A program made the translations under genes and the position numbers. The notes below the pieces were generated by a model. The model did not search any database, was not told the DNA's origin, and saw nothing but the letters and a program-made list of their open reading frames with translations. Shown here piece by piece: positions 1-64,000 of a DNA stretch of 64,000 nucleotides (position 1 is its first letter; each line of letters starts with the position of its first letter). The DNA comes from Mesorhizobium sp. LNHC252B00 (GTDB lineage Bacteria; Pseudomonadota; Alphaproteobacteria; Rhizobiales; Rhizobiaceae). Location of the stretch: positions 152,958-216,957 of the forward strand of contig NZ_AYWO01000003.1 in the NCBI RefSeq assembly GCF_000502955.1, given 5' to 3'.

Positions 1-1280
1 CCGATAGCCTGGCCGAGCTGGTCTGCTCCAACTCCTTCCGCTCCGACGACGCCGAAAACAACGCCGTCGGCCTGTTGCATGCCGAAATGCGGCTGGCCGG
101 CTCCTTGATCATGAGCGCCGGCGACGCCAACCAGGTGCCGGCCGGCGGTGCGCTTGCCGTCGATCGCGACGGATTCTCCGACGCTGTGACGAAAAAACTC
201 GAAGCCCACCCGCTGATCACCATCCAGCGCGAGGAAATACCGGGCCTGCCGCCGGCGGATTGGGATCAGGCGATCATTGCCACGGGTCCATTGACCGCGC
301 CCTCACTTGCCCAGTCGATCGCGGAAGCAACCGGCGCCGATGCGCTCGCCTTCTTCGACGCAATCGCGCCCATCATCCACTTCGACACGATCGACATGGA
401 TATCTGCTGGTGCCAGTCGCGCTACGACAAGGTCGGACCCGGCGGTACCGGCAAGGACTACATCAATTGTCCCATGGACAAGGACCAGTACCTTGCTTTC
501 GTCCAGGCGCTGGTCGACGGCCAGAAGACCGAGTTCAAGCAATGGGAAGGCACGCCCTATTTCGACGGCTGCCTGCCGATCGAGATCATGGCCGAGCGCG
601 GCGTCGAGACGCTGCGTTACGGACCGATGAAGCCGATGGGGCTGACCAATGCCCACAACCCGACGGTAAAGGCCTATGCCGTCGTCCAGCTGCGGCAGGA
701 CAATGCGCTGGGCACGCTTTACAACATGGTCGGTTTCCAGACCAAGCTCAAGCATGCCGAGCAGGTGCGCGTGTTCCGCACCATACCGGGTCTCGAAAAC
801 GCCGATTTCGCCCGGCTCGGCGGCCTGCACCGCAATACCTATATCAACTCGCCGACCCTGCTCGACGCGTCGCTGCAGCTGAGATCGCGCCCAGGCCTGC
901 GTTTTGCCGGCCAGATCACCGGCTGCGAAGGCTATGTCGAAAGTGCTGCGATCGGCCTGCTCGCCGGCCGCTTCGCCGCTGCCGAAAGGCTCGGCCATGC
1001 ACCGTCGCTGCCGCCGCTCACCACAGCGTTCGGCGCGCTGCTCAACCACATCACCGGAGGCCACATCGTATCGGATGACGAACCGGGAAAACGCTCCTTC
1101 CAGCCGATGAACGTCAATTTCGGCCTGTTCCCACCCGTGGAGGCGCCGAAGTCCGAGGGCAAACGCATGCGCGGCAAGGACAAGACCGTCGCCAAGCGCC
1201 ATGCCATCACATCACGCGCACGCGCCGATTGCCGGCAGTGGTTGGGACTGCCGGTGCAAACAGCCGAAGCCGCGGAGTAG
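1..1280 (+). CDS. trmFO: TrmFO, folate-dependent tRNA uridine-54 methyltransferase (5' end outside window)
   Basis: FAD- and methylenetetrahydrofolate-dependent enzyme that makes 5-methyluridine at position 54 of the tRNA T-loop. The gene enters the window already open: the frame reads from base 3 ([16 protein letters not shown]) through to the TAG at 1278-1280, giving about 425 visible residues. The first internal ATG at 75 is not the true start, and the N-terminal FAD-binding GxGxxG lies outside. Recognisable TrmFO blocks are [21 protein letters not shown] (holding the cysteine implicated in catalysis), the [10 protein letters not shown] stretch, and [13 protein letters not shown] near the C-terminus. 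The visible length fits a family of about 440-480 residues with roughly 40 missing. It ends 18 bases before the convergent DUF262/HNH remnant. The identification is secure. Confidence 0.95.
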
Positions 1281-1298
1281 TTACATGCGATCAGCAAG

Positions 1299-2780
1299 CT
1301 AGGCTGAAGCTGTCCCACGCGAACGATTGCAATATCGATGGCTCAATCTTGCGTTTGACATCGCAGTCTCACCGCCATGCGAAAATGGTTGGATGTGATC
1401 GACCTCGGAGTCATCAATATGCTCAATCTGCTGTTTGCAAATCCCACAAGTGGGTTCTAGCTCATACAATTGGCGCTTCTCAACGTAGGAGTAGACTCGC
1501 CGCTCCTTTGGACGGACTTTGATGATTTCCTCGAGTGCATCGCCCCATTTCTTAAATCTAGTTCTGACCCGAGCAGCTTCGGCAGTACCTAGCATGATGG
1601 CGTCGTTAAAGTCGCGATCAGCAACGCACATCTTGATATACCTCTCTCTAATTTCATCCTTATTTTCAATAATTTGCCTTTTTTCGTAGCGCGCAAACCA
1701 AAACATAACCACGTCAAATACGGCTTTGTTGATCGAGCGCTCCCATTTTCCACGCGGGTTATTGTCATTGCCTTCCGAATAGCGTCGAAAAGCATTTTCG
1801 CCAAAAACAGTAAATGACAATTCCACAGCATTCGAAAAATCTCTGGTATACTTCTCGCTCAAATCCGGAGAAATATTTCTACGTTCCCTCATATGGCTAT
1901 TTAAAAATGACCTCATCTTTTCATTGTAATTTAAATGAGTAGATTCGTTAAAAGCCATAAATCTCAGTCAACATCTTGCATCCTCGCTGCGGAATTATTT
2001 ATCCCAAGCATTTTTTGAAAAGTCGGGTTGTTAGCCAGGTCGCACAACTTGTTATTATAAGGACCTCTATAAATACAATTTCTAATTTCCTGATCAGCCA
2101 GTGCGACAGATCCTGTATTTAGGCGTTCGAATATTTCGAATTTCACGTCTGGGTGAGATTCTTTCGAAATTTTTATAATTTGAATAGTAAAATTATTAAT
2201 GGTTTTCCGCAGATCAGGAGGCAAGTCCGCGTAACCAATCTTTTCATACTGGGAAAGAATTTTCATTTTTCCGAGCCGAAACGGTCGATGCTTTACATTC
2301 TCGCCACGAGTACGTCTCTCCTCATCCTTCTTTGAAAGCGGAAAAAAACCCTCAATAAAAGAGAAGCAAGTGGTCAGCCTTTGTTGGCCATCAATCACGA
2401 CCTCCAGCCCATTCTCTTCTTCCATGAAGTAGGATGGACTCGATTAGTTTTGTTGCTTTATTTTTATCCCAGACATAACCACGTTGAAATGAGGGGCGAG
2501 GATCAAGCTCCTTGTCCTCCTTACATGCGCGATATAGATCGATTACGCGCCTAGCTGCGGAAGAAAAATTAATCGGAGTAAACGCAGACTTTGGTAGATC
2601 TAATGGTCCTTCGTCTTCATCCTCAGGTTCAACTGAGATATCAGATGACTCCATATCATTTGGATCGCCTAACTTATTTTGGAGTATCAGAAAATCTTCA
2701 GAGTTTCCAACTTTAGTATCTAAACCGTCAACCATTAGAATTTCCCCATCCCGCCGAGTGCTGCCAATCATTCGTGACAA
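1299..2780 (-). pseudogene. Broken DUF262 (GmrSD-like) / HNH endonuclease gene
   Basis: Three consecutive minus-strand reading frames together make one DUF262-HNH protein. Piece 1 (2780 to 2391; ATG at 2771 or TTG at 2780) carries PSFQRGYVWDKNKATKLIES. Piece 2 (2425 to 1964) carries the DUF262 signature VIDGQQRLTT and FEIFERLNTGSV. Piece 3 (1958 to 1299) holds the HNH part: CGICKQQ, EVDHIQPFSHGG and HRYCN. At about 2425-2435 the frame jumps from SILLH to MEEENGLEV, losing roughly ten codons that intact relatives have there. At about 1961-1967 it jumps from MQDVD to LRFMAF with a few bases lost. DUF262 proteins of the GmrSD type are type IV restriction or other phage-defence enzymes. The block is much more AT-rich than its neighbours, which suggests transfer. 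It is probably inactive; an assembly error at two points is the alternative. Confidence 0.8.
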
Positions 2781-2824
2781 GCAATGTAAGTCAACATAAA
2801 TTTATTGTCTGCCGGCAATTTCGC

Positions 2825-3772
2825 CTATTGTTCGGCTCGTAAGGAACCGGGCAGCCCTGGCTTGCCGGCCTCGTCAGGATTTCGCCTGACATAGGCAGCC
2901 TTCAGCGTCTCCGAAGTTTCGCGCGAGCCGTCGTGGCTCCAGCCGGGAGGCTTGATCAGGTAATTCAGGCGATGGCTCAAGGTCAGCCCCGGCATCGCTG
3001 CATCCTTGAACATGCCGATCCATTCATGGAACGCGACCTTCAGCGGATTGAAGGTGCCGAGATTCCTGACGATGCCATAGCGCGGCCGATCTTCCTCCAG
3101 CTCCCCGACGAAGGTGCCGAACATGCGGTCCCAGATGACCAGCGTGCCGGCAAAATTGGCGTCGAGATAGCGCGGGTTGGTGGCGTGGTGGACGCGGTGG
3201 TGCGAGGGCGTGTTGAAGACGAACTCGAACCAGCCCCACATCTTGCCGATCGTCTCGGTGTGGATCCAGAACTGCCAGACCAGATTGAAGCCGAAGGTGA
3301 AGGCAATGACCGCCGGATGGAAGCCGAGCAGCACCAGCGGCGCCTGCAGCGCGAACATGAAGGTAAACAGGCCGGTCCAGCTTTGCCGCAGCGCCGTCGA
3401 TAGATTGTAGTGCTGGCTGGAATGGTGGTTGACGTGCTCCGCCCATACCCAGCGCACCCGGTGCGCGATGCGATGATAGAAATAGTAGCGCAGATCATCG
3501 AGCAGGAAGGCGGCGAGGAACACCCAGACCGACAGGCCGAGATTGAAGACGCGGAATTGCCACAGCCACAGCAGCGCCCAGTAGGACACGACGCCAAGCA
3601 GCAGCCCGGCAACGACATTGCCGGTGCCCATTATCAGGCTGGTCAAGGTGTCGCGCGTCTCGAACGATCCCTTGGCGCGGCCGGTTCGCACCAGCCAGAG
3701 CTCGATCAGGATCGCGGCAACGAAGAGCGGGATGGCCAGCTGCGTGACCTGCGGGAAGTTGTACTCGTCCAT
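2825..3772 (-). CDS. Sterol desaturase / fatty acid hydroxylase family membrane protein
   Basis: Integral membrane di-iron oxygenase-like protein of the fatty acid hydroxylase superfamily (315 residues). The histidine clusters that bind the two irons are present and in order: HRIAH (about residue 100), HVNHHSSQHYN (about 114), and HHRVHHATN (about 190), followed by the typical NFAGTLVIWDRMFGTF. Hydrophobic segments occur at the N-terminus and between the clusters. The ATG at 3772 overlaps the stop of the upstream gene (TGATG), so the two are probably translationally coupled; a GTG one codon upstream is an alternative start. The substrate cannot be told from sequence: members act on sterols, fatty acids, carotenoids or alkylglycerols. 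Confidence 0.85.
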   Translation of the reverse strand: MDEYNFPQVTQLAIPLFVAAILIELWLVRTGRAKGSFETRDTLTSLIMGTGNVVAGLLLGVVSYWALLWLWQFRVFNLGLSVWVFLAAFLLDDLRYYFYHRIAHRVRWVWAEHVNHHSSQHYNLSTALRQSWTGLFTFMFALQAPLVLLGFHPAVIAFTFGFNLVWQFWIHTETIGKMWGWFEFVFNTPSHHRVHHATNPRYLDANFAGTLVIWDRMFGTFVGELEEDRPRYGIVRNLGTFNPLKVAFHEWIGMFKDAAMPGLTLSHRLNYLIKPPGWSHDGSRETSETLKAAYVRRNPDEAGKPGLPGSLRAEQ

Positions 3773-4206
3773 CACGCAGCCTCCCGGGCGGAACTTGGAT
3801 GTTGCGGCTGAAGTGTCTTCAGCAAGCCTTGTGCATCTGCTGCGCTGGAAAAGCGAAAGCGGCCGCCCGTCCAGGTGAAATCGGCGAGCCGGAACGAGAC
3901 CGCATTGACATCTTCGGTATTCAAAACCGCGACATCTTGAGGCCCGACGATGCGGGTCAAAAAGCAGTCTCCGACGCTATGAACGATCCCGATGCGCCCT
4001 TGCCCGATATCCAGAAAAGCGGTCCTGGCGTCCGCCGTCAGGCGGACCAATGCCGCTATCTCGTCCGGAAAATCCTCGGCGAATCGGCTCATTGCTTGAT
4101 CGGCGCCGGCCAGCGTCGCCGTCTTGCTGCCGCCGGTGAAATGCACCGCGGCAACCGACAGCGCAATGCCAAGGGCGACGATCGCGATCAGCAGCGGCAG
4201 GCTCAT
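3772..4206 (-). CDS. Hypothetical membrane-anchored protein
   Basis: A 144-residue protein that I cannot assign to a named family. It begins MSLPLLIAIVALGIALSVAA, a single N-terminal hydrophobic helix without an obvious cleavage site, followed by a soluble region of about 115 residues (for example FLDIGQGRIGIVHSVGD). The longer open frame reaching 4464 has a Cys/Arg-rich composition typical of antisense to the phytoene-synthase-like gene, so I start at the ATG at 4206. That codon has GGAG-like sequence upstream (ccggaggagatacccgttc on the minus strand). Its stop overlaps the hydroxylase start and its own start lies 82 bases after the preceding gene, suggesting one transcript. Confidence 0.6.
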   Translation of the reverse strand: MSLPLLIAIVALGIALSVAAVHFTGGSKTATLAGADQAMSRFAEDFPDEIAALVRLTADARTAFLDIGQGRIGIVHSVGDCFLTRIVGPQDVAVLNTEDVNAVSFRLADFTWTGGRFRFSSAADAQGLLKTLQPQHPSSAREAA

Positions 4207-4288
4207 GAACGGGTATCTCCTCCGGCCGGCCTGTCGTCTTTGGCAACAGTTCTGGCTCGAGGACTCCTTAGCATGATTGACGTTTACG

Positions 4289-5131
4289 TCAAAATGCCGG
4301 CCAGCCTTTGGTCGCGCGGCGCAAAAGCAGCCAATGCCGGCGCAAGGCGGACAGCCGCGCCACGCCGTCGAGTGGGGAGCCGCGCTCCATTTTCGTGAGG
4401 TAAGCGCGCGACAGCGCCAGCGGCAGAAATGCCGGGCGCAGCGAGACCGGCAACGCCGCAGCACCTTGCTCGAAGGCGGAAAGATGGTCCCGCGCCAGAG
4501 CGATCATTGCCGCCACTGCGCGTTTGGCACCAGGACCGCCATCGCCTGCGATGAATTCTTGCGGCGAAGAGCCAGCCGCAGCAAGGATATCGGCTGGGAT
4601 AAAACACTGTCCGCGCTTGCGGTGCAACGTCAGCAACAGCAGCAGACCGGTCATTGCCTGCGCGCAGCCTGCCCTACCCGCCAGTTCGGCAAAGCGTGGC
4701 GCCTCGCCGGGATCGAGCACCATTGCCGCAAGCTGAATGAGCGCGGCGGCCGTCTCGCCGCAATAGCCTTCAAGATCGGTGCGCGACGGCATCGGGTCGT
4801 CGTAAAGATCGAAGATGCGCGCATCGAGCATGTTCTCGAAGGCCAGTCTCGGCAGGTTGAATGTCGCTATGGTGGCATTCAAGGCTTCGGCTGTGGGATG
4901 GCCGGCGCCGGCCTCGCCGCCGACGGCGATGACATCGCGCCACCATTGCAGGCGCACCTCGCCCGGCAACGCTTCATGGATGCGGTCGCGGATGCCTGCG
5001 ACTTCGGCGTTGAAGGCGTAAAGCGAAAACAGCGCGTCGCGCTTGTCTGCCGGCGCATAAAGCGCCGTGAGATAGCGGTCAGGGTCGCCGGCGCGCACTG
5101 CGTCCATGACGATTTCGGCATTTTGAGACAT
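4289..5131 (-). CDS. Phytoene/squalene synthase-family protein (NDUFAF6-like)
   Basis: A 280-residue member of the trans-isoprenyl diphosphate synthase (squalene/phytoene synthase) fold. The block DRYLTALYAPADKRDALFSL (residues about 15-34) and EVRLQWWRDVI (about 55) resemble the family, as do DLYDDPMPSRTDLEGYCGET and AGCAQAMTGLL. The metal-binding DxxxD motifs of true phytoene synthases are not well preserved: the first is only partly represented by DLYDD and the second is absent. This matches the branch that includes mitochondrial NDUFAF6, a complex I assembly factor. I start at ATG 5131 (MSQNAEIVMDAV), where the conserved N-terminus begins; the upstream extension lacks family character. 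It directly follows the Mth938-like gene, with one base between stop and start. A role in complex I assembly is inference from homology and context. Confidence 0.75.
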   Translation of the reverse strand: MSQNAEIVMDAVRAGDPDRYLTALYAPADKRDALFSLYAFNAEVAGIRDRIHEALPGEVRLQWWRDVIAVGGEAGAGHPTAEALNATIATFNLPRLAFENMLDARIFDLYDDPMPSRTDLEGYCGETAAALIQLAAMVLDPGEAPRFAELAGRAGCAQAMTGLLLLLTLHRKRGQCFIPADILAAAGSSPQEFIAGDGGPGAKRAVAAMIALARDHLSAFEQGAAALPVSLRPAFLPLALSRAYLTKMERGSPLDGVARLSALRRHWLLLRRATKGWPAF

Positions 5132-5132
5132 G

Positions 5133-5525
5133 TCAGTCGACGGCAATGAGCGCGGCGGCCACGGCGCGCTCTTCCGCCAGAAGGACATTGTAGGTCCGTA
5201 CCGCTGCACCGGTCGACATCGGGTCGGACGCAATGCCGGCCGCTTTCAGCGCGGCCCGTAGTGTGGCGGGCAATGGCCTGAGATCCCTGCCCATGCCGAC
5301 CAGCAGTATCTCGACTTTTCCGGCTTCTGCCAGCAGCTTGTCGAAATCCGCCACGGTCAGGGCAAACGGATCGGCCGGTTCCCAGCCATGGATGCCGGAT
5401 GGCAGACAGAGCAGCGAGCCGCGATGCGACATGTCGGCAAAGCGAAACCCCCCATTGCCGTAGGCTTCGATCGGCGCGCGGCCGGGAAAATGCGCATCGC
5501 GGATGACGATGCCTTTACTGGTCAC
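5133..5525 (-). CDS. Mth938-like domain protein (NDUFAF3/DUF498 family)
   Basis: A 130-residue single-domain protein of the Mth938/DUF498 family, whose mitochondrial member NDUFAF3 (C3orf60) helps assemble respiratory complex I. Diagnostic stretches are IEAYGNGGFRFADMSHRGSL near the N-terminus, LLVGMGRDLRPLP in the middle, and DPMSTGAAVRTYNVLLAEER near the end. It lies directly downstream of secDF (28 bases) and directly upstream of the NDUFAF6-like gene. The linkage of this family to secDF in alphaproteobacteria has been noted in work on C3orf60. No catalytic residues are known for the family. The identification is strong; the biological role is inferred. Confidence 0.85.
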   Translation of the reverse strand: MTSKGIVIRDAHFPGRAPIEAYGNGGFRFADMSHRGSLLCLPSGIHGWEPADPFALTVADFDKLLAEAGKVEILLVGMGRDLRPLPATLRAALKAAGIASDPMSTGAAVRTYNVLLAEERAVAAALIAVD

Positions 5526-5553
5526 CGTTTTGTTACCCCTTCGGGGCGGCGCG

Positions 5554-8103
5554 TCAGGTCGCGACCGCCTTGCCGCCGCCGAGCGGCTTCTCCTCGTCTG
5601 CCGAAGCCTGCGGCCGCAGCTTGAACAGGATCAGCAACGGCGCTGCGATGAAGATCGACGAATAGGTGCCGAAGACGACGCCGAACAGCATCGCCATGGT
5701 GAACGAGCGGATCACCTCGCCGCCGAAGAGGACCAGCGCCAGCAACGCAAGGATCGTCGTCACCGAGGTCAGTGTCGTTCTCGACAGCGTCTCGTTGATG
5801 GCGTTGTTCAAGAGTTGCGGCAGCGGCATCCGCTTGTACTTTCGCAAATCCTCTCGAACGCGGTCATAGACCACGATCGTATCGTTCAGCGAATAGCCGA
5901 TGATGGTCAGGATCGCCGCCAGCGATGATTGGTTGAATTCGAGCCCGCTGATGACAAAGAAGCCAAGTGTCATGACCACATCGTGTACCGTCGCCACGAT
6001 GGCGCCGACCGCGAACTGCCATTCGAAACGGAACCAGACATAGATCAGGATACCAAGCAGCGCGATCAGCATGGCGATCGTGCCTTGCTTGGCGAGTTCG
6101 CCCGAGACGGTCGGCCCCACCACTTCGACGCGGCGGAAGTCGTAATTGTCCTGCAGTTCGCCGCGCACCTTGTCGATGACGGTCTGCTCGGCATTCTCGC
6201 CGCCATCCTGGGTCCCGACACGGATCAACACGTCGTTCGGCGTACCGAACTGCTGGACTTGCACCTCACCGATATTGAGTCCGGTCAGTCGCCCGCGGAG
6301 GTCTGCGAGGTCGGCATTGCCGCTCTTGGCCTGAACCTCGATCAGCGAACCGCCCTTGAAATCGATGCCGTAGTTGATGCCGACCGTCATGAACAGCACC
6401 ACCGACAGGATCGACAGCGCGCTCGAGAGCGTGAACGTCCAGCGACGGATTCCCATGAACGGGATTTTCGTGCCGGCTGGGACGAAGGTCACCGGCGCGC
6501 GCGGCAACTCCTTCGGGCGAGCGCGGCGCAGCCAGATCGAGACCAGCAGACGGGTGAAGGTGAACGCGGTGAAGACGGTCGTCAGGATGCCGATCGCATA
6601 CGTGATGGCAAAGCCCTTGACCGGTCCGGTCCCGAGATAGAACAGCACTACGGTCGCGATCAGCGAGGTGATGTTGGAATCGACAATGGTCGCCAGCGCC
6701 TTGGTGAAACCGGTATCGATCGCCTGGATCACCGAGCGGCCTGCACGCCGCTCCTCACGGATACGCTCATAGATCAACACGTTCGAATCGACTGCCATGC
6801 CGATGGTCAGCACAATACCGGCGATACCCGGCAAGGTCAGTGTCGCGCCGAGCAGCGACAGCAGTCCGACGATCATCGCCACGTGCACCGCCAGCGCGAT
6901 GTTGGCGAGGAAGCCGAGCAATCCGTAGGCGACGAACATGAACACGACGACCAGAATCGAACCGATGATGCCGGCGACCTTGCCGGCATGGATGGAATCC
7001 TGGCCGAGACCCGGGCCAACCGTCCGCTCTTCGATCACCGTCAGTGTCGCGGGCAAGGCACCGGCGCGCAGCAGCACGGCCAGGTCGTTGGCGCTCTGGG
7101 CGGTGAAATTGCCCGAGATCTGGCCGGTGCCGCCGAGGATCGGCTCGCGGATCTGCGGCGCCGAAATCACCTGGTTATCGAGGATGATGGCGAACAGCTT
7201 CCCGACATTCTGCGCGGTGGCCTGGCCGAAACGCGCAGCACCCTTCGAATCGAAACGGAAGGAGACCACCGGCTCATTGTTCTGCGAATTGTATGTCGCC
7301 TGCGCATCGACGAGATTTTCGCCCGAAACGATGACGCGGTTCTCGATCAGATAGGGGACCGGCGGGTCGTCCTGTGAATAGAGCACGGACGAGCCGGCAG
7401 GCGGACGACCGTTGAGGGCGTCCTGAACCGGCATCGACTGGTCGACCATCTGGAAGGTCAGCTTGGCGGTCTGGCCGAGGATTTCCTTAAGCCGCTGCGG
7501 GTCCTGAAGACCCGGCACCTGGACAAGGATGCGGTCGTCGCCCTGCCGCTGCACGATGGGTTCGGTCGTGCCGAGTTCGTTGACGCGGCGCTCGACCACC
7601 TCGATCGACTGCGTCAACGCCGTCGACGTGCGATATTTGATGCCGGCGTCGGTGACGTTGAACTTGAGCAGGCCGGGCTCGGAATCGTCGAGCGTCATTT
7701 CCTTGATGGAGCCACCGGTGAACAGGCCGGCAGCAACCGGTTCGGTCAGCGTCTTCAGCGCTGTCTTGGCGGCATCCACTTGAGCGAGATCGGTGATGCG
7801 GACCTGCAAGGTCCGCCCCGTGCCGGCAAGGCCGGTATAGCCAATCTTGGCGTCACGCAGCAGTGTGCGGATTTCGTCGCGCGTCGTCTCCAGCCGGTCC
7901 TTGATCAGATCGTTCTGATTCATTTCCAGCAGGATGTGCGAGCCGCCCTGCAGGTCGAGGCCGAGCGTCATCTGACGCTTCGGCACCCAGCTGGGCAGTT
8001 GGGCCAAGGTGCTTGCGGGGATGAGATTGGGCGCGGCGAGGATCACCGTGATGGCCACGGCCACCCAGATCAGGATCATCTTGAAGCGCGAAAAGTACAA
8101 CAT
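5554..8103 (-). CDS. secDF: SecDF, fused protein-export membrane protein
   Basis: Proton-motive-force-driven partner of the SecYEG translocase that helps pull substrates across the inner membrane. The 849-residue chain fuses SecD and SecF, which are separate in enterobacteria. A first helix (residues about 7-25) is followed by the large periplasmic P1 domain (LDLQGGSHILLEM at about 48) and helices 2-6 with the conserved GIVLTIGMAVDSNVLIYERI. SecF begins near residue 550 (MGIRRWTFTLSS), with YGIDFKGGSLIEV, its own periplasmic domain, and IIGYSLNDTIVVYDRVRED. The aspartates implicated in proton conduction are present in both halves. The ATG at 8103 is 51 bases after yajC, so they form one operon. 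Confidence 0.97.
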   Translation of the reverse strand: MLYFSRFKMILIWVAVAITVILAAPNLIPASTLAQLPSWVPKRQMTLGLDLQGGSHILLEMNQNDLIKDRLETTRDEIRTLLRDAKIGYTGLAGTGRTLQVRITDLAQVDAAKTALKTLTEPVAAGLFTGGSIKEMTLDDSEPGLLKFNVTDAGIKYRTSTALTQSIEVVERRVNELGTTEPIVQRQGDDRILVQVPGLQDPQRLKEILGQTAKLTFQMVDQSMPVQDALNGRPPAGSSVLYSQDDPPVPYLIENRVIVSGENLVDAQATYNSQNNEPVVSFRFDSKGAARFGQATAQNVGKLFAIILDNQVISAPQIREPILGGTGQISGNFTAQSANDLAVLLRAGALPATLTVIEERTVGPGLGQDSIHAGKVAGIIGSILVVVFMFVAYGLLGFLANIALAVHVAMIVGLLSLLGATLTLPGIAGIVLTIGMAVDSNVLIYERIREERRAGRSVIQAIDTGFTKALATIVDSNITSLIATVVLFYLGTGPVKGFAITYAIGILTTVFTAFTFTRLLVSIWLRRARPKELPRAPVTFVPAGTKIPFMGIRRWTFTLSSALSILSVVLFMTVGINYGIDFKGGSLIEVQAKSGNADLADLRGRLTGLNIGEVQVQQFGTPNDVLIRVGTQDGGENAEQTVIDKVRGELQDNYDFRRVEVVGPTVSGELAKQGTIAMLIALLGILIYVWFRFEWQFAVGAIVATVHDVVMTLGFFVISGLEFNQSSLAAILTIIGYSLNDTIVVYDRVREDLRKYKRMPLPQLLNNAINETLSRTTLTSVTTILALLALVLFGGEVIRSFTMAMLFGVVFGTYSSIFIAAPLLILFKLRPQASADEEKPLGGGKAVAT

Positions 8104-8154
8104 ATGGCGTCGTCCGTCAGAGCGTGTCCGCGGATCGCTCCGCCTGAATTCTGG

Positions 8155-8493
8155 TTATTTCTTGGCGTTCTGGTTCGCCACCGGCTCGCCCTTGACGCGC
8201 ACGTCGGCGATCGTCGAACGCAACGCGGTCACCTTGGTGCCACCGCCGAGGTCGATCTCGAGCTCGTTATCGTCGATCACCTTGGTCACCTTGCCGACGA
8301 AGCCTCCGCCGGTGACGACCGTATCGCCGCGACGAACTGCCGCCAGCATCTCGCCGCGCTTCTTCAGCTGCGTACGCTGCGGCCGGATGATCAGAAAATA
8401 CATGATGACGAAAATCAGGACAAACGGCAAAATGCTGATGAACATGTCGGGAGAAGCGCCGACGCCTTGAGCGTATGCCGGTGTCACGAACAT
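8155..8493 (-). CDS. yajC: YajC, preprotein translocase accessory subunit
   Basis: Small inner-membrane protein that associates with SecDF and the Sec holotranslocon. The 112-residue chain has one transmembrane helix (FISILPFVLIFVIMYFLII, residues about 18-36), followed by the family signature RPQRTQLKKRGEML and a beta-rich cytosolic domain (GDTVVTGGGFVGKV). The ATG at 8493 (MFVTPAYAQG) is chosen because AGGAG lies eight bases upstream; the extension to 8526 has no ribosome-binding site. It is the first gene of the yajC-secDF-DUF498 operon. A palindromic repeat and the start of the divergent DUF815 gene lie upstream. Confidence 0.95.
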   Translation of the reverse strand: MFVTPAYAQGVGASPDMFISILPFVLIFVIMYFLIIRPQRTQLKKRGEMLAAVRRGDTVVTGGGFVGKVTKVIDDNELEIDLGGGTKVTALRSTIADVRVKGEPVANQNAKK

Positions 8494-8629
8494 CGAGGTA
8501 CTCCTGAATTTAGAAACAGCCGCCAACTTGGCGGCCCCTTGAAATTTGGCCGGAATATAGTCGGTAAAGTTGTCAATGCAACTGCGCGGCCAGCCAAATC
8601 GGCTGCTTTTCCGGCCTGTTGGGCCGTGT

Positions 8630-8684
8630 TAGAGCATGATCGCGAAAAGCGCGAGCCGGTTTTGCGAAAAGATCATGCTCGAAC
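8630..8684. repeat. Rhizobial palindromic element, copy 1
   Basis: Ten-base perfect inverted arms GAGCATGATC (8632-8641) and GATCATGCTC (8671-8680) flank a core with GCGAAAAGCGCGAGCCGG and GCGAAAA. This is the layout of the short intergenic palindromes common in Rhizobium, Sinorhizobium and Mesorhizobium. It sits in the 276-base divergent spacer between yajC and the DUF815 gene, about 85 bases before the latter's start. Related copies lie near 14.2, 48.4 and 50.2 kb. Confidence 0.8.
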
Positions 8685-8769
8685 AAAAGGTTGCAACCGA
8701 TTTCGAACCTCGACGCGACAGGTCGGGTTCACGCTCGCGTACGTCCAAACGAGAAAACAAAAGACAGAC

Positions 8770-9645
8770 ATGACCGACAGCAGCATTGAAGCCCTGAACC
8801 AGAAACTCGACAGGCTGATCGAGGCGGTGAGCCGCCTCGCCCCGCCGCCAGTGCCCCAAACCGACCTCGGCGAGGCCGATTGCTTCGTCTGGCAGGCCGA
8901 TCCGGGCTATCTGGAGCCGGTGCGCAACGTCAACCGCGTCGACATAGGCCTGATCCGTGGCGTCGATCGCGTCCGCGACATCCTGGTCGACAACACCGAA
9001 CGCTTCGCCGCCGGCTATCCGGCCAACAATGTGTTGTTATGGGGTGCGCGCGGCATGGGCAAATCGTCGCTGGTCAAAGCCGTCCATGCGCGGATCAACG
9101 GCGAGGCCAAGTCCGAGCTGCCGTTGAAGCTGATCGAAATCCACCGCGAGGACATCGACACGCTGCCGAAGCTGATGGGATTGCTGAAGGCAGCCCCCTT
9201 CCGCTTCATCCTGTTTTGCGACGACCTCTCCTTCGACCACGACGACACCTCCTACAAGTCGCTGAAGGCGGCACTCGAAGGCGGCGTCGAGGGACGCCCA
9301 GCCAATGTCATCTTCTACGCTACCTCGAACCGTCGCCATCTCCTGCCGCGCGACATGATCGACAATGAGCGCTCGACCGCCATCAACCCGTCCGAAGCGG
9401 TTGAAGAAAAGGTCTCCCTCTCCGATCGTTTCGGCCTGTGGCTCGGCTTCCACAAATGCTCCCAGGACGAATATCTCGACATGATCGACGGTTATGTCCG
9501 CCATCACGACCTCGCCATTGATCCAGAGCAACTGCGCGCCGAAGCATTGGAATGGGCGACGACCCGCGGCAGCCGCTCGGGCCGCGTCGCCTGGCAGTTC
9601 ACCCAGGACCTGGCCGGCCGGCTCGGCAAACCGCTGAAGGACTAA
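8770..9645 (+). CDS. DUF815 family AAA-type ATPase
   Basis: A 291-residue P-loop ATPase of the DUF815 family. The Walker A motif is GARGMGKSS (residues about 92-100) and the Walker B motif FILFCDDLSF (about 139-148). A sensor-like YATSNRRHLLPRD follows at about 180, then a C-terminal helical lid (SRSGRVAWQFTQDLAG). The short N-terminal part (LNQKLDRLIEAVSRLAPP) may be a coiled coil. The start is the ATG at 8770 (MTDSSIEALN); the longer open frame extending left is antisense to yajC/secDF. It is the only plus-strand gene inside a minus-strand block and is convergent with the LysM/M23 gene. DUF815 proteins have no established cellular role that I know of. Confidence 0.9.
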   Translation: MTDSSIEALNQKLDRLIEAVSRLAPPPVPQTDLGEADCFVWQADPGYLEPVRNVNRVDIGLIRGVDRVRDILVDNTERFAAGYPANNVLLWGARGMGKSSLVKAVHARINGEAKSELPLKLIEIHREDIDTLPKLMGLLKAAPFRFILFCDDLSFDHDDTSYKSLKAALEGGVEGRPANVIFYATSNRRHLLPRDMIDNERSTAINPSEAVEEKVSLSDRFGLWLGFHKCSQDEYLDMIDGYVRHHDLAIDPEQLRAEALEWATTRGSRSGRVAWQFTQDLAGRLGKPLKD

Positions 9646-9663
9646 GGCGGAGAAGGCAAACTG

Positions 9664-9691
9664 AAAAAGCCCGCTCCTGGCGGAGCGGGCT
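9664..9691 (-). terminator. Rho-independent terminator for the LysM/M23 gene
   Basis: Ten-base perfect stem AGCCCGCTCC/GGAGCGGGCT with a four-base loop. Read on the minus strand it is followed by TTTTT (9668-9664). It lies 51 bases past the stop of the NlpD-like gene and 19 bases past the convergent DUF815 stop; the U-tract serves the minus strand. Confidence 0.85.
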
Positions 9692-9741
9692 GAGCCGGCG
9701 GGCCGGACTGGAGGTCAGACGGCCTGCAAATTGCTTTTTTT

Positions 9742-11253
9742 CTATTCGAGGTAGCCCGACGGATCGACCGGGGCAGAGTTCTTGCGCACTTCGAAATGCA
9801 GCTTCGGCGAGTCCGTCGTGCCGCTCATGCCCGACAGTGCGATTTCTTGGCCGCGCTTGACCTTTTGGCCGCGCTGCACCTCGATAGAGCTGGCGTGACC
9901 ATAGACGGTGACCAGGCCATTCTCGTGGCGCACCAGAACCGTGTTGCCGAATTCCTTGAGCCCGTCGCCGGCATAGATGACGACGCCGTTCTCGGCCGCC
10001 TTGACCGGCGTTCCCGTCGGCACGGCGATGTCGACGCCGTCCTTGCCGGACCCGAAACCGGAGATCACGCGGCCGCGCACCGGCCAGCGCATCTTGCCGA
10101 TGCCGGTGGCGTCAGGCGCAACGGCATCGTCGTCCTCGGCCTGCTGGATGACTTTCGAATCTTTCTTCGGCGGCGTGTAGGACGCCAGCGTTTCCGACGG
10201 CGTGGTCTTTGCCGCTGGCTGCGTGGTGGCCGTGGTCACCGGATCGATCTTGGCAGGCTTGGCGCTGGCGACCGTCGCGGCCCCACCAGTCGGCACCTTC
10301 AGGGTCTGGCCGATCTTAAGCAGTCCATCCTTCATCCCGTTGGCCTGCTTCAGAGCAACGACGCCAACGCCGGTCTTCCTGGCAATCGAAGACATCGTAT
10401 CGCCCGACTGGACCGTGTAGGTCCCAGCGGCCTTGGCCGCGGCCATCTGCGGCTTGGGCTGCTTGGGCTGGTTTGCGGCGGCCGCCGTGTCGACCTGAGC
10501 GGCGGACTTGCCCTCCTTCAGCTTCGGCTGCTGGGGCAGGACCGCGACCTTTTCGGGTGCCGTGGCCGGCTGGTCGTGCTTGCCGTCTTTCGCCGGCTTG
10601 ACCTCGGCGACTTTCGGCTCGCCTTTGTTCGAGTAGGCATAGGCCGGGATAACCAGCTTCTGGCCGGTCTTCAGACCCTTGGTCGCGCTCAGCCCATTGA
10701 CCTTCATGATCGCGTCGGCCGGCACCTTGTAGTGCTGCGCTATGCCTGAAATCGTTTCACCGTCCCTGACGACGATCTCGGTCGCATGCGGCGTACCAGC
10801 AGCTGCCACGCGCGGTGCATCGGGCTGCGCAACCTTGAACGGCGATGCGGCCGGAGCGACGGTACCGGTCGTGGTCCTGTCGACATGCGGCGCCGCAGCC
10901 AATGCGGTGCGCATCGGCTTTGCGGCAGGCGCCAGTGCGGGAGCCGGCTGCGCCTGGGCAACGGGCGGCGGCAATGGCCGCGTCGAAACCGGCTCGAGGC
11001 TGGAGCGGCTGACCGACTGTGTGTGGCTGCCATCGATGGGGGCGGCCGCGACATCACCCGGATAGGGCTGCTGTACGGCATCCTGCTTGTTGATGATCGC
11101 GCGCTGATTGTTCGTCGAGGATGTAAAGACGTCGTCGACGCCATTGAACCGCGAAACCTGGGAACTGCATCCCGCAGCAGCACCCGCGACCACCAGTATG
11201 GCGCAGCCTCGCGCCAGATTGCGACCGTTTGTCTTCAAAACTCTGAGTTGCAT
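9742..11253 (-). CDS. NlpD-like lipoprotein with two LysM domains and degenerate M23 domain
   Basis: A 503-residue exported lipoprotein. The signal sequence ends in the lipobox AAGC, with the lipidated cysteine at about residue 29. Two LysM peptidoglycan-binding domains follow (about 160-204, DGETISGIAQHYKV; about 278-321, SGDTMSSIARKTGV). A C-terminal LytM/M23 domain (about 395-490) has GVDIAVPTGTPVKAAENG, YGHAS and LHFEVR. The first zinc ligand of active enzymes (His of HxGxD) is Lys here (GKDGVD), and the first His of HxH is Lys (KLHFEV). It is therefore probably catalytically dead, like NlpD/EnvC amidase activators. The ATG at 11253 is preferred over a GTG five codons upstream. It lies in the serS-surE-pcm block, where nlpD occurs in many proteobacteria. 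Confidence 0.88.
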   Translation of the reverse strand: MQLRVLKTNGRNLARGCAILVVAGAAAGCSSQVSRFNGVDDVFTSSTNNQRAIINKQDAVQQPYPGDVAAAPIDGSHTQSVSRSSLEPVSTRPLPPPVAQAQPAPALAPAAKPMRTALAAAPHVDRTTTGTVAPAASPFKVAQPDAPRVAAAGTPHATEIVVRDGETISGIAQHYKVPADAIMKVNGLSATKGLKTGQKLVIPAYAYSNKGEPKVAEVKPAKDGKHDQPATAPEKVAVLPQQPKLKEGKSAAQVDTAAAANQPKQPKPQMAAAKAAGTYTVQSGDTMSSIARKTGVGVVALKQANGMKDGLLKIGQTLKVPTGGAATVASAKPAKIDPVTTATTQPAAKTTPSETLASYTPPKKDSKVIQQAEDDDAVAPDATGIGKMRWPVRGRVISGFGSGKDGVDIAVPTGTPVKAAENGVVIYAGDGLKEFGNTVLVRHENGLVTVYGHASSIEVQRGQKVKRGQEIALSGMSGTTDSPKLHFEVRKNSAPVDPSGYLE

Positions 11254-11439
11254 CGCACTAACCCGCACATACCCGGTACAAACTAGGCATGATTAAAGCG
11301 CGTTAATGTTACTCGACGGTTAACCCCATGGAATCCGGCGAAATTTTTCTTAAAATATTAGAGGGTGAGCTGAGGGGAGATTTTACGTCAGCCGAGCCGG
11401 TGTCGAGGACGGGCGCGAAGCTGGCGTTTGCAACATCGC

Positions 11440-12093
11440 CTATATGACGGCGGCCACGCTGCGCAGGATAGGCTGCAAGCGGACAAGGCCGATATCCTCA
11501 CGCTCGAACCGGCTGCCGACCTTGGTCAGCTTGGCCAGCACCTGCTCGCCCTCCTCGGGCCCGATCGGGGCGATGACGATGCCGCCGCTCGACAATTGAT
11601 CGAGCAGGAAGCGCGGAAGGCTGTCGAAGGCTGCCCATGCGACGATGCGATCGAACGGCCCTTCGTTCGGCAGCCCGCCGGAACCATCGGCCTGGCGCAC
11701 GATGACATTGCCGATACCGAGCGCCTCGAAACGCTGCCTGGCCTGCTCGACGAGCGTCCTGTAGCGATCGGTGGTGACGACCCGCGCCGCCAGCCGCGAC
11801 ATCACGGCCGAGGTATAACCGGAGCCGGTGCCGATCTCGAGCACGCGATTGCCCTGCTCGATGGCGAGTGCGGCGATCACCGCCGCCTGCATGTCCGCGC
11901 CTTCGATCGCCTCGCCGCATTCGATCGGCAGCATGCGGTCCGACCAGGCGATCTGATGGAACTGGGCCGCCAGGAAGCCGCGCCGCGGCGTCGCCTCGAA
12001 GGCTGCGATCAACGCCTTCGGCACCGTCCCCCTGCCGCGCAGGCGCAACAGAAAGGCGGCAAAGCCTTCACGGTCATCGAGGCCCTGGTTCAT
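11440..12093 (-). CDS. pcm: Protein-L-isoaspartate O-methyltransferase
   Basis: Uses S-adenosylmethionine to methylate damaged isoaspartyl residues in the cytoplasm and so start their repair. The 217-residue chain has the SAM-binding motif [19 protein letters not shown] (residues about 84-102), preceded by the family's [11 protein letters not shown] (substituting for the usual TISxPxMxA), and later [19 protein letters not shown]. Its ATG overlaps the surE stop by four bases (ATGA), the classic surE-pcm coupling. A second, more divergent homologue lies at 38.0 kb. Confidence 0.93.
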
Positions 12094-12848
12094 GCAAGCG
12101 CCTTGCTCAGTTGATCACGGATTTCATGCGCGGTGAGGTCTAGCTGCAGTGGTGTCACCGACACCAGCCTGTTGCGCAGAGCATAGAGGTCTGTGCCTTG
12201 CTTGCCTTCGACCGGCTCGCGGCCGAAACGCAGCCAGTAATAAGGCAGGCCGCGCCCGTCACGGCGCTCATCGACCCACAAGCTGTGCACCAGTTTGCCT
12301 TGCGAGGTGACGACCGTTCCGGCGACCTCTTCTGGAAGGCAGTTCGGAAAATTGACGTTCAGCAAAACACCGTCCGGCAACGGCGTCGCGACCAGTTTCT
12401 CCAGCAGCGCCGGCGCCAGCGCCTCGGTCGTCTCGTATGGGACGACGCGGTCCTCGCCGACATAGCTGTAGCCCTGGCTGAGCGCGATCGAGCGGATGCC
12501 GAGCAGCGCGCCTTCCATGGCACCGGCGACGGTGCCGGAATAGGTGACATCGTCGGCGATGTTGGCGCCGGAATTGATGCCGGACAGGATCAGGTCGGGT
12601 GCGCCGGGAAGGATCTTCTTGACTCCCATGATGACACAATCGGTCGGCGTGCCGCGCACGGCAAAATGCTTCTCGCCGATCTTGCGCAGCCGCAGCGGCT
12701 CCGAGATCGACAGCGAATGGGCGTAGCCTGACTGATCCTGCTCCGGAGCCACCACCCAGACGTCGTCGGACAGGGTGCGAGCGACGCGTTCGAGCGACGC
12801 CAGGCCCTCGGCATGAATGCCGTCGTCATTGGTCAGGAGGATGCGCAT
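12090..12848 (-). CDS. surE: 5'-nucleotidase SurE
   Basis: Metal-dependent nucleoside monophosphate phosphatase associated with stationary-phase survival. The 252-residue chain opens with [16 protein letters not shown], where the paired Asp residues bind metal. It continues with the SGYAHS-type block and with [20 protein letters not shown], the signature of the family (Asn and Ser contribute to the active site). The start codon overlaps the serS stop by one base (TAATG) and its stop overlaps the pcm start, so serS-surE-pcm is one translationally coupled unit. Confidence 0.96.
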
Positions 12849-14152
12849 TATTTCGCTTCGATCTTTTCCAGACCGCCCATGTAAGGCCGCAGCACTTCAG
12901 GAATGGTTATGCTGCCATCCTCATTCTGATAGTTTTCGATGACAGCTATGAGCGCGCGACCAACCGCGGTGCCCGAACCGTTGAGCGTATGGACGAAGCG
13001 GTTGCCCTTGCCGTCTTTGTCCTTGTAGCGGGCGTCCATGCGGCGCGCCTGGAAATCCCCGCACACCGAGCAGGACGAAATCTCGCGATAAGCGTTCTGG
13101 CCGGGCAGCCAGACTTCGATGTCGTAGGTCTTGCGCGCGCCAAAGCCCATGTCGCCGGTGCACAGCGTCACGGTGCGGAACGGCAGGCCGAGCCGCTTCA
13201 GCACTTCCTCGGCGCATTGCGTCATCCGTTCGTGTTCGGCGAGCGAGGACTCCTGGTCGGTGATCGACACCAGCTCGACCTTGTAGAATTGGTGCTGACG
13301 CAGCATGCCGCGCGTGTCGCGCCCGGCCGAACCCGCTTCCGAACGGAAGCACGGCGTCAGCGCCGTATAGCGCAGCGGCAGTTTTTCATGCGAGGTGATT
13401 TCTTCGCGCACCAGATTGGTGAGCGGCACTTCGGCTGTTGGGATCAGGCCAAGCCTGCCCTCCCCGTGCGGCGTGAAGAACAGATCTTCCTCGAACTTCG
13501 GCAACTGGTTGGTGCCGAACAGAACGTCGTCCTTGACCATCAGTGGCGGGATGACTTCTTGGTAGCCATGCTCGGTCGTGTGCAGGTCGAGCATGAATTG
13601 TCCGAGCGCGCGTTCCATCCGCGCCAGGCCGCTTTTCAGCACGGTGAACCGCGAGCCCGACAGTTTTGCCGCCCGCTCGAAATCCATCATGCCGAGCGCT
13701 TCGCCGATCTCGAAATGCTCCTTCACCCAGTTCGGCGGTGTCGGCGCCTTGCCGACGACGCGCTTGACGACATTGTCGTGCTCGTCCTTGCCGACAGGTA
13801 CGTCGTCGAGCGGCACGTTGGGCAGCACCGCAAGCGCATCGTTCAGCGCCTTGTCGAGTTCGCGTTCGCGCGCCTCGCCATTCTGGATGAAGGTCTTGAT
13901 CTCGCCGACTTCGGCTTTCAGTCTTTCGGCAAGTGCCGCATCGCCTGAACGCATGGCGTTGCCGATCTCTTTCGAGGCGGCATTGCGGCGCTCCTGCTTG
14001 GTCTGCAATTCGGTGACGTGTTCGCGCCGCGCCTCGTCCGAGGCGATCAGCCCGTCGACCGTGGACTGCGCCTCACCGGCCGACCACGAGCGCTTGACTA
14101 GCGCCTCGACAAGGGCCTTCGGGTTGTCGCGAATCCATTTGATGTCAAGCAT
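12848..14152 (-). CDS. serS: Seryl-tRNA synthetase
   Basis: Class II aminoacyl-tRNA synthetase that charges tRNA-Ser. The 434 residues are a full-length chain: an N-terminal coiled-coil arm (about 1-110, rich in Glu/Lys/Arg), motif 2 around [20 protein letters not shown] (about 259-278), and motif 3 [18 protein letters not shown] near the end. It starts with [11 protein letters not shown], typical of SerRS. A palindromic element lies just upstream between tatC and serS. Confidence 0.98.
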
Positions 14153-14169
14153 GGTTCATCCGTCCTCAG

Positions 14170-14262
14170 GAAGCATGTCGCCCAAAAGTGCGCAGCGGTT
14201 TTGGACAACGACATGCTCAAAACAAAACTGAAACGCAGCGCTTGATAGCGATGCGTTTCAGC
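14170..14262. repeat. Rhizobial palindromic element, copy 2, plus second palindrome
   Basis: GCATGTCG (14173-14180) pairs with CGACATGC (14209-14216) around a core with CCCAAAAGTGCGCAGCGG, a diverged member of the GCATGATC family. It is followed at once by CTGAAACGCA (14229-14238) and TGCGTTTCAG (14252-14261), a second perfect 10-base inverted repeat. The pair lies in the 187-base gap between tatC and serS. Confidence 0.75.
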
Positions 14263-14339
14263 AAGAGGGGGTAAACCGCATCCTTGATCGATGCAAGATG
14301 AGGCGAGGCAGCGGCAGCCGTTTTCCACGCAGCCCGGTA

Positions 14340-15215
14340 TTAGGAGGCAGCAGGCGCCGGAGGCTCGTCTGGGGCTTTGTCCGCCACGGTTTCCGCTGTG
14401 TCCTGTCTCTCGCGCGCCACACGCTGCTTTTCCTGATCGCGCTCGATCAGACGGGCAGCCCAGATGGAGACCTCGTAGAGAAGGATCGTCGGGAGGGCCA
14501 GGCCGATCTGGCTCATCGGATCGGGTGGTGTCAGCACCGCGGCGACGACGAAGGCAATCACGATTGCCCATTTGCGCTTCTCGGCCAGCGCCTTGGACGA
14601 CAGCATGCCGACCCGCGTCATCAGGCTGGTCACCACCGGTAGCTGGAATACCAGGCCGAAGGAAAAGATCAGCGTCATGATCAGGCTGAGATATTCCGAC
14701 ACTTTCGGCAGCAGCGAAATCTGCACCTGTTCGTCGGTGCCGGTCTGCTGCATGGCGAGGAAGAACCACATCACCATCGGCGTGAAGAAGAAATAGACCA
14801 GAGACGCGCCCATCAGGAACAGGATCGGCGAAGCGATCAGGAACGGCAGGAAGGCGTTGCGCTCGTTCTTATAGAGGCCTGGAGCGATGAACTTGTAGAT
14901 CTGCGTGGCGATCAGCGGAAAGGCGATCACCATGCCACCGAACATTGCGAGCTTGACCTGGGTGAAGAAGAATTCCTGCGGCGCGGTGTAGATCAGCTCG
15001 ACCTTGTGCGGATCGAGCCCTGCCCACTGCGTTGCCCATCTGAACGGGACGACCAGAAGGTTGAACAGCTTCTTGGCGAAGAAGAAGCAGACGAGAAACG
15101 CGACGAAGAAGCCGCCCAGCGACCAGATCAACCGCCGGCGCAACTCGATCAGATGCTCCATCAGCGGTGCCGACGATTTCTCGATCTCGTCCTTTTCCTT
15201 GTCCGAAACGCTCAC
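14340..15215 (-). CDS. tatC: Twin-arginine translocase subunit TatC
   Basis: Multispanning membrane receptor for twin-arginine signal peptides. The 291-residue chain has the N-terminal signature MEHLIELRRRLIWSL (about residue 18) and six hydrophobic segments, with LPKVSEYLSLIMTLIFSFGL and VAAVLTPPDPMSQIGLALP in the second half. The C-terminal 40 residues are charged and Pro/Ala-rich. The start is a GTG at 15215 that overlaps the tatB stop (GTGA), so it is translationally coupled to tatB. Confidence 0.97.
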   Translation of the reverse strand: MSVSDKEKDEIEKSSAPLMEHLIELRRRLIWSLGGFFVAFLVCFFFAKKLFNLLVVPFRWATQWAGLDPHKVELIYTAPQEFFFTQVKLAMFGGMVIAFPLIATQIYKFIAPGLYKNERNAFLPFLIASPILFLMGASLVYFFFTPMVMWFFLAMQQTGTDEQVQISLLPKVSEYLSLIMTLIFSFGLVFQLPVVTSLMTRVGMLSSKALAEKRKWAIVIAFVVAAVLTPPDPMSQIGLALPTILLYEVSIWAARLIERDQEKQRVARERQDTAETVADKAPDEPPAPAAS

Positions 15216-16012
15216 TTGGCGGCTCCCGCCGTCTTCTTGGCCGCCGGTGTCTTGGCCGGCGTAGGCTTCGGATCGGCTTTCGCCACGGTCTTGATCGCGA
15301 TCGCCTTGGCCGCAGCAGGCTTCGCGGTTTTGCGCGTTTCAGCCTTTGCCGCCGCCACGGTCTTCGCTGGCGCTTTGGGCGTAGGCGGGGCCTTGGTGGC
15401 GATCGTTTTCGCCGGCGCAGGAGCCTTTGCGACATTCGTCGAAGCCGTGGCCGGTACTTTTGCAACCGGCATTGCCTTTGCCGGCGCAGCCTTGGCCACC
15501 TTCGCCGCGGACGCCTTTGGCGCCACGACCGGTTCTGTCGGCAATGACGACGTCACCACCGAGTCATCGGCCATTGCCGGGAAAATTGGCGCTGCCGGCG
15601 TGGCTTCCGGCCCGTTGACGCCAGGCATGGTCGTTGCGCCATTCTTCAAAGGCTCGGCCGCCAGCGGCGTCGAAGCGGCAGGCATTGCCGGATCGGCCGC
15701 CGGCTTGGGCTTCATCGCCGCATCGACGCCGGAGCGAACGTCGGCCGCGGCCTGCTCGAACGGATTGAGCTGCTTCTTGATCTCGGCCATCGGGCTGAGG
15801 CCTCTGAGCTCGTCGACCGACTTCTTGACGTCGTCAAGCTCGGCTTCCTTCAGCGCTTCGTTGAACTGCTTCTGGAAATCGGACGCCATCGCGCGCAGCT
15901 TCGCCGTCGTGCGCCCGAAAGTGCGCAGCATATTGGGCAAATCCTTGGGTCCGACGACCACGATCATGACGATCGCGATGACCAGCATTTCGGTCCAGCC
16001 GACTTCAAACAT
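15212..16012 (-). CDS. tatB: Sec-independent translocase subunit TatB
   Basis: Forms the Tat receptor complex with TatC. An N-terminal transmembrane helix (MFEVGWTEMLVIAIVMIVVV) is followed by the hinge and amphipathic helix GPKDLPNMLRTFGR. At 266 residues it is long for the family (often 130-200). The excess is a tail from about residue 100 that is almost entirely Ala, Pro, Lys, Val and Thr, clearly low-complexity. It lies between tatA (29 bases upstream) and tatC (overlapping). Confidence 0.95.
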   Translation of the reverse strand: MFEVGWTEMLVIAIVMIVVVGPKDLPNMLRTFGRTTAKLRAMASDFQKQFNEALKEAELDDVKKSVDELRGLSPMAEIKKQLNPFEQAAADVRSGVDAAMKPKPAADPAMPAASTPLAAEPLKNGATTMPGVNGPEATPAAPIFPAMADDSVVTSSLPTEPVVAPKASAAKVAKAAPAKAMPVAKVPATASTNVAKAPAPAKTIATKAPPTPKAPAKTVAAAKAETRKTAKPAAAKAIAIKTVAKADPKPTPAKTPAAKKTAGAAK

Positions 16013-16041
16013 GGCACTCTGTTCCGACTAGAACCTGTGGC

Positions 16042-16263
16042 TCAGCTCTTGCTGGCTTTTTCCTTCGCGGCCGCAACGGTCTCATCCGCACGGTGTTCGA
16101 CGGTGCGCTTGTCTTCGGCAACGTCATCGTCGGCCATGCCCTTCTTGAAGCTCTTGATGCCCTTGGCCATGTCGCCCATCAGCTCGGGAATCTTGCCGCG
16201 GCCGAACACCAGCAGCACGATCACCAGCACGATCATCCAATGCCAAATCGAAAATGAACCCAT
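16042..16263 (-). CDS. tatA: Sec-independent translocase subunit TatA
   Basis: Pore-forming subunit of the Tat exporter. The 73 residues contain a single helix ([14 protein letters not shown]), the FGRGKIPEL hinge motif, an amphipathic helix ([14 protein letters not shown]) and a short acidic/charged tail. First gene of tatABC, with 168 bases to scpB upstream. Confidence 0.97.
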
Positions 16264-16431
16264 AGCAAATCTCTCTCGAACGTTTTCCCTGGCGATGATC
16301 TATGCGCTTTCGCGTAGGGATTCAAACACAACTGCGACAGAGTTTATGAAAGGGTGGCGGATGTCACGCATTTTCAACGCGATGGCCCGCTACGAATCCG
16401 CGCATCCTCGACAGATTGGCAGCTACGCCAG

Positions 16432-17199
16432 TCAATCCTCCGTGACGCGCGGCGTCAGCAGGCCGAGTTCCTCGAGGTCGATGTCGGTCAGAGCGTCCTC
16501 GTCGTCGGTCAACGCGTCGGGATCGGCCGGCGGCTGCGGAATGGAGAAATTCGACGGCATGCGGCCCGAAAGCAGCCCGGCCCCTTTCAGTTCCTCCATG
16601 CCCGGAAGATCGCGGATCTCCTCCAGCGCGAAATGATCAAGGAAAGTGTCGGTGGTGCCGTAGGTGACAGGGCGTCCCGGCGTTTTGCGCCGGCCACGCA
16701 TGCGCACCCATTCCGTTTCCAGCAGCGTGTCGAGCGTCCCTTTCGAGGTTTCAACGCCGCGGATGTCCTCTATTTCGGCGCGCGTCACTGGCTGGTGATA
16801 GGCAATGATCGCCAACACCTCGAGCGCCGCGCGCGACAGCCTCCTTTGTTGGACAGTATCGCGGCTCATCAGGAAAGCCAGATCGCCGGCGGTGCGGAAT
16901 GCCCAGGCATCGCCGACGCGCACCAGATTGACGCCGCGCCGGGCATAGATCTGGCGCAGTTCGGCCATGGCCAGGGCGACGTTGATGCCATCTGGCAGAC
17001 GCGCCGCAAGCTGCTTTTCGCTGACAGGTTCAGCGCTGGCGAACACGATTGCCTCCGCCATGCGTACGGCTTCCGCCAGATGCAGCCGCTCGGCCGGATT
17101 CTGCACCTGCTGCTCTGAAGGATACTGGGAGAGCGACTCCTCTTCGGGTTCATCGCCGACCTTGAACGGGATAACCGAAGCGTTGGCGCGTTCGCTCAT
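16432..17199 (-). CDS. scpB: Segregation and condensation protein ScpB
   Basis: Winged-helix accessory subunit of the SMC-ScpA-ScpB condensin that compacts and segregates chromosomes. The 255-residue chain carries LHLAEAVRMAEAIVFASAEP (first winged helix, from about 38) and the highly conserved RAALEVLAIIAYHQPVTRAE and IEDIRGVETSKGTLDTLLE (second winged helix, about 121-160). It extends into an acidic C-terminal tail. The ATG overlaps the scpA stop by four bases. Confidence 0.95.
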   Translation of the reverse strand: MSERANASVIPFKVGDEPEEESLSQYPSEQQVQNPAERLHLAEAVRMAEAIVFASAEPVSEKQLAARLPDGINVALAMAELRQIYARRGVNLVRVGDAWAFRTAGDLAFLMSRDTVQQRRLSRAALEVLAIIAYHQPVTRAEIEDIRGVETSKGTLDTLLETEWVRMRGRRKTPGRPVTYGTTDTFLDHFALEEIRDLPGMEELKGAGLLSGRMPSNFSIPQPPADPDALTDDEDALTDIDLEELGLLTPRVTED

Positions 17200-18038
17200 G
17201 ATGCCACCTCGACTGCCTTGATTGCCTGCGCGCGGCCGCGCAGATAGATCGGAGCGAACACTTCGTCCTGCCGCATGTCCATCGTGCCTTCGCGCACCAG
17301 TTCCAGCGTGGCCGCGAAAGAGCTGGCGATCGCCGTGCGCCGCTCCTCGGGGCTGGTCATGTACACGATCAGGAAACTTTCCAGCGTCGCCCAGTCGTGC
17401 AGGGCTCCGACCAGGCGGGTCAGGATATCGCGCGCGTCCTTGAGCGACCAGACACCACGCCTGGCGATCGTCACATTGTTGATCGCCTGCTTCTGCCGCT
17501 GCTGGGCATAGGCGGTCAGGAGATCGTAGAGCGAGGCCGAATAGGCGTTACGCTTTTCGACGATGACCATTTCCGGCATGCCGCGCGCGAACACATCACG
17601 GCCAAGCCGGTTGCGGTTGACAAGGCGAGCCGAGGCGTCGCGCATGGCTTCCAGCCGCTTCAGCCGGAACTGCAGCACCGCCGCCAGTTCCTCGCCGCTT
17701 TCGCCCTCATCGCCCGGCTGTTTGGGGATCAGAAGCTTCGACTTGAGGAAAGCCAGCCACGCCGCCATCACCAGATAGTCGGCGGCAAGCTCGAGCCTGA
17801 GTGCCCTCGCCGTCTCGACAAAGGTCAGATATTGCTCGACCAGTGCCAGGATGGAAATGCGCGCCAGATCGACTTTCTGGGTGCGGGCGAGATGCAACAG
17901 AAGATCGAGCGGACCTTCGAAGCCGGCCACGTCGACGACCAGCGATGGGTCGCCGGTGACGCGTGAATCGTCATTCTCAGCCCACAGACGGTCCATCGGT
18001 GCGGCCTTCGCGGCCTTGCTTTCCAATGTTTCCGCCAC
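17196..18038 (-). CDS. scpA: Segregation and condensation protein ScpA
   Basis: Kleisin subunit of the SMC condensin. The 280-residue chain contains the N-terminal signature VDVAGFEGPLDLLLHLARTQ KVDLARI (written with a break; about residues 34-60), the middle stretch YLVMAAWLAFLKSKLLIP, and a C-terminal winged-helix region. The start is a GTG at 18038 about 20 bases from the nagZ stop. Gene order nagZ-scpA-scpB-tat is usual in this order of bacteria. Confidence 0.95.
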   Translation of the reverse strand: MAETLESKAAKAAPMDRLWAENDDSRVTGDPSLVVDVAGFEGPLDLLLHLARTQKVDLARISILALVEQYLTFVETARALRLELAADYLVMAAWLAFLKSKLLIPKQPGDEGESGEELAAVLQFRLKRLEAMRDASARLVNRNRLGRDVFARGMPEMVIVEKRNAYSASLYDLLTAYAQQRQKQAINNVTIARRGVWSLKDARDILTRLVGALHDWATLESFLIVYMTSPEERRTAIASSFAATLELVREGTMDMRQDEVFAPIYLRGRAQAIKAVEVAS

Positions 18039-18057
18039 TGCTTTTCACTTTCCCTTG

Positions 18058-19077
18058 CTAGGCCACCGCATCGAAGTAGGTGGCGAATTCGGCACGTATT
18101 TCGGTTTCTTCAACCGTGTCCCGGTTCTTTATATAGGTCAGCGCCCGCTTTGCGCGCTCCAGCGACGCGCCCTCGAGCCCCGTGGTCCGCGATGCGATGC
18201 CGGCCATCTCCTCGAAAACGCCATTGCAGTGAAGGACCAGATCGCAGCCCGCGGCAAGGATCGAGGCCGCCTTTGTCGGGAAATCCCCAGAAAGTGCCTT
18301 CATCGAGGTGTCGTCGCTCATCAGCAACCCGTCGAAACCGATTTCGCGCCGGATGATCTCGTCGATGACCTTGCCTGAGGTGGTCGCCGGATTGTTGGGA
18401 TCGATGGCGCTATAAACGACATGCGCCGTCATCGCCATCGGCAGATGATTGAGCTCCCGGAACGGGGCGAAATCATGCCGCTGCAGATCGCTCAGCGAGG
18501 CATTGACCACAGGCAATTCGAAATGCGTATCGGCAAAGGCGCGTCCATGGCCCGGAATGTGCTTCATGACCGGCAGCACGCCGCCCGACATCAACCCTTC
18601 GGCCGCAGCGCGGCCGAGTTCGATCACCGGTCGCGGTTCCTTGCCATACGCACGCGCGCCGATGACATCGCTGGCGCCCTCGATCGGCACGTCGAGCACC
18701 GGCAGGCAATCCGCGGTGATGCCGTAGCGCAGCAGGTCAAAGGCATGCAGCCGCGCCATCAGCCAGGCCGCGCGGGCGCCGGCATCATGGTCGTCGCGCC
18801 ACAGCGCGCCGAGCGCACCACCGGCCGGATAGTTCGGCGCCAATGGCGGCCGCAGGCGCTGCACACGGCCGCCCTCCTGGTCGATGAACACCAGAGCGTC
18901 CGGACGACCGATACAGTCGCGCATCTCAGCGACCAGATCGCGGATCTGTTCGGTCTCGCCGATGTTGCGCGCAAACAGGATGAAGGCCCAAGGGCATTCA
19001 TTGCGATAGAAATTGATTTCTTCGCGGGTGAGCGATTTCCCGGCACAGCCGAGGATCATGGATTTTGATTCGGTCAT
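18058..19077 (-). CDS. nagZ: Beta-N-acetylhexosaminidase NagZ
   Basis: Cytoplasmic glycoside hydrolase family 3 enzyme that removes N-acetylglucosamine from anhydromuropeptides in cell-wall recycling. The 339-residue chain shows FIDQEGGRVQRLRPP (about 85), the catalytic loop KHIPGHGRAFADTHFELP (about 172-189, His and Asp), and LLMSDDTSMKAL (about 250) with the nucleophilic aspartate. Length matches single-domain NagZ. It is followed by scpA with only a short spacer. Confidence 0.96.
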   Translation of the reverse strand: MTESKSMILGCAGKSLTREEINFYRNECPWAFILFARNIGETEQIRDLVAEMRDCIGRPDALVFIDQEGGRVQRLRPPLAPNYPAGGALGALWRDDHDAGARAAWLMARLHAFDLLRYGITADCLPVLDVPIEGASDVIGARAYGKEPRPVIELGRAAAEGLMSGGVLPVMKHIPGHGRAFADTHFELPVVNASLSDLQRHDFAPFRELNHLPMAMTAHVVYSAIDPNNPATTSGKVIDEIIRREIGFDGLLMSDDTSMKALSGDFPTKAASILAAGCDLVLHCNGVFEEMAGIASRTTGLEGASLERAKRALTYIKNRDTVEETEIRAEFATYFDAVA

Positions 19078-19158
19078 GTCAGCAGTTTAGGGCTTCACGC
19101 GATCAAAGGGAATCATCTGGGTCACAAGCCGTCAAACGCCAGATCTGCTTTCCCCATG

Positions 19159-19191
19159 AAAAAGCCGGCGCGGTCACCGCGCCGGCTTTTT
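19159..19191 (-). terminator. Strong rho-independent terminator after the SPOR gene
   Basis: A 15-base perfect inverted repeat with a three-base loop. The GC-rich inner arm GCCGGCGCGG is flanked by AAAAA on one side and TTTTT on the other, so it could act in both directions. It lies 20 bases past the SPOR stop and 82 bases before the nagZ start, so it separates the two transcripts. Confidence 0.85.
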
Positions 19192-19210
19192 CAATTGGTT
19201 GGCTCCGGCT

Positions 19211-22200
19211 CTAGCGCGAGACGAAGCAGTTGCCGCCGGCGGCCTTGTAGCTGGTGCACAAATTGATCGCATCATTGCGCGACTGGGCCGGAACGCGCAC
19301 GCGGTAGAACGTGCCCTTGCCGGCGATCTCGGCCTTGACGATGTTGGCGGTACGACCGCCGAGCACGCTGCCATAGCGGCGCTGCAGATCCTGATAGCTG
19401 GACTGGGCGCTCTCGACCGTCGGCTGTGAAGCAATCTGCATCGACCACGAGCCGCCGCCGGTCGCGGTCGACGCCGGATCGATGGACGCGACCTGATCGG
19501 GCTTGACCTCGCCGACGACATCAACCGGCTGGTCGGACGGACGCTGCGGCGCGACCGGAACCTTGGTCGGCGTGTTGGCGGACTGCGCCTTGGCCTCAGC
19601 CTTGGGCTTGGCTGTCGCTACCGGCGCTGCCGCCACCGGCGCTGCAGCCACCGGTTTGAGAGCCGGCCCATCATCTGCCTGGGCGGCGGCGGGCGCCACA
19701 GTGCCGGTCTGGTCCGCATCGGCCTTCGCCAACGGCGCAACATGCTGCGGCGCCGGGTCGACCGGCTCGGTTGCGGCCACTTGCGGTGCGGCCGGCGCCG
19801 GATCCTCACGCGGCACCAGCGAACCATCCGACTTGACCACCATGGTCCTCACCTTGCGCGGCGCAACGGCAACGACATCGGCGTTGGTACCTTTGTCGGC
19901 ATCCTGCAGCACCTGCGCGATGCGATCCTCGGACTTGGGCGCGGGCGCTGTGTTGTCGGCCGAAGCGGCACCGGCGGTCGGCGCGGCGTTGCCGTCATCG
20001 GGTCCGATGGCGACTGCGGCGCCGGCGTTCTGGTCCGGCGAAAGATCGATGGCGCGGCTCGGATCCTTCGCCTGTACGTCTACCGGGTCTTCGGTGTTGG
20101 TAACCAGTTTCTCCTGGACCGGCTCGGCGGGCTTCGCACCCCTGACCGCGTCATAGACCTTGTTGTCCTGGTTCGGTACCACGGCCCCGCCCGGATTCTC
20201 CGGCTTGACCTTGATCGGCGCGTTGTCGGCCTTAACGATCACGGGCGCTTCACTACCGCCCTTGCCGCCGAAAGACAGCGCAAAGGCGCCAAGGCCGCCT
20301 GCGACCGCCACCCCACCGACAATCGCGGCGATGAGCAGGCCACGTCCGCGCGAAGGCCTTGCGGCCTCACGCTCGCCGAGGCCCGGAACAGCCATCGCCT
20401 CATTGAGTTCGGGATCGTAGTCGAGTTCGTCGACGGTGAAATCGTCCGCCTGTGAAGCCGGCTGATTGCCGGGCAGACTGTCGAGATCGAAGCCGTCGGC
20501 GGCATCGGCATAACCTGTAGGCGCCGCCGTGCGGGCAGACACTTCCATGGGCCGCGCCGCATAGGTCCGCGCTTCCGGCTCATAACCCAGCGAGGCCCTG
20601 TCATAGCCCGGCTTGGCCCTGTCATAGCCCGGCTTGACGCTGTCATAGCCCGGCTTCGCGCTGTCATAGCCCTGCTTGGCTGTGTCATAACCCGGCTTGA
20701 AACCCGCGGCGTAAGAATCATCTTCGTAAGACGCCACGTAGCTCGCGGCGGCGGGAGCGACCTCCACCGCGTTCATCTCGGAGAGAAGGCTGGAGAACTC
20801 GGCGTCGAGATCGTCATAGCCAGGTGACGCCGGCTGATCATCCTCGAAATGCAGTTCCGGAATGTCGAGATCGTCCGCCAGCGCCACGACACGCTCGGGC
20901 ACATCGACAGTCTCGACATCGGGCATGTCTTCGTAACGCGCTGACTGGCGCGATTGCGGCGCGGATACAGGGGCGACAGTTTCGACCGGCTCGGCCGAAC
21001 GGTAGGACGTCACCCCGGCGACCGCCGAGGCTGTGGTCATGGGTGCCATCGAAGCGGCCGGCTGACCACCAACCGGAGGCTGAGCGCTAAATGAGGGCTG
21101 TTGCGGAACCGGCGTCACGCGGCTCCACGAACGGACTGGCTCGGGCGGCGTGGAACGCTCCGCCGGCCAATCGAGAGAATCCGTCGAATTGTCCCGGGAA
21201 GCGGACGCATCACGCGGGTCCAGGCTTTTGGCAAAGGCCGCGTCGAAGGCGTCATCGTCGAAATCGACATCACCATGTCCGGCAGCCTCCGAGCCCGGAT
21301 CCCGATCTTCAGGTTCATCATGCAAAAGATCGTCGACATCGGCATCGGCCGCCTGGGCGGTGCCGAGGTGGTTAGGCTCCTCAGGAGCGGGTTCGTCAAG
21401 ATCCCAGTCGAGCTCACCGACAACATCGGCCGGCTCCTCGGTGGTCTCTGCAGCCTCGGCGACAGGCGACTGCGCGGCGACAGCCGGCTGAGCCATGACC
21501 GGCTCCTCCTTGGCTACAGGCGCCGAGCGCGCGGTCATGGCGCCCAGCAGCGCATTCAACTCGTCTTCCAGGCTCCGTTCGTCCTCGATCGGGGTTTGCT
21601 CCGGCTCGGCTGCGATGACGTCTGGCGCCACCGGCTGGACCGGAGCGGCGACAAACTCAGTGGCCGGTTCTTCGACTGTTTCGGCAAACGTGTCGTCGAA
21701 ATTCAGGTCGAAAGCATCATCCGACCCTGCTTCAGCGCTGGGCGTCTCGCCCTGCGCATCCGCGCTATCGGCAAGCATATCATGCGCTTCCGGCTCCTCG
21801 GATGCGACCGGCTCGTCAGCGCGAACGTCAAAATCCATGTCGACATCTGCCATGCCGTCGTCGAGATGGCTGGCAAGATTTTCGTCGGAGGCAAAATTTT
21901 CGTCGGGGGCCTGACCGTCAGGCGCAGCAGCCTGCTCCGGCATGGGGTACTCGACGGGATCGGCAGCCCTGTGGGCCTGTTCCATCACCGAATGGTCGTC
22001 GAGCATCAGCTCGTCTTCGAGCGAGATCGCAATCACATCGTCGAATTCATGATCGGAGGCGGCCGTCTCGGCAGCAGGCGCGTCGTCAACAGCGTGCTGG
22101 ACCTCTTCAGCTTCCTCGTCAATCCGGAAGTCATGGTCGAGCGACGCGGCAAACTCGTCCGCCATCGGCTGATCGTCCTCGAAGGGCGAGACATCCTCAA

Positions 22201-22663
22201 GCGAACTGGCGACGGCATTGCCGAAATCGGCGTCGAAAGCCGGCTCGACGGACGGTGCGGCTTCGGCAGCGCCCGATTGGCTGGAGCCGGTAGCTTGGTC
22301 GTCGACGTCAGCCATGTCCAGATGGAAATCGTCGTCGAGCGAAACCGAGAACTCGTCGTCCGTTGCGACGGCCTCAGCCGTTTCGAACGCAGGCTGTTCG
22401 GAAGTCCGCTCATGGACCTCGGCAACCGGAACGGCGTCGCTGTCGTCAGCGCCGAATTCGGCCATCATTTCCTTCTCGAGATCGATATCGAAATCGCCCT
22501 CTTCCGCCGCATGATCGGCGGCTGGGGCTTTCGGCTGGGCGGGCGACTGCGGCTTGACCGGCTGGCGCGGGTCGAACCCCATGATCCTGGTCAGTTCCGC
22601 GAACGGATCATCGTCGGCGATGTCGTTGTTGTCGGCTACTCTCAGCTGGGTTCTGTCTGCCAT
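19211..22663 (-). CDS. Giant SPOR-domain cell-envelope protein
   Basis: A 1150-residue single-pass membrane protein. Residues 1 to about 770 are a very acidic, low-complexity, presumably cytoplasmic region full of Asp/Glu/Ala/Pro. A transmembrane helix follows (LLIAAIVGGVAVAGGLGAFA, about 776-796). Then come a Pro/Ala-rich periplasmic linker and a C-terminal SPOR domain (about 1070-1150, SWSMQIASQPTVESAQ through RVRVPAQSRNDA). SPOR domains bind denuded glycan strands at division sites. A repeated heptapeptide GYDxAKP occurs at about residues 653-694. I prefer the ATG at 22663 (MADRTQLRVADN); an upstream ATG at 22687 has no ribosome-binding site. Cell-division role is inferred from the SPOR domain. 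Confidence 0.88.
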   Translation of the reverse strand: MADRTQLRVADNNDIADDDPFAELTRIMGFDPRQPVKPQSPAQPKAPAADHAAEEGDFDIDLEKEMMAEFGADDSDAVPVAEVHERTSEQPAFETAEAVATDDEFSVSLDDDFHLDMADVDDQATGSSQSGAAEAAPSVEPAFDADFGNAVASSLEDVSPFEDDQPMADEFAASLDHDFRIDEEAEEVQHAVDDAPAAETAASDHEFDDVIAISLEDELMLDDHSVMEQAHRAADPVEYPMPEQAAAPDGQAPDENFASDENLASHLDDGMADVDMDFDVRADEPVASEEPEAHDMLADSADAQGETPSAEAGSDDAFDLNFDDTFAETVEEPATEFVAAPVQPVAPDVIAAEPEQTPIEDERSLEDELNALLGAMTARSAPVAKEEPVMAQPAVAAQSPVAEAAETTEEPADVVGELDWDLDEPAPEEPNHLGTAQAADADVDDLLHDEPEDRDPGSEAAGHGDVDFDDDAFDAAFAKSLDPRDASASRDNSTDSLDWPAERSTPPEPVRSWSRVTPVPQQPSFSAQPPVGGQPAASMAPMTTASAVAGVTSYRSAEPVETVAPVSAPQSRQSARYEDMPDVETVDVPERVVALADDLDIPELHFEDDQPASPGYDDLDAEFSSLLSEMNAVEVAPAAASYVASYEDDSYAAGFKPGYDTAKQGYDSAKPGYDSVKPGYDRAKPGYDRASLGYEPEARTYAARPMEVSARTAAPTGYADAADGFDLDSLPGNQPASQADDFTVDELDYDPELNEAMAVPGLGEREAARPSRGRGLLIAAIVGGVAVAGGLGAFALSFGGKGGSEAPVIVKADNAPIKVKPENPGGAVVPNQDNKVYDAVRGAKPAEPVQEKLVTNTEDPVDVQAKDPSRAIDLSPDQNAGAAVAIGPDDGNAAPTAGAASADNTAPAPKSEDRIAQVLQDADKGTNADVVAVAPRKVRTMVVKSDGSLVPREDPAPAAPQVAATEPVDPAPQHVAPLAKADADQTGTVAPAAAQADDGPALKPVAAAPVAAAPVATAKPKAEAKAQSANTPTKVPVAPQRPSDQPVDVVGEVKPDQVASIDPASTATGGGSWSMQIASQPTVESAQSSYQDLQRRYGSVLGGRTANIVKAEIAGKGTFYRVRVPAQSRNDAINLCTSYKAAGGNCFVSR
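20580..20705 (-). repeat. Six 21-base tandem repeats inside the SPOR gene
   Basis: The motif TCATAGCCCGGCTT recurs with an exact 21-base period, at 20580, 20601, 20622, 20643, 20664 and 20685. In the SPOR protein frame this gives about six GYDxAKP-like heptapeptides. Copies differ by a few bases, so they have had time to drift. Confidence 0.9.
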
Positions 22664-22766
22664 TATTGTTCCCGAACTCGCACTCATTCGGACGCCATGG
22701 ACGTCGCGTAGGGTTGGCCCTTACCAGCGCAATGTGGGCAAAAGGTGACAGGTTATTTAGTCAAAC

Positions 22767-24524
22767 CTAACGCATTTCGGTGGGCGCGGCGGCTCCGATC
22801 AGCGTCAGGCCGGACGTCAAAACGTCTGAAACAGCCTGCACCAGCCCTAGTCTGGCATGCGTCAATTGTCGGTCGTTAACCTTAACAAAACGTAAGTCGG
22901 GATTATCCGTGCCACGGTTCCAGTGTCCGTGGAAGCTGGAGGCCAGATCATAAAGGTAGAATGCCAGCCGATGGGGCTCGAGCGCAAGTGCGGCCGACTC
23001 GATCAGGCGGGGATATTCGGCAAGCTTGCGGATCAGGCCGATTTCGCCCTCGTCGGCCAGCAAAGCCACGGCGGACGCGAGGCTGTTGCGATCGAAATTA
23101 GCCTCGCCCAGTTGCTCGCTCGCCTGCCTGAATACCGAATGGCAGCGCGCCGAAGCGTACTGCACATAGAACACCGGATTGTCCTTGGACTGCTCGGTCA
23201 CCTTGGCGAAATCGAAATCCAGCGGCGCGTCGTTCTTGCGGTAGAGCATCATGAAGCGGATCGCGTCTCGGCCGACCTCCTCCACCACTTCGCGCAGCGT
23301 CACGAAATCGCCGGACCGCTTCGACATGCGCACCGGCTCGCCGTCGCGAAACAGCTTCACCAATTGGCAAAGCAGCACGGTGAGCTTCACCTCGTCGCCG
23401 GCAATCGCCCGCGCCAGCGCTTCCAGTCGCTTGACATAGCCGCCATGGTCGGCGCCGAGCACATAGATCAGGTCGACGAAGCCGCGATCGACCTTGTCCT
23501 TGAGATAGGCGACATCGGCGGCGAAATAGGTGAAGGAGCCGTCCGACTTGACCAGCGCCCGGTCCATGTCGTCGCCGACCGCGGTCGAGCGGAACAGCGT
23601 CTGCTCGCGGTCCTCCCAATCATCAGGCTTCTCGCCCTTGGGCGGCGGCAATTTGCCCTTGTAGATGTGGCCCTTCAGCGTCAAATCGTTTATCGCCGAG
23701 CGGATCTTCCTGGCATTGTCGGCGTGCAGCGTGCGCTCGGAGAAGAACACGTCGTGATGCACGTTGAGCATCGCCAGATCCTCGCGGATCATCGCCATCA
23801 TCGCATCGATGGTGCGGTCCTTGACAATGGCGAGCGCCTCGTCGTCCGGCATCTGCAGCAAAGAGCGGCCAAACTCCTTGGCCAGCGTCTGCCCGACAGG
23901 GACAAGGTAATCGCCGGGATAGAGACCGGGAGGTATTTCGCCGATGTCCTCGCCGAGCGCTTCGCGGTACCGCAGGAATGCGGAGCGACCGAGCACGTCG
24001 ATCTGCGAGCCGGCATCGTTGATGACGTATTCCTTGGTCACGTCGTAGCCGGCAAAGGCCATCAGGTTGGCCAGCGCGTCGCCAACGACAGCGCCCCTGC
24101 AATGGCCGACGTGCATCGGCCCTGTCGGATTGGCCGAGACATATTCGACGTTGGTCTTCCTGCCAGCGCCAATCGTCGAGCGGCCATAGTTGCGGCCTTC
24201 GCCAAGCAAGGCGGTCAGATGCACCTGCCAAAAGCCGTCCTTGAGCCGGAGATTGACGAAGCCAGGGCCAGCCACTTCGGTGGCGGCGACATCCTTGTCG
24301 TCACGCAGCGCTTGCGCCAATTTCTCGGCCAGCGCGCGCGGGTTCTGGCCGGTCGGCTTGGCCAGCACCATTGCCGCATTGGTCGCCAGGTCGCCATGGC
24401 TGGCGTCGCGCGGCGGCTCGACGGCAATGCGCGACAGATCCGGCGAAACGCCATTACTGTCTTTCAAATCAAGCGCTTCGACAGCTTTTATGATTCGCGC
24501 GGTGAAGTCGGCGAAGATATTCAT
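22767..24524 (-). CDS. argS: Arginyl-tRNA synthetase
   Basis: Class I aminoacyl-tRNA synthetase that charges tRNA-Arg. The 585-residue chain has the HIGH-type motif in [18 protein letters not shown] (about 132-149), the KMSKS equivalent [13 protein letters not shown], and a C-terminal DALR anticodon-binding domain ending in [15 protein letters not shown]. The N-terminal Arg-specific domain is also present. It lies between dgt and the SPOR gene on the same strand, as in related genomes. Confidence 0.97.
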
Positions 24525-24586
24525 GGGAATGGCTCTGGTGGCTTTACAGGGAATCCGGCTCGTTGGCCGGCAAAATCGAGCCCGCC

Positions 24587-25801
24587 CTAGCTCAATTCCG
24601 GCGTATGGTCAAACAAACGCCGATGTTCCTTGAGCGCATAGGTGTCGGTCATACCCGCCAGAAAATCAGCAACGCTGCGCGCCTTGATGCGAACGGCGGC
24701 CCGATCCAGTCCCTCGCGCCAGCCGTCCGGCATGGCGCGCGGATCGGCGAAATAGGCGTCGAACAGATCGTTGACGATCCGCTCGGCGTCCGCGCGCACA
24801 CGCATGACTTCCGCGTGCCGATAAAGATGCTTGTAGAGAAAGGCCTTCAGTTCTTTCTCGAAGGCGGCCATTTCGGCCGAGAAAGTCACCATCGTCTCGC
24901 CAGCCGCTCTCACGGCATCGGCGTTCCGTGGCCTGATGCGCTCCAGATTGGCAGTGGTGGAGACGATAACATCCTCGACCATGGCGGTGATCTGCCGCCG
25001 CATCAGCTCATGGCCGGTGCGTACGTCATCAAGAGAGGGATAGCGTGTGCGCACACCTTTCAGAATGGTTCCGGGCAGCGAAACCGTCTCCAGCATATCC
25101 AGCGTCAGCAGCCCTGCTCTCAGGCCATCGTCGATATCGTGCGTGTTGTAGGCGATGTCGTCGGCGATCGCAGCGCATTGCGCCTCGATGCCGGCAAACC
25201 GGTCCAGTTCGAGGTCGTGCAGCTCGGAATAATCACGGATCGCCTGCGGCACCCGCCCTTTCAGGCCTTGACCGTCGGCATCCGTCAGCGGTCCATTGTG
25301 CTTGACCAGGCCTTCCAGCGTTTCCCAGGTCAGGTTGAGCCCATCGAATTCGGCATAGCGCGCCTCCAGCCTCGTCACGATGCGCAGCGATTGCGCATTG
25401 TGGTCGAAACCACCCCAGGCGGCCATCTTCTCGTTCAGCGCGTCCTCGCCGGTGTGGCCGAAGGGCGTATGGCCGAAATCATGCACCAGAGCCACCGCCT
25501 CGGCGAGATCCTCATCGCCGCGCAGCGCTCGTGCCAAAGCGCGCGCGATCTGCGCCACTTCGATCGAATGGGTCAGCCGAGTGCGGTAATGGTCGCCTTC
25601 ATGGGCGATGAACACCTGCGTCTTGTGCTTGAGACGGCGGAAGGCCGTCGAGTGGATGATGCGGTCACGGTCGCGCTGGAACGGCGTGCGGGTCGGGCTC
25701 TCCACCTCGTCGAAAAGCCGTCCGCGCGACTTTGCCGGATCGCAGGCATAGGCCGCGCGTGGCCGATAACCAAATCCGATGTCGCCCAACTCATTGGTCA
25801 T
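24587..25801 (-). CDS. dgt: Deoxyguanosinetriphosphate triphosphohydrolase-like protein
   Basis: HD-superfamily phosphohydrolase that cleaves dNTPs to nucleoside and triphosphate. The 404-residue chain contains [19 protein letters not shown] (first His, about 73) and [19 protein letters not shown] (HD motif with a further His pair, about 104-122). The upstream stretch [14 protein letters not shown] and the later [16 protein letters not shown] (last Asp ligand) complete the site. It is followed 62 bases later by argS and divergent from the A-type carrier gene. Confidence 0.92.
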
Positions 25802-25906
25802 GGCTGATGCCGCCGCAGTTGACTTGGTCCAGATAATTTGAGCCTGGTTGACTTGGCCCCTCGCGCTTCATACCTATCATGTGAAACCGAAAGCAAGGTG
25901 ACGCCG

Positions 25907-26254
25907 ATGGGCGCGGATGCCAAGACTGCCATGAAAGTCGACATGACCGAGGCCGCCGCCAAGCGGATCGCAAAGATTGTCTCGGGTGAGGCGGGCAAGA
26001 CGGCGCTGCGCGTTTCCGTCGAAGGCGGCGGTTGCTCCGGCTTTTCCTACAAGTTCGATCTGGTCGACACGCGCAACGACGATGACGTCGCCATCGAGAA
26101 GGATGGCGCCACGGTGCTGATCGACGATCTGTCGCTGGTCTATATGGGCGGTTCGGTGATCGATTTCGTCGATGATTTGATGGGCCAGTCGTTCCAGATC
26201 CGAAATCCGAACGCAGTCGCCTCCTGCGGCTGCGGCACGAGCTTTTCCATATAG
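25907..26254 (+). CDS. erpA: A-type iron-sulfur cluster carrier (ErpA/IscA family)
   Basis: Carrier that delivers Fe-S clusters to apoproteins. The 115-residue chain has the three cluster cysteines in the family positions: GGCSGFSYKF (about 43) and CGCGTSFSI at the C-terminus. The start is ATG 25907 (MGADAKTAM), with AAGGTG seven bases upstream; ATG at 25931 is an alternative. ErpA versus IscA cannot be settled without a tree. It starts a plus-strand run with a VOC protein and exonuclease III. Confidence 0.9.
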   Translation: MGADAKTAMKVDMTEAAAKRIAKIVSGEAGKTALRVSVEGGGCSGFSYKFDLVDTRNDDDVAIEKDGATVLIDDLSLVYMGGSVIDFVDDLMGQSFQIRNPNAVASCGCGTSFSI

Positions 26255-26255
26255 A

Positions 26256-26651
26256 ATGCCTGCCATCGGCGCGGTCCGTCAGATCGCGCTGGCGGCTGGC
26301 CGCGACCTCGACGCCACGCTAGCCTTTTGGCGCGACGTACTGGGCATGAACCTGCATGCGCGCTTCGATCCGCCCGGCATCGCGTTTATCATGGCCGGCG
26401 ATATCAGGCTGTTGTTCACCGACGGCATACCGGCAGGGACAGTTTATCTCGACATATCGGGTCTCGACGATTTCCACGCCTCGGCGGCGGCGGCCGGCGT
26501 CCCCTTCACAGCGACGCCGACGCTTGTCCATCGTGACAGCGAGGGCCAGTTCGGCCCAGCTGGGGAAACCGAATGGATGGCCTTCCTAAAGGACCCGGCC
26601 GGCAATACGATCGGGCTCGTCGAACGCCATCCGCCGCAAGACCCCAACTGA
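26256..26651 (+). CDS. VOC (glyoxalase/bleomycin-resistance) superfamily protein
   Basis: A 131-residue single-domain protein with the two beta-alpha-beta-beta-beta modules of the vicinal oxygen chelate fold. The N-terminal half has LDATLAFWRDVLGMNLHARF and the C-terminal half EWMAFLKDPAGNTIGLVE, the commonest VOC endings. Only one base separates it from the erpA stop, so it is probably cotranscribed. The glutamate of GLVE is a typical metal ligand. The substrate cannot be predicted. Confidence 0.85.
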   Translation: MPAIGAVRQIALAAGRDLDATLAFWRDVLGMNLHARFDPPGIAFIMAGDIRLLFTDGIPAGTVYLDISGLDDFHASAAAAGVPFTATPTLVHRDSEGQFGPAGETEWMAFLKDPAGNTIGLVERHPPQDPN

Positions 26652-26668
26652 GCAGCATCGGAACCGTT

Positions 26669-27463
26669 ATGAAAATCGTCACCTGGAACATCAACGGCGT
26701 GCGCGCCCGCATCGGCAACCTGACTCATTGGCTGACCGAAAGCGCGCCCGATATCGCCTGCCTGCAGGAGATCAAGACGGTCGACGAGCAGTTCCCGCGC
26801 GCCGAGATCGAGGCGCTTGGCTACAATGTCGAAACCTATGGCCAGAAGGGTTTCAATGGCGTCGCCATCCTGTCGAAGTTGCGCTTCGACGAAGTTGTCA
26901 GGGGCCTGCCCGGCGACGATGCCGACGAGCAGGCGCGTTTCATCGAAGGCGTTTTCTCGACGGACAAGGGCGCGCTGCGCGTAGCGTCGCTCTATCTGCC
27001 GAACGGCAATCCGATCGATGACGAGAAGAAGTTCTCCTACAAGCTATCCTGGATGGCACGTCTGGAGCGCTGGGCTGAAGAGCGCCTGAAGCTCGAAGAG
27101 GCGCTTGTGCTGGCCGGCGACTACAACGTTATCCCCGAGCCGATCGACGCGCGGTTTCCGGAGAACTGGCTGGGCGATGCGCTGTTCCAGCCGCAGACGC
27201 GGCAAGCCTTCCGCCGGCTACTCAACCTTGGGTTCACCGAGGCGGTGCGCGCAGTCACCGACGCGACTGACGCCTATACGTTTTGGGACTATCAGGCCGG
27301 CGCCTGGCAGAAGAACAACGGCATCCGCATCGACCATCTGCTTTTGTCGCCGGAAGCCGCCAACCGGTTCTCATCGGCCATGATCGAAAAGCATGTCCGC
27401 GCCTGGGAAAAGCCGTCCGATCACGTCCCGGTGGCGATCGATCTCGCGCTCCAGCCAGCCTGA
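26669..27463 (+). CDS. xthA: Exodeoxyribonuclease III
   Basis: AP endonuclease and 3'-5' exonuclease for base-excision repair. The 264-residue chain starts at ATG 26669 (MKIVTWNINGVRAR). The family motifs are CLQEIK (catalytic Glu, about 34), GDYNVIPEPID (about 149-159, Asp and Asn) and NNGIRIDHLLLS plus SDHVPVAIDL (catalytic His). It is 17 bases downstream of the VOC gene and likely in the same transcript. Confidence 0.95.
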   Translation: MKIVTWNINGVRARIGNLTHWLTESAPDIACLQEIKTVDEQFPRAEIEALGYNVETYGQKGFNGVAILSKLRFDEVVRGLPGDDADEQARFIEGVFSTDKGALRVASLYLPNGNPIDDEKKFSYKLSWMARLERWAEERLKLEEALVLAGDYNVIPEPIDARFPENWLGDALFQPQTRQAFRRLLNLGFTEAVRAVTDATDAYTFWDYQAGAWQKNNGIRIDHLLLSPEAANRFSSAMIEKHVRAWEKPSDHVPVAIDLALQPA

Positions 27464-27532
27464 CGGCGCTAACCCTCATATCGCCACATTTCGCGCCGTT
27501 CATTGCTTGGTCAGCATGGCGGCTGGGATTCT

Positions 27533-27832
27533 ATGACCATACGATTTCATCTTTGTCCGATCGGCCTGGCATTTGCCATGGCCGCTCCTGCCGCGGCGCT
27601 TGCCGATCAGGAATGCCTGGCCAATGGAAAATCCTACCAGCTTGGCCAGGTCGCCTGCCTGACGCTTGCCGGCCAGAGCCATCTTGCCCGCTGCGACATG
27701 GTGCTCAACAACACCTCGTGGACGAAGGTCGGCGACAACTGCCCCGCAAACACGATGGCGCCGCACCTGCATGCCACACCGATCTCGACGCCCGCGCCCA
27801 GCATGGTGCCGACGGAGCCGACCGAGAACTGA
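27533..27832 (+). CDS. Small secreted cysteine-containing protein, unknown function
   Basis: A 99-residue protein with a clear signal peptide: FHLCPIGLAFAMAAPAAALA followed by likely cleavage before DQE. The mature part has four cysteines (QECLANG, QVACLTL, ARCDMVL, DNCPAN) that could form two disulfides in the periplasm, and a Pro/Thr-rich tail. I do not recognise the family. The start is ATG 27533. It lies 69 bases after xthA and converges on exoR. Confidence 0.65.
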   Translation: MTIRFHLCPIGLAFAMAAPAAALADQECLANGKSYQLGQVACLTLAGQSHLARCDMVLNNTSWTKVGDNCPANTMAPHLHATPISTPAPSMVPTEPTEN

Positions 27833-27854
27833 TTCCGACAGGCGGCAGCAGCGC

Positions 27855-28694
27855 CTACTGGTCCGAGTTGCTGCCCTTGGTGAGGATATCGTCCGCCAGC
27901 GAGATCGCGGTGCGGCGGTCGGCTTCGCCGGCGGTGGCAAATGCCTCCTCCTGCATGCCGCGTATCCAGGGCTGATCGGCCGGCGAAGCGCGTTCGAGCG
28001 CAGCCGTCATCATCGCCAGGCCGCGAACGATCTTGCCGCTCTGGAACAGCAGGTGGCCCAATGTCGCCTGCGCGCCGGCATGGCCCTTCTCGGCGGCGAG
28101 TTGGAACCAGCGCCCAGCCTGCTTGACACTGGCCTTCACGCCGCCCTCGCCCTTCAGGAACATCTGCCCCATCTCGAACTGCGCGTTCGGATTGCGGTAG
28201 TTGGCGGCGGCGCGCATGTAATATTCCTGAGCGGCCACCTCGTTCTCGGTGACCGGACTGCCGGGAATGCCCTTGCGCAGATAGTCGCCGAGCGCCACCA
28301 GCGCATCGGAGACATAGCTTTCCTCGGGCGAGCCGGGCTCGACATCCTGGTCGACGATCTCCGAGAAGAACTTGAACGCCTCATAGTCGTCGCGCGCCAC
28401 GCCGTCGCCTTCCGCATACATGCGGGCAAGCTTCCAGGTGGCGCCGATCTGGCCGTTTTCGGCGGCATATTTGTAGGCCTCGGCAGCCTGTTCCTTGTGT
28501 CCGTTCTTGTAGGCGGAGAAGCCGAACTGGAACACCGCCCACGGGCTCGACTGCGGCTTCACGCCGGTCTTGTCGTCGAACACCTTGTCATCGAAGGCCA
28601 TGGCCTGGCCCACGGCGCCAAAGGTCGCGCCAAAAGTGGCAGCCACGACCAGTGCCGAAAAGACAGACGACCTCAACAACTCAGATGTCCGCAT
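27855..28694 (-). CDS. exoR: ExoR, periplasmic Sel1-repeat regulator of exopolysaccharide and motility
   Basis: Homologue of Sinorhizobium ExoR, the periplasmic inhibitor of the ExoS-ChvI two-component system that controls succinoglycan synthesis, flagella and symbiosis. The 279-residue chain has a signal peptide ([21 protein letters not shown]). Tandem Sel1/TPR-like repeats follow: [20 protein letters not shown] (about 55-74), [20 protein letters not shown], and [20 protein letters not shown]. These match ExoR block by block as I recall that sequence. ATG 28694 is chosen; an ATG at 28715 would lengthen the overlap with ilvD. The start lies inside the end of ilvD, so the two are probably cotranscribed. 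Confidence 0.85.
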
Positions 28695-30405
28695 AGCAAT
28701 GTGTTTCTTTCGCACCGCCCGGATGGGTCACCGCGCCATCGCGCGCCGGCCCCACCGTCTGTGCATATTTCCATATCGCGCCCGACTGATAGTCGGTCTT
28801 GCGCGCCTTCCACGTCTTCGCCCTCGCCGCCAGTTCGCTTTGGGATAACGCCACATCGATCGTGCCGTTCACCGCGTCGATCGAGATCACGTCGCCATTC
28901 CTGAGCAGCCCGATCGGACCGCCCACCGCTGCCTCCGGCCCGACATGGCCGATGCAGAAACCGCGCGTCGCGCCCGAGAAGCGCCCGTCGGTGATCAGCG
29001 CCACCTTGCCGCCCATGCCCTGGCCATAGAGCGCTGCCGTCGTCGACAGCATTTCGCGCATGCCGGGGCCGCCGCGCGGCCCTTCGTAGCGAATGACGAG
29101 AACCTCGCCTTCCCTGTAGTTGCGATGCGTTACCGCCTCGAAACATTCCTCTTCCGAATCGAAACAGCGTGCCGGGCCGGAGAACTTCAGCTCCGACATG
29201 CCGGCGACTTTGACGATCGCGCCTTCGGGGGCGAGGTTTCCCTTCAACCCAACGACACCGCCGGTTTGGGTAATGGGTGTGTTGGCCGGGCGGACCACAT
29301 CCTGGTGTTCATTCCAGGCAACGTGCTCCATATTTTCGGCCAAAGTGCGGCCAGTCACGGTCAGGCAGTCACCGTGCAGATAGCCGTGGTCGAGCAATGT
29401 CTTCATCAACAGCGGGATGCCGCCGGCCTCGAACATGTCCTTGGCGACATATTTGCCGCCCGGCTTGAGGTCGGCGATGTAAGGCGTCTTCTCGAAGATC
29501 TTCGCCACGTCGAACAGGTCGAACTTGATGCCGGCCTCGTGTGCGATCGCCGGCAGATGCAGTGCTGCGTTGGTCGAGCCGCCGGTGGCCGAAACCACGG
29601 TCGCCGCATTTTCCAGTGCCTTCAGCGTGACGATGTCGCGCGGCCGGATATTTTTCGCGATCAACTCCATGATTTTTTCGCCCGAAGCGAAATTGAAACG
29701 ATCTCGCATTTCGTACGGCGCCGGCGCGCCACAGGAATAGGGCAACGCCAGGCCGATCGCTTCGGCGACGGTGGCCATGGTGTTGGCGGTGAACTGGGCG
29801 CCACAGGAGCCAGCCGACGGACAGGCCGCCTGTTCGATTTCGAGAAGTTCGGCATCATCGATCTTGCCGACCGAATGTTGGCCGACCGCCTCGAACACAT
29901 CCTGCACGGTGATGGGGCGGCCGCGGTAGCTGCCGGGCAGGATCGAACCGCCATAGATGAAGATCGACGGCACGTTGAGCCGCACCATGGCCATCATCAT
30001 GCCGGGCAGCGACTTGTCGCAGCCGGCCAGCCCAACCAACGCGTCATAGCAATGGCCGCGCATGGTGAGTTCGACTGAATCGGCTATGACCTCGCGCGAC
30101 ACCAGCGACGACTTCATGCCCTGGTGACCCATGGCGATGCCATCGGTGACGGTGATGGTGCAGAATTCGCGCGGCGTGCCATTGGCGGCCGCAACGCCCT
30201 TCTTGACCACCTGCGCCTGGCGCATCAGCGAGATGTTGCAGGGGGCCGCCTCGTTCCAGCAGGATGCGACGCCGACCAGCGGCTGCGCGATCTCGGCTGC
30301 CGACAAGCCCATTGCGTAGAGATAGGAACGGTGCGGCGCCCGCGCCGGACCGACGGTCACATGGCGGCTGGGGAGCTTAGCCTTGGAAATGACTTTGGCG
30401 TCCAT
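28681..30405 (-). CDS. ilvD: Dihydroxy-acid dehydratase
   Basis: Fe-S enzyme of valine, isoleucine and leucine synthesis that dehydrates 2,3-dihydroxy acids. The 574-residue chain has the iron-sulfur cysteines in [26 protein letters not shown] (about 121) and [16 protein letters not shown] (about 189-204). The C-terminal [19 protein letters not shown] is typical. The start is ATG 30405 ([13 protein letters not shown]), where conserved sequence begins; the open frame extends further left but without family character. The 3' end overlaps exoR by 14 bases. Confidence 0.95.
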
Positions 30406-30660
30406 ACTCTTCCTTGCCCACATCTTCCCTGAAAAGGGGGCGATGCGGCCTGCCCCATCGCCGAGCCTTTTGGCGCGTGTCCCGAGACAAGATCGAGGTG
30501 CGCCGGGTTTATGGCGGGAAATGGGCAATTTCCTTGGCCTGATCTTTAGCGCAGGGGTTGTTCAGAAAGTGTTGCCGAAACGTCACAATTGCACGAGGTG
30601 AAAGCGGTGCTATTTATATGCAACGCGGCTTGGGTAACTGGACGCCTGACCAGACCTGCC

Positions 30661-30697
30661 AACGAAAAAGGCCGAGCGATGCCCGGCCTTTTTCGTT
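30661..30697 (-). terminator. Terminator after the FadL-type porin gene
   Basis: Inverted repeat AACGAAAAAGGCCG ... CGGCCTTTTTCGTT with a small GAGCGATGCC loop region. It lies 16 bases past the porin stop, reads T-rich on the minus strand and could work in both directions. The rest of the 307-base gap (30406-30712) presumably holds the ilvD promoter; I see no gene in it. Confidence 0.8.
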
Positions 30698-30712
30698 CAG
30701 CTTTTCAGAGGT

Positions 30713-31942
30713 TTAGAACTTGATCTTGAGGCCGCCTGAAATCGCTGTGACGAGATCGTTGCCGAAGTCGTAGGTGGCGTCATCTCCAACAACTTTACCG
30801 TTCTCCCCAATCAATATACCGGAATGACCGCTTGTCAGCACGCCAACCGCGCCAGCCAAGCGAACCTCGATATTCGGCTTAGGGGTGTAAGCGACACCGC
30901 CCCCCAGCGTCCAGGAGTCCGTCTGCGAGCCGTAGCCATGCGAAGTGCCGCGATCCCAGGAGAGCTGGCCGGCCGCACTCCACTCGTCGTTGAACTTATG
31001 ACCGATGCCGCCCGTGACCGTCCAGCCGTCACGATACATCAGGTCGAGCGACGTTACTTCGCCTGGCGAGTTCGTGAAGCAAAACGCGCTTGGGACACCG
31101 ACCGGACAGATCGGCACACTCTGTAGCACGCTCCAGTTAACCCACTTGATCGAACCGAAGGCGAGCCAGCCGGGCGCGATGCCCGACTGCATTTTCAATT
31201 CCACCACGTCCGGCATGTACTGCGTTGAGCCGTAGATCGGAAGAACGACGCTGCCGACATTTGTCAGATCGAGCGTGCCCGAAATGCTATCGAGCTTAAC
31301 TTTCGAATTATAGACGAGGCTCGCGCGCAACGCGATGTCGGGGATTTCGTAGGCAAGGCCGGCGCGCCAGCCCCAGCCGTTGCTCGTCAGATCGACGCGA
31401 CCGGTGCCGCCGAAGTCGGGCACCAGCGGTGACACCAGGCTTTCCTTGAAACCGTAGACCTTCTGGTAGAAAACACCGCCGATAAAGCGGAGTTGACCCT
31501 TGCCCGCATCCATTTTGTAAGAGCAAGTCGCAGCGTAGTTATCGCTTTTGATGTCGGTTTCCATGTTGGAAAACGCACCATTCCACACGCCGGGCGCAAC
31601 ATGCGCACCCCAAGGCTGCGAGTAGTCAATCATACAGTCGACACCTTGGACGATTTGGGCCTTCGCGCCGATGCGCGGGACCCAATAGTTCTCGGCCCCA
31701 TCGGCCGAGGTCCCGAAACCTAGGTCGGCCCCGCCAGGACCGCGCGCATTCTTGAGCTTACGATCCGGCATCACGTAAGTCGCTTCCGCTTCCGTAGAGA
31801 ACGGCGCAGGGTCAAACAAAAGATCGATGTCGTAACCGCCGCGCTCCAGGCCGCCAGCATGCGCCGAACTCATCGCGGTTCCGATCAAAGCCAGCGACAA
31901 GCACCCTGCCCCCAGCAGTGCTTTCAGACGCAAATTGTTCAT
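30713..31942 (-). CDS. Outer membrane protein of the FadL/OmpP1/TodX family
   Basis: A 409-residue beta-barrel transporter for hydrophobic compounds such as long-chain fatty acids. It has a signal peptide (LLGAGCLSLALIGTAMSSAHA) followed by GGLERGGYDIDLLFD, similar to the FadL N-terminus. Alternating hydrophobic strands run through the chain (WRAGLAYEIPDIALRASLVY, WTVTGGIGHKFNDEWSAAGQ) and it ends with a C-terminal Phe (GGLKIKF), the usual outer-membrane assembly signal. The ATG has a strong GGGGAGG upstream. The substrate is unknown. Confidence 0.85.
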   Translation of the reverse strand: MNNLRLKALLGAGCLSLALIGTAMSSAHAGGLERGGYDIDLLFDPAPFSTEAEATYVMPDRKLKNARGPGGADLGFGTSADGAENYWVPRIGAKAQIVQGVDCMIDYSQPWGAHVAPGVWNGAFSNMETDIKSDNYAATCSYKMDAGKGQLRFIGGVFYQKVYGFKESLVSPLVPDFGGTGRVDLTSNGWGWRAGLAYEIPDIALRASLVYNSKVKLDSISGTLDLTNVGSVVLPIYGSTQYMPDVVELKMQSGIAPGWLAFGSIKWVNWSVLQSVPICPVGVPSAFCFTNSPGEVTSLDLMYRDGWTVTGGIGHKFNDEWSAAGQLSWDRGTSHGYGSQTDSWTLGGGVAYTPKPNIEVRLAGAVGVLTSGHSGILIGENGKVVGDDATYDFGNDLVTAISGGLKIKF

Positions 31943-32301
31943 GGATGTCCTCCCCCGAATAACCGTGCATCAAGCTAGAACCAATTCAGGTTAACGGTGC
32001 AACAACGAATTCAAGAAGCGTACACGTACAGTTGATCAGAGTGCGTTTTCCGCAAAATTCCGACTCTCCCGCAAGACCGAAAACACGGCATTTGGGTGCA
32101 AATGAACCAACAAAATCGGGGAAACTTCTCCAAAATGGCCCAAGAAGAGGGCATTTTGCGGGTATCCGGCCCCATTGTTACATTATGGCAACAATGGGGC
32201 TAAAACTTCCGTTTACGTCAACATTAACGCAACGGAATGCCTGTTTTCGAGGCAAAAATGCTGCCATTTTAGAGGGCGCTAAAATCTCGCGAATCCCGCC
32301 C
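31943..32301. other. Spacer between porin and valS with an 11-base inverted repeat
   Basis: A 359-base non-coding stretch, AT-richer than the genes around it. It contains the perfect inverted repeat GCCCCATTGTT (32169-32179) and AACAATGGGGC (32190-32200) with a 10-base spacer, about 230 bases upstream of the porin start. No U-tract follows on either strand, so an operator is more likely than a terminator. The open frame across it continues antisense into valS and is not a gene. Confidence 0.55.
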
Positions 32302-35085
32302 TCAACCGGCGTCGCGAACCCTGGTCAACGCGACCGAAAGCTTCTCCTGCGCGTCGCGGTATTCGGTGAGCTTTTCGCGCTCTGCCTCGACGATCTCTGC
32401 CGGCGCGCTGGCGACGAACCTTTCGTTCGACAGCTTCTTGTGCAGGCGCGCGATTTCCTCGGTCACCTTGGCCAGTTCCTTCCGCAGCCGTGCCGCCTCC
32501 GCGACAAGATCGATCAGGCTGCCGAGCGGCAGGCAGATCGTCGCCTCGTTGAGCACGATCTGCGCCGAACCCTTTGGCGCAACATCGGCCAGCGAGATGT
32601 CGCCGACGCGTGCCAGCCGCCTGATCGCCGAATCCTCACGGACAAGCCGTTCGCGCGTCACATCGTTGGCACCGACCACCACCAGCGGTGCAATGGCAGC
32701 CGGCGGCACGTTCATTTCCGAGCGCACGGAGCGGATGCCTGAAACGAGGTCGACCAGCCAGTTGATGTCGGCGGCGGCATCCGCGTCTTCGAAGTCCGGC
32801 GACGGCCATGCAGCATGGCATAGCAGCGACGCGCGTTCCTTGCCTTCGCCAGCGGTCTGCGCCCACAGCTCCTCGGTCATGAACGGCATCATCGGATGCA
32901 GCAGCTTGTAGATCTCGTCCAGCACGAAAGCGACGCAAGCGCGGCTTTCGGCCTTCGCCGCCTCGTCGGAGCCCATGAACACCGGCTTCAGCAGTTCCAG
33001 GTACCAGTCGCAGAACAGGTTCCAGACGAAGCGGTATGCGGCACCCGCCGCCTCGTTGAAGCGGTATGAGGTAATGCCGTCGGTGATCTCGCGCGCGGCG
33101 CGCGTCAGCTCGGTCAGGATCCAGCGGTTGACCGCCAGCTTGGCGTCGTTCAGCCAGAAATCGTCATCGCGCGCAACCTCGTTCATCTCGGCAAAACGCG
33201 TCGCGTTCCACAGCTTGGTGCCGAAGTTGCGATAGCCGGCGATGCGCGCCGGGTCGAGCTTCACGTCGCGGCCTTGGGCCGCCATCACCGTCAGGGTGAA
33301 GCGCAGCGCATCGGCGCCGTATTCGTCTATGAGGTCGAGCGGGTCGATGACGTTGCCTTTCGACTTCGACATCTTCTGCCCGTTCTTGTCGCGGACCAGC
33401 GCATGGACATAGACGGTGTGGAAAGGCTCCTCGTCCATGAAGTGCAAGCCCATCATCATCATGCGGGCGACCCAGAAGAAGATGATGTCGAAGCCGGTCA
33501 CCAGCACGTCGGTCTGGTAGTAGGTGTTCAGCTCGGGTGTCTCGTCCGGCCATCCCAAGGTCGAGAACGGCCACAGCGCCGACGAGAACCAGGTGTCGAG
33601 CACATCCTCGTCGCGGGTCAGGATCTCGCCTGGCTGGAAATTCTCGAGCTTGTCCTCGACCCATGCCTTCCACGGCCCTTCCAGCGCCAGATAATATTCG
33701 ATCGCCGCGCCGAGCGCCTCTTCCTCGGTCTTCTCGACGAAGACCCGTCCGTCCGGCCCGTACCAGGCCGGGATCTGGTGACCCCACCAGAGCTGGCGCG
33801 AGATGCACCAGGGCTGGATGTTCTCCATCCAGTCGAAATAGGTCTTCTCCCAGTTCTTCGGCACGAAGTTCGTGCGGCCCTCGCGCACCGATGCGATCGC
33901 CGGTTTGGCCAGCTCCGCCGCGTTGGCATACCATTGCTCGGTCAGGAACGGCTCGATCGGCACGCCGCCGCGGTCGCCATGCGGTACGGCGTGGCGATGC
34001 GGCTCGACCTTTTCGAGGAAACCGCCTTCTTCCATCAGCTCGACTATCTTCTTGCGCGCGACGAAGCGGTCGAGCCCGTCGAGTTCATTCCAGACCGCCT
34101 GGCGCTCCGGCGTCACCTCGAGACCGGCAAGAAAATCCTCATTGTCCTTGAGGCTTACCGCCGCCGCGGTGGTCAGGATGTTGATCGCCGGCAGCTTGTG
34201 ACGCTTGCCGACCTCGAAGTCGTTGAAGTCGTGCGCCGGCGTGATCTTGACCGCCCCGGAGCCCTTCTCAGGGTCGGAATATTCATCCGCCACGACGGGA
34301 ATCTTGCGGCCGACGATCGGCAGAACGATGTTCTTGCCGACCAGGTGCCGGAAACGCTCATCGTCGGGGTATACGGCAACGGCCGTATCGCCCAGCATCG
34401 TCTCGGGGCGCGTCGTCGCCACGGTGATGAAGGTTTTTGGGTTTTCCGGGTCGAAGGCCTGGCCCTCTATGGGGTAGCGGAAATGCCAGAGATTGCCGTT
34501 GACCTCCTGCTGCTCGACCTCGAGATCGGAGATCGCGGTCAGCAGCTTCGGGTCCCAGTTCACAAGACGCTTGTCCTTGTAGATCAGGCCTTCCTTGTAG
34601 AGCGTGACGAACACTTCAAGCACGGCCTTGGACAGGCCCTCGTCCATGGTGAAGCGTTCGCGTGACCAATCGGCGGAGGCGCCGAGCCGCTTCAGCTGGT
34701 TGAAGATCGCGCCACCGGATTCGGCCTTCCACTCCCACACTTTCTCGATGAACTGCTCGCGGGTCAGGTCGCGGCGGTGGATCTGCTTTTCCATAAGCTG
34801 GCGCTCGACCACCATCTGTGTGGCGATGCCGGCATGGTCCATGCCCGGCTGCCACAAGACGTTCTTGCCGCGCATGCGCTCGAAGCGCACCAATATGTCC
34901 TGCAGCGTGTTGTTAAGCGCGTGCCCCATATGCAGCGAACCGGTGACGTTCGGCGGCGGGATGACGATGGTGAAGGCCTCCGCCCCCTCCTCGGCCCCGG
35001 CACCGGCGCGAAACGCGTCGGCCTCTTCCCAGACTTTGGCGATCTTCGGCTCGACGGTTTTGGCGTCGTAGGTCTTTTCAAGCAT
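32302..35085 (-). CDS. valS: Valyl-tRNA synthetase
   Basis: Class I synthetase that charges tRNA-Val. The 927-residue chain has the HIGH motif in PPNVTGSLHMGHALNN (about 42-57), a CP1 editing domain, and the KMSKS motif KMSKSKGNVIDPLD. An anticodon-binding domain and a C-terminal coiled coil (EEIARLHKKLSNERF) follow, which are specific to ValRS. The ATG at 35085 (MLEKTYDAKTVEP) is the family start; the longer frame upstream is not conserved. Confidence 0.97.
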   Translation of the reverse strand: MLEKTYDAKTVEPKIAKVWEEADAFRAGAGAEEGAEAFTIVIPPPNVTGSLHMGHALNNTLQDILVRFERMRGKNVLWQPGMDHAGIATQMVVERQLMEKQIHRRDLTREQFIEKVWEWKAESGGAIFNQLKRLGASADWSRERFTMDEGLSKAVLEVFVTLYKEGLIYKDKRLVNWDPKLLTAISDLEVEQQEVNGNLWHFRYPIEGQAFDPENPKTFITVATTRPETMLGDTAVAVYPDDERFRHLVGKNIVLPIVGRKIPVVADEYSDPEKGSGAVKITPAHDFNDFEVGKRHKLPAINILTTAAAVSLKDNEDFLAGLEVTPERQAVWNELDGLDRFVARKKIVELMEEGGFLEKVEPHRHAVPHGDRGGVPIEPFLTEQWYANAAELAKPAIASVREGRTNFVPKNWEKTYFDWMENIQPWCISRQLWWGHQIPAWYGPDGRVFVEKTEEEALGAAIEYYLALEGPWKAWVEDKLENFQPGEILTRDEDVLDTWFSSALWPFSTLGWPDETPELNTYYQTDVLVTGFDIIFFWVARMMMMGLHFMDEEPFHTVYVHALVRDKNGQKMSKSKGNVIDPLDLIDEYGADALRFTLTVMAAQGRDVKLDPARIAGYRNFGTKLWNATRFAEMNEVARDDDFWLNDAKLAVNRWILTELTRAAREITDGITSYRFNEAAGAAYRFVWNLFCDWYLELLKPVFMGSDEAAKAESRACVAFVLDEIYKLLHPMMPFMTEELWAQTAGEGKERASLLCHAAWPSPDFEDADAAADINWLVDLVSGIRSVRSEMNVPPAAIAPLVVVGANDVTRERLVREDSAIRRLARVGDISLADVAPKGSAQIVLNEATICLPLGSLIDLVAEAARLRKELAKVTEEIARLHKKLSNERFVASAPAEIVEAEREKLTEYRDAQEKLSVALTRVRDAG

Positions 35086-35429
35086 GGGAAAATGGTCCGC
35101 GCTGTCGGGAGTTATGCTGGTCCGGTGTAAATCGGAAGGTTTTGGCCAAGTCAACCGCAAGGGCTGTCGCGGCATTCACGGGCAGATAGGCGCGGCCCTG
35201 TTCATTTCAACGCAAGGCATGCCCGCATTTGGCGCAGAGCTTCGCCCTTGGCGTCCGATAGGGTTTTCTGCATGCCGGATAGCCATAATCCGACCGGCGG
35301 ACGTAGAAGATCTCGAACATGGTCCATTGTGGTAAGGGAATCCGGCGGCGACCTGTCTGCCTCGCCACCAATACAAACTGACCTCCCCCAAAGAAACGGC
35401 GCCACGAGGGCGCCGTCTCTTTTTGGCAA
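35086..35429. other. Gap between valS and popZ
   Basis: 344 bases. The right end holds the popZ terminator. Two short overlapping minus-strand frames (starts near 35320 and 35329; ends ALRQMRACLALK and AKLCAKCGHALR) are open but lack ribosome-binding sites, and I cannot support either. The valS promoter should lie between about 35090 and 35200. Confidence 0.4.
35391..35416 (-). terminator. Terminator after popZ
   Basis: Eight-base stem ACGGCGCC (35396-35403) with GGCGCCGT (35409-35416) and a five-base loop. On the minus strand it is followed by TTTCTT. It starts 14 bases past the popZ stop. Confidence 0.8.
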
Positions 35430-36227
35430 CTACTGGGCGCCGCGCGCCACGCGCTCGATTTCTTCGCGCACCAGCCTTTCGACCAGCGTCGGCAGATTGT
35501 TGTCGAGCCAATCCTGCAGCATCGGACGCAGCATCTCTTCGGCCATCTCGTCGAATGTCTTTTTGCTGCGGCTGGCAAACGCGTCGGAAAGCTCGCCAAA
35601 AGCGGCGGCAACCTGCCGGCCTGTATGCTCGGAAACGATCCCCGGACGCGCCGCGTCACTAACTGGCGTTGGCCGTGCCGCGTCTGGACGAGGTGTCTCG
35701 GAGGTCGCCTTCGCGCTCGGTTCGTCCCTTGAATCGTCGGCCGGCGGCTGGGCAACCGGCTTGCGTGCCTCGGCCATTTTTGCCTGCTCACCAACCGCGG
35801 CGATCTCGCGCCGCCAATCGGCAACGGGGGCAATGACGGGACGTGGTGCCGACGCGTCGACCGCGGCCGGTTCGGCGGCAATCCGGGCACTGACCTCGGC
35901 AAGTGTCATCGATGGCTTCGCCGGAGCTGGATCGGCGCGCACCGGCGTTTCCATACGCGCAATCGCCGGCTCGGCCGCCGGCAGCTGTGCCTGGACTTCC
36001 GCCAGCGTCACCGGCTTCCTGACCTCGGGGCCGGCATGCAGGTCGGCACGGAATGCCTCGACGTCGGGGGCAGCATCGCCGCTCGACGCCGGCTCCAGAT
36101 CCTGGCGCAACTCATCGGCGTCGCCCGGCTGCTTGCGGCCGCCGTCGCTGTCCTCGATGATTCGCCTGATGGAAGCCAGGATCTCTTCCATGGAAGGTTC
36201 GCGCTGTGCGCTGCTTGCCGTTGCCAT
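35430..36227 (-). CDS. popZ: PopZ-family polar organizing protein (DUF2497)
   Basis: Alphaproteobacterial scaffold that forms a polar microdomain and anchors the chromosome origin through ParB. The 265-residue chain has the usual three parts: a short N-terminal helix (PSMEEILASIRRIIEDSD, about 12-29) that recruits clients, and a long Pro/Ala/Glu-rich disordered region (about 30-190). A C-terminal helical oligomerisation domain (FDEMAEEMLRPMLQDWLDNN, then LPTLVERLVREEIERVAR) completes it. I start at ATG 36227 (MATASSAQREPS), just before the conserved helix; an upstream ATG/GTG at 36275 adds 16 residues. Next to valS and tolC. Confidence 0.85.
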   Translation of the reverse strand: MATASSAQREPSMEEILASIRRIIEDSDGGRKQPGDADELRQDLEPASSGDAAPDVEAFRADLHAGPEVRKPVTLAEVQAQLPAAEPAIARMETPVRADPAPAKPSMTLAEVSARIAAEPAAVDASAPRPVIAPVADWRREIAAVGEQAKMAEARKPVAQPPADDSRDEPSAKATSETPRPDAARPTPVSDAARPGIVSEHTGRQVAAAFGELSDAFASRSKKTFDEMAEEMLRPMLQDWLDNNLPTLVERLVREEIERVARGAQ

Positions 36228-36442
36228 CGTCACATCCGCCGCCTTTGTGACCTCTGTGGATTTCCGCTCCGGCAAGGCCGGATCGAATCATGGCAACAGC
36301 GTAGCCGACGGATCGCCGCACGAGAATCCCCAATCTGGGGACTTGTGGGATTTCAACAGATTAGCGTGATCTTAAACCCACGAGCAGCCGAGCAAGCAAT
36401 CCTGCTCAAACGGCGAGACGGAAAAATCCGGACCGGGCGCCC

Positions 36443-37831
36443 TCAGCGGCCGTCCGGCGTGCGCAGGCCGATCCACTTGTCCTTGACGGCGTTGTAGTGC
36501 TCTTCAGGCTTGTATTTCGTCACCTGCAGGCCAAGGCGGTCGACAGACAGGCGGCCGGTCGCCTGCAGGATGGCATAGCTCGCCACCACCACATCATGCT
36601 CATAACTCGCCTGGTTGATCTCGGCGGTGATGACCGTAGCCTGTGCGTTGAGGACATCGAGCGTGGTGCGCTGGCCGACATTGCGTTCTTCGATGACGCC
36701 GTTCAACGCCAGCTTTGCCGCCTCGATCACTTGCCTGTTGGCCGTCAGCTGCTGCTGCGCGGCAGTGTACTCGGTCCAGGCGGCGGTGACGGCCTGGCGC
36801 ACTTGGTCGCGGCTCACGTCGACCTCGATGCGGGCCCGGCTGAGCGATTCCTTGTCCTGGCGCACAATCGCCGAGGTGCGGCCACCGGAATAGATCGGGA
36901 TGGTCAGCGTTGCCCCGACACTGGCCGAATTGGTGGTGCCGTCCTGCGTCGAGAGGAAGCCCGGCACGGTGTTGCGATACGCGCTCGAGACGCCGGCGGA
37001 AGCAGACAGCTGCGGCAGCAGCGCGCCTTCGGCCGACTTCACAGAAAACGAAGCAGCGTCGACCAGATGCTGGGTGGCAAGGATAGCCGGATGCTCGTTC
37101 GAGGCCACCCCGATGGCGGCAGCCAGGCTCGACGGCAACAGCTTTGCCACCGGCGAAGCGCCTTTGAGCTTGCCTGGTTCGTCGCCGACGATCTCGCGAT
37201 AGGTCGCGGCACTCGCCAGTGCCTGCGCCCGGGCGGCGCTCAGCGATGCCACGGCGGCGGCCCGCGAAGCATCGGCCTGCGCGACGTCCGTACGCGTGCC
37301 TTCACCAACCTCGAAACGCGAACGCGCCGCGCGCGCCGTTTCAGTGAGGAATTGCAGGTTCTGCTCGGTCAGCACGGCGATCTGGCGGTCGCGAATCACG
37401 TTCATATACGCCTGGGCGGCGCTGAACAGGGTGTTCTCTTCGGTGTTGCGCAGGCTTTCGACCGAAGCGCGAACTTGTGATTCGGCGGCAGCGACATTGT
37501 TCCTGGTCTGAAAGCCGTCGAACAGCGTCTGATTGATCTGGACACCAAAATTGCCGGTGGTCAGCCGTACGCTCCGATCCGCACCGGTGAGATGGCTGCT
37601 GGAATAGTCGATTGTCGCCGAGCCGTTGATGGTCGGACGCCAGCCCGACTTGGCGATGGCGACGCTCTCATCGGTAATACGAACGCCGGCGCGGGCGGAA
37701 TTCAGCGAAGAATTGTACTGATAGGCCTTTGCAAGCGCGCCTGAGATGGTTTCCGCCGAAGCGGTCAGTGGGGACAGCATGGTCGCCGAAACGAGGACGG
37801 CGGTGAAAAGTGACTTTCGTACAGACGGCAC
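36443..37831 (-). CDS. tolC: TolC-family outer membrane efflux protein (BepC-like)
   Basis: Outer-membrane channel for type I secretion and multidrug efflux. The 462-residue chain has a signal peptide (LFTAVLVSATMLSPLTASA) and two tandem OEP repeats. The first repeat includes ALAKAYQYNSSLNSARAGVR and the second NEHPAILATQHLVDAASFSV. Each ends in TolC-type motifs such as RFEVGEGTRTDVAQADA and ERNVGQRTTLDVLNAQA. It starts at GTG 37831 with GAGGG upstream. A second isoaspartyl-methyltransferase gene lies directly upstream, an arrangement usual in rhizobia. Confidence 0.93.
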   Translation of the reverse strand: MPSVRKSLFTAVLVSATMLSPLTASAETISGALAKAYQYNSSLNSARAGVRITDESVAIAKSGWRPTINGSATIDYSSSHLTGADRSVRLTTGNFGVQINQTLFDGFQTRNNVAAAESQVRASVESLRNTEENTLFSAAQAYMNVIRDRQIAVLTEQNLQFLTETARAARSRFEVGEGTRTDVAQADASRAAAVASLSAARAQALASAATYREIVGDEPGKLKGASPVAKLLPSSLAAAIGVASNEHPAILATQHLVDAASFSVKSAEGALLPQLSASAGVSSAYRNTVPGFLSTQDGTTNSASVGATLTIPIYSGGRTSAIVRQDKESLSRARIEVDVSRDQVRQAVTAAWTEYTAAQQQLTANRQVIEAAKLALNGVIEERNVGQRTTLDVLNAQATVITAEINQASYEHDVVVASYAILQATGRLSVDRLGLQVTKYKPEEHYNAVKDKWIGLRTPDGR

Positions 37832-38014
37832 GGTTAAACCCTCATTCGTTTTCCATGGGAACTGCGCCGCACCGGCTTCTCGTCGTGATCAGCCGCCGCC
37901 GCGTGTTCGATGTTCCCTGCTGCTCAGCCCCAAAGTGCCCCCAGTTTGCGGATCAGCAACAATTGTTCAAATGCAAGCGACCATGACAATGCCTCTGCTG
38001 CAAGGCAAAATCAC

Positions 38015-38683
38015 TCAAAACTCGAAAGCATGAATACGTTCGAATCCCGGTAGTGGCTTAATTGCCGCATTAAACGCGCGTCTTCCGGTTACAACCCCTC
38101 CCGCCTTAAAAAAAAGTCGGGCCAGGCCGGAATTACCTTGCCCTTCAACGGCGACGAGTCGGCCGCCTTCGGCAAGCTGGTCGAGCAGCGGCACTGGGAC
38201 TTCCGCGACGCTGCCGCCGACGAAGATGACGTCATAAGGCGCCTGGGCGGCATGCCCTTGTGGCAACGCCCCCTGCACAACGGTCACATTGCTGCAGCCA
38301 AGCGACGATAGCGTCGATCTGGCGGTTTCCGCCAGCGCCGAATCGCTTTCGAGCGCCACCACGGACCTGGCCAGCCGCGACAGGATGGCCGAAGCGTAAC
38401 CCGTGCCGCAGCCGACATCGAGCGCCGAGTCGGTCGGCTTGATCTCAGCCAGTTGGATGAGCTTGGCCAGCGGTGACGCTTCCATAAGGTAGCGCGCGCC
38501 GTCCGCGCCGGTGGCAATGCGAATGTCCTCGTCGATGTAAGCGAGATCGCGCTGGGCGGCGCCAACAAAAGCCTCTCGTGGCACGACGAGCATGGCCTCG
38601 AGCAGCGGCGCGCTGGTCACATCGGTGGTGCGAACCTGGCCATCGACCATCTTGACGCGAAGCTCGGAGAAATCAGCGCTCAT
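38015..38683 (-). CDS. Second protein-L-isoaspartate O-methyltransferase-family protein
   Basis: A 222-residue SAM-dependent methyltransferase of the PCMT family. It has the N-terminal MVDGQVRTTDVTSAPLLEAM typical of this rhizobial subgroup. The SAM motif is ALDVGCGTGYASAILSRLA (about 87-105), followed by QGALPQGHAAQAPYDVIFVG. The canonical PCMT substrate loop is altered, so whether it repairs isoaspartate is uncertain. It differs clearly from pcm at 11.4 kb. It lies 183 bases upstream of tolC on the same strand. Confidence 0.85.
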   Translation of the reverse strand: MSADFSELRVKMVDGQVRTTDVTSAPLLEAMLVVPREAFVGAAQRDLAYIDEDIRIATGADGARYLMEASPLAKLIQLAEIKPTDSALDVGCGTGYASAILSRLARSVVALESDSALAETARSTLSSLGCSNVTVVQGALPQGHAAQAPYDVIFVGGSVAEVPVPLLDQLAEGGRLVAVEGQGNSGLARLFFKAGGVVTGRRAFNAAIKPLPGFERIHAFEF

Positions 38684-38775
38684 GTTCCAACCAATCCGCT
38701 TGCCGCGCCAGAACCGCGGTTCATTACGTCAGGAACTTCAGGCCCCCTACGCTTGCTGCGCGGGGGCCCGGGCAT

Positions 38776-38849
38776 TGGAGGCCTCGCCCGGAATCGAACC
38801 GGGGTGCAAGGATTTGCAGTCCTCTGCGTAACCACTCCGCCACGAGGCC
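38776..38849 (-). tRNA. tRNA-Cys (anticodon GCA)
   Basis: On the minus strand the sequence folds as a cloverleaf: acceptor GGCCTCG pairs with CGAGGCC, the anticodon loop is ACTGCAAA (GCA), the T-loop GTTCGATTC, the discriminator base U, and CCA is encoded. 74 bases with CCA. Confidence 0.97.
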
Positions 38850-39279
38850 TCGTTGCTCCCGGCGTTCCACCCGGTTCCAATAGGTTGCGGCGAAAATGCC
38901 GTCAAGCGGCCACCGTGCATTCCGAACGGTTTCCCTGTGCGCCGATCCGGGCAGACCCTGTCAAATCGTCAGGCCCCAAGCCCACAGCTACATTAGACGA
39001 TTCTTAAGCATAGCCTGCCGCAGGAAAAACCCCTTCGGGGTTCACGCGTTGAGCACGGCAGGAGACAAAGCCATGCGCCAGGCAATGGAGATGATAGACA
39101 AGAATGCGCCGCCAGGCCTGTCCTGAGCGCGGTGCAGAGAGTTTTTGCACTACGCCACCGACCGGCCTGTCCATTGAAGGCGCGGGCACCTGTCGCCGCA
39201 CGACAGGGCAAGGCTTGCCTCAGCCGATTCTCAAGCAGATCCGTGAAGCAAGGGCCCGCTGAGGCGTGCCCACGCCATG
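38850..39279. other. 430-base stretch with no supported gene
   Basis: Between tRNA-Cys and the small membrane-protein gene. Short open frames exist in several phases but none has a ribosome-binding site or recognisable product. The only structure is a minus-strand terminator-like hairpin at about 39025-39042, which would end either a transcript from the 39.3-39.5 kb gene or an unknown small RNA. Confidence 0.5.
39024..39042 (-). terminator. Terminator-like hairpin, minus strand
   Basis: AACCCC-TTC-GGGGTT (39028-39042), with the minus strand running into TTTTT (39029-39025). The stem is short (six pairs), so this is weaker than the other terminators in the window. Confidence 0.5.
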
Positions 39280-39537
39280 TCAATCCGGCCGGCGCCGCCG
39301 TTCCCACCAGACGACAAAGCGTCGGCGGTGGCGCCGCACCATGGCGAACTCATAGGAAAGCACCAGCAATCCGAGCGGAACCATCCAGAAACCGAGGATC
39401 GGCAGGAACCCGAGGATGCCGCCGATGGTCAGCAGGACACCGATGGTGATTCTGAGCCCGCGCGAGCGCGGCATTTTGAACTCGCGCCCGAAAACTGAGA
39501 TTTTGCGCGCCGGCATGTGGTTATCTTGTGCTGTCAT
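39280..39537 (-). CDS. Small conserved-looking membrane protein
   Basis: An 85-residue protein with a basic N-terminal segment (REFKMPRSRGLRI) and two adjacent hydrophobic helices (ITIGVLLTIGGILGFLPILG and FWMVPLGLLVLSYEFAMV). It ends in a strongly basic tail (RRHRRRFVVWWERRRRPD). The pattern fits a small inner-membrane hairpin protein with both ends in the cytoplasm. I do not recognise a named family. The start could be 39537 or ATG 39516; neither has a strong ribosome-binding site. Confidence 0.7.
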   Translation of the reverse strand: MTAQDNHMPARKISVFGREFKMPRSRGLRITIGVLLTIGGILGFLPILGFWMVPLGLLVLSYEFAMVRRHRRRFVVWWERRRRPD

Positions 39538-39760
39538 CGTTTCGAAAGATTGACCCGTTTTGATCGTTCAGAAGCATCAGCGAACCCAAGCGCGGCCGCG
39601 CTTTCGGTTCCGTATCCCTGCCAAGGCTGCTAATATGAGGGCATCTCTCGACGATTGCGAGAAACGCCTGTGCGAAAAAGCCTCGGAAAAATGCGAATTG
39701 CTTCTTTGCAAAGCCGAAAAGGGCAGCTATACGCTGCGCAACTCGCATAAGAGCCTCCGT

Positions 39761-39835
39761 TCCCCGGTAGCTCAGTGGTAGAGCAACCGGCTGTTAACCG
39801 GTTGGTCGCTGGTTCGAATCCGGCCCGGGGAGCCA
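39761..39835 (+). tRNA. tRNA-Asn (anticodon GTT)
   Basis: Cloverleaf with acceptor TCCCCGG/CCGGGGA, D-arm GCTCAGTGGTAGAGC, anticodon loop CTGTTAA (GTT), T-loop GGTTCGAATCC, discriminator G and encoded CCA. 75 bases. Accessory DNA begins directly downstream, so its 3' end may have served as an integration site. Confidence 0.97.
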
Positions 39836-39917
39836 AATATTTCCAACCACTTAGCCGAAACAGCCCTACTGCCAGTCTGCTGGCAAAATTCAGTGCGGGC
39901 TACATCTAGGGCTACAG

Positions 39918-40115
39918 ATGCAAGAAATGCCAAACAAAGCTCTGCCCCTTGGGAAGCTCTTGCGGATGACACGCAAAGAGGCGGCGTCAAATCAGATCAA
40001 CCTGGCAATCAGACTTTTCCACGAGAGTGAGTTCGCCGGCGCCATCATCCTGGCCCTAGCTGCCGAAGCACAAACGCCGACAACGTCGCAACTGGAAAAG
40101 GCCAGGATGGGCTAA
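39918..40115 (+). CDS. Short protein, possibly a truncated N-terminal fragment
   Basis: A 65-residue frame starting 82 bases after tRNA-Asn. The central part (ASNQINLAIRLFHESEFAGA, then IILALAAEAQ) looks like an N-terminal helical pair found in some small HEPN-like proteins of unknown function. The frame then ends abruptly at TTSQLEKARMG. Two starts are possible (MQEMPNK at 39918 or MTRKEAA at 39966). The similarity is a memory-based impression; it could be a remnant. Confidence 0.35.
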   Translation: MQEMPNKALPLGKLLRMTRKEAASNQINLAIRLFHESEFAGAIILALAAEAQTPTTSQLEKARMG

Positions 40116-40117
40116 GC

Positions 40118-40148
40118 AAAAAGCCCGCCGCCTTTGCGGGCAGCGGGC
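40118..40148 (-). terminator. Terminator for the minus-strand micro-genes
   Basis: GCCCGC (40123-40128) pairs with GCGGGC (40143-40148), with an inner TGCCCGCAAAGGCG that can extend the hairpin. On the minus strand it is followed by TTTTT (40122-40118). Confidence 0.65.
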
Positions 40149-40329
40149 CTAGTTCGGGAGGAGTGTCGGGCATCCCCTTTGCCCGCGAAACAACGGTACG
40201 CCTCACCTAGCTGGATAATAAGCTCGCACCGGTTGAAGCTCAGCATATTCCAGCTGAGTGACTTTTCTGCCACAAGATAAAGAAAGCCCGCCACCATCGG
40301 CAGCCAATCCTGCAAGTTTGCAGGTTTGA

Positions 40330-40530
40330 TCAGTTCGCCTTCTGGCGGTTCATCTCGGAAAAATAGGACCGGAACTCCGCGCCCAGCTCTGCGACAAGCG
40401 AACGAACGTCCGCCGCTGGAGTCTTCGGTCCGATGGACCAGATTATATCGCCGTTCGCGGGATCGACCGTCCGGGCGATGGACTCAAAGCGATGTTTCCC
40501 TTCATAGCCGCACCAGTACGGTCTGATCAG
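40330..40530 (-). CDS. Short frame with coding character but no normal start
   Basis: A 66-codon minus-strand frame reading LIRPYWCGYEGKHRFESIA and onward to SYFSEMNRQKAN. Its codons favour G/C at the third position and the product looks like a real globular fragment. However, the only possible starts are CTG or internal codons, and a TGA precedes it at 40531-40533. It overlaps the end of the acidic ORF at 40502-40648 in another frame, so the two may be one gene split by a frameshift near 40525. Family unknown. Confidence 0.35.
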   Translation of the reverse strand: MIRPYWCGYEGKHRFESIARTVDPANGDIIWSIGPKTPAADVRSLVAELGAEFRSYFSEMNRQKAN

Positions 40531-40648
40531 TCAGATCGTCGCGCCACATAATCTGTTCGCAGTCGTTGTCCGGCTCGGAGTCGCCGCCTTCCTCGTCGTC
40601 GCAGTCGTCTTGCTCGCGGTCGTCGCACTGCCCAAGGGCACCCGTCAC
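40502..40648 (-). CDS. Very acidic 48-residue ORF, coupled to the upstream gene
   Basis: GTG start at 40648 overlaps the stop of the upstream small gene by four bases (GTGA), a classic coupling arrangement. The product is dominated by Asp and Glu (CDDREQDDCDDEEGGDSEPD) and has three cysteines. GAC/GAG/TGC codon choice supports translation. The end (LTDQTVLVRL) may be out of frame if the neighbouring frame at 40330-40530 is the true C-terminus. Function unknown. Confidence 0.4.
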   Translation of the reverse strand: MTGALGQCDDREQDDCDDEEGGDSEPDNDCEQIMWRDDLTDQTVLVRL

Positions 40649-40866
40649 AGACCGCCAGCTCCGCCACCAGCCCAAATGACTATCTGGGAAAGATCGGCGA
40701 TGTCGCCATAGATCTTCGAACCTTTGACGAGAAAACATTTGTCCCCCAGGACTTCGGCGAGTGAGCTTGACGCGGTGCAAACCGGCAGGTTCACCTTATG
40801 GCCCTTGGCATCGGCATAGCTGATGCTGATCGCGAGGATAGCGAGTACGAGAGTCGTCTTGCTCAT
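40645..40866 (-). CDS. Small secreted protein, unknown function
   Basis: A 73-residue protein with a signal peptide (MSKTTLVLAILAISISYADA) and likely cleavage before KGH. The mature part of about 53 residues contains two cysteines (LPVCTAS, GDKCFLV) that could pair, and ends in GGGAGGL. The ribosome-binding sequence AGGGG lies seven bases before the ATG. First gene of a small minus-strand unit that ends at the terminator near 40.13 kb. Confidence 0.55.
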   Translation of the reverse strand: MSKTTLVLAILAISISYADAKGHKVNLPVCTASSSLAEVLGDKCFLVKGSKIYGDIADLSQIVIWAGGGAGGL

Positions 40867-41212
40867 ATTTAGCCCCTAGAGCCAGCAGGCCCATTGGGCG
40901 GCAAAACCGGGTTGCCGCCCTTTGCCTTGCCATTAGGTGGAGCGGGGGTTTACGTCGCGCCATCCCTCGATTGGATGACGCGGGCTCATCTATATTAGCT
41001 ATAGCTTAACGAAGCAGCCTCTCGCGCCAGCCATCCTCTCCTGGGCTTCCGGTCCTAGGCTTCCTGAATGTCTAAGACTGGCGCGCGACCGTCTGCACGA
41101 TAGCCCCTAGATAGGTCAAGCAGCGTCGCAGCAAGTGGAACGTGCGGGCCAGGTCGCCGAAGGAGTGCCACCTCGAACACAGGTCTTCGAGAGGCTTCGC
41201 AGCGTTCGTGTC
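40867..41212. other. 346-base gap before the LysR gene
   Basis: No supported gene. The left end must hold the promoter of the secreted micro-gene at 40866. An AT-rich patch around 40990-41010 (ATCTATATTAGCTATAGC) is the only base-composition feature. Confidence 0.4.
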
Positions 41213-42106
41213 CTAGCTGTCGAGACCCCAAAGTTCCGGGTTGCGTTTGAAATACTCAGTCAGCATTTCGGTGAGCACCCTGACTTTCCGCGTGGGATGC
41301 TGACCCGGCGGGCGGACGACATACGCGGCCGCCGGAGGTACCGGATAGCGTGTCATGATCGGGACCAGCGTGCCGGAGGCCACATATTCATGTGTGATGC
41401 AATCGGCGAGCCAGGCGATGCCGAGACCTGCCGCCGCCGCGGCGGCAAGCGCCGTAGCGCTATCGGCCTTGAACCTGCCCTGCGGCTGAACCGTGACAAC
41501 CTTGCCATTATCCATGAACTGCCAGGTTTCTGTTCCCTGCATGAGGGCCTGATGGGTGACGAGTTCGTCCAGAGTCTCAGGTGAACCGTGCGCTTCGATA
41601 TAATCCGGGCTGGCGACAAGCTTGCCATGGAACGGCCCGACGCGCTTCGCGATCAGGTTGGAGTCCTGAAGGTAGCCAACCCGGATCGCGCAATCGAAAC
41701 CCTCTGCGATGAGATCGACGAAGCGATCGCTGTAGGAGGTATGAATGTGAAGCTGCGGGTGCTGGCGCGCCATCTCCGCGAGCACGGGGGCGAAGTGGGT
41801 TGGGCCGAAAGTAAGCGGCATGGCAACCCTCAGGCGGCCGCGCAGCTCACCGGTGGGGAGGATCGTTTCCCTTGCGGTGTCGATCTCGGCGCTGGCCCGG
41901 GCCGCATGGTCCCTGAACGTGATTCCCGCTTCCGTAAGCGCGGCGCCGCGGGTTGTTCTTGCAAGAAGCTGAACCCCGAGCTCCGCTTCAACCCGAAAGA
42001 GCCGCCGACTGACGATTGACTTGGAGACGCCGAGCCGGCGCGCGGCGGCCGATACGCCCCCTGCATCGGCCACTGCGACGAATGTCTGTAGATCTTCGAT
42101 GTCCAA
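41213..42106 (-). CDS. LysR-family transcriptional regulator
   Basis: A 297-residue regulator. The N-terminal winged helix-turn-helix is LQTFVAVADAGGVSAAARRL and GVSKSIVSRRLFRVEAELG (residues about 6-44). A substrate-binding domain follows (LRVAMPLTFGPTHFAPVL onwards). It starts at TTG 42106 with GAGGA upstream. It is divergent from the isochorismatase-family gene with a 154-base spacer, the usual layout for a LysR protein controlling its neighbour, which is inferred here. Confidence 0.92.
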   Translation of the reverse strand: MDIEDLQTFVAVADAGGVSAAARRLGVSKSIVSRRLFRVEAELGVQLLARTTRGAALTEAGITFRDHAARASAEIDTARETILPTGELRGRLRVAMPLTFGPTHFAPVLAEMARQHPQLHIHTSYSDRFVDLIAEGFDCAIRVGYLQDSNLIAKRVGPFHGKLVASPDYIEAHGSPETLDELVTHQALMQGTETWQFMDNGKVVTVQPQGRFKADSATALAAAAAAGLGIAWLADCITHEYVASGTLVPIMTRYPVPPAAAYVVRPPGQHPTRKVRVLTEMLTEYFKRNPELWGLDS

Positions 42107-42260
42107 TACAGCGTTCCTCGTTTCGCGACACAGCTTGCCTGACTATGGCACTACCGCATCACCAAAAGGAACGGCAAATTGCGTCCAGACAACGTCGCCC
42201 GCTGGCGCATGTCTCCCGTGAACCCATTGCCGTCCATGGCGGCAGAGAAAGGAAGTCTTG

Positions 42261-42905
42261 ATGACCCCTCGCAACGGCCTCGATTCGCTTCTTCGTCCCG
42301 AAGATTCGGTCCTCGTTCTGATCGATCACCAACCTTACCAGCTCGCAAACCTGAACAGCCACGATCCGCACATGGTGGTCAACAACACGACCGCGCTGGC
42401 GAAGCTAGCAAAAGCCTTCAATGTTCCGACCATTCTCACCAGCGTGATCGCGGCGCGCGGTGGACTTCTCTTCAAGCAGATCACCGACGTATTTCCGGAC
42501 CAGGAAGTCATCGATCGCACCTGGGTGAACACCTGGCAGGACGAGAATGTGGTGAACGTCGTCAAGGCGACCGGCCGCAAGCAGCTGATCATCGCCGGCC
42601 TGTGGACCGAGGTCTGCGTCGCAATGCCTGTGATCCAGGCCGCCGGCGAAGGCTGGGATGTGACCGTTATAACCGACGCGTCGGGCGGGATTTCGAAGGA
42701 GTCTCACGAAGTTGCCATCCAGCGAATGATCGCGGCCGGCGCGAACGTGATGACCGTGATGGCGCTCGCTGGCGAATGGCAACGCGATTGGGCGCGCACC
42801 GAGCATGTCGAGGAGCTGACCGAGATTCTCATCCAGCACTTCGGCGGCAGCGGCATCGCGTATCTTTGGGAGCAGCAGCTTCTCAACACGCCAGTAGCCG
42901 GCTGA
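42261..42905 (+). CDS. Isochorismatase-family cysteine hydrolase
   Basis: A 214-residue cytoplasmic hydrolase of the isochorismatase-like superfamily, closest in style to the YcaC group. The catalytic Asp is in LVLIDHQPYQ (about 23), and the Cys in GLWTEVCVAMPVIQAAGEG (about 117) follows the usual TxxCV layout. ATG 42261 is preceded by AAAGGAAG. Substrate not predictable. Gene neighbours (divergent LysR regulator, downstream alpha/beta hydrolase remnant) form a cluster seen in several proteobacteria. Confidence 0.88.
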   Translation: MTPRNGLDSLLRPEDSVLVLIDHQPYQLANLNSHDPHMVVNNTTALAKLAKAFNVPTILTSVIAARGGLLFKQITDVFPDQEVIDRTWVNTWQDENVVNVVKATGRKQLIIAGLWTEVCVAMPVIQAAGEGWDVTVITDASGGISKESHEVAIQRMIAAGANVMTVMALAGEWQRDWARTEHVEELTEILIQHFGGSGIAYLWEQQLLNTPVAG

Positions 42906-43055
42906 TCCCGGTCGGCATGGCGAGCACTTCGGTGAAGGTCGGAATCGATCCGCTTGCCGGCCTTCGCCGCCCTTCTACCGAAACAAAGCCGCTCATGTGC
43001 GGCGATTGCGTGTGATCCCACCCGCCGCCTTCTGAATAACTCGCGGAGTTCCTCG

Positions 43056-43495
43056 ATGCCTCCCGCCTTCACCCTTGGCCTGCCACTCGACCGCCGCGAC
43101 GTCCTGATCTCGGCCCCGGCGCTCGCCGCGAGCTTCACCCTTCCGCGGGGCGCCGTGTGCGCGGCGGGGCCCGTAACCACAATGTTCCGGAGGGAGAATA
43201 CACCACGGGTTTTGTCACGACCGACGACGACGTACAGATTTTCTACAAGGACTGGGGTCACAAGGACGCCCAGCCGATCGTTTTTCACCTGGGTGGCCGC
43301 TCAGCTCCGACGACTGGGACGCGCAGATGCTTTTCTTCCTGTCGAAGGGCTATCGAGTGGTCGCGCATAACCGGCGCGGCCACGGACGCTCGGAGCAGGT
43401 CGCCGATGGTCACGACATCGATCATTACGCGGCCGACGCGTTTGGGCGCTGGACCTGAAGGACGCGGTTCACATCGGCCATTCCACCGGTGGACC
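43056..43495 (+). pseudogene. Decayed Tat-exported alpha/beta hydrolase (chloroperoxidase-like)
   Basis: Begins well: GGAG nine bases before ATG 43056 and a twin-arginine signal (DRRDVLISAPALAASFTLP). Then the frame shifts repeatedly. After GPVTT the product continues one phase over as VPEGEYTTGFVTTDDDVQIF. At about 43295 it shifts to PLSSDDWDAQMLFFLSKGY and VVAHNRRGHGRSEQV. At about 43445 several codons are lost and it shifts to ALDLKDAVHIGHSTGG, the nucleophile-elbow region. After 43495 no similarity remains. Intact relatives are haloperoxidase-like hydrolases of about 275-330 residues, so the last 60 percent is gone. At least three indels are visible. Confidence 0.8.
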
Positions 43496-43781
43496 TTTGC
43501 GCATTTTCGGCGAATGTGGCGCAGGGTGATAGCGAATTCGCATTTCTCAGCTTCATCGACTCCGGGGAGCCATTTCAATCAAAACTGCGAGCGCCGCCTG
43601 CTCGCAGTTGGACGTCAGCCCTCTCCTTCCAGTGCAAGCGTCTTCAAGAGTTTAATCTTGGCGACATTTTTCCCGTCAAGATAGTCGGCTCTGGAATTTC
43701 AACCGAAAAAAGAGCTATGATGACCTTGGCATTCGCCGGGACCAGCTTCGCGTCCTCCAGAATGCCGGGGAGGAACGGGAC
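43496..43781. other. Spacer before the cytochrome oxidase operon
   Basis: 286 bases with no supported gene. It follows the truncated hydrolase and must contain the promoter of the oxidase operon. An AT-rich patch around 43650-43720 is the likely place. Confidence 0.4.
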
Positions 43782-44684
43782 ATGGCCGTAGCGCTTGTAC
43801 TCGTTTTGATTGTAGTGGGCTCGGTGCTGTTTCACCTGCTGAGCCCATGGTGGTGGACGCCGATTGCCTCGAACTGGGTCTATATCGACAACACCATCAT
43901 CATTACCTTCTGGATTACCGGCGTCGTCTTCGCCGCCGTGGTCCTATTCATGGCCTATTGCGTCTTCCGCTTCCGTCATCGGGAAGGGAACCGGGCCGCC
44001 TACGAGCCGGAGAATAAGCGGCTCGAATCCTGGTTGACGATCGTCACCGCGGTCGGGGTCACGGCGTTGCTGGTTCCCGGCCTGTTCGTCTGGAGCCGGT
44101 TCGTCAACGTCCCGAGCGACGCGACGGAGGTCGAAGTCGTCGGCCAGCAATGGCAGTGGAGTTTCCGTCTGCCCGGCAAGGACGGCAAGCTTGGCACATC
44201 CGACACCCGGGACGTCACCACCGACAATCCGCTGGGCGTGATCGCCAGCGATCCCAATGGTCAGGACGATGTCCTGGTCGAAGCGGCTGATCTGCATTTG
44301 CCGGTCGGCAAGCCGGTCAAGATGCTGCTCCGCTCGATCGATGTGCTGCATGATTTCTATGTGCCGGAATTCCGCGCCAAGATGGACATGATCCCGGGCT
44401 CGGTCACCTATTTCTGGTTCACACCGACCAAGACCGGAACCTTTCAGGTCCTGTGCGCTGAACTTTGCGGCCAGGGGCATCCCTTGATGCATGGTGTGGT
44501 CGTGGTCGACACGCAGCAGGACTACCTGGCCTGGTTTGGCCAGCAGCAGACTTTCGCGCAGTTGTCGGCACCCCAGCAAACGGGCGCGGCAGACAACGCT
44601 CCCGGGAAGACTATGGCGCCGGCCAAGACCATAGCGCCAGGTTTGAAAATTGCAGCAAAGCTCGAAACGGTCGGGTCTCGCTGA
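43782..44684 (+). CDS. Cytochrome c oxidase subunit II (alternative aa3-type)
   Basis: Accepts electrons from cytochrome c at the CuA centre. The 300-residue chain has three hydrophobic segments at the N-terminus (about 1-21, 42-65, 88-108), where two are usual. The periplasmic cupredoxin domain has QQWQWSF and VLHDFYVPEFR (first CuA His), and the CuA motif CAELCGQGHPLM (about 226-237) with both Cys, the second His and the Met. No CxxCH is present, so there is no fused cytochrome c. The last 50 residues are low-complexity. GGAGG precedes the ATG. First gene of a five-gene operon that resembles coxMNOP. Confidence 0.93.
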   Translation: MAVALVLVLIVVGSVLFHLLSPWWWTPIASNWVYIDNTIIITFWITGVVFAAVVLFMAYCVFRFRHREGNRAAYEPENKRLESWLTIVTAVGVTALLVPGLFVWSRFVNVPSDATEVEVVGQQWQWSFRLPGKDGKLGTSDTRDVTTDNPLGVIASDPNGQDDVLVEAADLHLPVGKPVKMLLRSIDVLHDFYVPEFRAKMDMIPGSVTYFWFTPTKTGTFQVLCAELCGQGHPLMHGVVVVDTQQDYLAWFGQQQTFAQLSAPQQTGAADNAPGKTMAPAKTIAPGLKIAAKLETVGSR

Positions 44685-44705
44685 AAAGGACGCGGAGGTG
44701 TTCCT

Positions 44706-46475
44706 ATGGTCGACATCACACCTGCAGATGGCATCCCCCCGGCCGAAGTCGCCGAAGTGGAGCTTTACCATCCGCACAGCTGGTGGACGAGATACGTCTT
44801 CTCGCAGGACGCCAAGGTCATAGCCATCCAGTATTCGGCGACGGCAACGGGAATCGGCCTGGTCGCCCTGGTGCTATCCTGGCTGATGCGGCTGCAACTC
44901 GGCTTCCCCGGCACGTTCGACTTCATCACCCCGGAAGCCTACTACCAGTTTATCACCATGCACGGCATGATCATGGTGATCTACCTGCTCACCGCCCTCT
45001 TTCTCGGCGGCTTCGGCAACTATCTGATTCCGCTGATGGTCGGCGCGCGCGACATGGTTTTCCCCTATGTCAACATGCTGAGCTACTGGATCTACCTGCT
45101 CGCCGTGCTGGTCCTGGTGTCGAGCTTCTTTGCACCGGGCGGACCGACGGGCGCCGGCTGGACGCTCTACCCGCCACAAGCCATCATGAGCGGCACGCCG
45201 GGCGGCCAGGACTGGGGCATCATCCTGATGCTCTCCTCGCTGATCCTGTTCATCATCGGCTTCACGATGGGCGGCCTGAACTATGTGGTGACGGTGCTGC
45301 AGGGCCGCACGCGCGGCATGACGATGATGCGCCTGCCGCTGACCGTCTGGGGCATCTTCACAGCAACCGTCATGGCGCTGCTTGCCTTTCCGGCGCTGTT
45401 CGTCGCCTGCGTCATGATGCTGCTCGACCGCGTCCTAGGCACCAGCTTCTTCATGCCGGCGATCTCCGAGATGGGCGAGCAACTGCAGCACAATGGCGGC
45501 AGCCCGATCCTGTTTCAGCACCTGTTCTGGTTCTTCGGCCATCCCGAGGTCTACATCGTGGCGTTGCCGGCCTTCGGTATCGTCTCCGACCTGATCAGCA
45601 CTCATGCACGCAAGAACATTTTCGGCTACCGGATGATGGTTTGGGCCATCGTCGGCATTGGCGCGCTGAGCTTCGTGGTCTGGGCGCATCACATGTATGT
45701 CAGCGGCATGCACCCCTATTTCGGTTTCTTCTTCGCCACCACGACGCTGATCATCGCCATTCCGACCGCCATCAAGGTCTACAACTGGGTGCTGACCTTA
45801 TGGCGCGGCGACATCCATCTCACCATACCTATGCTCTTTGCCCTGGCCTTCATCGTCACCTTCGTCAATGGTGGGTTGACCGGGTTGTTTCTTGGCAATG
45901 TCGTCGTCGATGTTCCGCTGTCCGACACGATGTTCGTCGTCGCCCACTTCCATATGGTCATGGGTGTCGCCCCGATCCTCGTGGTTTTTGGCGCGATCTA
46001 TCATTGGTACCCGAAGGTCACCGGGCGGATGCTCAACGAAATGCTGGGCCGGTTCCATTTCTGGGTCACCTTCCTCGGCGCCTACCTGATTTTCTTCCCC
46101 ATGCACTACCTCGGCCTGATGGGCGTGCCGCGGCGCTATGCTGAACTGACCGACATGACTGTCATGACCGAGTCAGCCCACCACCTGAACTCGTTCATCA
46201 GCATCATGGCGTTCATCGTCGGCTTCGCCCAGATGGTGTTCCTGTTCAATCTCATCTGGAGCATCCGCCATGGCCGCGAGGCCGGCGGCAATCCGTGGCG
46301 GGCCACGACCCTCGAATGGCAGACGCCGCAAACACCGCCCGCCCACGGCAATTTCGGCAAGGACCTGCCGATCGTCTATCGCTGGGCCTATGATTACAGC
46401 GTGCCAGGCGCCAAGGAGGATTTCATTCCGCAGAACATGCCGGGCTCCTTCGGCCCCTCGAGGGAGCCGGCATGA
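44706..46475 (+). CDS. Cytochrome c oxidase subunit I (heme-copper oxidase)
   Basis: Catalytic subunit that reduces oxygen to water and pumps protons. The 589-residue chain has about 12 helices. The heme a His lies in FITMHGMIMV, and GARDMVFPYVNMLSYW holds the D-channel Asp and Asn. FGHPEVYIVALPAFG (about 278) carries the CuB His cross-linked to Tyr and the D-channel Glu, as in A1-type oxidases. VWAHHMYVSGM contains the CuB His pair, ARKNIFGY the K-channel Lys, and VAHFHMVMG the heme His ligands. 21 bases after subunit II and overlapping the next gene by four. Confidence 0.95.
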   Translation: MVDITPADGIPPAEVAEVELYHPHSWWTRYVFSQDAKVIAIQYSATATGIGLVALVLSWLMRLQLGFPGTFDFITPEAYYQFITMHGMIMVIYLLTALFLGGFGNYLIPLMVGARDMVFPYVNMLSYWIYLLAVLVLVSSFFAPGGPTGAGWTLYPPQAIMSGTPGGQDWGIILMLSSLILFIIGFTMGGLNYVVTVLQGRTRGMTMMRLPLTVWGIFTATVMALLAFPALFVACVMMLLDRVLGTSFFMPAISEMGEQLQHNGGSPILFQHLFWFFGHPEVYIVALPAFGIVSDLISTHARKNIFGYRMMVWAIVGIGALSFVVWAHHMYVSGMHPYFGFFFATTTLIIAIPTAIKVYNWVLTLWRGDIHLTIPMLFALAFIVTFVNGGLTGLFLGNVVVDVPLSDTMFVVAHFHMVMGVAPILVVFGAIYHWYPKVTGRMLNEMLGRFHFWVTFLGAYLIFFPMHYLGLMGVPRRYAELTDMTVMTESAHHLNSFISIMAFIVGFAQMVFLFNLIWSIRHGREAGGNPWRATTLEWQTPQTPPAHGNFGKDLPIVYRWAYDYSVPGAKEDFIPQNMPGSFGPSREPA

Positions 46476-47176
46476 GCGTCATCATAGTCTTCCTGTTCGT
46501 CATCGCCGGCTTTGCCGGATGGTGGCTTTCACATCAGGGGCTGATGTCGAAGCCATGGCTCGAGCAAGGTCTGGCCGGCGATTTTGTCGCCCTCGACCGG
46601 TCGGCGCTACCCACCGCCAAAATCGGCCTCGGTGTCTTCCTCGCCGTCGTCGGCTGCCTGTTCGCGCTCTTCACCAGCGCGTATTTCATGCGGATGGCGG
46701 TGTCGGACTGGCAGCCGCTGCCGCTGCCGCGGCTGCTCTGGCTCAACACCGGCGTGCTGGTCCTGAGCAGCATTGCCCTGCAATGCGCCACGGTCGCGGC
46801 GCGCAGGGGCCAGATCGACATGGTCAGGCTCGGCCTCGCCACGGCCGGGCTCACGGCGCTTGCCTTCCTGATCGGACAGCTCATGGCATGGCGGCAGCTG
46901 ACCGCCGACGGCTATTTTCTGACCTCCAATCCGGCCAACAGCTTTTTCTACCTGATCACCGGCATGCATGGCCTGCACATACTGGGCGGGCTGGTGGGCC
47001 TCGGCAGAACAACCGCCGGCGCCTGGAACGCAGCGCGGCCCGAACGGCTTCGCCTCAGTGTCGAGTTGTGCGCCATGTACTGGCATTTCCTGCTCTTCGT
47101 CTGGCTCGCCGTCTTTGCCCTACTGGCCGGCTGGGCCGCGACGTTCATCGACATTTGCCGACAGTTGCTGACCTAA
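46472..47176 (+). CDS. Subunit III-like protein of the heme-copper oxidase (first copy)
   Basis: A 234-residue membrane protein of the cytochrome c oxidase subunit III family. Five to six hydrophobic segments are visible. The family's C-terminal half is recognisable (FFYLITGMHGLHILGGLVGL and CAMYWHFLLFVWLAVFALL), while the N-terminal half is divergent. Its ATG overlaps the subunit I stop (ATGA). A second, better conserved subunit III follows. This duplicated arrangement recalls CoxO and CoxP of the Bradyrhizobium coxMNOP cluster. Confidence 0.8.
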   Translation: MSVIIVFLFVIAGFAGWWLSHQGLMSKPWLEQGLAGDFVALDRSALPTAKIGLGVFLAVVGCLFALFTSAYFMRMAVSDWQPLPLPRLLWLNTGVLVLSSIALQCATVAARRGQIDMVRLGLATAGLTALAFLIGQLMAWRQLTADGYFLTSNPANSFFYLITGMHGLHILGGLVGLGRTTAGAWNAARPERLRLSVELCAMYWHFLLFVWLAVFALLAGWAATFIDICRQLLT

Positions 47177-47188
47177 GGGATCAAACGA

Positions 47189-47905
47189 ATGGCAGAGACA
47201 CTCACGCATACCCAGACGGAGCCACGGCCCTCAGGCTGGCAAGGCATTGCCGCCGACTGGTCCTCGGATCAGCGGGCGTTCAAGAACGTGTCCTGGGGCA
47301 AGGCCATGATGTGGATCTTCCTGCTCAGCGACACCTTCATCTTCGGCTGCTTCCTGCTCTCCTACATGACCGCTCGCATTTCGACACGCGTGCCGTGGCC
47401 TAATCCGAGCGAGGTCTTTGCGCTTCGTATCGGCGGCTCGGATATCCCGCTGATCCTTATTGCGATCATGACCTTCGTGCTGATCTCGAGCAGCGGAACA
47501 ATGGCCATGGCGGTCAATTTCGGCTATCGCCGCGACCGCCGCAAGACAGCGATCCTGATGCTTCTGACCGCGGCACTCGGCGCGACCTTTGTCGGCATGC
47601 AAGCCTTCGAATGGACCAAGCTGATCACCGAAGGGGTACGGCCCTGGGGCAACCCCTGGGGCGCCGCACAATTCGGTTCGACTTTCTTCATGATCACCGG
47701 TTTCCACGGCACCCATGTGACGATCGGGGTGATCTTCCTGATCATCGTGGCGCGCAAGGTATGGCGCGGAGATTTCGACACCGGGCGACGCGGCTTCTTC
47801 ACCAGCCGCACGGGGCGCTACGAGAATGTCGAGATCATGGGGCTGTACTGGCACTTCGTCGATCTGGTCTGGGTATTCATCTTCGCATTCTTTTATCTTT
47901 GGTGA
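47189..47905 (+). CDS. Cytochrome c oxidase subunit III (second copy)
   Basis: A 238-residue polytopic subunit III. Conserved stretches are WGKAMMWIFLLSDTFIFGCF (about 36-55), MQAFEWTKLI with the Glu near the lipid pocket, FFMITGFHGTHVTIGVIFLI, and NVEIMGLYWHFVDLVWVFIF near the end. It is 12 bases after the first copy, with AAGGGA before the ATG. Two subunit III genes in one operon is not the classical mitochondrial-type layout. Confidence 0.9.
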   Translation: MAETLTHTQTEPRPSGWQGIAADWSSDQRAFKNVSWGKAMMWIFLLSDTFIFGCFLLSYMTARISTRVPWPNPSEVFALRIGGSDIPLILIAIMTFVLISSSGTMAMAVNFGYRRDRRKTAILMLLTAALGATFVGMQAFEWTKLITEGVRPWGNPWGAAQFGSTFFMITGFHGTHVTIGVIFLIIVARKVWRGDFDTGRRGFFTSRTGRYENVEIMGLYWHFVDLVWVFIFAFFYLW

Positions 47906-47931
47906 GAGGCAGGCTTTGGTGAGAGGAAAAA

Positions 47932-48327
47932 ATGGCTGAAGCAACCGCAAACGGCCTCGGGCAACACGCACTTCACGCTGCGCATGAAGCGCCGGCCGCC
48001 GTCGCCCATGCCGACGCGCATCAGGAACATCCGATCAAACTCTATCTGGTGGTCTGGGCATGGCTGTTCATCCTCAGCACGTGCTCGTACCTGGTCGATT
48101 ATTTCGGCCTTCACGGCTATCTCAGATGGTCGCTGATCCTGATCTTTATGATCCTCAAGGCAGGGCTGATAGTCGCCGTATTCATGCACATGGCTTGGGA
48201 ACGGCTGGCGCTGGCCTATGCGATCATCCTGCCGCCGATACTGGTGCTGGTGTTCGTGACAATGATGGTCCTCGAAGCGGACTATACGCTTTTCACCCGG
48301 CTGACGTTTTTCGGGTCCGGGCCCTGA
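47932..48327 (+). CDS. Prokaryotic cytochrome c oxidase subunit IV family protein
   Basis: A 131-residue small subunit with three hydrophobic helices (LYLVVWAWLFILSTCSYLV, SLILIFMILKAGLIVAVFMH, LALAYAIILPPILVLVFVTM) after a His/Ala-rich soluble N-terminus. The second helix, with Lys and the MHMAW end, is typical of the CyoD/COX4_pro group. GAGAGGAAAAA precedes the ATG. Last gene of the oxidase operon. Confidence 0.85.
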   Translation: MAEATANGLGQHALHAAHEAPAAVAHADAHQEHPIKLYLVVWAWLFILSTCSYLVDYFGLHGYLRWSLILIFMILKAGLIVAVFMHMAWERLALAYAIILPPILVLVFVTMMVLEADYTLFTRLTFFGSGP

Positions 48328-48429
48328 GGCCCAATCCGGAGTGCCATGGCATTCTGGTCAGGCCCCACGCATCCGGCGTGTGTCCAGTTCGGTGGCCGGC
48401 GCCTTGAAACAATCGGCAACTGGCCCATT

Positions 48430-48510
48430 TTGTTAGAGCATGATCCCGAAAAGTGGATCCGGTTTTTGCTCCACCGATCTTCGTTTCGAAAAAGATCTTG
48501 CTCGAACAAC
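48430..48510. repeat. Rhizobial palindromic element, copy 3
   Basis: GAGCATGATC (48436-48445) pairs imperfectly with GATCTTGCTC (48494-48503) around CCGAAAAGTGGATCCGG. The same family as the copy at 8.63 kb. It lies between the oxidase operon and the YbaK-type gene. Confidence 0.75.
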
Positions 48511-48625
48511 AAGAGAGCCGATCCCGACTTTCGGAACAGAACAGGCTCTGACATCGGAAACGACATAAGTGGGATGATTGCCGTCGTTTCCCGATGCGTC
48601 GCAAACTCCGGCAAGGGAGGCCAAG

Positions 48626-49099
48626 ATGACGATCGCGAACAGACTGAAGGACTTCATCGACGGCAAGGGAATTCCCTACGACACCGTCGCTCATCATCGC
48701 ACTTCGACAAGCAGGCAGGCGGCAATAGCCGCGCATGTGCCCGGCAGCATCATGGCGAAATCCGTGGTCGTTCACCACGAGCTTGGCTATGCAGTGGCCG
48801 TGGTTCCGAGCACCCACAGGATCGAGCTCGGCACATTGCAAGACGTCATGGACAAGCGTCTCGGACTCGCCTCCGAGGACGAGATGGCTTCGCTCTTCGG
48901 CGATTGCGACACCGGCGCGATCCCGCCGATCGGCGCGGCCTACAATGTGCCAGTGATCGTCGATGAAAGCCTTGGCGACGCCACCGACGTCTACTTCGAA
49001 GGCGGCGACCATAAAACGCTAGTGCATGTCAGCGGCAAGGATTTCCGCAACCTGACGATGGGTGCCTACCAGGCCCGCTTCAGCCACGCCGCTTACTGA
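48626..49099 (+). CDS. YbaK/EbsC-domain aminoacyl-tRNA deacylase
   Basis: A 157-residue single-domain protein of the YbaK/ProX family, which hydrolyses mischarged aminoacyl-tRNAs in trans. The conserved Lys is in SIMAKSVVVHHELGYAVAVV (about 46), and the C-terminal part has FGDCDTGAIPPIG, the hallmark GxxPP(I/L)G motif. ATG 48626 has GGGAGG five bases upstream. Which mischarged tRNA it edits cannot be told. No functional link to the oxidase genes around it is evident. Confidence 0.87.
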   Translation: MTIANRLKDFIDGKGIPYDTVAHHRTSTSRQAAIAAHVPGSIMAKSVVVHHELGYAVAVVPSTHRIELGTLQDVMDKRLGLASEDEMASLFGDCDTGAIPPIGAAYNVPVIVDESLGDATDVYFEGGDHKTLVHVSGKDFRNLTMGAYQARFSHAAY

Positions 49100-49155
49100 C
49101 GGCTTCGATCATCCCGCACCGCACTCTCGCCGGCGCGGGATGGGGCAGAACGTTC

Positions 49156-49968
49156 TCAACTCGCCGATCTGGAGGGCGGCTCCACGACCTTGCGGTAGAC
49201 ATGCCAGGTGGCGTGACCGAGAATCGGCAACACGACGGCCAGCCCGGCGAACACCGGCAGCGAGCCGATGATCAGGGCGACGGCGACAATCAGCCCCCAG
49301 ACAGCCATGGTGATTGGGTTCGCCAGCACCGCGCGCACCGAGGTGTGGATGGCCTCGTAAGCGCCGACGTCGCGGTCCAGCAACAATGGGAAGGCGATGA
49401 CCGTTGTGCACAACACGACCGCAGCGAAGACGAAGCCGATGGCGTGACCCAGGATGATCAGCGTCCAGCCACGTCCGGTGGCGAATATTTCGTTGATGAA
49501 GCCGGATATCGATGCCGGCGGTGCCGGGCCGAAGAGATACTGGTAAAATAGCTGGGCGGTCAAAAGCCATGTGATGAAGATTGCCAGCAGCATGATCCCG
49601 ACCGCCGCGATGGCCGGGAGTGCCGGAGAATTCCTGACCTCGAAAGCGTGCCTCCAGGAGGTGTCGAGTCTGGCTTCCCGTCTGCGGCTGATTTCATAGA
49701 GACCTATCGCCGCAAAAGGGCCAATCAGCGCAAAACCGGAGACGAGCGGAAACAACAACGGCAACGCATTGGCGCCCGACGTCCAGACGGCGAGCACGAC
49801 TCCCACCAGCGGATAGATCAGGCAGAGAAAGACGATGTGCGACGGCTTGACCATGAAATCGTCGACGCCACGCTTGAGCGCGTCGAAAAGGTCGGCAACA
49901 CCGATTTTTCGAATTTTGGTATGCTCCAGCGTCTCGCTGGCGCCTGCTATCACATGAAAACTTGCCAT
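49156..49968 (-). CDS. DUF2189 integral membrane protein
   Basis: A 270-residue membrane protein with six or seven hydrophobic segments (FLCLIYPLVGVVLAVW, FPLVSGFALIGPFAAIGLYE, AVGIMLLAIFITWLLTAQLF, WTLIILGHAIGFVFAAVVLC, LIVAVALIIGSLPVFAGLAV). The N-terminal RKIGVADLFDALKRGVDDF and the ISRRRE loop are typical of DUF2189. ATG 49968 has GGAGG upstream; the long frame beyond it is not conserved. The family is often found near cytochrome oxidase genes in alphaproteobacteria, as here. Function unknown. Confidence 0.82.
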   Translation of the reverse strand: MASFHVIAGASETLEHTKIRKIGVADLFDALKRGVDDFMVKPSHIVFLCLIYPLVGVVLAVWTSGANALPLLFPLVSGFALIGPFAAIGLYEISRRREARLDTSWRHAFEVRNSPALPAIAAVGIMLLAIFITWLLTAQLFYQYLFGPAPPASISGFINEIFATGRGWTLIILGHAIGFVFAAVVLCTTVIAFPLLLDRDVGAYEAIHTSVRAVLANPITMAVWGLIVAVALIIGSLPVFAGLAVVLPILGHATWHVYRKVVEPPSRSAS

Positions 49969-50206
49969 GACCGTTCCTCCAGAGCGGGTCCGGTGAGGTC
50001 GCGGTTTCAGGGTGCTGCCGTTCTGCATGAATGGCCTCGCAAAACCGCGACCTGCACCGCAACCAACATACTCTTTTGCCAGGGACTTGTCGCCCTTTGT
50101 CGGAAGAGCTCCGCCGGCTGGCTCTGGTGGTTCTTTTCCGATATTCTCATACAGCGCCGCGCGTCCTTTTTGGGCGCGCAAAGGACGCTGTACCGCGTTG
50201 GCTGGC

Positions 50207-50251
50207 GCATGATCCTTGCCGAAAATCGATTCCGATTTTCAAGGGTCATGC
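50207..50251. repeat. Rhizobial palindromic element, copy 4
   Basis: GCATGATCCTTG...GAAAATCG (50207-50228) faces CGATTTTC...GGGTCATGC (50233-50251), nearly perfect arms of about 20 bases. Same GCATGATC family as the other copies. It sits directly before the micro-ORF at 50273. Confidence 0.75.
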
Positions 50252-50272
50252 GGCGAGTCAAAGGTGAATGCC

Positions 50273-50353
50273 ATGGACGGAAGGACGGTTCTCATACTCG
50301 GCCTTGGCATAGTCGCCCTGCTGATCCTGGGATTCTGTGCAATACCATCGTGA
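50273..50353 (+). CDS. 26-residue putative membrane peptide
   Basis: ATG GAC GGA AGG at 50273 reads MDGRTVLILGLGIVALLILG FCAIPS and stops at TGA 50351-50353 (written with a break). It is essentially one hydrophobic helix with a charged N-terminus. AAAGGTG lies about seven bases upstream. It stands alone between the DUF2189 and heme O synthase genes. Small hydrophobic peptides near oxidase genes can be oxidase subunits, but nothing here proves that. Confidence 0.35.
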   Translation: MDGRTVLILGLGIVALLILGFCAIPS

Positions 50354-50422
50354 TCGCCGAGCCGGTCCTGGCAATTACCGACCCTCGGCTCGTCAAGGAT
50401 TCCAAGAACAGCGGTCAGGCCG

Positions 50423-51352
50423 TCAACCTGGCATGAACGCCCGCATTGCGATGGTGTCGGCAAGCAGCATGGCAAAGATCGCAAAAAGATAGAAAATCGA
50501 GAAGGCGAACAGCGCCTTTGCAGTCTTCATCTCCGCGTCTGGAGCGGCCAGGACCTTCCAGGCGTGCCAGATGAAACCCGCGCCCAATGCAGCCGAAACA
50601 AGTCCATAAAACACGCTCGCGAATCCAACCGCCCAGGGCAGCACGCCGATTGGCGCCAAGAGCAGCGAATAGGCGAGTATCTGTTTTCTGGTCGACGCCT
50701 GGCCGGCCACGTTTGGCATCATCGGGATGCCGGCAGCTGCGTAGTCGCCGACCTTGAACAGCGCGAGCGCCCAAAAATGCGGCGGCGTCCACAGAAAGAT
50801 GATCAGGAACAGGATGACGCTTTCGATGCCGATCGCGCCAGTGGCGGCCGCCCAGCCAATGACAGGAGGAAGGGCACCCGCCGCGCCGCCGATGACGATG
50901 TTCTGCGGCGTCGAGCGCTTCAGCCACATCGTATAGATGACGACGTAGAAAAAGATGGTGAAGGCCAGCAGCGATGCGGCAAGCCAGCCAACCAGAACGC
51001 CGAGCGTCATGACCGAAAGCGCGGAAAGCACCAGGCCGAAGCCGAGCGCTTCACCCGGCGTGACGCGGCCCGACGGAACCGGCCGTTTTGATGTGCGCGA
51101 CATCAGCGCGTCGATATCGGCGTCGTACCACATGTTGAGGGCCCCGGCCGCTCCTGCTCCGATCGCAATCGCACCGATTGCAATCACGGCGATGACCGGA
51201 TTCATCGCGCCAGGCGCCGCCATCAGGCCAACGAAAGCAGTGAATACTGCAAGCGCCATGACCCGCGGCTTCATAAGCGTGAAGAAATCACCCGCCGTCG
51301 CTTCCGAAAGGCGGATGCCGGTATCCTTGAGGCGGCTTTCCCTAGTCGACAT
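50423..51352 (-). CDS. ctaB: Heme O synthase (protoheme IX farnesyltransferase)
   Basis: Polytopic membrane prenyltransferase that attaches a farnesyl group to heme B, the first step to heme A for the oxidase. The 309-residue chain has [19 protein letters not shown], then [27 protein letters not shown] (written with a break), containing the DxxxDxxMxRTxxRP prenyltransferase signature (about 78-104), and [16 protein letters not shown] 51352 ([12 protein letters not shown]) is chosen. It probably serves the divergent-strand oxidase operon nearby. Confidence 0.95.
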
Positions 51353-51540
51353 CGCAGACCGAAGGAAGCAGGCAACCCAATGCAAGTCGCTCAAAAGTGG
51401 ACGCGACGTGCATTAGGCCACGATCCCGAACTGAAGGCGCGCGCGTGCAAAAACTGGAACACGGTTTTTGCTCACGTTGCCCTCCGGTCCGGATAGACCA
51501 CGACAGGACAAGCGGTTAGCCATATTGCGGAGGAGCCACG

Positions 51541-51921
51541 TCACTTGGAGAACGTTTTCAGATAGGCAATGACGTTGGCCACGTCTGCATCGTTCTTGAG
51601 GCCGGGAAACGCCATCTTGGTTCCTTTGACCATGGCTTTGGGATCGTGAAGATAGGTGGTCAGTGTTGGCTCGTCCCATTTAACGCCTGATTTGCCGGCC
51701 GCAATCATGGCATCAGAATATTTGAAATCCGGATGCGTACCGGCGGTCCGGCCGATGACGCCGTGCAGCGATGGTCCGATCTTGTTCTTATCCTCGTCTG
51801 CGATGTGGCAGACCTTGCATTTGGTGAAGACCTTCTCGCCAGCCGCAGCGTCCTGAGCCTGCGACGGATTGGCGGCGAAGGTTGCAACGGACACGACGGC
51901 GAAAAATGCGACCAAGCGCAT
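51541..51921 (-). CDS. Class I soluble cytochrome c
   Basis: A 126-residue periplasmic electron carrier. It has a signal peptide (FFAVVSVATFAANPSQA) with cleavage before QDAAAG. The heme attachment motif is CKVCH (about residues 35-39), followed by NKIGPSLHGVIGR, and the axial Met lies in KGTKMAFPGLKN. This is the mitochondrial/rhizobial cytochrome c-552 type. It lies 188 bases upstream of ctaB on the same strand. It is a plausible donor to the CuA site of the adjacent oxidase; that link is inferred. Confidence 0.92.
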   Translation of the reverse strand: MRLVAFFAVVSVATFAANPSQAQDAAAGEKVFTKCKVCHIADEDKNKIGPSLHGVIGRTAGTHPDFKYSDAMIAAGKSGVKWDEPTLTTYLHDPKAMVKGTKMAFPGLKNDADVANVIAYLKTFSK

Positions 51922-52235
51922 GACTTTTTCCTCCCTATCGTCAAATGTGCCTGAGACGATCCGCGCATGCCGGTACCAACAGAAATGCGCCTTTCACGGC
52001 AGAACAGATTGTCCGCTTCTCCCATATGGATTGCGACACCTATATAACACGGAATCTGGCCGGCAGGTAGAAGAGGCTTACCGTCCAAAGGTTTAGGCGG
52101 TCTGCAGCATGGCGAGCGAAACCGCGCGTTCCTCGATTTCGGTTTCGGAGTGCGCTCGTCGATGATGTCGCGACGCCGGGCCTCCGCGCTTTCGCCAGAG
52201 CAGGCATATGCCCTGTCTTGGCTTCTGCGATCTCG
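51922..52235. other. 314-base gap with coding-like fragments
   Basis: Contains the cytochrome c promoter. On the minus strand, two frames give fragments that look like one small protein split by a single-base shift near 52160 (SGESAEARRRDIIDER, then AHSETEIEERAVSLAML). Neither has a start codon or ribosome-binding site, so I do not call a gene. Confidence 0.35.
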
Positions 52236-52397
52236 TCAGGATTTCTTCTCGCCGTTTGGATTGGGCACCGGTGCCTCTCGCACGTCTCGCGGTGGCGGTT
52301 CGACATGTTCAAGTTCTGACGGTGCTCTTTTGTCGCGATGGACAGGTAGCTCCTTCGGTTCGGGGCTCGGTGGCGGTTCCTTGATCGTGTTGGACAT
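52236..52397 (-). CDS. Proline-rich 53-residue protein
   Basis: ATG at 52397 reads MSNTIKEPPPSPEPKELPVH and continues proline- and charge-rich to NPNGEKKS, stopping at 52236. Composition (Pro, Glu, Lys, Arg) suggests an unstructured cytoplasmic protein. Codon usage fits the genome, but no ribosome-binding site is clear. Function unknown. Confidence 0.4.
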   Translation of the reverse strand: MSNTIKEPPPSPEPKELPVHRDKRAPSELEHVEPPPRDVREAPVPNPNGEKKS

Positions 52398-52492
52398 GAT
52401 CCAGTTAACCGGATCGCCGGTCTCTTGTTCCCGTCAGGAGCTTAAAAACTAGAAGCCGGAGGAACCGGGGGCGTTGAAGAGCGTTCTGTCGC

Positions 52493-52771
52493 ATGCTCAA
52501 GAAAATCGCCCTCGCCGCGGTGTTGGTCCAGGTTGCCGCCTTTTCGGCTCTCATAACCCAAACGATCCTTTTTGCGTCCGCGGCCACCCAAGCTGCCAGT
52601 ACGCAGCCCAGCGATCCTGTTGCTGTCACCGGGGAAGGATGCGCCAAGGCGACGCCCCAAGATTCCCGATCTGAAATATTTCCAATCCCAAACACGCCCG
52701 ATCATTGCCTTAAGCGAATTGAGCCGAGGAAGCTTATCACGACGACCTTGATTATCGCCGGGCGACAATAG
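52493..52771 (+). CDS. Small exported protein, unknown function
   Basis: A 92-residue frame with a signal-peptide-like N-terminus (MLKKIALAAVLVQVAAFSAL, then ITQTILFASAATQA). The short mature part has two cysteines (EGCAKAT, PDHCLKR). The ribosome-binding site is weak (GAAGAG, 11 bases upstream). Family unknown. Confidence 0.45.
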   Translation: MLKKIALAAVLVQVAAFSALITQTILFASAATQAASTQPSDPVAVTGEGCAKATPQDSRSEIFPIPNTPDHCLKRIEPRKLITTTLIIAGRQ

Positions 52772-52956
52772 CCCCAGACTTGGATCGATCTTCCAAGGCT
52801 CAGGCAGCCCACCACCAGCCCTTCACCCGTCCGCGCTGGCCATCTCCCCTCATCGCCAATCCACCCAATTTAAGTCAGGGCGCTATGCTTGAAAGCGCAA
52901 CGATCTCTGCTACTTGCGGCGCGGGGCTTGTGCATTTGAGTTCGACAAAATTGGCA

Positions 52957-53154
52957 ATGACTTCAGTGAATATGGAATGCCCGCGCTGTCACAGCAGCGG
53001 CAGGATATTCGACTGTTCCAAATGGTATGCGTCAAACGGCCATTGCTGCCCGCAAGGCACCCATCGGATCGGTTGCCCCGGAAAGACGATCGCATGCTCG
53101 GGATGTGCCGGCCTGGGGACGCTGGCAGAATCTGTGCTGAGTGCCGTCGCGTAG
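52957..53154 (+). CDS. Small cysteine-rich protein with CxxC pairs
   Basis: A 65-residue frame (ATG 52957, or ATG 52972 for MECPRCHSSG). Cysteines come as CPRCHSSG, then DCSKWY, HCCPQG and GCPGKT, and finally ACSGCAGLG. The first and last pairs follow the CxxCxG layout of the DnaJ-type zinc-binding repeat. It could be a small zinc protein. There is no obvious ribosome-binding site and no recognised family. Confidence 0.4.
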   Translation: MTSVNMECPRCHSSGRIFDCSKWYASNGHCCPQGTHRIGCPGKTIACSGCAGLGTLAESVLSAVA

Positions 53155-53204
53155 CCCTCGATCGGATCGCATGACGAGCGCGGCTCCGACGCGTCCGGAC
53201 TATC

Positions 53205-53450
53205 TTACTCCGGTGGTGGTTCTTCAGGTGGTGGCGTCAAAACTGTGATGTCCATTCTGGCGATCTTGGATGCTGCGCGACCTTGCGCACCAGAATCCAC
53301 GTCGCCGCTTGCGGCAACCATGATTTTGGCGAGATGTCCGACGGCGTCTGCGCTGCGGCCTGGCGAAAATTCTTCGCTCGTTTCCGGCTTTCCCACCGCC
53401 GTCTGTTTTTCGGGTACTTGCCGAGGTTGATTTGCAATTGCGGCAATCAT
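53205..53450 (-). CDS. Small protein, unknown function
   Basis: An 81-residue protein with an excellent ribosome-binding site: AGGAGG six bases before ATG 53450. Sequence begins MIAAIANQPRQVPEKQTAVG and has a helical middle (RSADAVGHLAKIMVAASGDV). It ends in a proline/glutamate run (LTPPPEEPPPE). No signal peptide. I do not recognise it. Confidence 0.6.
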   Translation of the reverse strand: MIAAIANQPRQVPEKQTAVGKPETSEEFSPGRSADAVGHLAKIMVAASGDVDSGAQGRAASKIARMDITVLTPPPEEPPPE

Positions 53451-53632
53451 TCGAACCTCCTGTTGCAACACCCGAATCTTATATTAGCGTTGGCTGTTGT
53501 GAGGCTGACCTGGCAAGTCCGCCGGCAGCCGCAGTCAGGAGGCGTGAAAAACCTGGGAAATGGGGAGTCTTGCGACCGAGCCGCAAGGCGGCTCGGCGAC
53601 GGGCAATTCCCGTCCGGTTCAGTTGGGGACGG

Positions 53633-53923
53633 CTAACAACCTTCGGTGGTCTTTTTCACATGGCCTGGAGCAGCCGTCTTGGCATCGGTGTCCTGCTGAC
53701 CAGGAGCGGACTGTTTCGCACTGCCGGTTTGTTGGCCCGGCGCACAATCCTTGGCAGAGTTCGGATTGATGCCGCTCGTGGTCGTCTTGTCGGTGCCCTG
53801 GTCGGTGGTGCTTGGCATAGTTGTCGTCGTCGTCGACGACCCGCTGGTTGATGTGCCGGACTGAGCAAATGCAAATCCGGCGGACATGACAAGGAAGGCC
53901 GAGGTCAGAAGAATGTTTTTCAT
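53633..53923 (-). CDS. Small secreted Ser/Thr/Gly-rich protein
   Basis: A 96-residue exported protein. The signal peptide is MKNILLTSAFLVMSAGFAFA with cleavage before QSGTSTS. The mature part is low-complexity (STTTTTMPSTTDQ), with two short related segments DCAPGQQTGSAKQ and SAPGQQDTDAKTAAPG, and ends in Cys. AGGAG precedes ATG 53923. Likely an unstructured periplasmic or surface protein; function unknown. Confidence 0.65.
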   Translation of the reverse strand: MKNILLTSAFLVMSAGFAFAQSGTSTSGSSTTTTTMPSTTDQGTDKTTTSGINPNSAKDCAPGQQTGSAKQSAPGQQDTDAKTAAPGHVKKTTEGC

Positions 53924-54181
53924 GATCAACTCCTGATTTAGAGAGCGATAAAGCGCCTCGACACCAACCGAGAGCTGAACGAACGGTTCCCTGAAAACGG
54001 CGATTGTTCCAAAAACGTGCAGAGGCGACCCGGCAGGCAACCCGGAGCCTGTCTGTGTCACCGACCTACTCTTGGCCGCTAGCCCAACTCTGCCGCACGA
54101 GGCCCACTAGACCCGGCGCCCAGCGCAACCTTGCATGCCAGTGGCCGCCGCGCGATGCTGTCGCCAGGGTTGGAACGAATC

Positions 54182-54613
54182 ATGCGAAAAATTCTGGTGT
54201 CGGGGCTGCTGCTCGCGGCGGTTTTTTCCGTAAATCCGGCTCGGGCGCTGGACAGCAGCGGAGCGCCCGTCGTGGTGACGCCACTGGCATCGCGCACGAC
54301 GACCGCGTCCGGTCAGCCGATCATGCTGCCGCAGAAGAACGTGCAGGTGCTGGTGTCGACCTATGACATCGCGCCAGGCGCGACTTTACCGGTTCACAGA
54401 CATCCCTTCCCGCGCTACGCCTATGTCCAGGCCGGAACGCTGAAGGTCACCAATGTCGAGACCGGCAACAGCAACACCTACAAATCAGGCGATTTCATTA
54501 TCGAAATGATCGGTCAGTGGCATCAGGCCACCAATATCGGCGATGGCCCGGTCAAGCTACTGGTCATCGATCAGGTCGAGGAAGGCGCCAAGAATACGGA
54601 ACTGCGCCAGTAG
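54182..54613 (+). CDS. Exported cupin-domain protein
   Basis: A 143-residue protein with a signal peptide (ILVSGLLLAAVFSVNPARA) and a single cupin_2 barrel. Metal-binding motif 1 is PVHRHPFPRYAYVQAGTLKV (about 73-92, two His), and motif 2 the region IIEMIGQWHQATNIGDGPVK (about 105-124, one His). ATG 54182 is the start. Periplasmic cupins of this kind have no agreed substrate. Confidence 0.82.
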   Translation: MRKILVSGLLLAAVFSVNPARALDSSGAPVVVTPLASRTTTASGQPIMLPQKNVQVLVSTYDIAPGATLPVHRHPFPRYAYVQAGTLKVTNVETGNSNTYKSGDFIIEMIGQWHQATNIGDGPVKLLVIDQVEEGAKNTELRQ

Positions 54614-54691
54614 CGGCCAAGGCGATATCCGCGCCCAGATGTCAGGAGGTGTGCCGCGCGTCACAGTGCACCGCCCCACCCCCGTGCAAGG

Positions 54692-55147
54692 CTAGCCCCA
54701 ACTACCGACCATCTGCCTCGTGGTGGCGTTCAGCCGGTTGAAGGCGTTGATGAGCGCAATCTGGATGACCAACGCGGCCAGCGCCTTTTCATCATAATGC
54801 CGGGCGGCCTCGTCCCAGACATCGTCCGGTACCGCGTCCGACCGGTCGGCGAGCCGTGTGCCGGCCTCGGTAAGCGCCAGCGCCGCGCGCTCCGCCTCGG
54901 TGAAGTAGGGTGTCTCCCGCCATGCCGCGAGTGCAAAGATGCGCTCGTCCTTTTCACCGGCCTTCTTCAGTTCGCGGGCATGCATGTCGACGCAGACGGC
55001 GCAGTTGTTGATCTGGCTGGCGCGCAGATGGATGAGCTTGCGGGTGACATAGGGCAATTCGGCTGACTCGGTCGACTTGTCCAGCGCCAGCAGCGCCTGC
55101 ACGGAACCGGGAATGAGCATCACCGGGTTCTTGATTCTTGCTTGCAT
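54692..55147 (-). CDS. Carboxymuconolactone decarboxylase / AhpD-like protein
   Basis: A 151-residue alkylhydroperoxidase-type protein. The catalytic motif NNCAVCVDMHARELKK (about residues 51-66) has the CxxC and downstream His of AhpD-like enzymes, preceded by LIHLRASQI. The later DEKALAALVIQIALINAFNR is also typical. ATG 55147 is preceded by AAAGGAG. Likely peroxide or redox related; substrate unknown. Confidence 0.9.
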   Translation of the reverse strand: MQARIKNPVMLIPGSVQALLALDKSTESAELPYVTRKLIHLRASQINNCAVCVDMHARELKKAGEKDERIFALAAWRETPYFTEAERAALALTEAGTRLADRSDAVPDDVWDEAARHYDEKALAALVIQIALINAFNRLNATTRQMVGSWG

Positions 55148-55416
55148 GGTCTTTCTCCTTTGAGGTGTTCGTCGGGACGTGTTTTGCCGACCCGGATGCA
55201 AGGCATCCGAGGTTGTGAATTTGAAAGGATTGTCGGCCGCAACGCCGCGCTGCCACAGGAAACCAATAACCACATGGCTATGGGTTTACCCATAACTCAA
55301 CAGTTATGAGAGTCAAGCAGGAAATGTCCGCTGGCCCAAATGGCGGCGCTGTTCGCGCTTTCACACCAACCGGCCCAATGCTAGGGCTGGCGGCGACATC
55401 ATGGATTGGATAGCCC

Positions 55417-56175
55417 TTGACCAGAGAAACTCGCCTGCCGCTGATCGAAATCTGTGTCGAAGGTATCGACGGCCTTCTGGCAGCACAGGCTGCCGGCGCC
55501 GACCGGGTCGAACTGTGCGCCAGCCTCATTGAAGGCGGCATCACGCCGAGCCTCGGCACCGTGCGCGCCGCCCTCGACCAGGCGACCGTGCCATTCCACG
55601 TCATGGTGCGGCCGCGCGGCGGGGATTTTCTCTACAGTGAGAACGAGTACGCATCGATGCTCGCCGATGTCTCGGCGCTGCGCGACCTCGGCGTACCCGG
55701 CGTGGTGTTCGGCTGCCTGAACGGCGACGGCACCATTGACGAGGCGCGCATGAGCGAACTGACGCAGGCTGCCGGGGCCTTGAACGTCACGTGCCACCGC
55801 GCTTTCGACATGACGCGTGACCCGGCCGAGGCGCTCGAAGCGCTGATCCGCAGCAAGGTCGGCCGCGTGCTGACCAGCGGCCAGCGTGACACCGCCATCG
55901 AAGGCTTGCCGCTGTTGGCGGATCTGGTGCGGCAGGCCGGCGATCGCATCGTCATCCTCGGCTGCGGCGGGCTCGATCTCGGCAACATTGCCGAAGTGCG
56001 CAGAAAAACCGGTCTGTCCGAAATGCATTTCGCCGCCCTCAGGGAGGTGCCGAGCGCCATGGATTATCGCAACCCCCAGGTCGGCATGGGCGGCTCCGAC
56101 CTCGACCGCGAGTATCGCAACACACTGACCGACACCGACCTGGTGGCAGCCACCATCAAGGCAGCCAAGGCATGA
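55417..56175 (+). CDS. cutC: Copper homeostasis protein CutC family
   Basis: A 252-residue TIM-barrel protein. Blocks LIEICVEGIDGLLAAQAAGA and DRVELCASLIEGGITPSLG (about 9-47), then MVRPRGGDFLYSENE and CHRAFDMTRDP, are CutC signatures, as is VLTSGQRDTAIEG. The start appears to be TTG 55417, because no in-frame ATG or GTG precedes the conserved N-terminus. The family is named for copper tolerance, but its true role is unclear. It overlaps the acetyltransferase gene by four bases. Confidence 0.9.
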   Translation: MTRETRLPLIEICVEGIDGLLAAQAAGADRVELCASLIEGGITPSLGTVRAALDQATVPFHVMVRPRGGDFLYSENEYASMLADVSALRDLGVPGVVFGCLNGDGTIDEARMSELTQAAGALNVTCHRAFDMTRDPAEALEALIRSKVGRVLTSGQRDTAIEGLPLLADLVRQAGDRIVILGCGGLDLGNIAEVRRKTGLSEMHFAALREVPSAMDYRNPQVGMGGSDLDREYRNTLTDTDLVAATIKAAKA

Positions 56176-56669
56176 TCACAATCCCTGCCCCGATGACCCG
56201 CGTATCCGCCGAAGACGAAGCGCAGATCCTGGCGCTCAACAACGAGCATGCCGCAGAACTGTCTTGGCTCGAGCCCGAACGGCTCTCCTTCCTGCTTGGG
56301 GAAGCATTTTACGCGCGCCGCATCGGCGATCTCGAAGCGTTCATCATGACTTTTGATCAGGACGCCCGTTACGACAGTCCGAATTTCTTATGGTTCCGCG
56401 AACGCTACGAGCGCTTCATCTATGTCGACCGCGTCGTCGTCGCGGCGCAAGCGCGTGGCCGCGGTCATGCCCGCCGGCTCTATCAGGACCTGTTCGGCCA
56501 TGTTGAGCGCGCCGGCCACACGCTGGTCACCTGCGAAGTCAACATCGACCCGCCGAACCCCGCCTCGGATGCCTTTCACGCCGCCCTCGGCTTTGCCGAA
56601 GCCGGCGACGCCGTGATCTATGGCGGCAAGAAAGCGGTGCGCTATTACGTCAGGTCGCTGCAGGCATAG
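56172..56669 (+). CDS. GNAT-family N-acetyltransferase
   Basis: A 165-residue acetyltransferase. The acetyl-CoA-binding motif A is IYVDRVVVAAQARGRGHARR, followed by LYQDLFGHVERAG (about 80-112). The C-terminal FHAALGFAEAGDAVIYGGKK is the usual motif B region. Translationally coupled to cutC (ATGA overlap). Substrate unknown. Confidence 0.88.
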   Translation: MITIPAPMTRVSAEDEAQILALNNEHAAELSWLEPERLSFLLGEAFYARRIGDLEAFIMTFDQDARYDSPNFLWFRERYERFIYVDRVVVAAQARGRGHARRLYQDLFGHVERAGHTLVTCEVNIDPPNPASDAFHAALGFAEAGDAVIYGGKKAVRYYVRSLQA

Positions 56670-56712
56670 ACAGGCCGAGCGCACCGCAAAACGCCTGAAC
56701 GGCTCGATTGCC

Positions 56713-57735
56713 TCACCAATTGCGGTTGAGCCATTCACGAGCGGGGCGCTCGATGACGTAGTAGCTGCAGAGCGCGCAGGCAAAGACGCCGGCGAGCATC
56801 AGGACCGGCGCACTGCCTTGCTCGTAGACGAATTTGTAGAACGGCTGCTGCCACAGATACAGCGAGTACGACCACAGGCCCAGCGTCGCCATCGGCCAGG
56901 AGGACAGCAATCCGGAAAAATAGCGCGGGCTGAAATCGAGCACATTGACGGCCAGAGCCAGCAGCGGGACGGCGAGGAGATAATGGATCGGCGTCGGCAC
57001 CGGATCGAGGAACAGCAGAACGGCACAGATCGATGCAGCGAGCGCCACATGCTTGCCTGTCATGATCGACGGCAGCCTGCCATCGGCCTTGAGCAGGCAG
57101 ATCGAAGCCGACAGCAGGATCGACGCGATGTGCACGTCGGTGCGCCAATAAGTGGTTTCGTAATCCATCCCGAGGACCCAGTACGAAACCGCGCCGTTGG
57201 CCATGGCAAGCGAGGCCAGCGCCAGGAGCAGTACGACGACGCGGGAGCGCGTTGAGACGATCACGCTGATCAGCGCCAGGATGACATAGGCATGCTCCTC
57301 GATGCAAAGCGACCAGATATGGTCGAGCGCCCCTGCCCGCGTCACCAGAATGCCGGCATAATTATACGTGAATGTCAGTGCCGTCAGCGCCGCCTTCCAC
57401 TTGAAGGAGATGAACGTGCTGACGAGCGCAATCATCGCGACGATCACAAAAACCAGGAGAGCCGGGTAGATGCGGGAGAACCGGCGCTTGAAGAATTTCT
57501 TCAGCGGATAACGTTCGATGAACAGGATCTCGCCCATCAGCCGGCCGCTGAGCACGAAGAAGAATTCGACGCCCAGTACGCCGAGATTGATTCCGGGGAC
57601 AGGGAAAAAATGGCCGATCAGGACCAGCCCGATTGAAAGACCACGCCAGCCGTCGAGATAGGCCAGTCTTGTTCGGGCCGGTCTGTCGGCGGCGGATCGA
57701 GACGGAACGACATGCGTCGAGGAGATGTCGGTCAT
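56713..57735 (-). CDS. Membrane acyltransferase (acyltransferase 3 / OafA family)
   Basis: A 340-residue polytopic acyltransferase that typically O-acetylates surface polysaccharides. The N-terminal AYLDGWRGLSIGLVLIGHFF (about 23-42) has the RG and His of family 3, and GVEFFFVLSGRLM is the other signature. About ten hydrophobic segments follow, ending in ERPAREWLNRNW. ATG 57735 has AAAGGA upstream. The upstream leader folds into a hairpin that includes this site (see the entry at 57742-57767). The open frame continues further upstream without conserved character. Confidence 0.88.
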   Translation of the reverse strand: MTDISSTHVVPSRSAADRPARTRLAYLDGWRGLSIGLVLIGHFFPVPGINLGVLGVEFFFVLSGRLMGEILFIERYPLKKFFKRRFSRIYPALLVFVIVAMIALVSTFISFKWKAALTALTFTYNYAGILVTRAGALDHIWSLCIEEHAYVILALISVIVSTRSRVVVLLLALASLAMANGAVSYWVLGMDYETTYWRTDVHIASILLSASICLLKADGRLPSIMTGKHVALAASICAVLLFLDPVPTPIHYLLAVPLLALAVNVLDFSPRYFSGLLSSWPMATLGLWSYSLYLWQQPFYKFVYEQGSAPVLMLAGVFACALCSYYVIERPAREWLNRNW

Positions 57736-57741
57736 GCCGAT

Positions 57742-57767
57742 CCTTTCGCATTTAGGCATGCGAAAGG
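57742..57767 (-). promoter_or_regulatory. Leader hairpin covering the acyltransferase ribosome-binding site
   Basis: CCTTTCGCA (57742-57750) and TGCGAAAGG (57759-57767) form a perfect nine-base inverted repeat with an eight-base loop. In the minus-strand RNA the 3' arm contains GAAAGG, the ribosome-binding sequence of the acyltransferase, nine bases before its ATG. Folding would hide it. An operator for a protein is the alternative. Confidence 0.5.
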
Positions 57768-57945
57768 GCACGGCGGTGAACCGCGCCGACCCGGCTCGCA
57801 TTCCCGCCCCAGTCCATATTGCAGTGCAAGATAAACTTGTGCAAGTGCGAGATTGCTGCGGATCAGTACCGGCCGAAGGGTCGACCGCAATTGTCTCAAG
57901 CAAAGGGTTGGTGCGCGAACTGGACAACGACAGTTGCAACACACA

Positions 57946-57968
57946 AAAGGGGCCAATGAGGCCCCTTT
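57946..57968 (-). terminator. Terminator of the CO-dehydrogenase-like operon
   Basis: AAAGGGGCC (57946-57954) pairs with GGCCCCTTT (57960-57968) around a five-base loop; the minus strand continues as TTTTGTGTG. It lies 22 bases past the medium-subunit stop. Confidence 0.85.
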
Positions 57969-57989
57969 CGTTGTTCGCAGCTGATCGTA

Positions 57990-58787
57990 TCAGGCGTTGG
58001 CGGCAGCCACCGCGCGCTTGGCCATCACCGCGATCAGATTGGCGCGATAGTCGGCCGAGGCATGGATGTCGGTCATCAAATTCTTCGCCGAAACCTTCAC
58101 GCCATCGAGCGCCGCGACCGCGAAATTCTTGGCGAGTGCGGCCTCGATCTCCTTCGAGCGGAAGACCCCGTCATCACCTGCACCGGTAACGGCAACGCTG
58201 ACGCCATCCTTGCCCTTGGCCACGAACACGCCAACGATGGCGTAGCGCGATGCCGGATTGCGGAATTTTTCATAGGCCGCCTTGGCCGGCGCGGTGAACG
58301 TGACAGCGGTGATGATTTCGCCATCCTTCAACGACGTCTCGAACAGGCCCTTGAAGAACTTGTCGGCCGCGATCTGGCGCTTGTTGGTGACGATGGTGGC
58401 GCCCAACGCCAACAGCGCCGCCGGATAATCGGCCGCCGGATCGTTGTTGGCGACCGAGCCGCCGATCGTCCCCTTGTGGCGCACCGCCGGATCGCCGATC
58501 AGCGATGCCATATGGGCAAGCGCCGGACAGGCCTTCTTCAGCTTCTCGTCGTTGGCGACAGCGTGATGCGTGGTGGCAGCACCGATGGTGACCGTCTTGC
58601 CCGACACTGTAACACCCTGCAGCTCCTTGATCCGCGACAGGTCGACAAGGTCGGACGGTGCGGCGAGCCGGGTCTTCATTGCCGGGATCAATGTCATGCC
58701 GCCCGAAAGCAGCTTGGCGTCGCCCGTCTTGACCAGCTTGGCGGCATCGGCGACCGAGGCGGCACGGTGATAATTGACTGAGTACAT
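57990..58787 (-). CDS. CO-dehydrogenase-like medium subunit (FAD-binding)
   Basis: FAD-binding subunit of a molybdenum hydroxylase of the xanthine dehydrogenase/CO dehydrogenase class. The 265-residue chain has AKLLSGGMTLIPAMKTRLA (about 24-42), TIGGSVANNDPAADYPAALL (about 111-130, FAD contact) and the C-terminal CO_deh_flav_C domain. GGGAGA precedes the ATG. Third gene of the S-L-M operon. Confidence 0.93.
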   Translation of the reverse strand: MYSVNYHRAASVADAAKLVKTGDAKLLSGGMTLIPAMKTRLAAPSDLVDLSRIKELQGVTVSGKTVTIGAATTHHAVANDEKLKKACPALAHMASLIGDPAVRHKGTIGGSVANNDPAADYPAALLALGATIVTNKRQIAADKFFKGLFETSLKDGEIITAVTFTAPAKAAYEKFRNPASRYAIVGVFVAKGKDGVSVAVTGAGDDGVFRSKEIEAALAKNFAVAALDGVKVSAKNLMTDIHASADYRANLIAVMAKRAVAAANA

Positions 58788-58901
58788 TTGTATTTCTCCC
58801 TGGGTGAAAGAGCGAATAGGGAGGAACGATTAGCGAATAGGATTTGTCCCGTCGCACCGCCTTCTCTTCCCGATTCGCTACTCCCTATTCGCTATTCGCA
58901 T
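58788..58901. repeat. Palindromic spacer between medium and large subunit genes
   Basis: AGCGAATAGGGAG (58811-58823) and CTCCCTATTCGCT (58881-58893) are perfect inverted repeats of 13 bases. The unit GCGAATAG occurs again at 58832-58839 and as its complement at 58888 onward. Low-complexity, apparently mobile or slipped repeat DNA inside an operon. Confidence 0.7.
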
Positions 58902-61250
58902 TCAATGTTTCGTCGCGCGGATCGCTGCCCACACGGTGGACGGCGTTGCCGGCATGGCGAGATCGTTGCTGCCGATGGCGTCGGTGATGGCATTGATCAC
59001 CGCCGGCGGCGAGCCGATGGCGCCGGCTTCGCCGCAGCCTTTGATACCGAGCGGATTGCCCGGGCATGGCGTGTTCGAGGTCGAGACCTTGAACGACGGC
59101 AGGTCGCCGGCGCGAGGCATGGTGTAGTCCATGTAGCTCGCGGTCAAAAGCTGACCGCTATTGTCATAGTGGGCGCCTTCCAGCAGCGCCTGGCCGATGC
59201 CTTGCGCAAGCCCGCCATGCACCTGACCCTCGACGATCATCGGGTTGATGATGTTGCCGAAATCGTCGGCGGCGACGAACTGGACGATCTCGGTCATGCC
59301 GGTTTCCGGGTCGACCTCGACCTCGCAGATGTAGCAGCCGGCAGGGAAGGTGAAATTCGACGGATCGTAGAACGCCGTCTCCTTCAGTCCCGGTTCCATC
59401 CCGCCCGGCAGATTATGGGCGGTGTAGGCGGCGAGCGCCATCTGGAACCACGGCACGTGCTTGTCGGTGCCGGCGACCTTCAGCGCGCCGTTCTCGATGA
59501 CGATATCGCTCTCATCGGCCTCGAGCAGATGTGCCGCGATCTTTTTGGCCTTGGCTTCGACCTTGTCGAGCGCCTTGACGATCGCCGACATGCCGACCGC
59601 GCCCGAGCGCGAGCCATAGGTGCCCATGCCCATCTGCACCTTGTCGGTATCGCCATGGACGATCGAGACGGAATCAAGCGGCACGCCGAAGCGCTCGTTG
59701 ACCAGTTGCGCGAAAGTCGTCTCATGGCCCTGGCCGTGGCTGTGCGAGCCGGTCAGCACCTCGATCGTGCCGACGGCATTGACGCGCACCTCTGCCGATT
59801 CCCACAGGCCGACACCGGCGCCGAGCGAACCGACCGCAGCGGACGGCGCGATGCCGCAGGCCTCGATGTAGCAACTCATGCCGATGCCGCGCAGCAGCCC
59901 CTTCTTGGCGGCGGCGGCCTTGCGCTTGGCAAAGCCGGCATAGTCCGACGCCTTCATTGCCGCATCGAGCGAAGCCGCATAGTCGCCGGCGTCATAGCAC
60001 ATGATGACCGGCGTCTGGTGCGGGAACGAGGTGACGAAGTTCTTGCGGCGCAACTCGGCGGGTGAAACGCCGAACTGTCGCGCGGCCGTCTCCATCATGC
60101 GTTCCATGACGAAGGTCGCTTCCGGCCGCCCTGCCCCGCGATAGGCATCGACGGGTGCGGTGTTGGTGTAGATCGCCTTCACATTGGCGTGGATCGCCGG
60201 GATGTTGTACTGGCCCGACAGCAGCGTCGCGTAGAGGTAAGTCGGCGTCGCCGACGAAAACAGTGACATATAAGCGCCGAGATTAGCCTTGGTTTCGACC
60301 TTGAGGCCGAGAATCTTGTGATCCTTGTCGAACGCCATTTCGGCATGGGTGTGATGGTCACGGCCATGCGCATCGGTGAGGAAACTCTCGGTGCGGTCGG
60401 CCACCCATTTGACCGGCACGCCGGTCTTCTTAGATGCCCATAGGCAGACGATCTCTTCGGGATAGATGTAGATTTTCGAGCCAAAGCCGCCGCCGACATC
60501 TGGCGCGATCACGCGCAGCTTGTTTTCCGGCGCGACGTTGTAGAAGGCGCTCATCACCAGCCGCGCCACATGCGGGTTCTGCGAGGTCGTCCAGCAGGTG
60601 TAATGATCCTCCGCCTTGTCATAGTGGCCAAGCGCCGCGCGCGGCTCCATGGCGTTGGGAACCAGCCGGTTGTTGATGATGTCCATCTTCACGACGTGAG
60701 CAGCCTTCTCGAAGGCCGCGGCCGTATCGTCGGCATTGCCGATATCCCAGTCGAAGATCAGATTGTTGTCGGCTTCCGGGTGGATCTGCGGCGCACCCTT
60801 GTCCATTGCCCTGGAGGCATCGACGACGGCCTTCAGCTCCTTGTAGGTGATCTCGACCGCCTCGGCGGCATCACGCGCCTGCCCCTTGGTCTCGGCGACG
60901 ACGATCACGACCGCATCGCCGACATAACGGACGCGGTCGAAGGCCAGCGGCGACCACGCCCCCATCTTCATCGGCGAGCCGTCCTTGGAGTGGATCATCC
61001 AGCCGCAGATGATGTTGCCGATACCGTCGGCCTTGAGTTCCTTGCCGGTCAGCACGCCGATGACGCCCGGCATGTCTTGAGCCTTCTTGACGTCGATCTT
61101 CTTGATCTGCGCATGCGCGTGCGGGCTGCGCACGAAGGCGGCATGCTTCATGCCTGGAACCACCATGTCGTCGACGTAGCGGCCGGCGCCGGTGATGAAC
61201 CGTTTATCTTCCTTGCGCGCGACCCGAGCGCCAACACCTTCAATGCCCAT
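58902..61250 (-). CDS. CO-dehydrogenase-like large subunit, form II
   Basis: Molybdenum cofactor subunit of the aerobic CO dehydrogenase/xanthine oxidase family; 782 residues. The active-site loop reads [12 protein letters not shown] (about residue 370), the form II signature, instead of AYxCSFR of true (form I) CoxL. Other conserved parts are [16 protein letters not shown] and [20 protein letters not shown], and near the C-terminus [20 protein letters not shown] with the catalytic Glu. GGGAGGA precedes the ATG. The gene order S-L-M also fits form II. Whether form II enzymes oxidise CO in vivo is disputed; other substrates are likely. Confidence 0.93.
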
Positions 61251-61354
61251 CAGAAATTCCTCCCGGTGAATAGTGAATGGTGAATTGATGAATGGTCGAA
61301 ATGGAGGAGGAGCCCGCGGCCACTCTACTCACCATTCACCATTCACTATTCACC
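61251..61354. repeat. 21-base inverted repeat between large and small subunit genes
   Basis: GGTGAATAGTGAATGG... (61265-61285) and its exact complement ...CCATTCACTATTCACC (61334-61354) are 21 bases each, 48 bases apart. The right arm ends against the small-subunit stop. The unit GTGAAT(A/G)G is itself tandemly repeated. A different sequence from the palindrome between the other two genes, but the same style. Confidence 0.75.
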
Positions 61355-61855
<501 letters not shown>

Positions 61856-62054
61856 GGTCCCTCCCTGGGTATCAACCTTGGTCATCACGCTGCCGACGCG
61901 GTGTTGGCGCGTCAACCCCATGCATTATTCGTACACCGCACAACGGACAAAAAACAGCACGTCGCAAACGCGGCACATTATACTTTCGGTCATGGCCACG
62001 CCCCACCCTGCAATCCCGGCCTGCCCATTGCCAAAACACAGATTGAAGGCAACA

Positions 62055-63305
62055 ATGTTTGTCGACGCGGGCGCCAAAGCACACAAAAAACAGGGCGCGC
62101 ACAAAAACGCGTCGGAGGAAACGCGGAGAACATCGCTGGCCAATTCACGGACGCGCTATGCATGCGGCCTGTCGGCGCTCACCACGGACGAGCCCGACAT
62201 GGAGGCGTTCGCCAGGGCGATCGCGCTGGAGGCAGCCGTGATCGACGCCGGCTTTGCGCTGCTGTTCTTTTCCCAGAGCCTGGTCGAGGCCAGCGCGCTT
62301 GCCCAGGCGCTCATGACCCACGCACCGGCCCTCCATCACGCTGGCTGCTCGACCGCCGGCGAGATCACGCCGCAAGGCCTCGAGGATGGCCACGTGCTCG
62401 CCATGCTGCTTCCGTCCGCCGTGTTCACCGCCGTCAGCGTGATGGTCGACAATTTGTCGTCGTCGGGCATGGACATCATCACCAGTGAGGTCGAGGCCTT
62501 GCGGCGGTCGCTGCGCGCGCGCCTGGGTTGCGATCGCACCCAGGGAACGTTCGCGCTCTGCTTCATCGACGGACTTTCCTATGCCGAGGAAGCGGTGAGT
62601 TCGGCCATCCATTGGGGCCTAGACGACATACCGCTGCTTGGCGGCTCGGCCGGTGACGATCTGAAATTCGAGACGACGCGCCTGATCTCGAACGGCAAGG
62701 TCACCTCCGACAGCGCCATCATCGTACTGGTAGCAACCGAAATTCCTTTCCATGTCTTCAAGACCGACAATTTCGTTCCAACAGACGAAAAGCTGGTGGT
62801 GACGTCGTCAGATCCCGATCACCGCATCGTGCGCGAGTTCAATGCCACCAATGCCGCGGAGGAATATGCCGCTTCCGTCGGCATCGTCGCGCAGATGCTG
62901 ACGCCGCTGAGCTTTGCTTCGCATCCGGTGGTGGTGAAGGTCGGCGGTGAATATTACTGCCGTTCGATCCAGAAGATGCATCCCGACGGCTCGCTGTCAT
63001 TCTTCTGCGCCATCGACGATGGCGTCGTGCTGTCGATCGCCCAGCCCAAGGACATGATCGAAGCGACGCGGGCGGCACTGCGCGATGTCGAGGAGAGGCT
63101 TGGCGGCATCGACATGATCCTCGGCTTCGACTGCGTGCTGCGCCGGCTGGATGCGCGCAACCGGCAAGTGTTTCGCGACATCTCGGAACTCTACCGGGTC
63201 AACAATGTCATCGGCTTCGGCACCTATGGCGAACAGTACCGGTCGATGCATCTGAACCAGACTTTTACCGGCATCGCCTTCGGCGAGCGCCAGGCGGCGG
63301 AATAA
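62055..63305 (+). CDS. FIST-domain protein, NosP-like sensor
   Basis: A 416-residue protein with FIST_N (about 55-240) and FIST_C (about 245-395) domains. Visible blocks are HHAGCSTAGEITPQGLEDGH, PLLGGSAGDDLKFETTRLIS, and the C-terminal VNNVIGFGTYGEQYRSMHLN followed by QTFTGIAFGE. FIST proteins sense small ligands; the NosP subgroup binds nitric oxide through heme and is cotranscribed with a NahK-type kinase, and a kinase gene follows here after 14 bases. ATG 62055 (MFVDAGAKAHKK) has GAAGG upstream; an ATG at 61992 is possible. I cannot confirm the heme-ligating His from sequence alone. Confidence 0.85.
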   Translation: MFVDAGAKAHKKQGAHKNASEETRRTSLANSRTRYACGLSALTTDEPDMEAFARAIALEAAVIDAGFALLFFSQSLVEASALAQALMTHAPALHHAGCSTAGEITPQGLEDGHVLAMLLPSAVFTAVSVMVDNLSSSGMDIITSEVEALRRSLRARLGCDRTQGTFALCFIDGLSYAEEAVSSAIHWGLDDIPLLGGSAGDDLKFETTRLISNGKVTSDSAIIVLVATEIPFHVFKTDNFVPTDEKLVVTSSDPDHRIVREFNATNAAEEYAASVGIVAQMLTPLSFASHPVVVKVGGEYYCRSIQKMHPDGSLSFFCAIDDGVVLSIAQPKDMIEATRAALRDVEERLGGIDMILGFDCVLRRLDARNRQVFRDISELYRVNNVIGFGTYGEQYRSMHLNQTFTGIAFGERQAAE

Positions 63306-63319
63306 GGCGGCGGAATACG

Positions 63320-64000
63320 ATGCCGCTGAGGGACATAAACGATCTTGAAAAGCTGAAGAAGATCAACGCGGCACTGGTCAGCCGCGTCGAACGGTCGATG
63401 GACCAGCAAGGCAACGCCTTCTCGCTGTTCCAGACAGCGATTTCGCTGGAAAACCGGGTGCGCACGCGAACCGAGGAACTGCACTCGACCTTGCGCCGGC
63501 TGGAGCAATCGAACATCGACCTCAGCGCCGCCAAGGAAAACGCCGAACTGGCAAACCTGTCCAAGACAAGGTTTCTCGCCGCCGCCAGCCACGACGTGCT
63601 GCAGCCGTTGAACGCGGCCCACCTCTCCGTTTCGGCGCTCGCCGAAGTGCAGACCAGTGACGAGGGCAAGAAGCTGGTGCGGCAGGTCGAGCGCTCGCTG
63701 GAGACGATGGAGGACCTGCTGCGCACGCTGCTCGACATCTCCAAGCTCGATGCCGGCGTGGTGCAGCCCGACATAAGCGACGTCAGCCTGGAGGCGCTGT
63801 TCTCGTCGCTGCGTTCGGATTTCCAGCCGGTGGCGGAACTGAAAGGACTGTCGCTGAAGTTCCGGCCGGTCAATGCCGTGGTCCGCTCCGACCGCACGCT
63901 GCTGCGCCGCATCCTGCAGAACATCCTTTCCAACGCGCTGGGCTATACCCGCTCGGGCGGCGTGCTGGTCGGCACCAGGCATCGCGGCGACACCATCCGC
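63320..64000 (+). CDS. NahK-like hybrid sensor histidine kinase (3' end outside window)
   Basis: 227 residues are visible, with the frame open to the window edge. A coiled-coil N-terminus (LEKLKKINAALVSRVERSMD; ENRVRTRTEELHSTLRRLEQ) leads into the H-box FLAAASHDVLQPLNAAHLSV with the phospho-accepting His at 91. The X region LLDISKLDAG follows, then the start of the ATPase domain with the N-box RRILQNILSNALGYTRSGG (Asn 201/205). The H-box form ASHDxLQPLNAA is that of NahK-type kinases. ATG 63320 lies 14 bases after the FIST stop. A C-terminal receiver domain, usual in this group, would be outside. Confidence 0.88.
   Translation, partial: MPLRDINDLEKLKKINAALVSRVERSMDQQGNAFSLFQTAISLENRVRTRTEELHSTLRRLEQSNIDLSAAKENAELANLSKTRFLAAASHDVLQPLNAAHLSVSALAEVQTSDEGKKLVRQVERSLETMEDLLRTLLDISKLDAGVVQPDISDVSLEALFSSLRSDFQPVAELKGLSLKFRPVNAVVRSDRTLLRRILQNILSNALGYTRSGGVLVGTRHRGDTIR

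Follow-up and report, generated by a model that had tools for sequence, protein, structure and literature searches.

A FIST protein and NahK/ErcS-family kinase divergent from a coxSLM-like operon: a candidate switch for small-molecule oxidation genes in Mesorhizobium

Reports from several species describe FIST proteins that bind heme and NO and modulate the kinases encoded beside them (PMC12570481, PMC11237717, PMC11784011); PMC8846402 is more cautious on the link between FIST and NO. A gene pair of this kind lies at the end of a 64,000-nucleotide stretch of the Mesorhizobium sp. LNHC252B00 genome (the window), where a sequence-only reading had taken it for a NosP/NahK-like pair that might sense NO made during denitrification or by the host in nodules. 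The step from a FIST–kinase pair to NO sensing takes homology alone as its basis, and the testable evidence leans away from it. What, then, might this pair sense, and which genes might it control? The features of the locus are listed in Table 1; coordinates beyond the window are given as window position = L002 position + 61542.

Table 1. Features of the FIST–kinase locus in window coordinates
Feature	Position	Strand	Basis or remark
coxM-like FAD subunit	57990..58787	-	NCBIfam
coxL-like molybdenum subunit, form II motif AYRGAGR at residue 369	58902..61250	-	Motif and NCBIfam
coxS-like small subunit	61355..61855 (longest ORF to 61921)	-	Start inferred at MSDVS, GGGAGGG upstream
Conserved 14-bp element, candidate operator	61978..61991	+	Window copy TTATACTTTCGGTC, consensus TTGTACTTTCGGTC
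FIST-domain protein, part conserved among relatives	62148..63305	+	FIST_N and FIST_C
Codon AAT (Asn), residue 239 counted from 62055	62769..62771	+	Alignment; His in 81/83 broad relatives
NahK/ErcS-family hybrid histidine kinase	63320..64000, on to 64660 outside the window	+	Pfam and NCBIfam

The FIST protein and its kinase

The FIST protein carries both domains of its kind above the Pfam gathering score, near complete and in the same open reading frame (FIST_N, PF08495, 132.1 bits, cut-off 23.2; FIST_C, PF10442, 78.3 bits, cut-off 28.5), and is the single FIST match in the entire 6.8-Mb genome. Where it begins is less clear. An in-frame ATG does stand at 62055, the start previously assumed, but the codon is not conserved and frame-breaking indels directly after it in relatives make this start doubtful; conservation at the protein level begins near 62148. 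The ATG that some relatives have behind GGAGGAA is ACG in the window (62121-62123; L002:579-581) and is out of frame in others, so that the FIST start codon is uncertain across the genus.

Measured against the NosP equivalog model (NCBIfam NF041558), the protein scores 382.9 bits against a cut-off of 450. Three relatives likewise fall below the cut-off (L050, 381.2; L051, 422.5; the Bradyrhizobium protein L171, 424.7), and the Legionella protein L142 (471.4) and L110 (472) are above it. Another mark of a NosP, a place beside a NahK/ErcS-family kinase, is present at a gap of 14 bases.

An AlphaFold model of the FIST protein (pLDDT 95.3) matched the FIST domain of FBXO22 (8s7d_D; Z 21.8, 260 residues, 3.1 Å), in agreement with the published FBXO22 FIST fold (PMC11185555). 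Chorismatase (Z 13.6) and cyanuric acid hydrolase (Z 12.1) followed. The predicted fold is thus like that of all three proteins, but their functions differ and identity in those rows is at most 15%; the shared fold is no proof of function. We noticed no heme protein among the fold-match rows displayed, which is no evidence against heme. A search by sequence for a solved homologue gave no FIST protein among its matches, and there were no PHROGs matches.

The open reading frames and domain matches bear out the described order of genes, with a kinase of NahK-type H-box (ASHDVLQPLNAA) after the FIST gene. They also bear out the expectation that the kinase continues past the window: at full length it has 446 amino acids, of which about 80 N-terminal residues are followed by HisKA, HATPase_c and, past 64000, the Response_reg receiver domain that the sequence-only reading had proposed to look for. 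Residues 1-80 have no Pfam match at E 0.1, leaving the kinase without a recognised sensor of its own. It matches the NahK/ErcS family model NF041832 over the whole profile (1-370 of 370) with 413.2-413.5 bits, above the cut-off of 400, and reaches 362.7 bits on the model for NahK proper (NF041831, 854 positions, cut-off 1500), where its best stretch covers profile 479-854. The label NosP/NahK-like therefore stands for the kinase family and fails for NosP proper and NahK proper.

The pairing of the two genes is far from chance, since FIST is present in 33/37 genomes of the genus and a kinase stands behind it in all 15 loci with long flanks. A strict N-terminal helix pattern, drawn up by eye, occurs in 19/37 kinases directly after FIST (H-box matched) and in 0/10 other kinases of the same loci. 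This signature of FIST-adjacent kinases is suggestive of a docking element.

Genes around the pair and a conserved intergenic element

Downstream of the kinase lie a GNAT-family gene and, on the opposite strand and convergent, a LuxR-type regulator with REC and GerE domains. A c-di-GMP output does not fit this arrangement: the adjacent regulator is without GGDEF, EAL or HD-GYP, and the scanned neighbours carry other domains. The best NCBIfam family for the regulator is ErdR (NF041830), though its 208.1-208.7 bits, like the 229.5 bits of a paralogue, are below the cut-off of 390.

This paralogue belongs to a second set of the same layout. Only two NahK/ErcS kinases in the genome are above the cut-off (413.2-413.5 and 405.7 bits; the next scores 183.2), and strong ErdR-like regulators are likewise two (229.5 and 208.1-208.7; the next scores 94.4), each convergent with, and just behind, one of the two kinases. 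The second kinase, of 1169 amino acids (G000 contig C4, L049:5160-8669), faces its convergent ErdR-like regulator at L049:8785-9465. Its PAS domain, kinase core and receiver follow an N-terminal part of about 640 residues in which there is no Pfam match at E 1e-5. Judged by family score, length and neighbour, the L049 kinase and regulator are probably a CrbS/CrbR (MxtR-type) acetate system. The window kinase and regulator share the kinase-core and LuxR-regulator families of CrbS/CrbR (MxtR/ErdR) and have the same convergent layout in the genome, but in CrbS the sensor is within one long protein, whereas in the window system it would be the separate FIST protein. On the simplest reading, the window kinase and regulator descend from an ancient duplication of a CrbS/CrbR-like pair and have a separate FIST protein as their sensor.

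On the other side, divergent from FIST, lie three genes with the marks of a form II CO dehydrogenase as defined in PMC12582533, namely the AYRGAGR motif and the order S-L-M. For each of CoxS, CoxL and CoxM the best NCBIfam match is a glyceraldehyde dehydrogenase subunit, and all are under cut-off, so that the family score does not fix the substrate; CoxL, for instance, scores 674.5 on the glyceraldehyde dehydrogenase model (cut-off 790) and 653.6 on the CO dehydrogenase model (cut-off 991.15). A CO-oxidising Phyllobacteriaceae isolate is reported to have a form II CO dehydrogenase and no form I; its CoxL shares 91.8% similarity with a protein of 'Mesorhizobium zhangyense' (PMC12582533). Further CoxL-like proteins with AYRGAGR are encoded at G000 C26:37056-39407 and C15:23783-26050, 55% and 45% identical to that of the window. 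Elsewhere in the window (43782-47907), Pfam matches to COX2 and COX1 and a subunit III recognised by similarity mark a cytochrome oxidase cluster that resembles plasmid-borne clusters of Sinorhizobium, Neorhizobium and Rhizobium.

The arrangement is conserved. All 15 genus loci with long flanks have the kinase and the divergent coxSLM, and 13 have the convergent regulator. Such synteny within the genus is weak proof, because unrelated genes belong to the same conserved stretch. The FIST–kinase–regulator set also occurs in single loci of three other families (L050, L051 and L052), of which L051 alone has the divergent coxSLM. Across the order, FIST matches at E 0.001, including weak ones, occur in 109/397 genomes; within this set, other genera of the same family have a match in 1/12 genomes, at 39% identity. 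On plasmid p1METDI of Methylorubrum extorquens DM4 (L005), a FIST gene lies about 2.8 kb past an acetate symporter gene and encodes Asn at the position of His239; no kinase of NahK/ErcS type was found beside it.

When the coxS–FIST intergenic regions of L051, the window and 15 further genus loci were aligned, one sharp block stood out, ATTGTACTTTCGGTC. The window copy of the 14-bp element within this region is one base off the consensus and is the sole site with at most one mismatch in its genome. Exact copies of TTGTACTTTCGGTC occur in 18/397 genomes of the order, at one site per genome, and 15 of the 18 lie between coxS and FIST (7 in the genus and 4 in each of two other families; the remaining 3 lie elsewhere). 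Eight of these 15 come from the genus or from the genome of L051, the group that defined the element; outside that group, 7/10 exact sites are between coxS and FIST. The reversed 14-mer, used as a control pattern, had 15 sites, counted by eye and irrespective of place.

Among the best 30 FIST loci of the order (109 genomes with a match), the element, at no more than one mismatch, was found in 15/17 loci with a divergent coxS and in 0/11 without coxS within the 1.5 kb fetched; the other 2 stop at a contig end and carry it. The counts among the 17 coxS loci are not independent, as 9 are from the genus; in the other eight, FIST is 47-57% identical to that of the window. Two of the 15 coxS-linked carriers belong to a further family, and the two remaining coxS-linked loci show 3 and 4 mismatches. 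Between the element and the conserved FIST start there are 110-261 bp, but its distance from coxS varies widely (about 120 bp to 1 kb), so that it may serve FIST alone.

The element was considered as an ACTU (CrbR) site and rejected, its resemblance to the published motif being weak. Most of the aligned genus rows (L183-L201) have conserved blocks like CGAATCCAACGTCTAAT and AACTGTTAATAATGC in front of acs, and the first of them fits the published ACTU motif better than the 14-bp element does, by eye. We regard a match in L052, 5.6 kb from FIST and with 2 mismatches, as a chance occurrence. Beyond the element, at 62023-62035 in the window, the aligned genus loci share another conserved block, similar to CCCCATTGCCAAA, that L051 lacks.

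Residue 239 and the settings of FIST–kinase pairs elsewhere

We aligned 133 FIST proteins. Residue 239 is His in 81 of the 83 broad relatives, the exceptions being a Methylorubrum orphan FIST and one Bradyrhizobium protein, and is Asn in the window, in 36/36 other genus rows and in 8/13 other Rhizobiales rows. Relatedness adds to this contrast, since the broad rows are those nearest to an Azospirillum query and the genus and other-Rhizobiales rows include some genomes twice. Cys360 and His399 are present in all 133 rows. Of four f27 loci with the element, three keep His239 but have Gly at Cys98, and the fourth has Asn. The replacement of His239, a possible heme ligand, makes heme-based sensing less likely.

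From 101 FIST rows we built a quick maximum-likelihood tree with residue 239 masked and SH-aLRT support; in it the window falls within nested groups of 18 (support 96), 23 (99) and 33 rows (98). No c-di-GMP partner was seen in the 33-row group, in which some flanks are short and four context labels are assumed. The two Legionella rows fall in a separate group of 20 (support 100), together with 7 of the 13 c-di-GMP-labelled rows and one LuxR-labelled row. For rows outside the 80 loci named in the survey below, context labels were assigned manually; L008, L022, L028 and L036 were assumed to share the context of their genus-mates, and many rows with short flanks have no label.

The neighbours of FIST genes were surveyed in the best 80 of 585 loci found with the Azospirillum query, of which 78 were counted (L133 and L152, in which no FIST open reading frame was called, were dropped); with this query and selection, the shares do not describe FIST proteins overall. 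Kinase clusters were recognised by mutual similarity, and of every other cluster one representative was scanned by profile. A kinase of the same clusters is present in 74/78 loci, 72 of which have it immediately behind FIST. Members of the LuxR regulator cluster are found in 33 loci, GGDEF or GGDEF-EAL regulators in 13, both in none, and neither kind in the stretch seen of 32. The other neighbours include an ExaC-type aldehyde dehydrogenase cluster (by its representative) in 22/78, a PQQ alcohol dehydrogenase cluster in 16/78, DUF779 in 15/78 and a molybdenum oxidoreductase in 5/78. Oxidation genes accompany 23/33 of the LuxR loci, 2/13 of the c-di-GMP loci and 6/32 of the loci with neither (LuxR versus c-di-GMP, Fisher p 0.0012, for loci that are related and not independent). 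The DUF779 gene beside an ExaC-type aldehyde dehydrogenase recurs near FIST–kinase pairs in L103, L104, L112, L122, L159, L162, L182 and others. The PQQ alcohol dehydrogenase and ExaC genes of the typical neighbourhood are absent from the window cluster. Five Bradyrhizobium loci unite the PQQ-alcohol and form II cox settings: all five have FIST, kinase and PQQ alcohol dehydrogenase, LuxR regulators are called in four of them, and a form II coxL is present in four.

A link of FIST–kinase–LuxR genes with alcohol oxidation is already known. In Leucaena bacteroids of strain NGR234, expression of these genes is reported to rise along with that of pqq genes and a PQQ-linked alcohol dehydrogenase, and the study raises the question whether the FIST, kinase and LuxR genes control the PQQ genes (PMC3732241); in P. 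putida the homologues are located in the ped alcohol cluster (PMC12997753). The Pseudomonas sets (PP_2663-PedS1-AgmR(PedR1) in P. putida, NosP-NahK-ErbR in P. aeruginosa, in the ped/exa cluster) likewise combine a FIST-type gene, a NahK/ErcS hybrid kinase and a LuxR regulator. Compared with them by description, the window has a FIST protein below the NosP cut-off with Asn at 239, a kinase of 446 amino acids, roughly half of the 854 positions of the NahK model, and coxSLM as neighbour in place of PQQ alcohol dehydrogenases. NGR_b03210-b03240 of NGR234 (pseudoazurin, kinase, FIST and LuxR regulator, beside PQQ genes), again compared by description, is likewise a rhizobial FIST set with adjacent oxidation genes; the FIST protein of Sinorhizobium medicae is 38.8% identical to that of the window and stands on another branch of the tree. 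Legionella NosP-NahK-NarR and Burkholderia nosRPK resemble the window in having a FIST protein that controls an adjacent soluble kinase, as the FIST protein of the window might, but their output is a c-di-GMP-type response regulator (degenerate in Burkholderia), whereas that of the window would be a LuxR-type DNA-binding regulator. In the literature surveyed we recognised no description of a FIST–kinase pair beside coxSLM, nor any mention of the coxSLM link, the 14-bp element or the histidine change.

A proposed circuit and its alternatives

The reading that we favour, at somewhat better than even confidence, is a FIST-gated two-component system that acts through the LuxR regulator on genes for the oxidation of a small molecule such as CO or an aldehyde. 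Gene content, domains, conserved order and the conserved element, all observed, are its basis. From these we infer that the FIST protein would be a detachable sensor that docks on the soluble kinase and sets its autophosphorylation. Phosphate would pass, through or beside the kinase's own receiver, to the convergent ErdR/ErbR/CrbR-like LuxR regulator. This in turn would act on the FIST–coxS intergenic region, most simply at the TTGTACTTTCGGTC element, and so control both the FIST–kinase operon and the divergent form II CO dehydrogenase-like coxSLM. The ligand would most likely be a small molecule tied to oxidation (an alcohol, an aldehyde or CO), with NO possible. The adjacency of kinase and regulator may mislead as to the phosphotransfer partner, as the homologous kinase of P. 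aeruginosa is reported to pass phosphate to HptB and not to the LuxR regulator encoded nearby (PMC11784011).

A true NosP/NahK-type sensor, in which NO on the heme of the FIST protein alters the kinase and couples NO from denitrification or the nodule to gene expression, appears unlikely to us, although it is the strongest of the alternatives. The pairing is that of the biochemically studied P. aeruginosa, Legionella and Burkholderia pairs (PMC12570481, PMC11237717, PMC11784011), Cys98, Cys360 and His399 are kept in the window FIST (each in 83/83 broad relatives), and the gene context is compatible with NO sensing, since the NosP of P. aeruginosa is likewise encoded in an alcohol-oxidation cluster, next to a LuxR gene. 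The genome carries nirK, and also nodA, which bears out the description of the host as a rhizobium. The proposed link to denitrification or nodulation, however, does not emerge from the gene content of the genus. NirK above cut-off is found in 20/33 FIST-bearing and 4/4 FIST-less genomes, no positive association; nodA is found in 23/33 FIST-bearing and 1/4 FIST-less genomes, and 10 of the 13 genomes without nodA have FIST. The score below the NosP cut-off, Asn at residue 239 throughout the genus and the placement of the window in the 33-row group, apart from the Legionella rows, also speak against this alternative. On sequence evidence, NO sensing by the window FIST protein is not indicated.

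We consider it improbable that the FIST–kinase–regulator set and coxSLM are unrelated neighbours, the set regulating C2/C3 carbon use elsewhere as its CrbS/CrbR-type paralogue would for acetate. Within the genome, the CrbS/CrbR-like pair is the closest to the window kinase and regulator, and CrbS/R is reported to be needed for growth on acetate and its loss to delay nodulation in S. fredii (PMC9100948). Yet the cox–FIST arrangement recurs with the element in four families, at 42-57% FIST identity outside the genus.

Heme proteins of the FIST kind can bind CO. A CO sensor, in which the FIST protein bears heme and the divergent form II CO dehydrogenase is induced in response to CO, would accord with this, with the conserved coxSLM, its motif and S-L-M order, and with the Phyllobacteriaceae CO oxidiser with form II only (PMC12582533), but we rate it as the least probable alternative, given that the histidine that could be a heme ligand is lost, that CoxL matches glyceraldehyde dehydrogenase best with every match under cut-off, and that L050 and L052 have the FIST–kinase–regulator set but no cox in the stretch.

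Being the one site of its kind in the genome, the 14-bp element offers a direct experimental handle on the locus and on the favoured circuit of FIST-gated control of oxidation genes. Beyond this locus, the family model of NCBI assigns the name 'nitric oxide-sensing protein' to such genes on the strength of homology. Our observations suggest that many members of the NosP-model family accompany alcohol or aldehyde oxidation instead, and that one Rhizobiales branch of FIST–kinase pairs accompanies form II CO dehydrogenases. As a tentative extension, which we hold to be possible but doubtful, the pairs of the window's branch may be not NO sensors but substrate or product sensors (of an aldehyde or CO) for the divergent form II molybdenum oxidoreductase, having given up the NosP-like histidine and working through a LuxR regulator at one operator per genome; the main role of the NosP family would then be to switch small-molecule oxidation, while some of its branches would sense NO.
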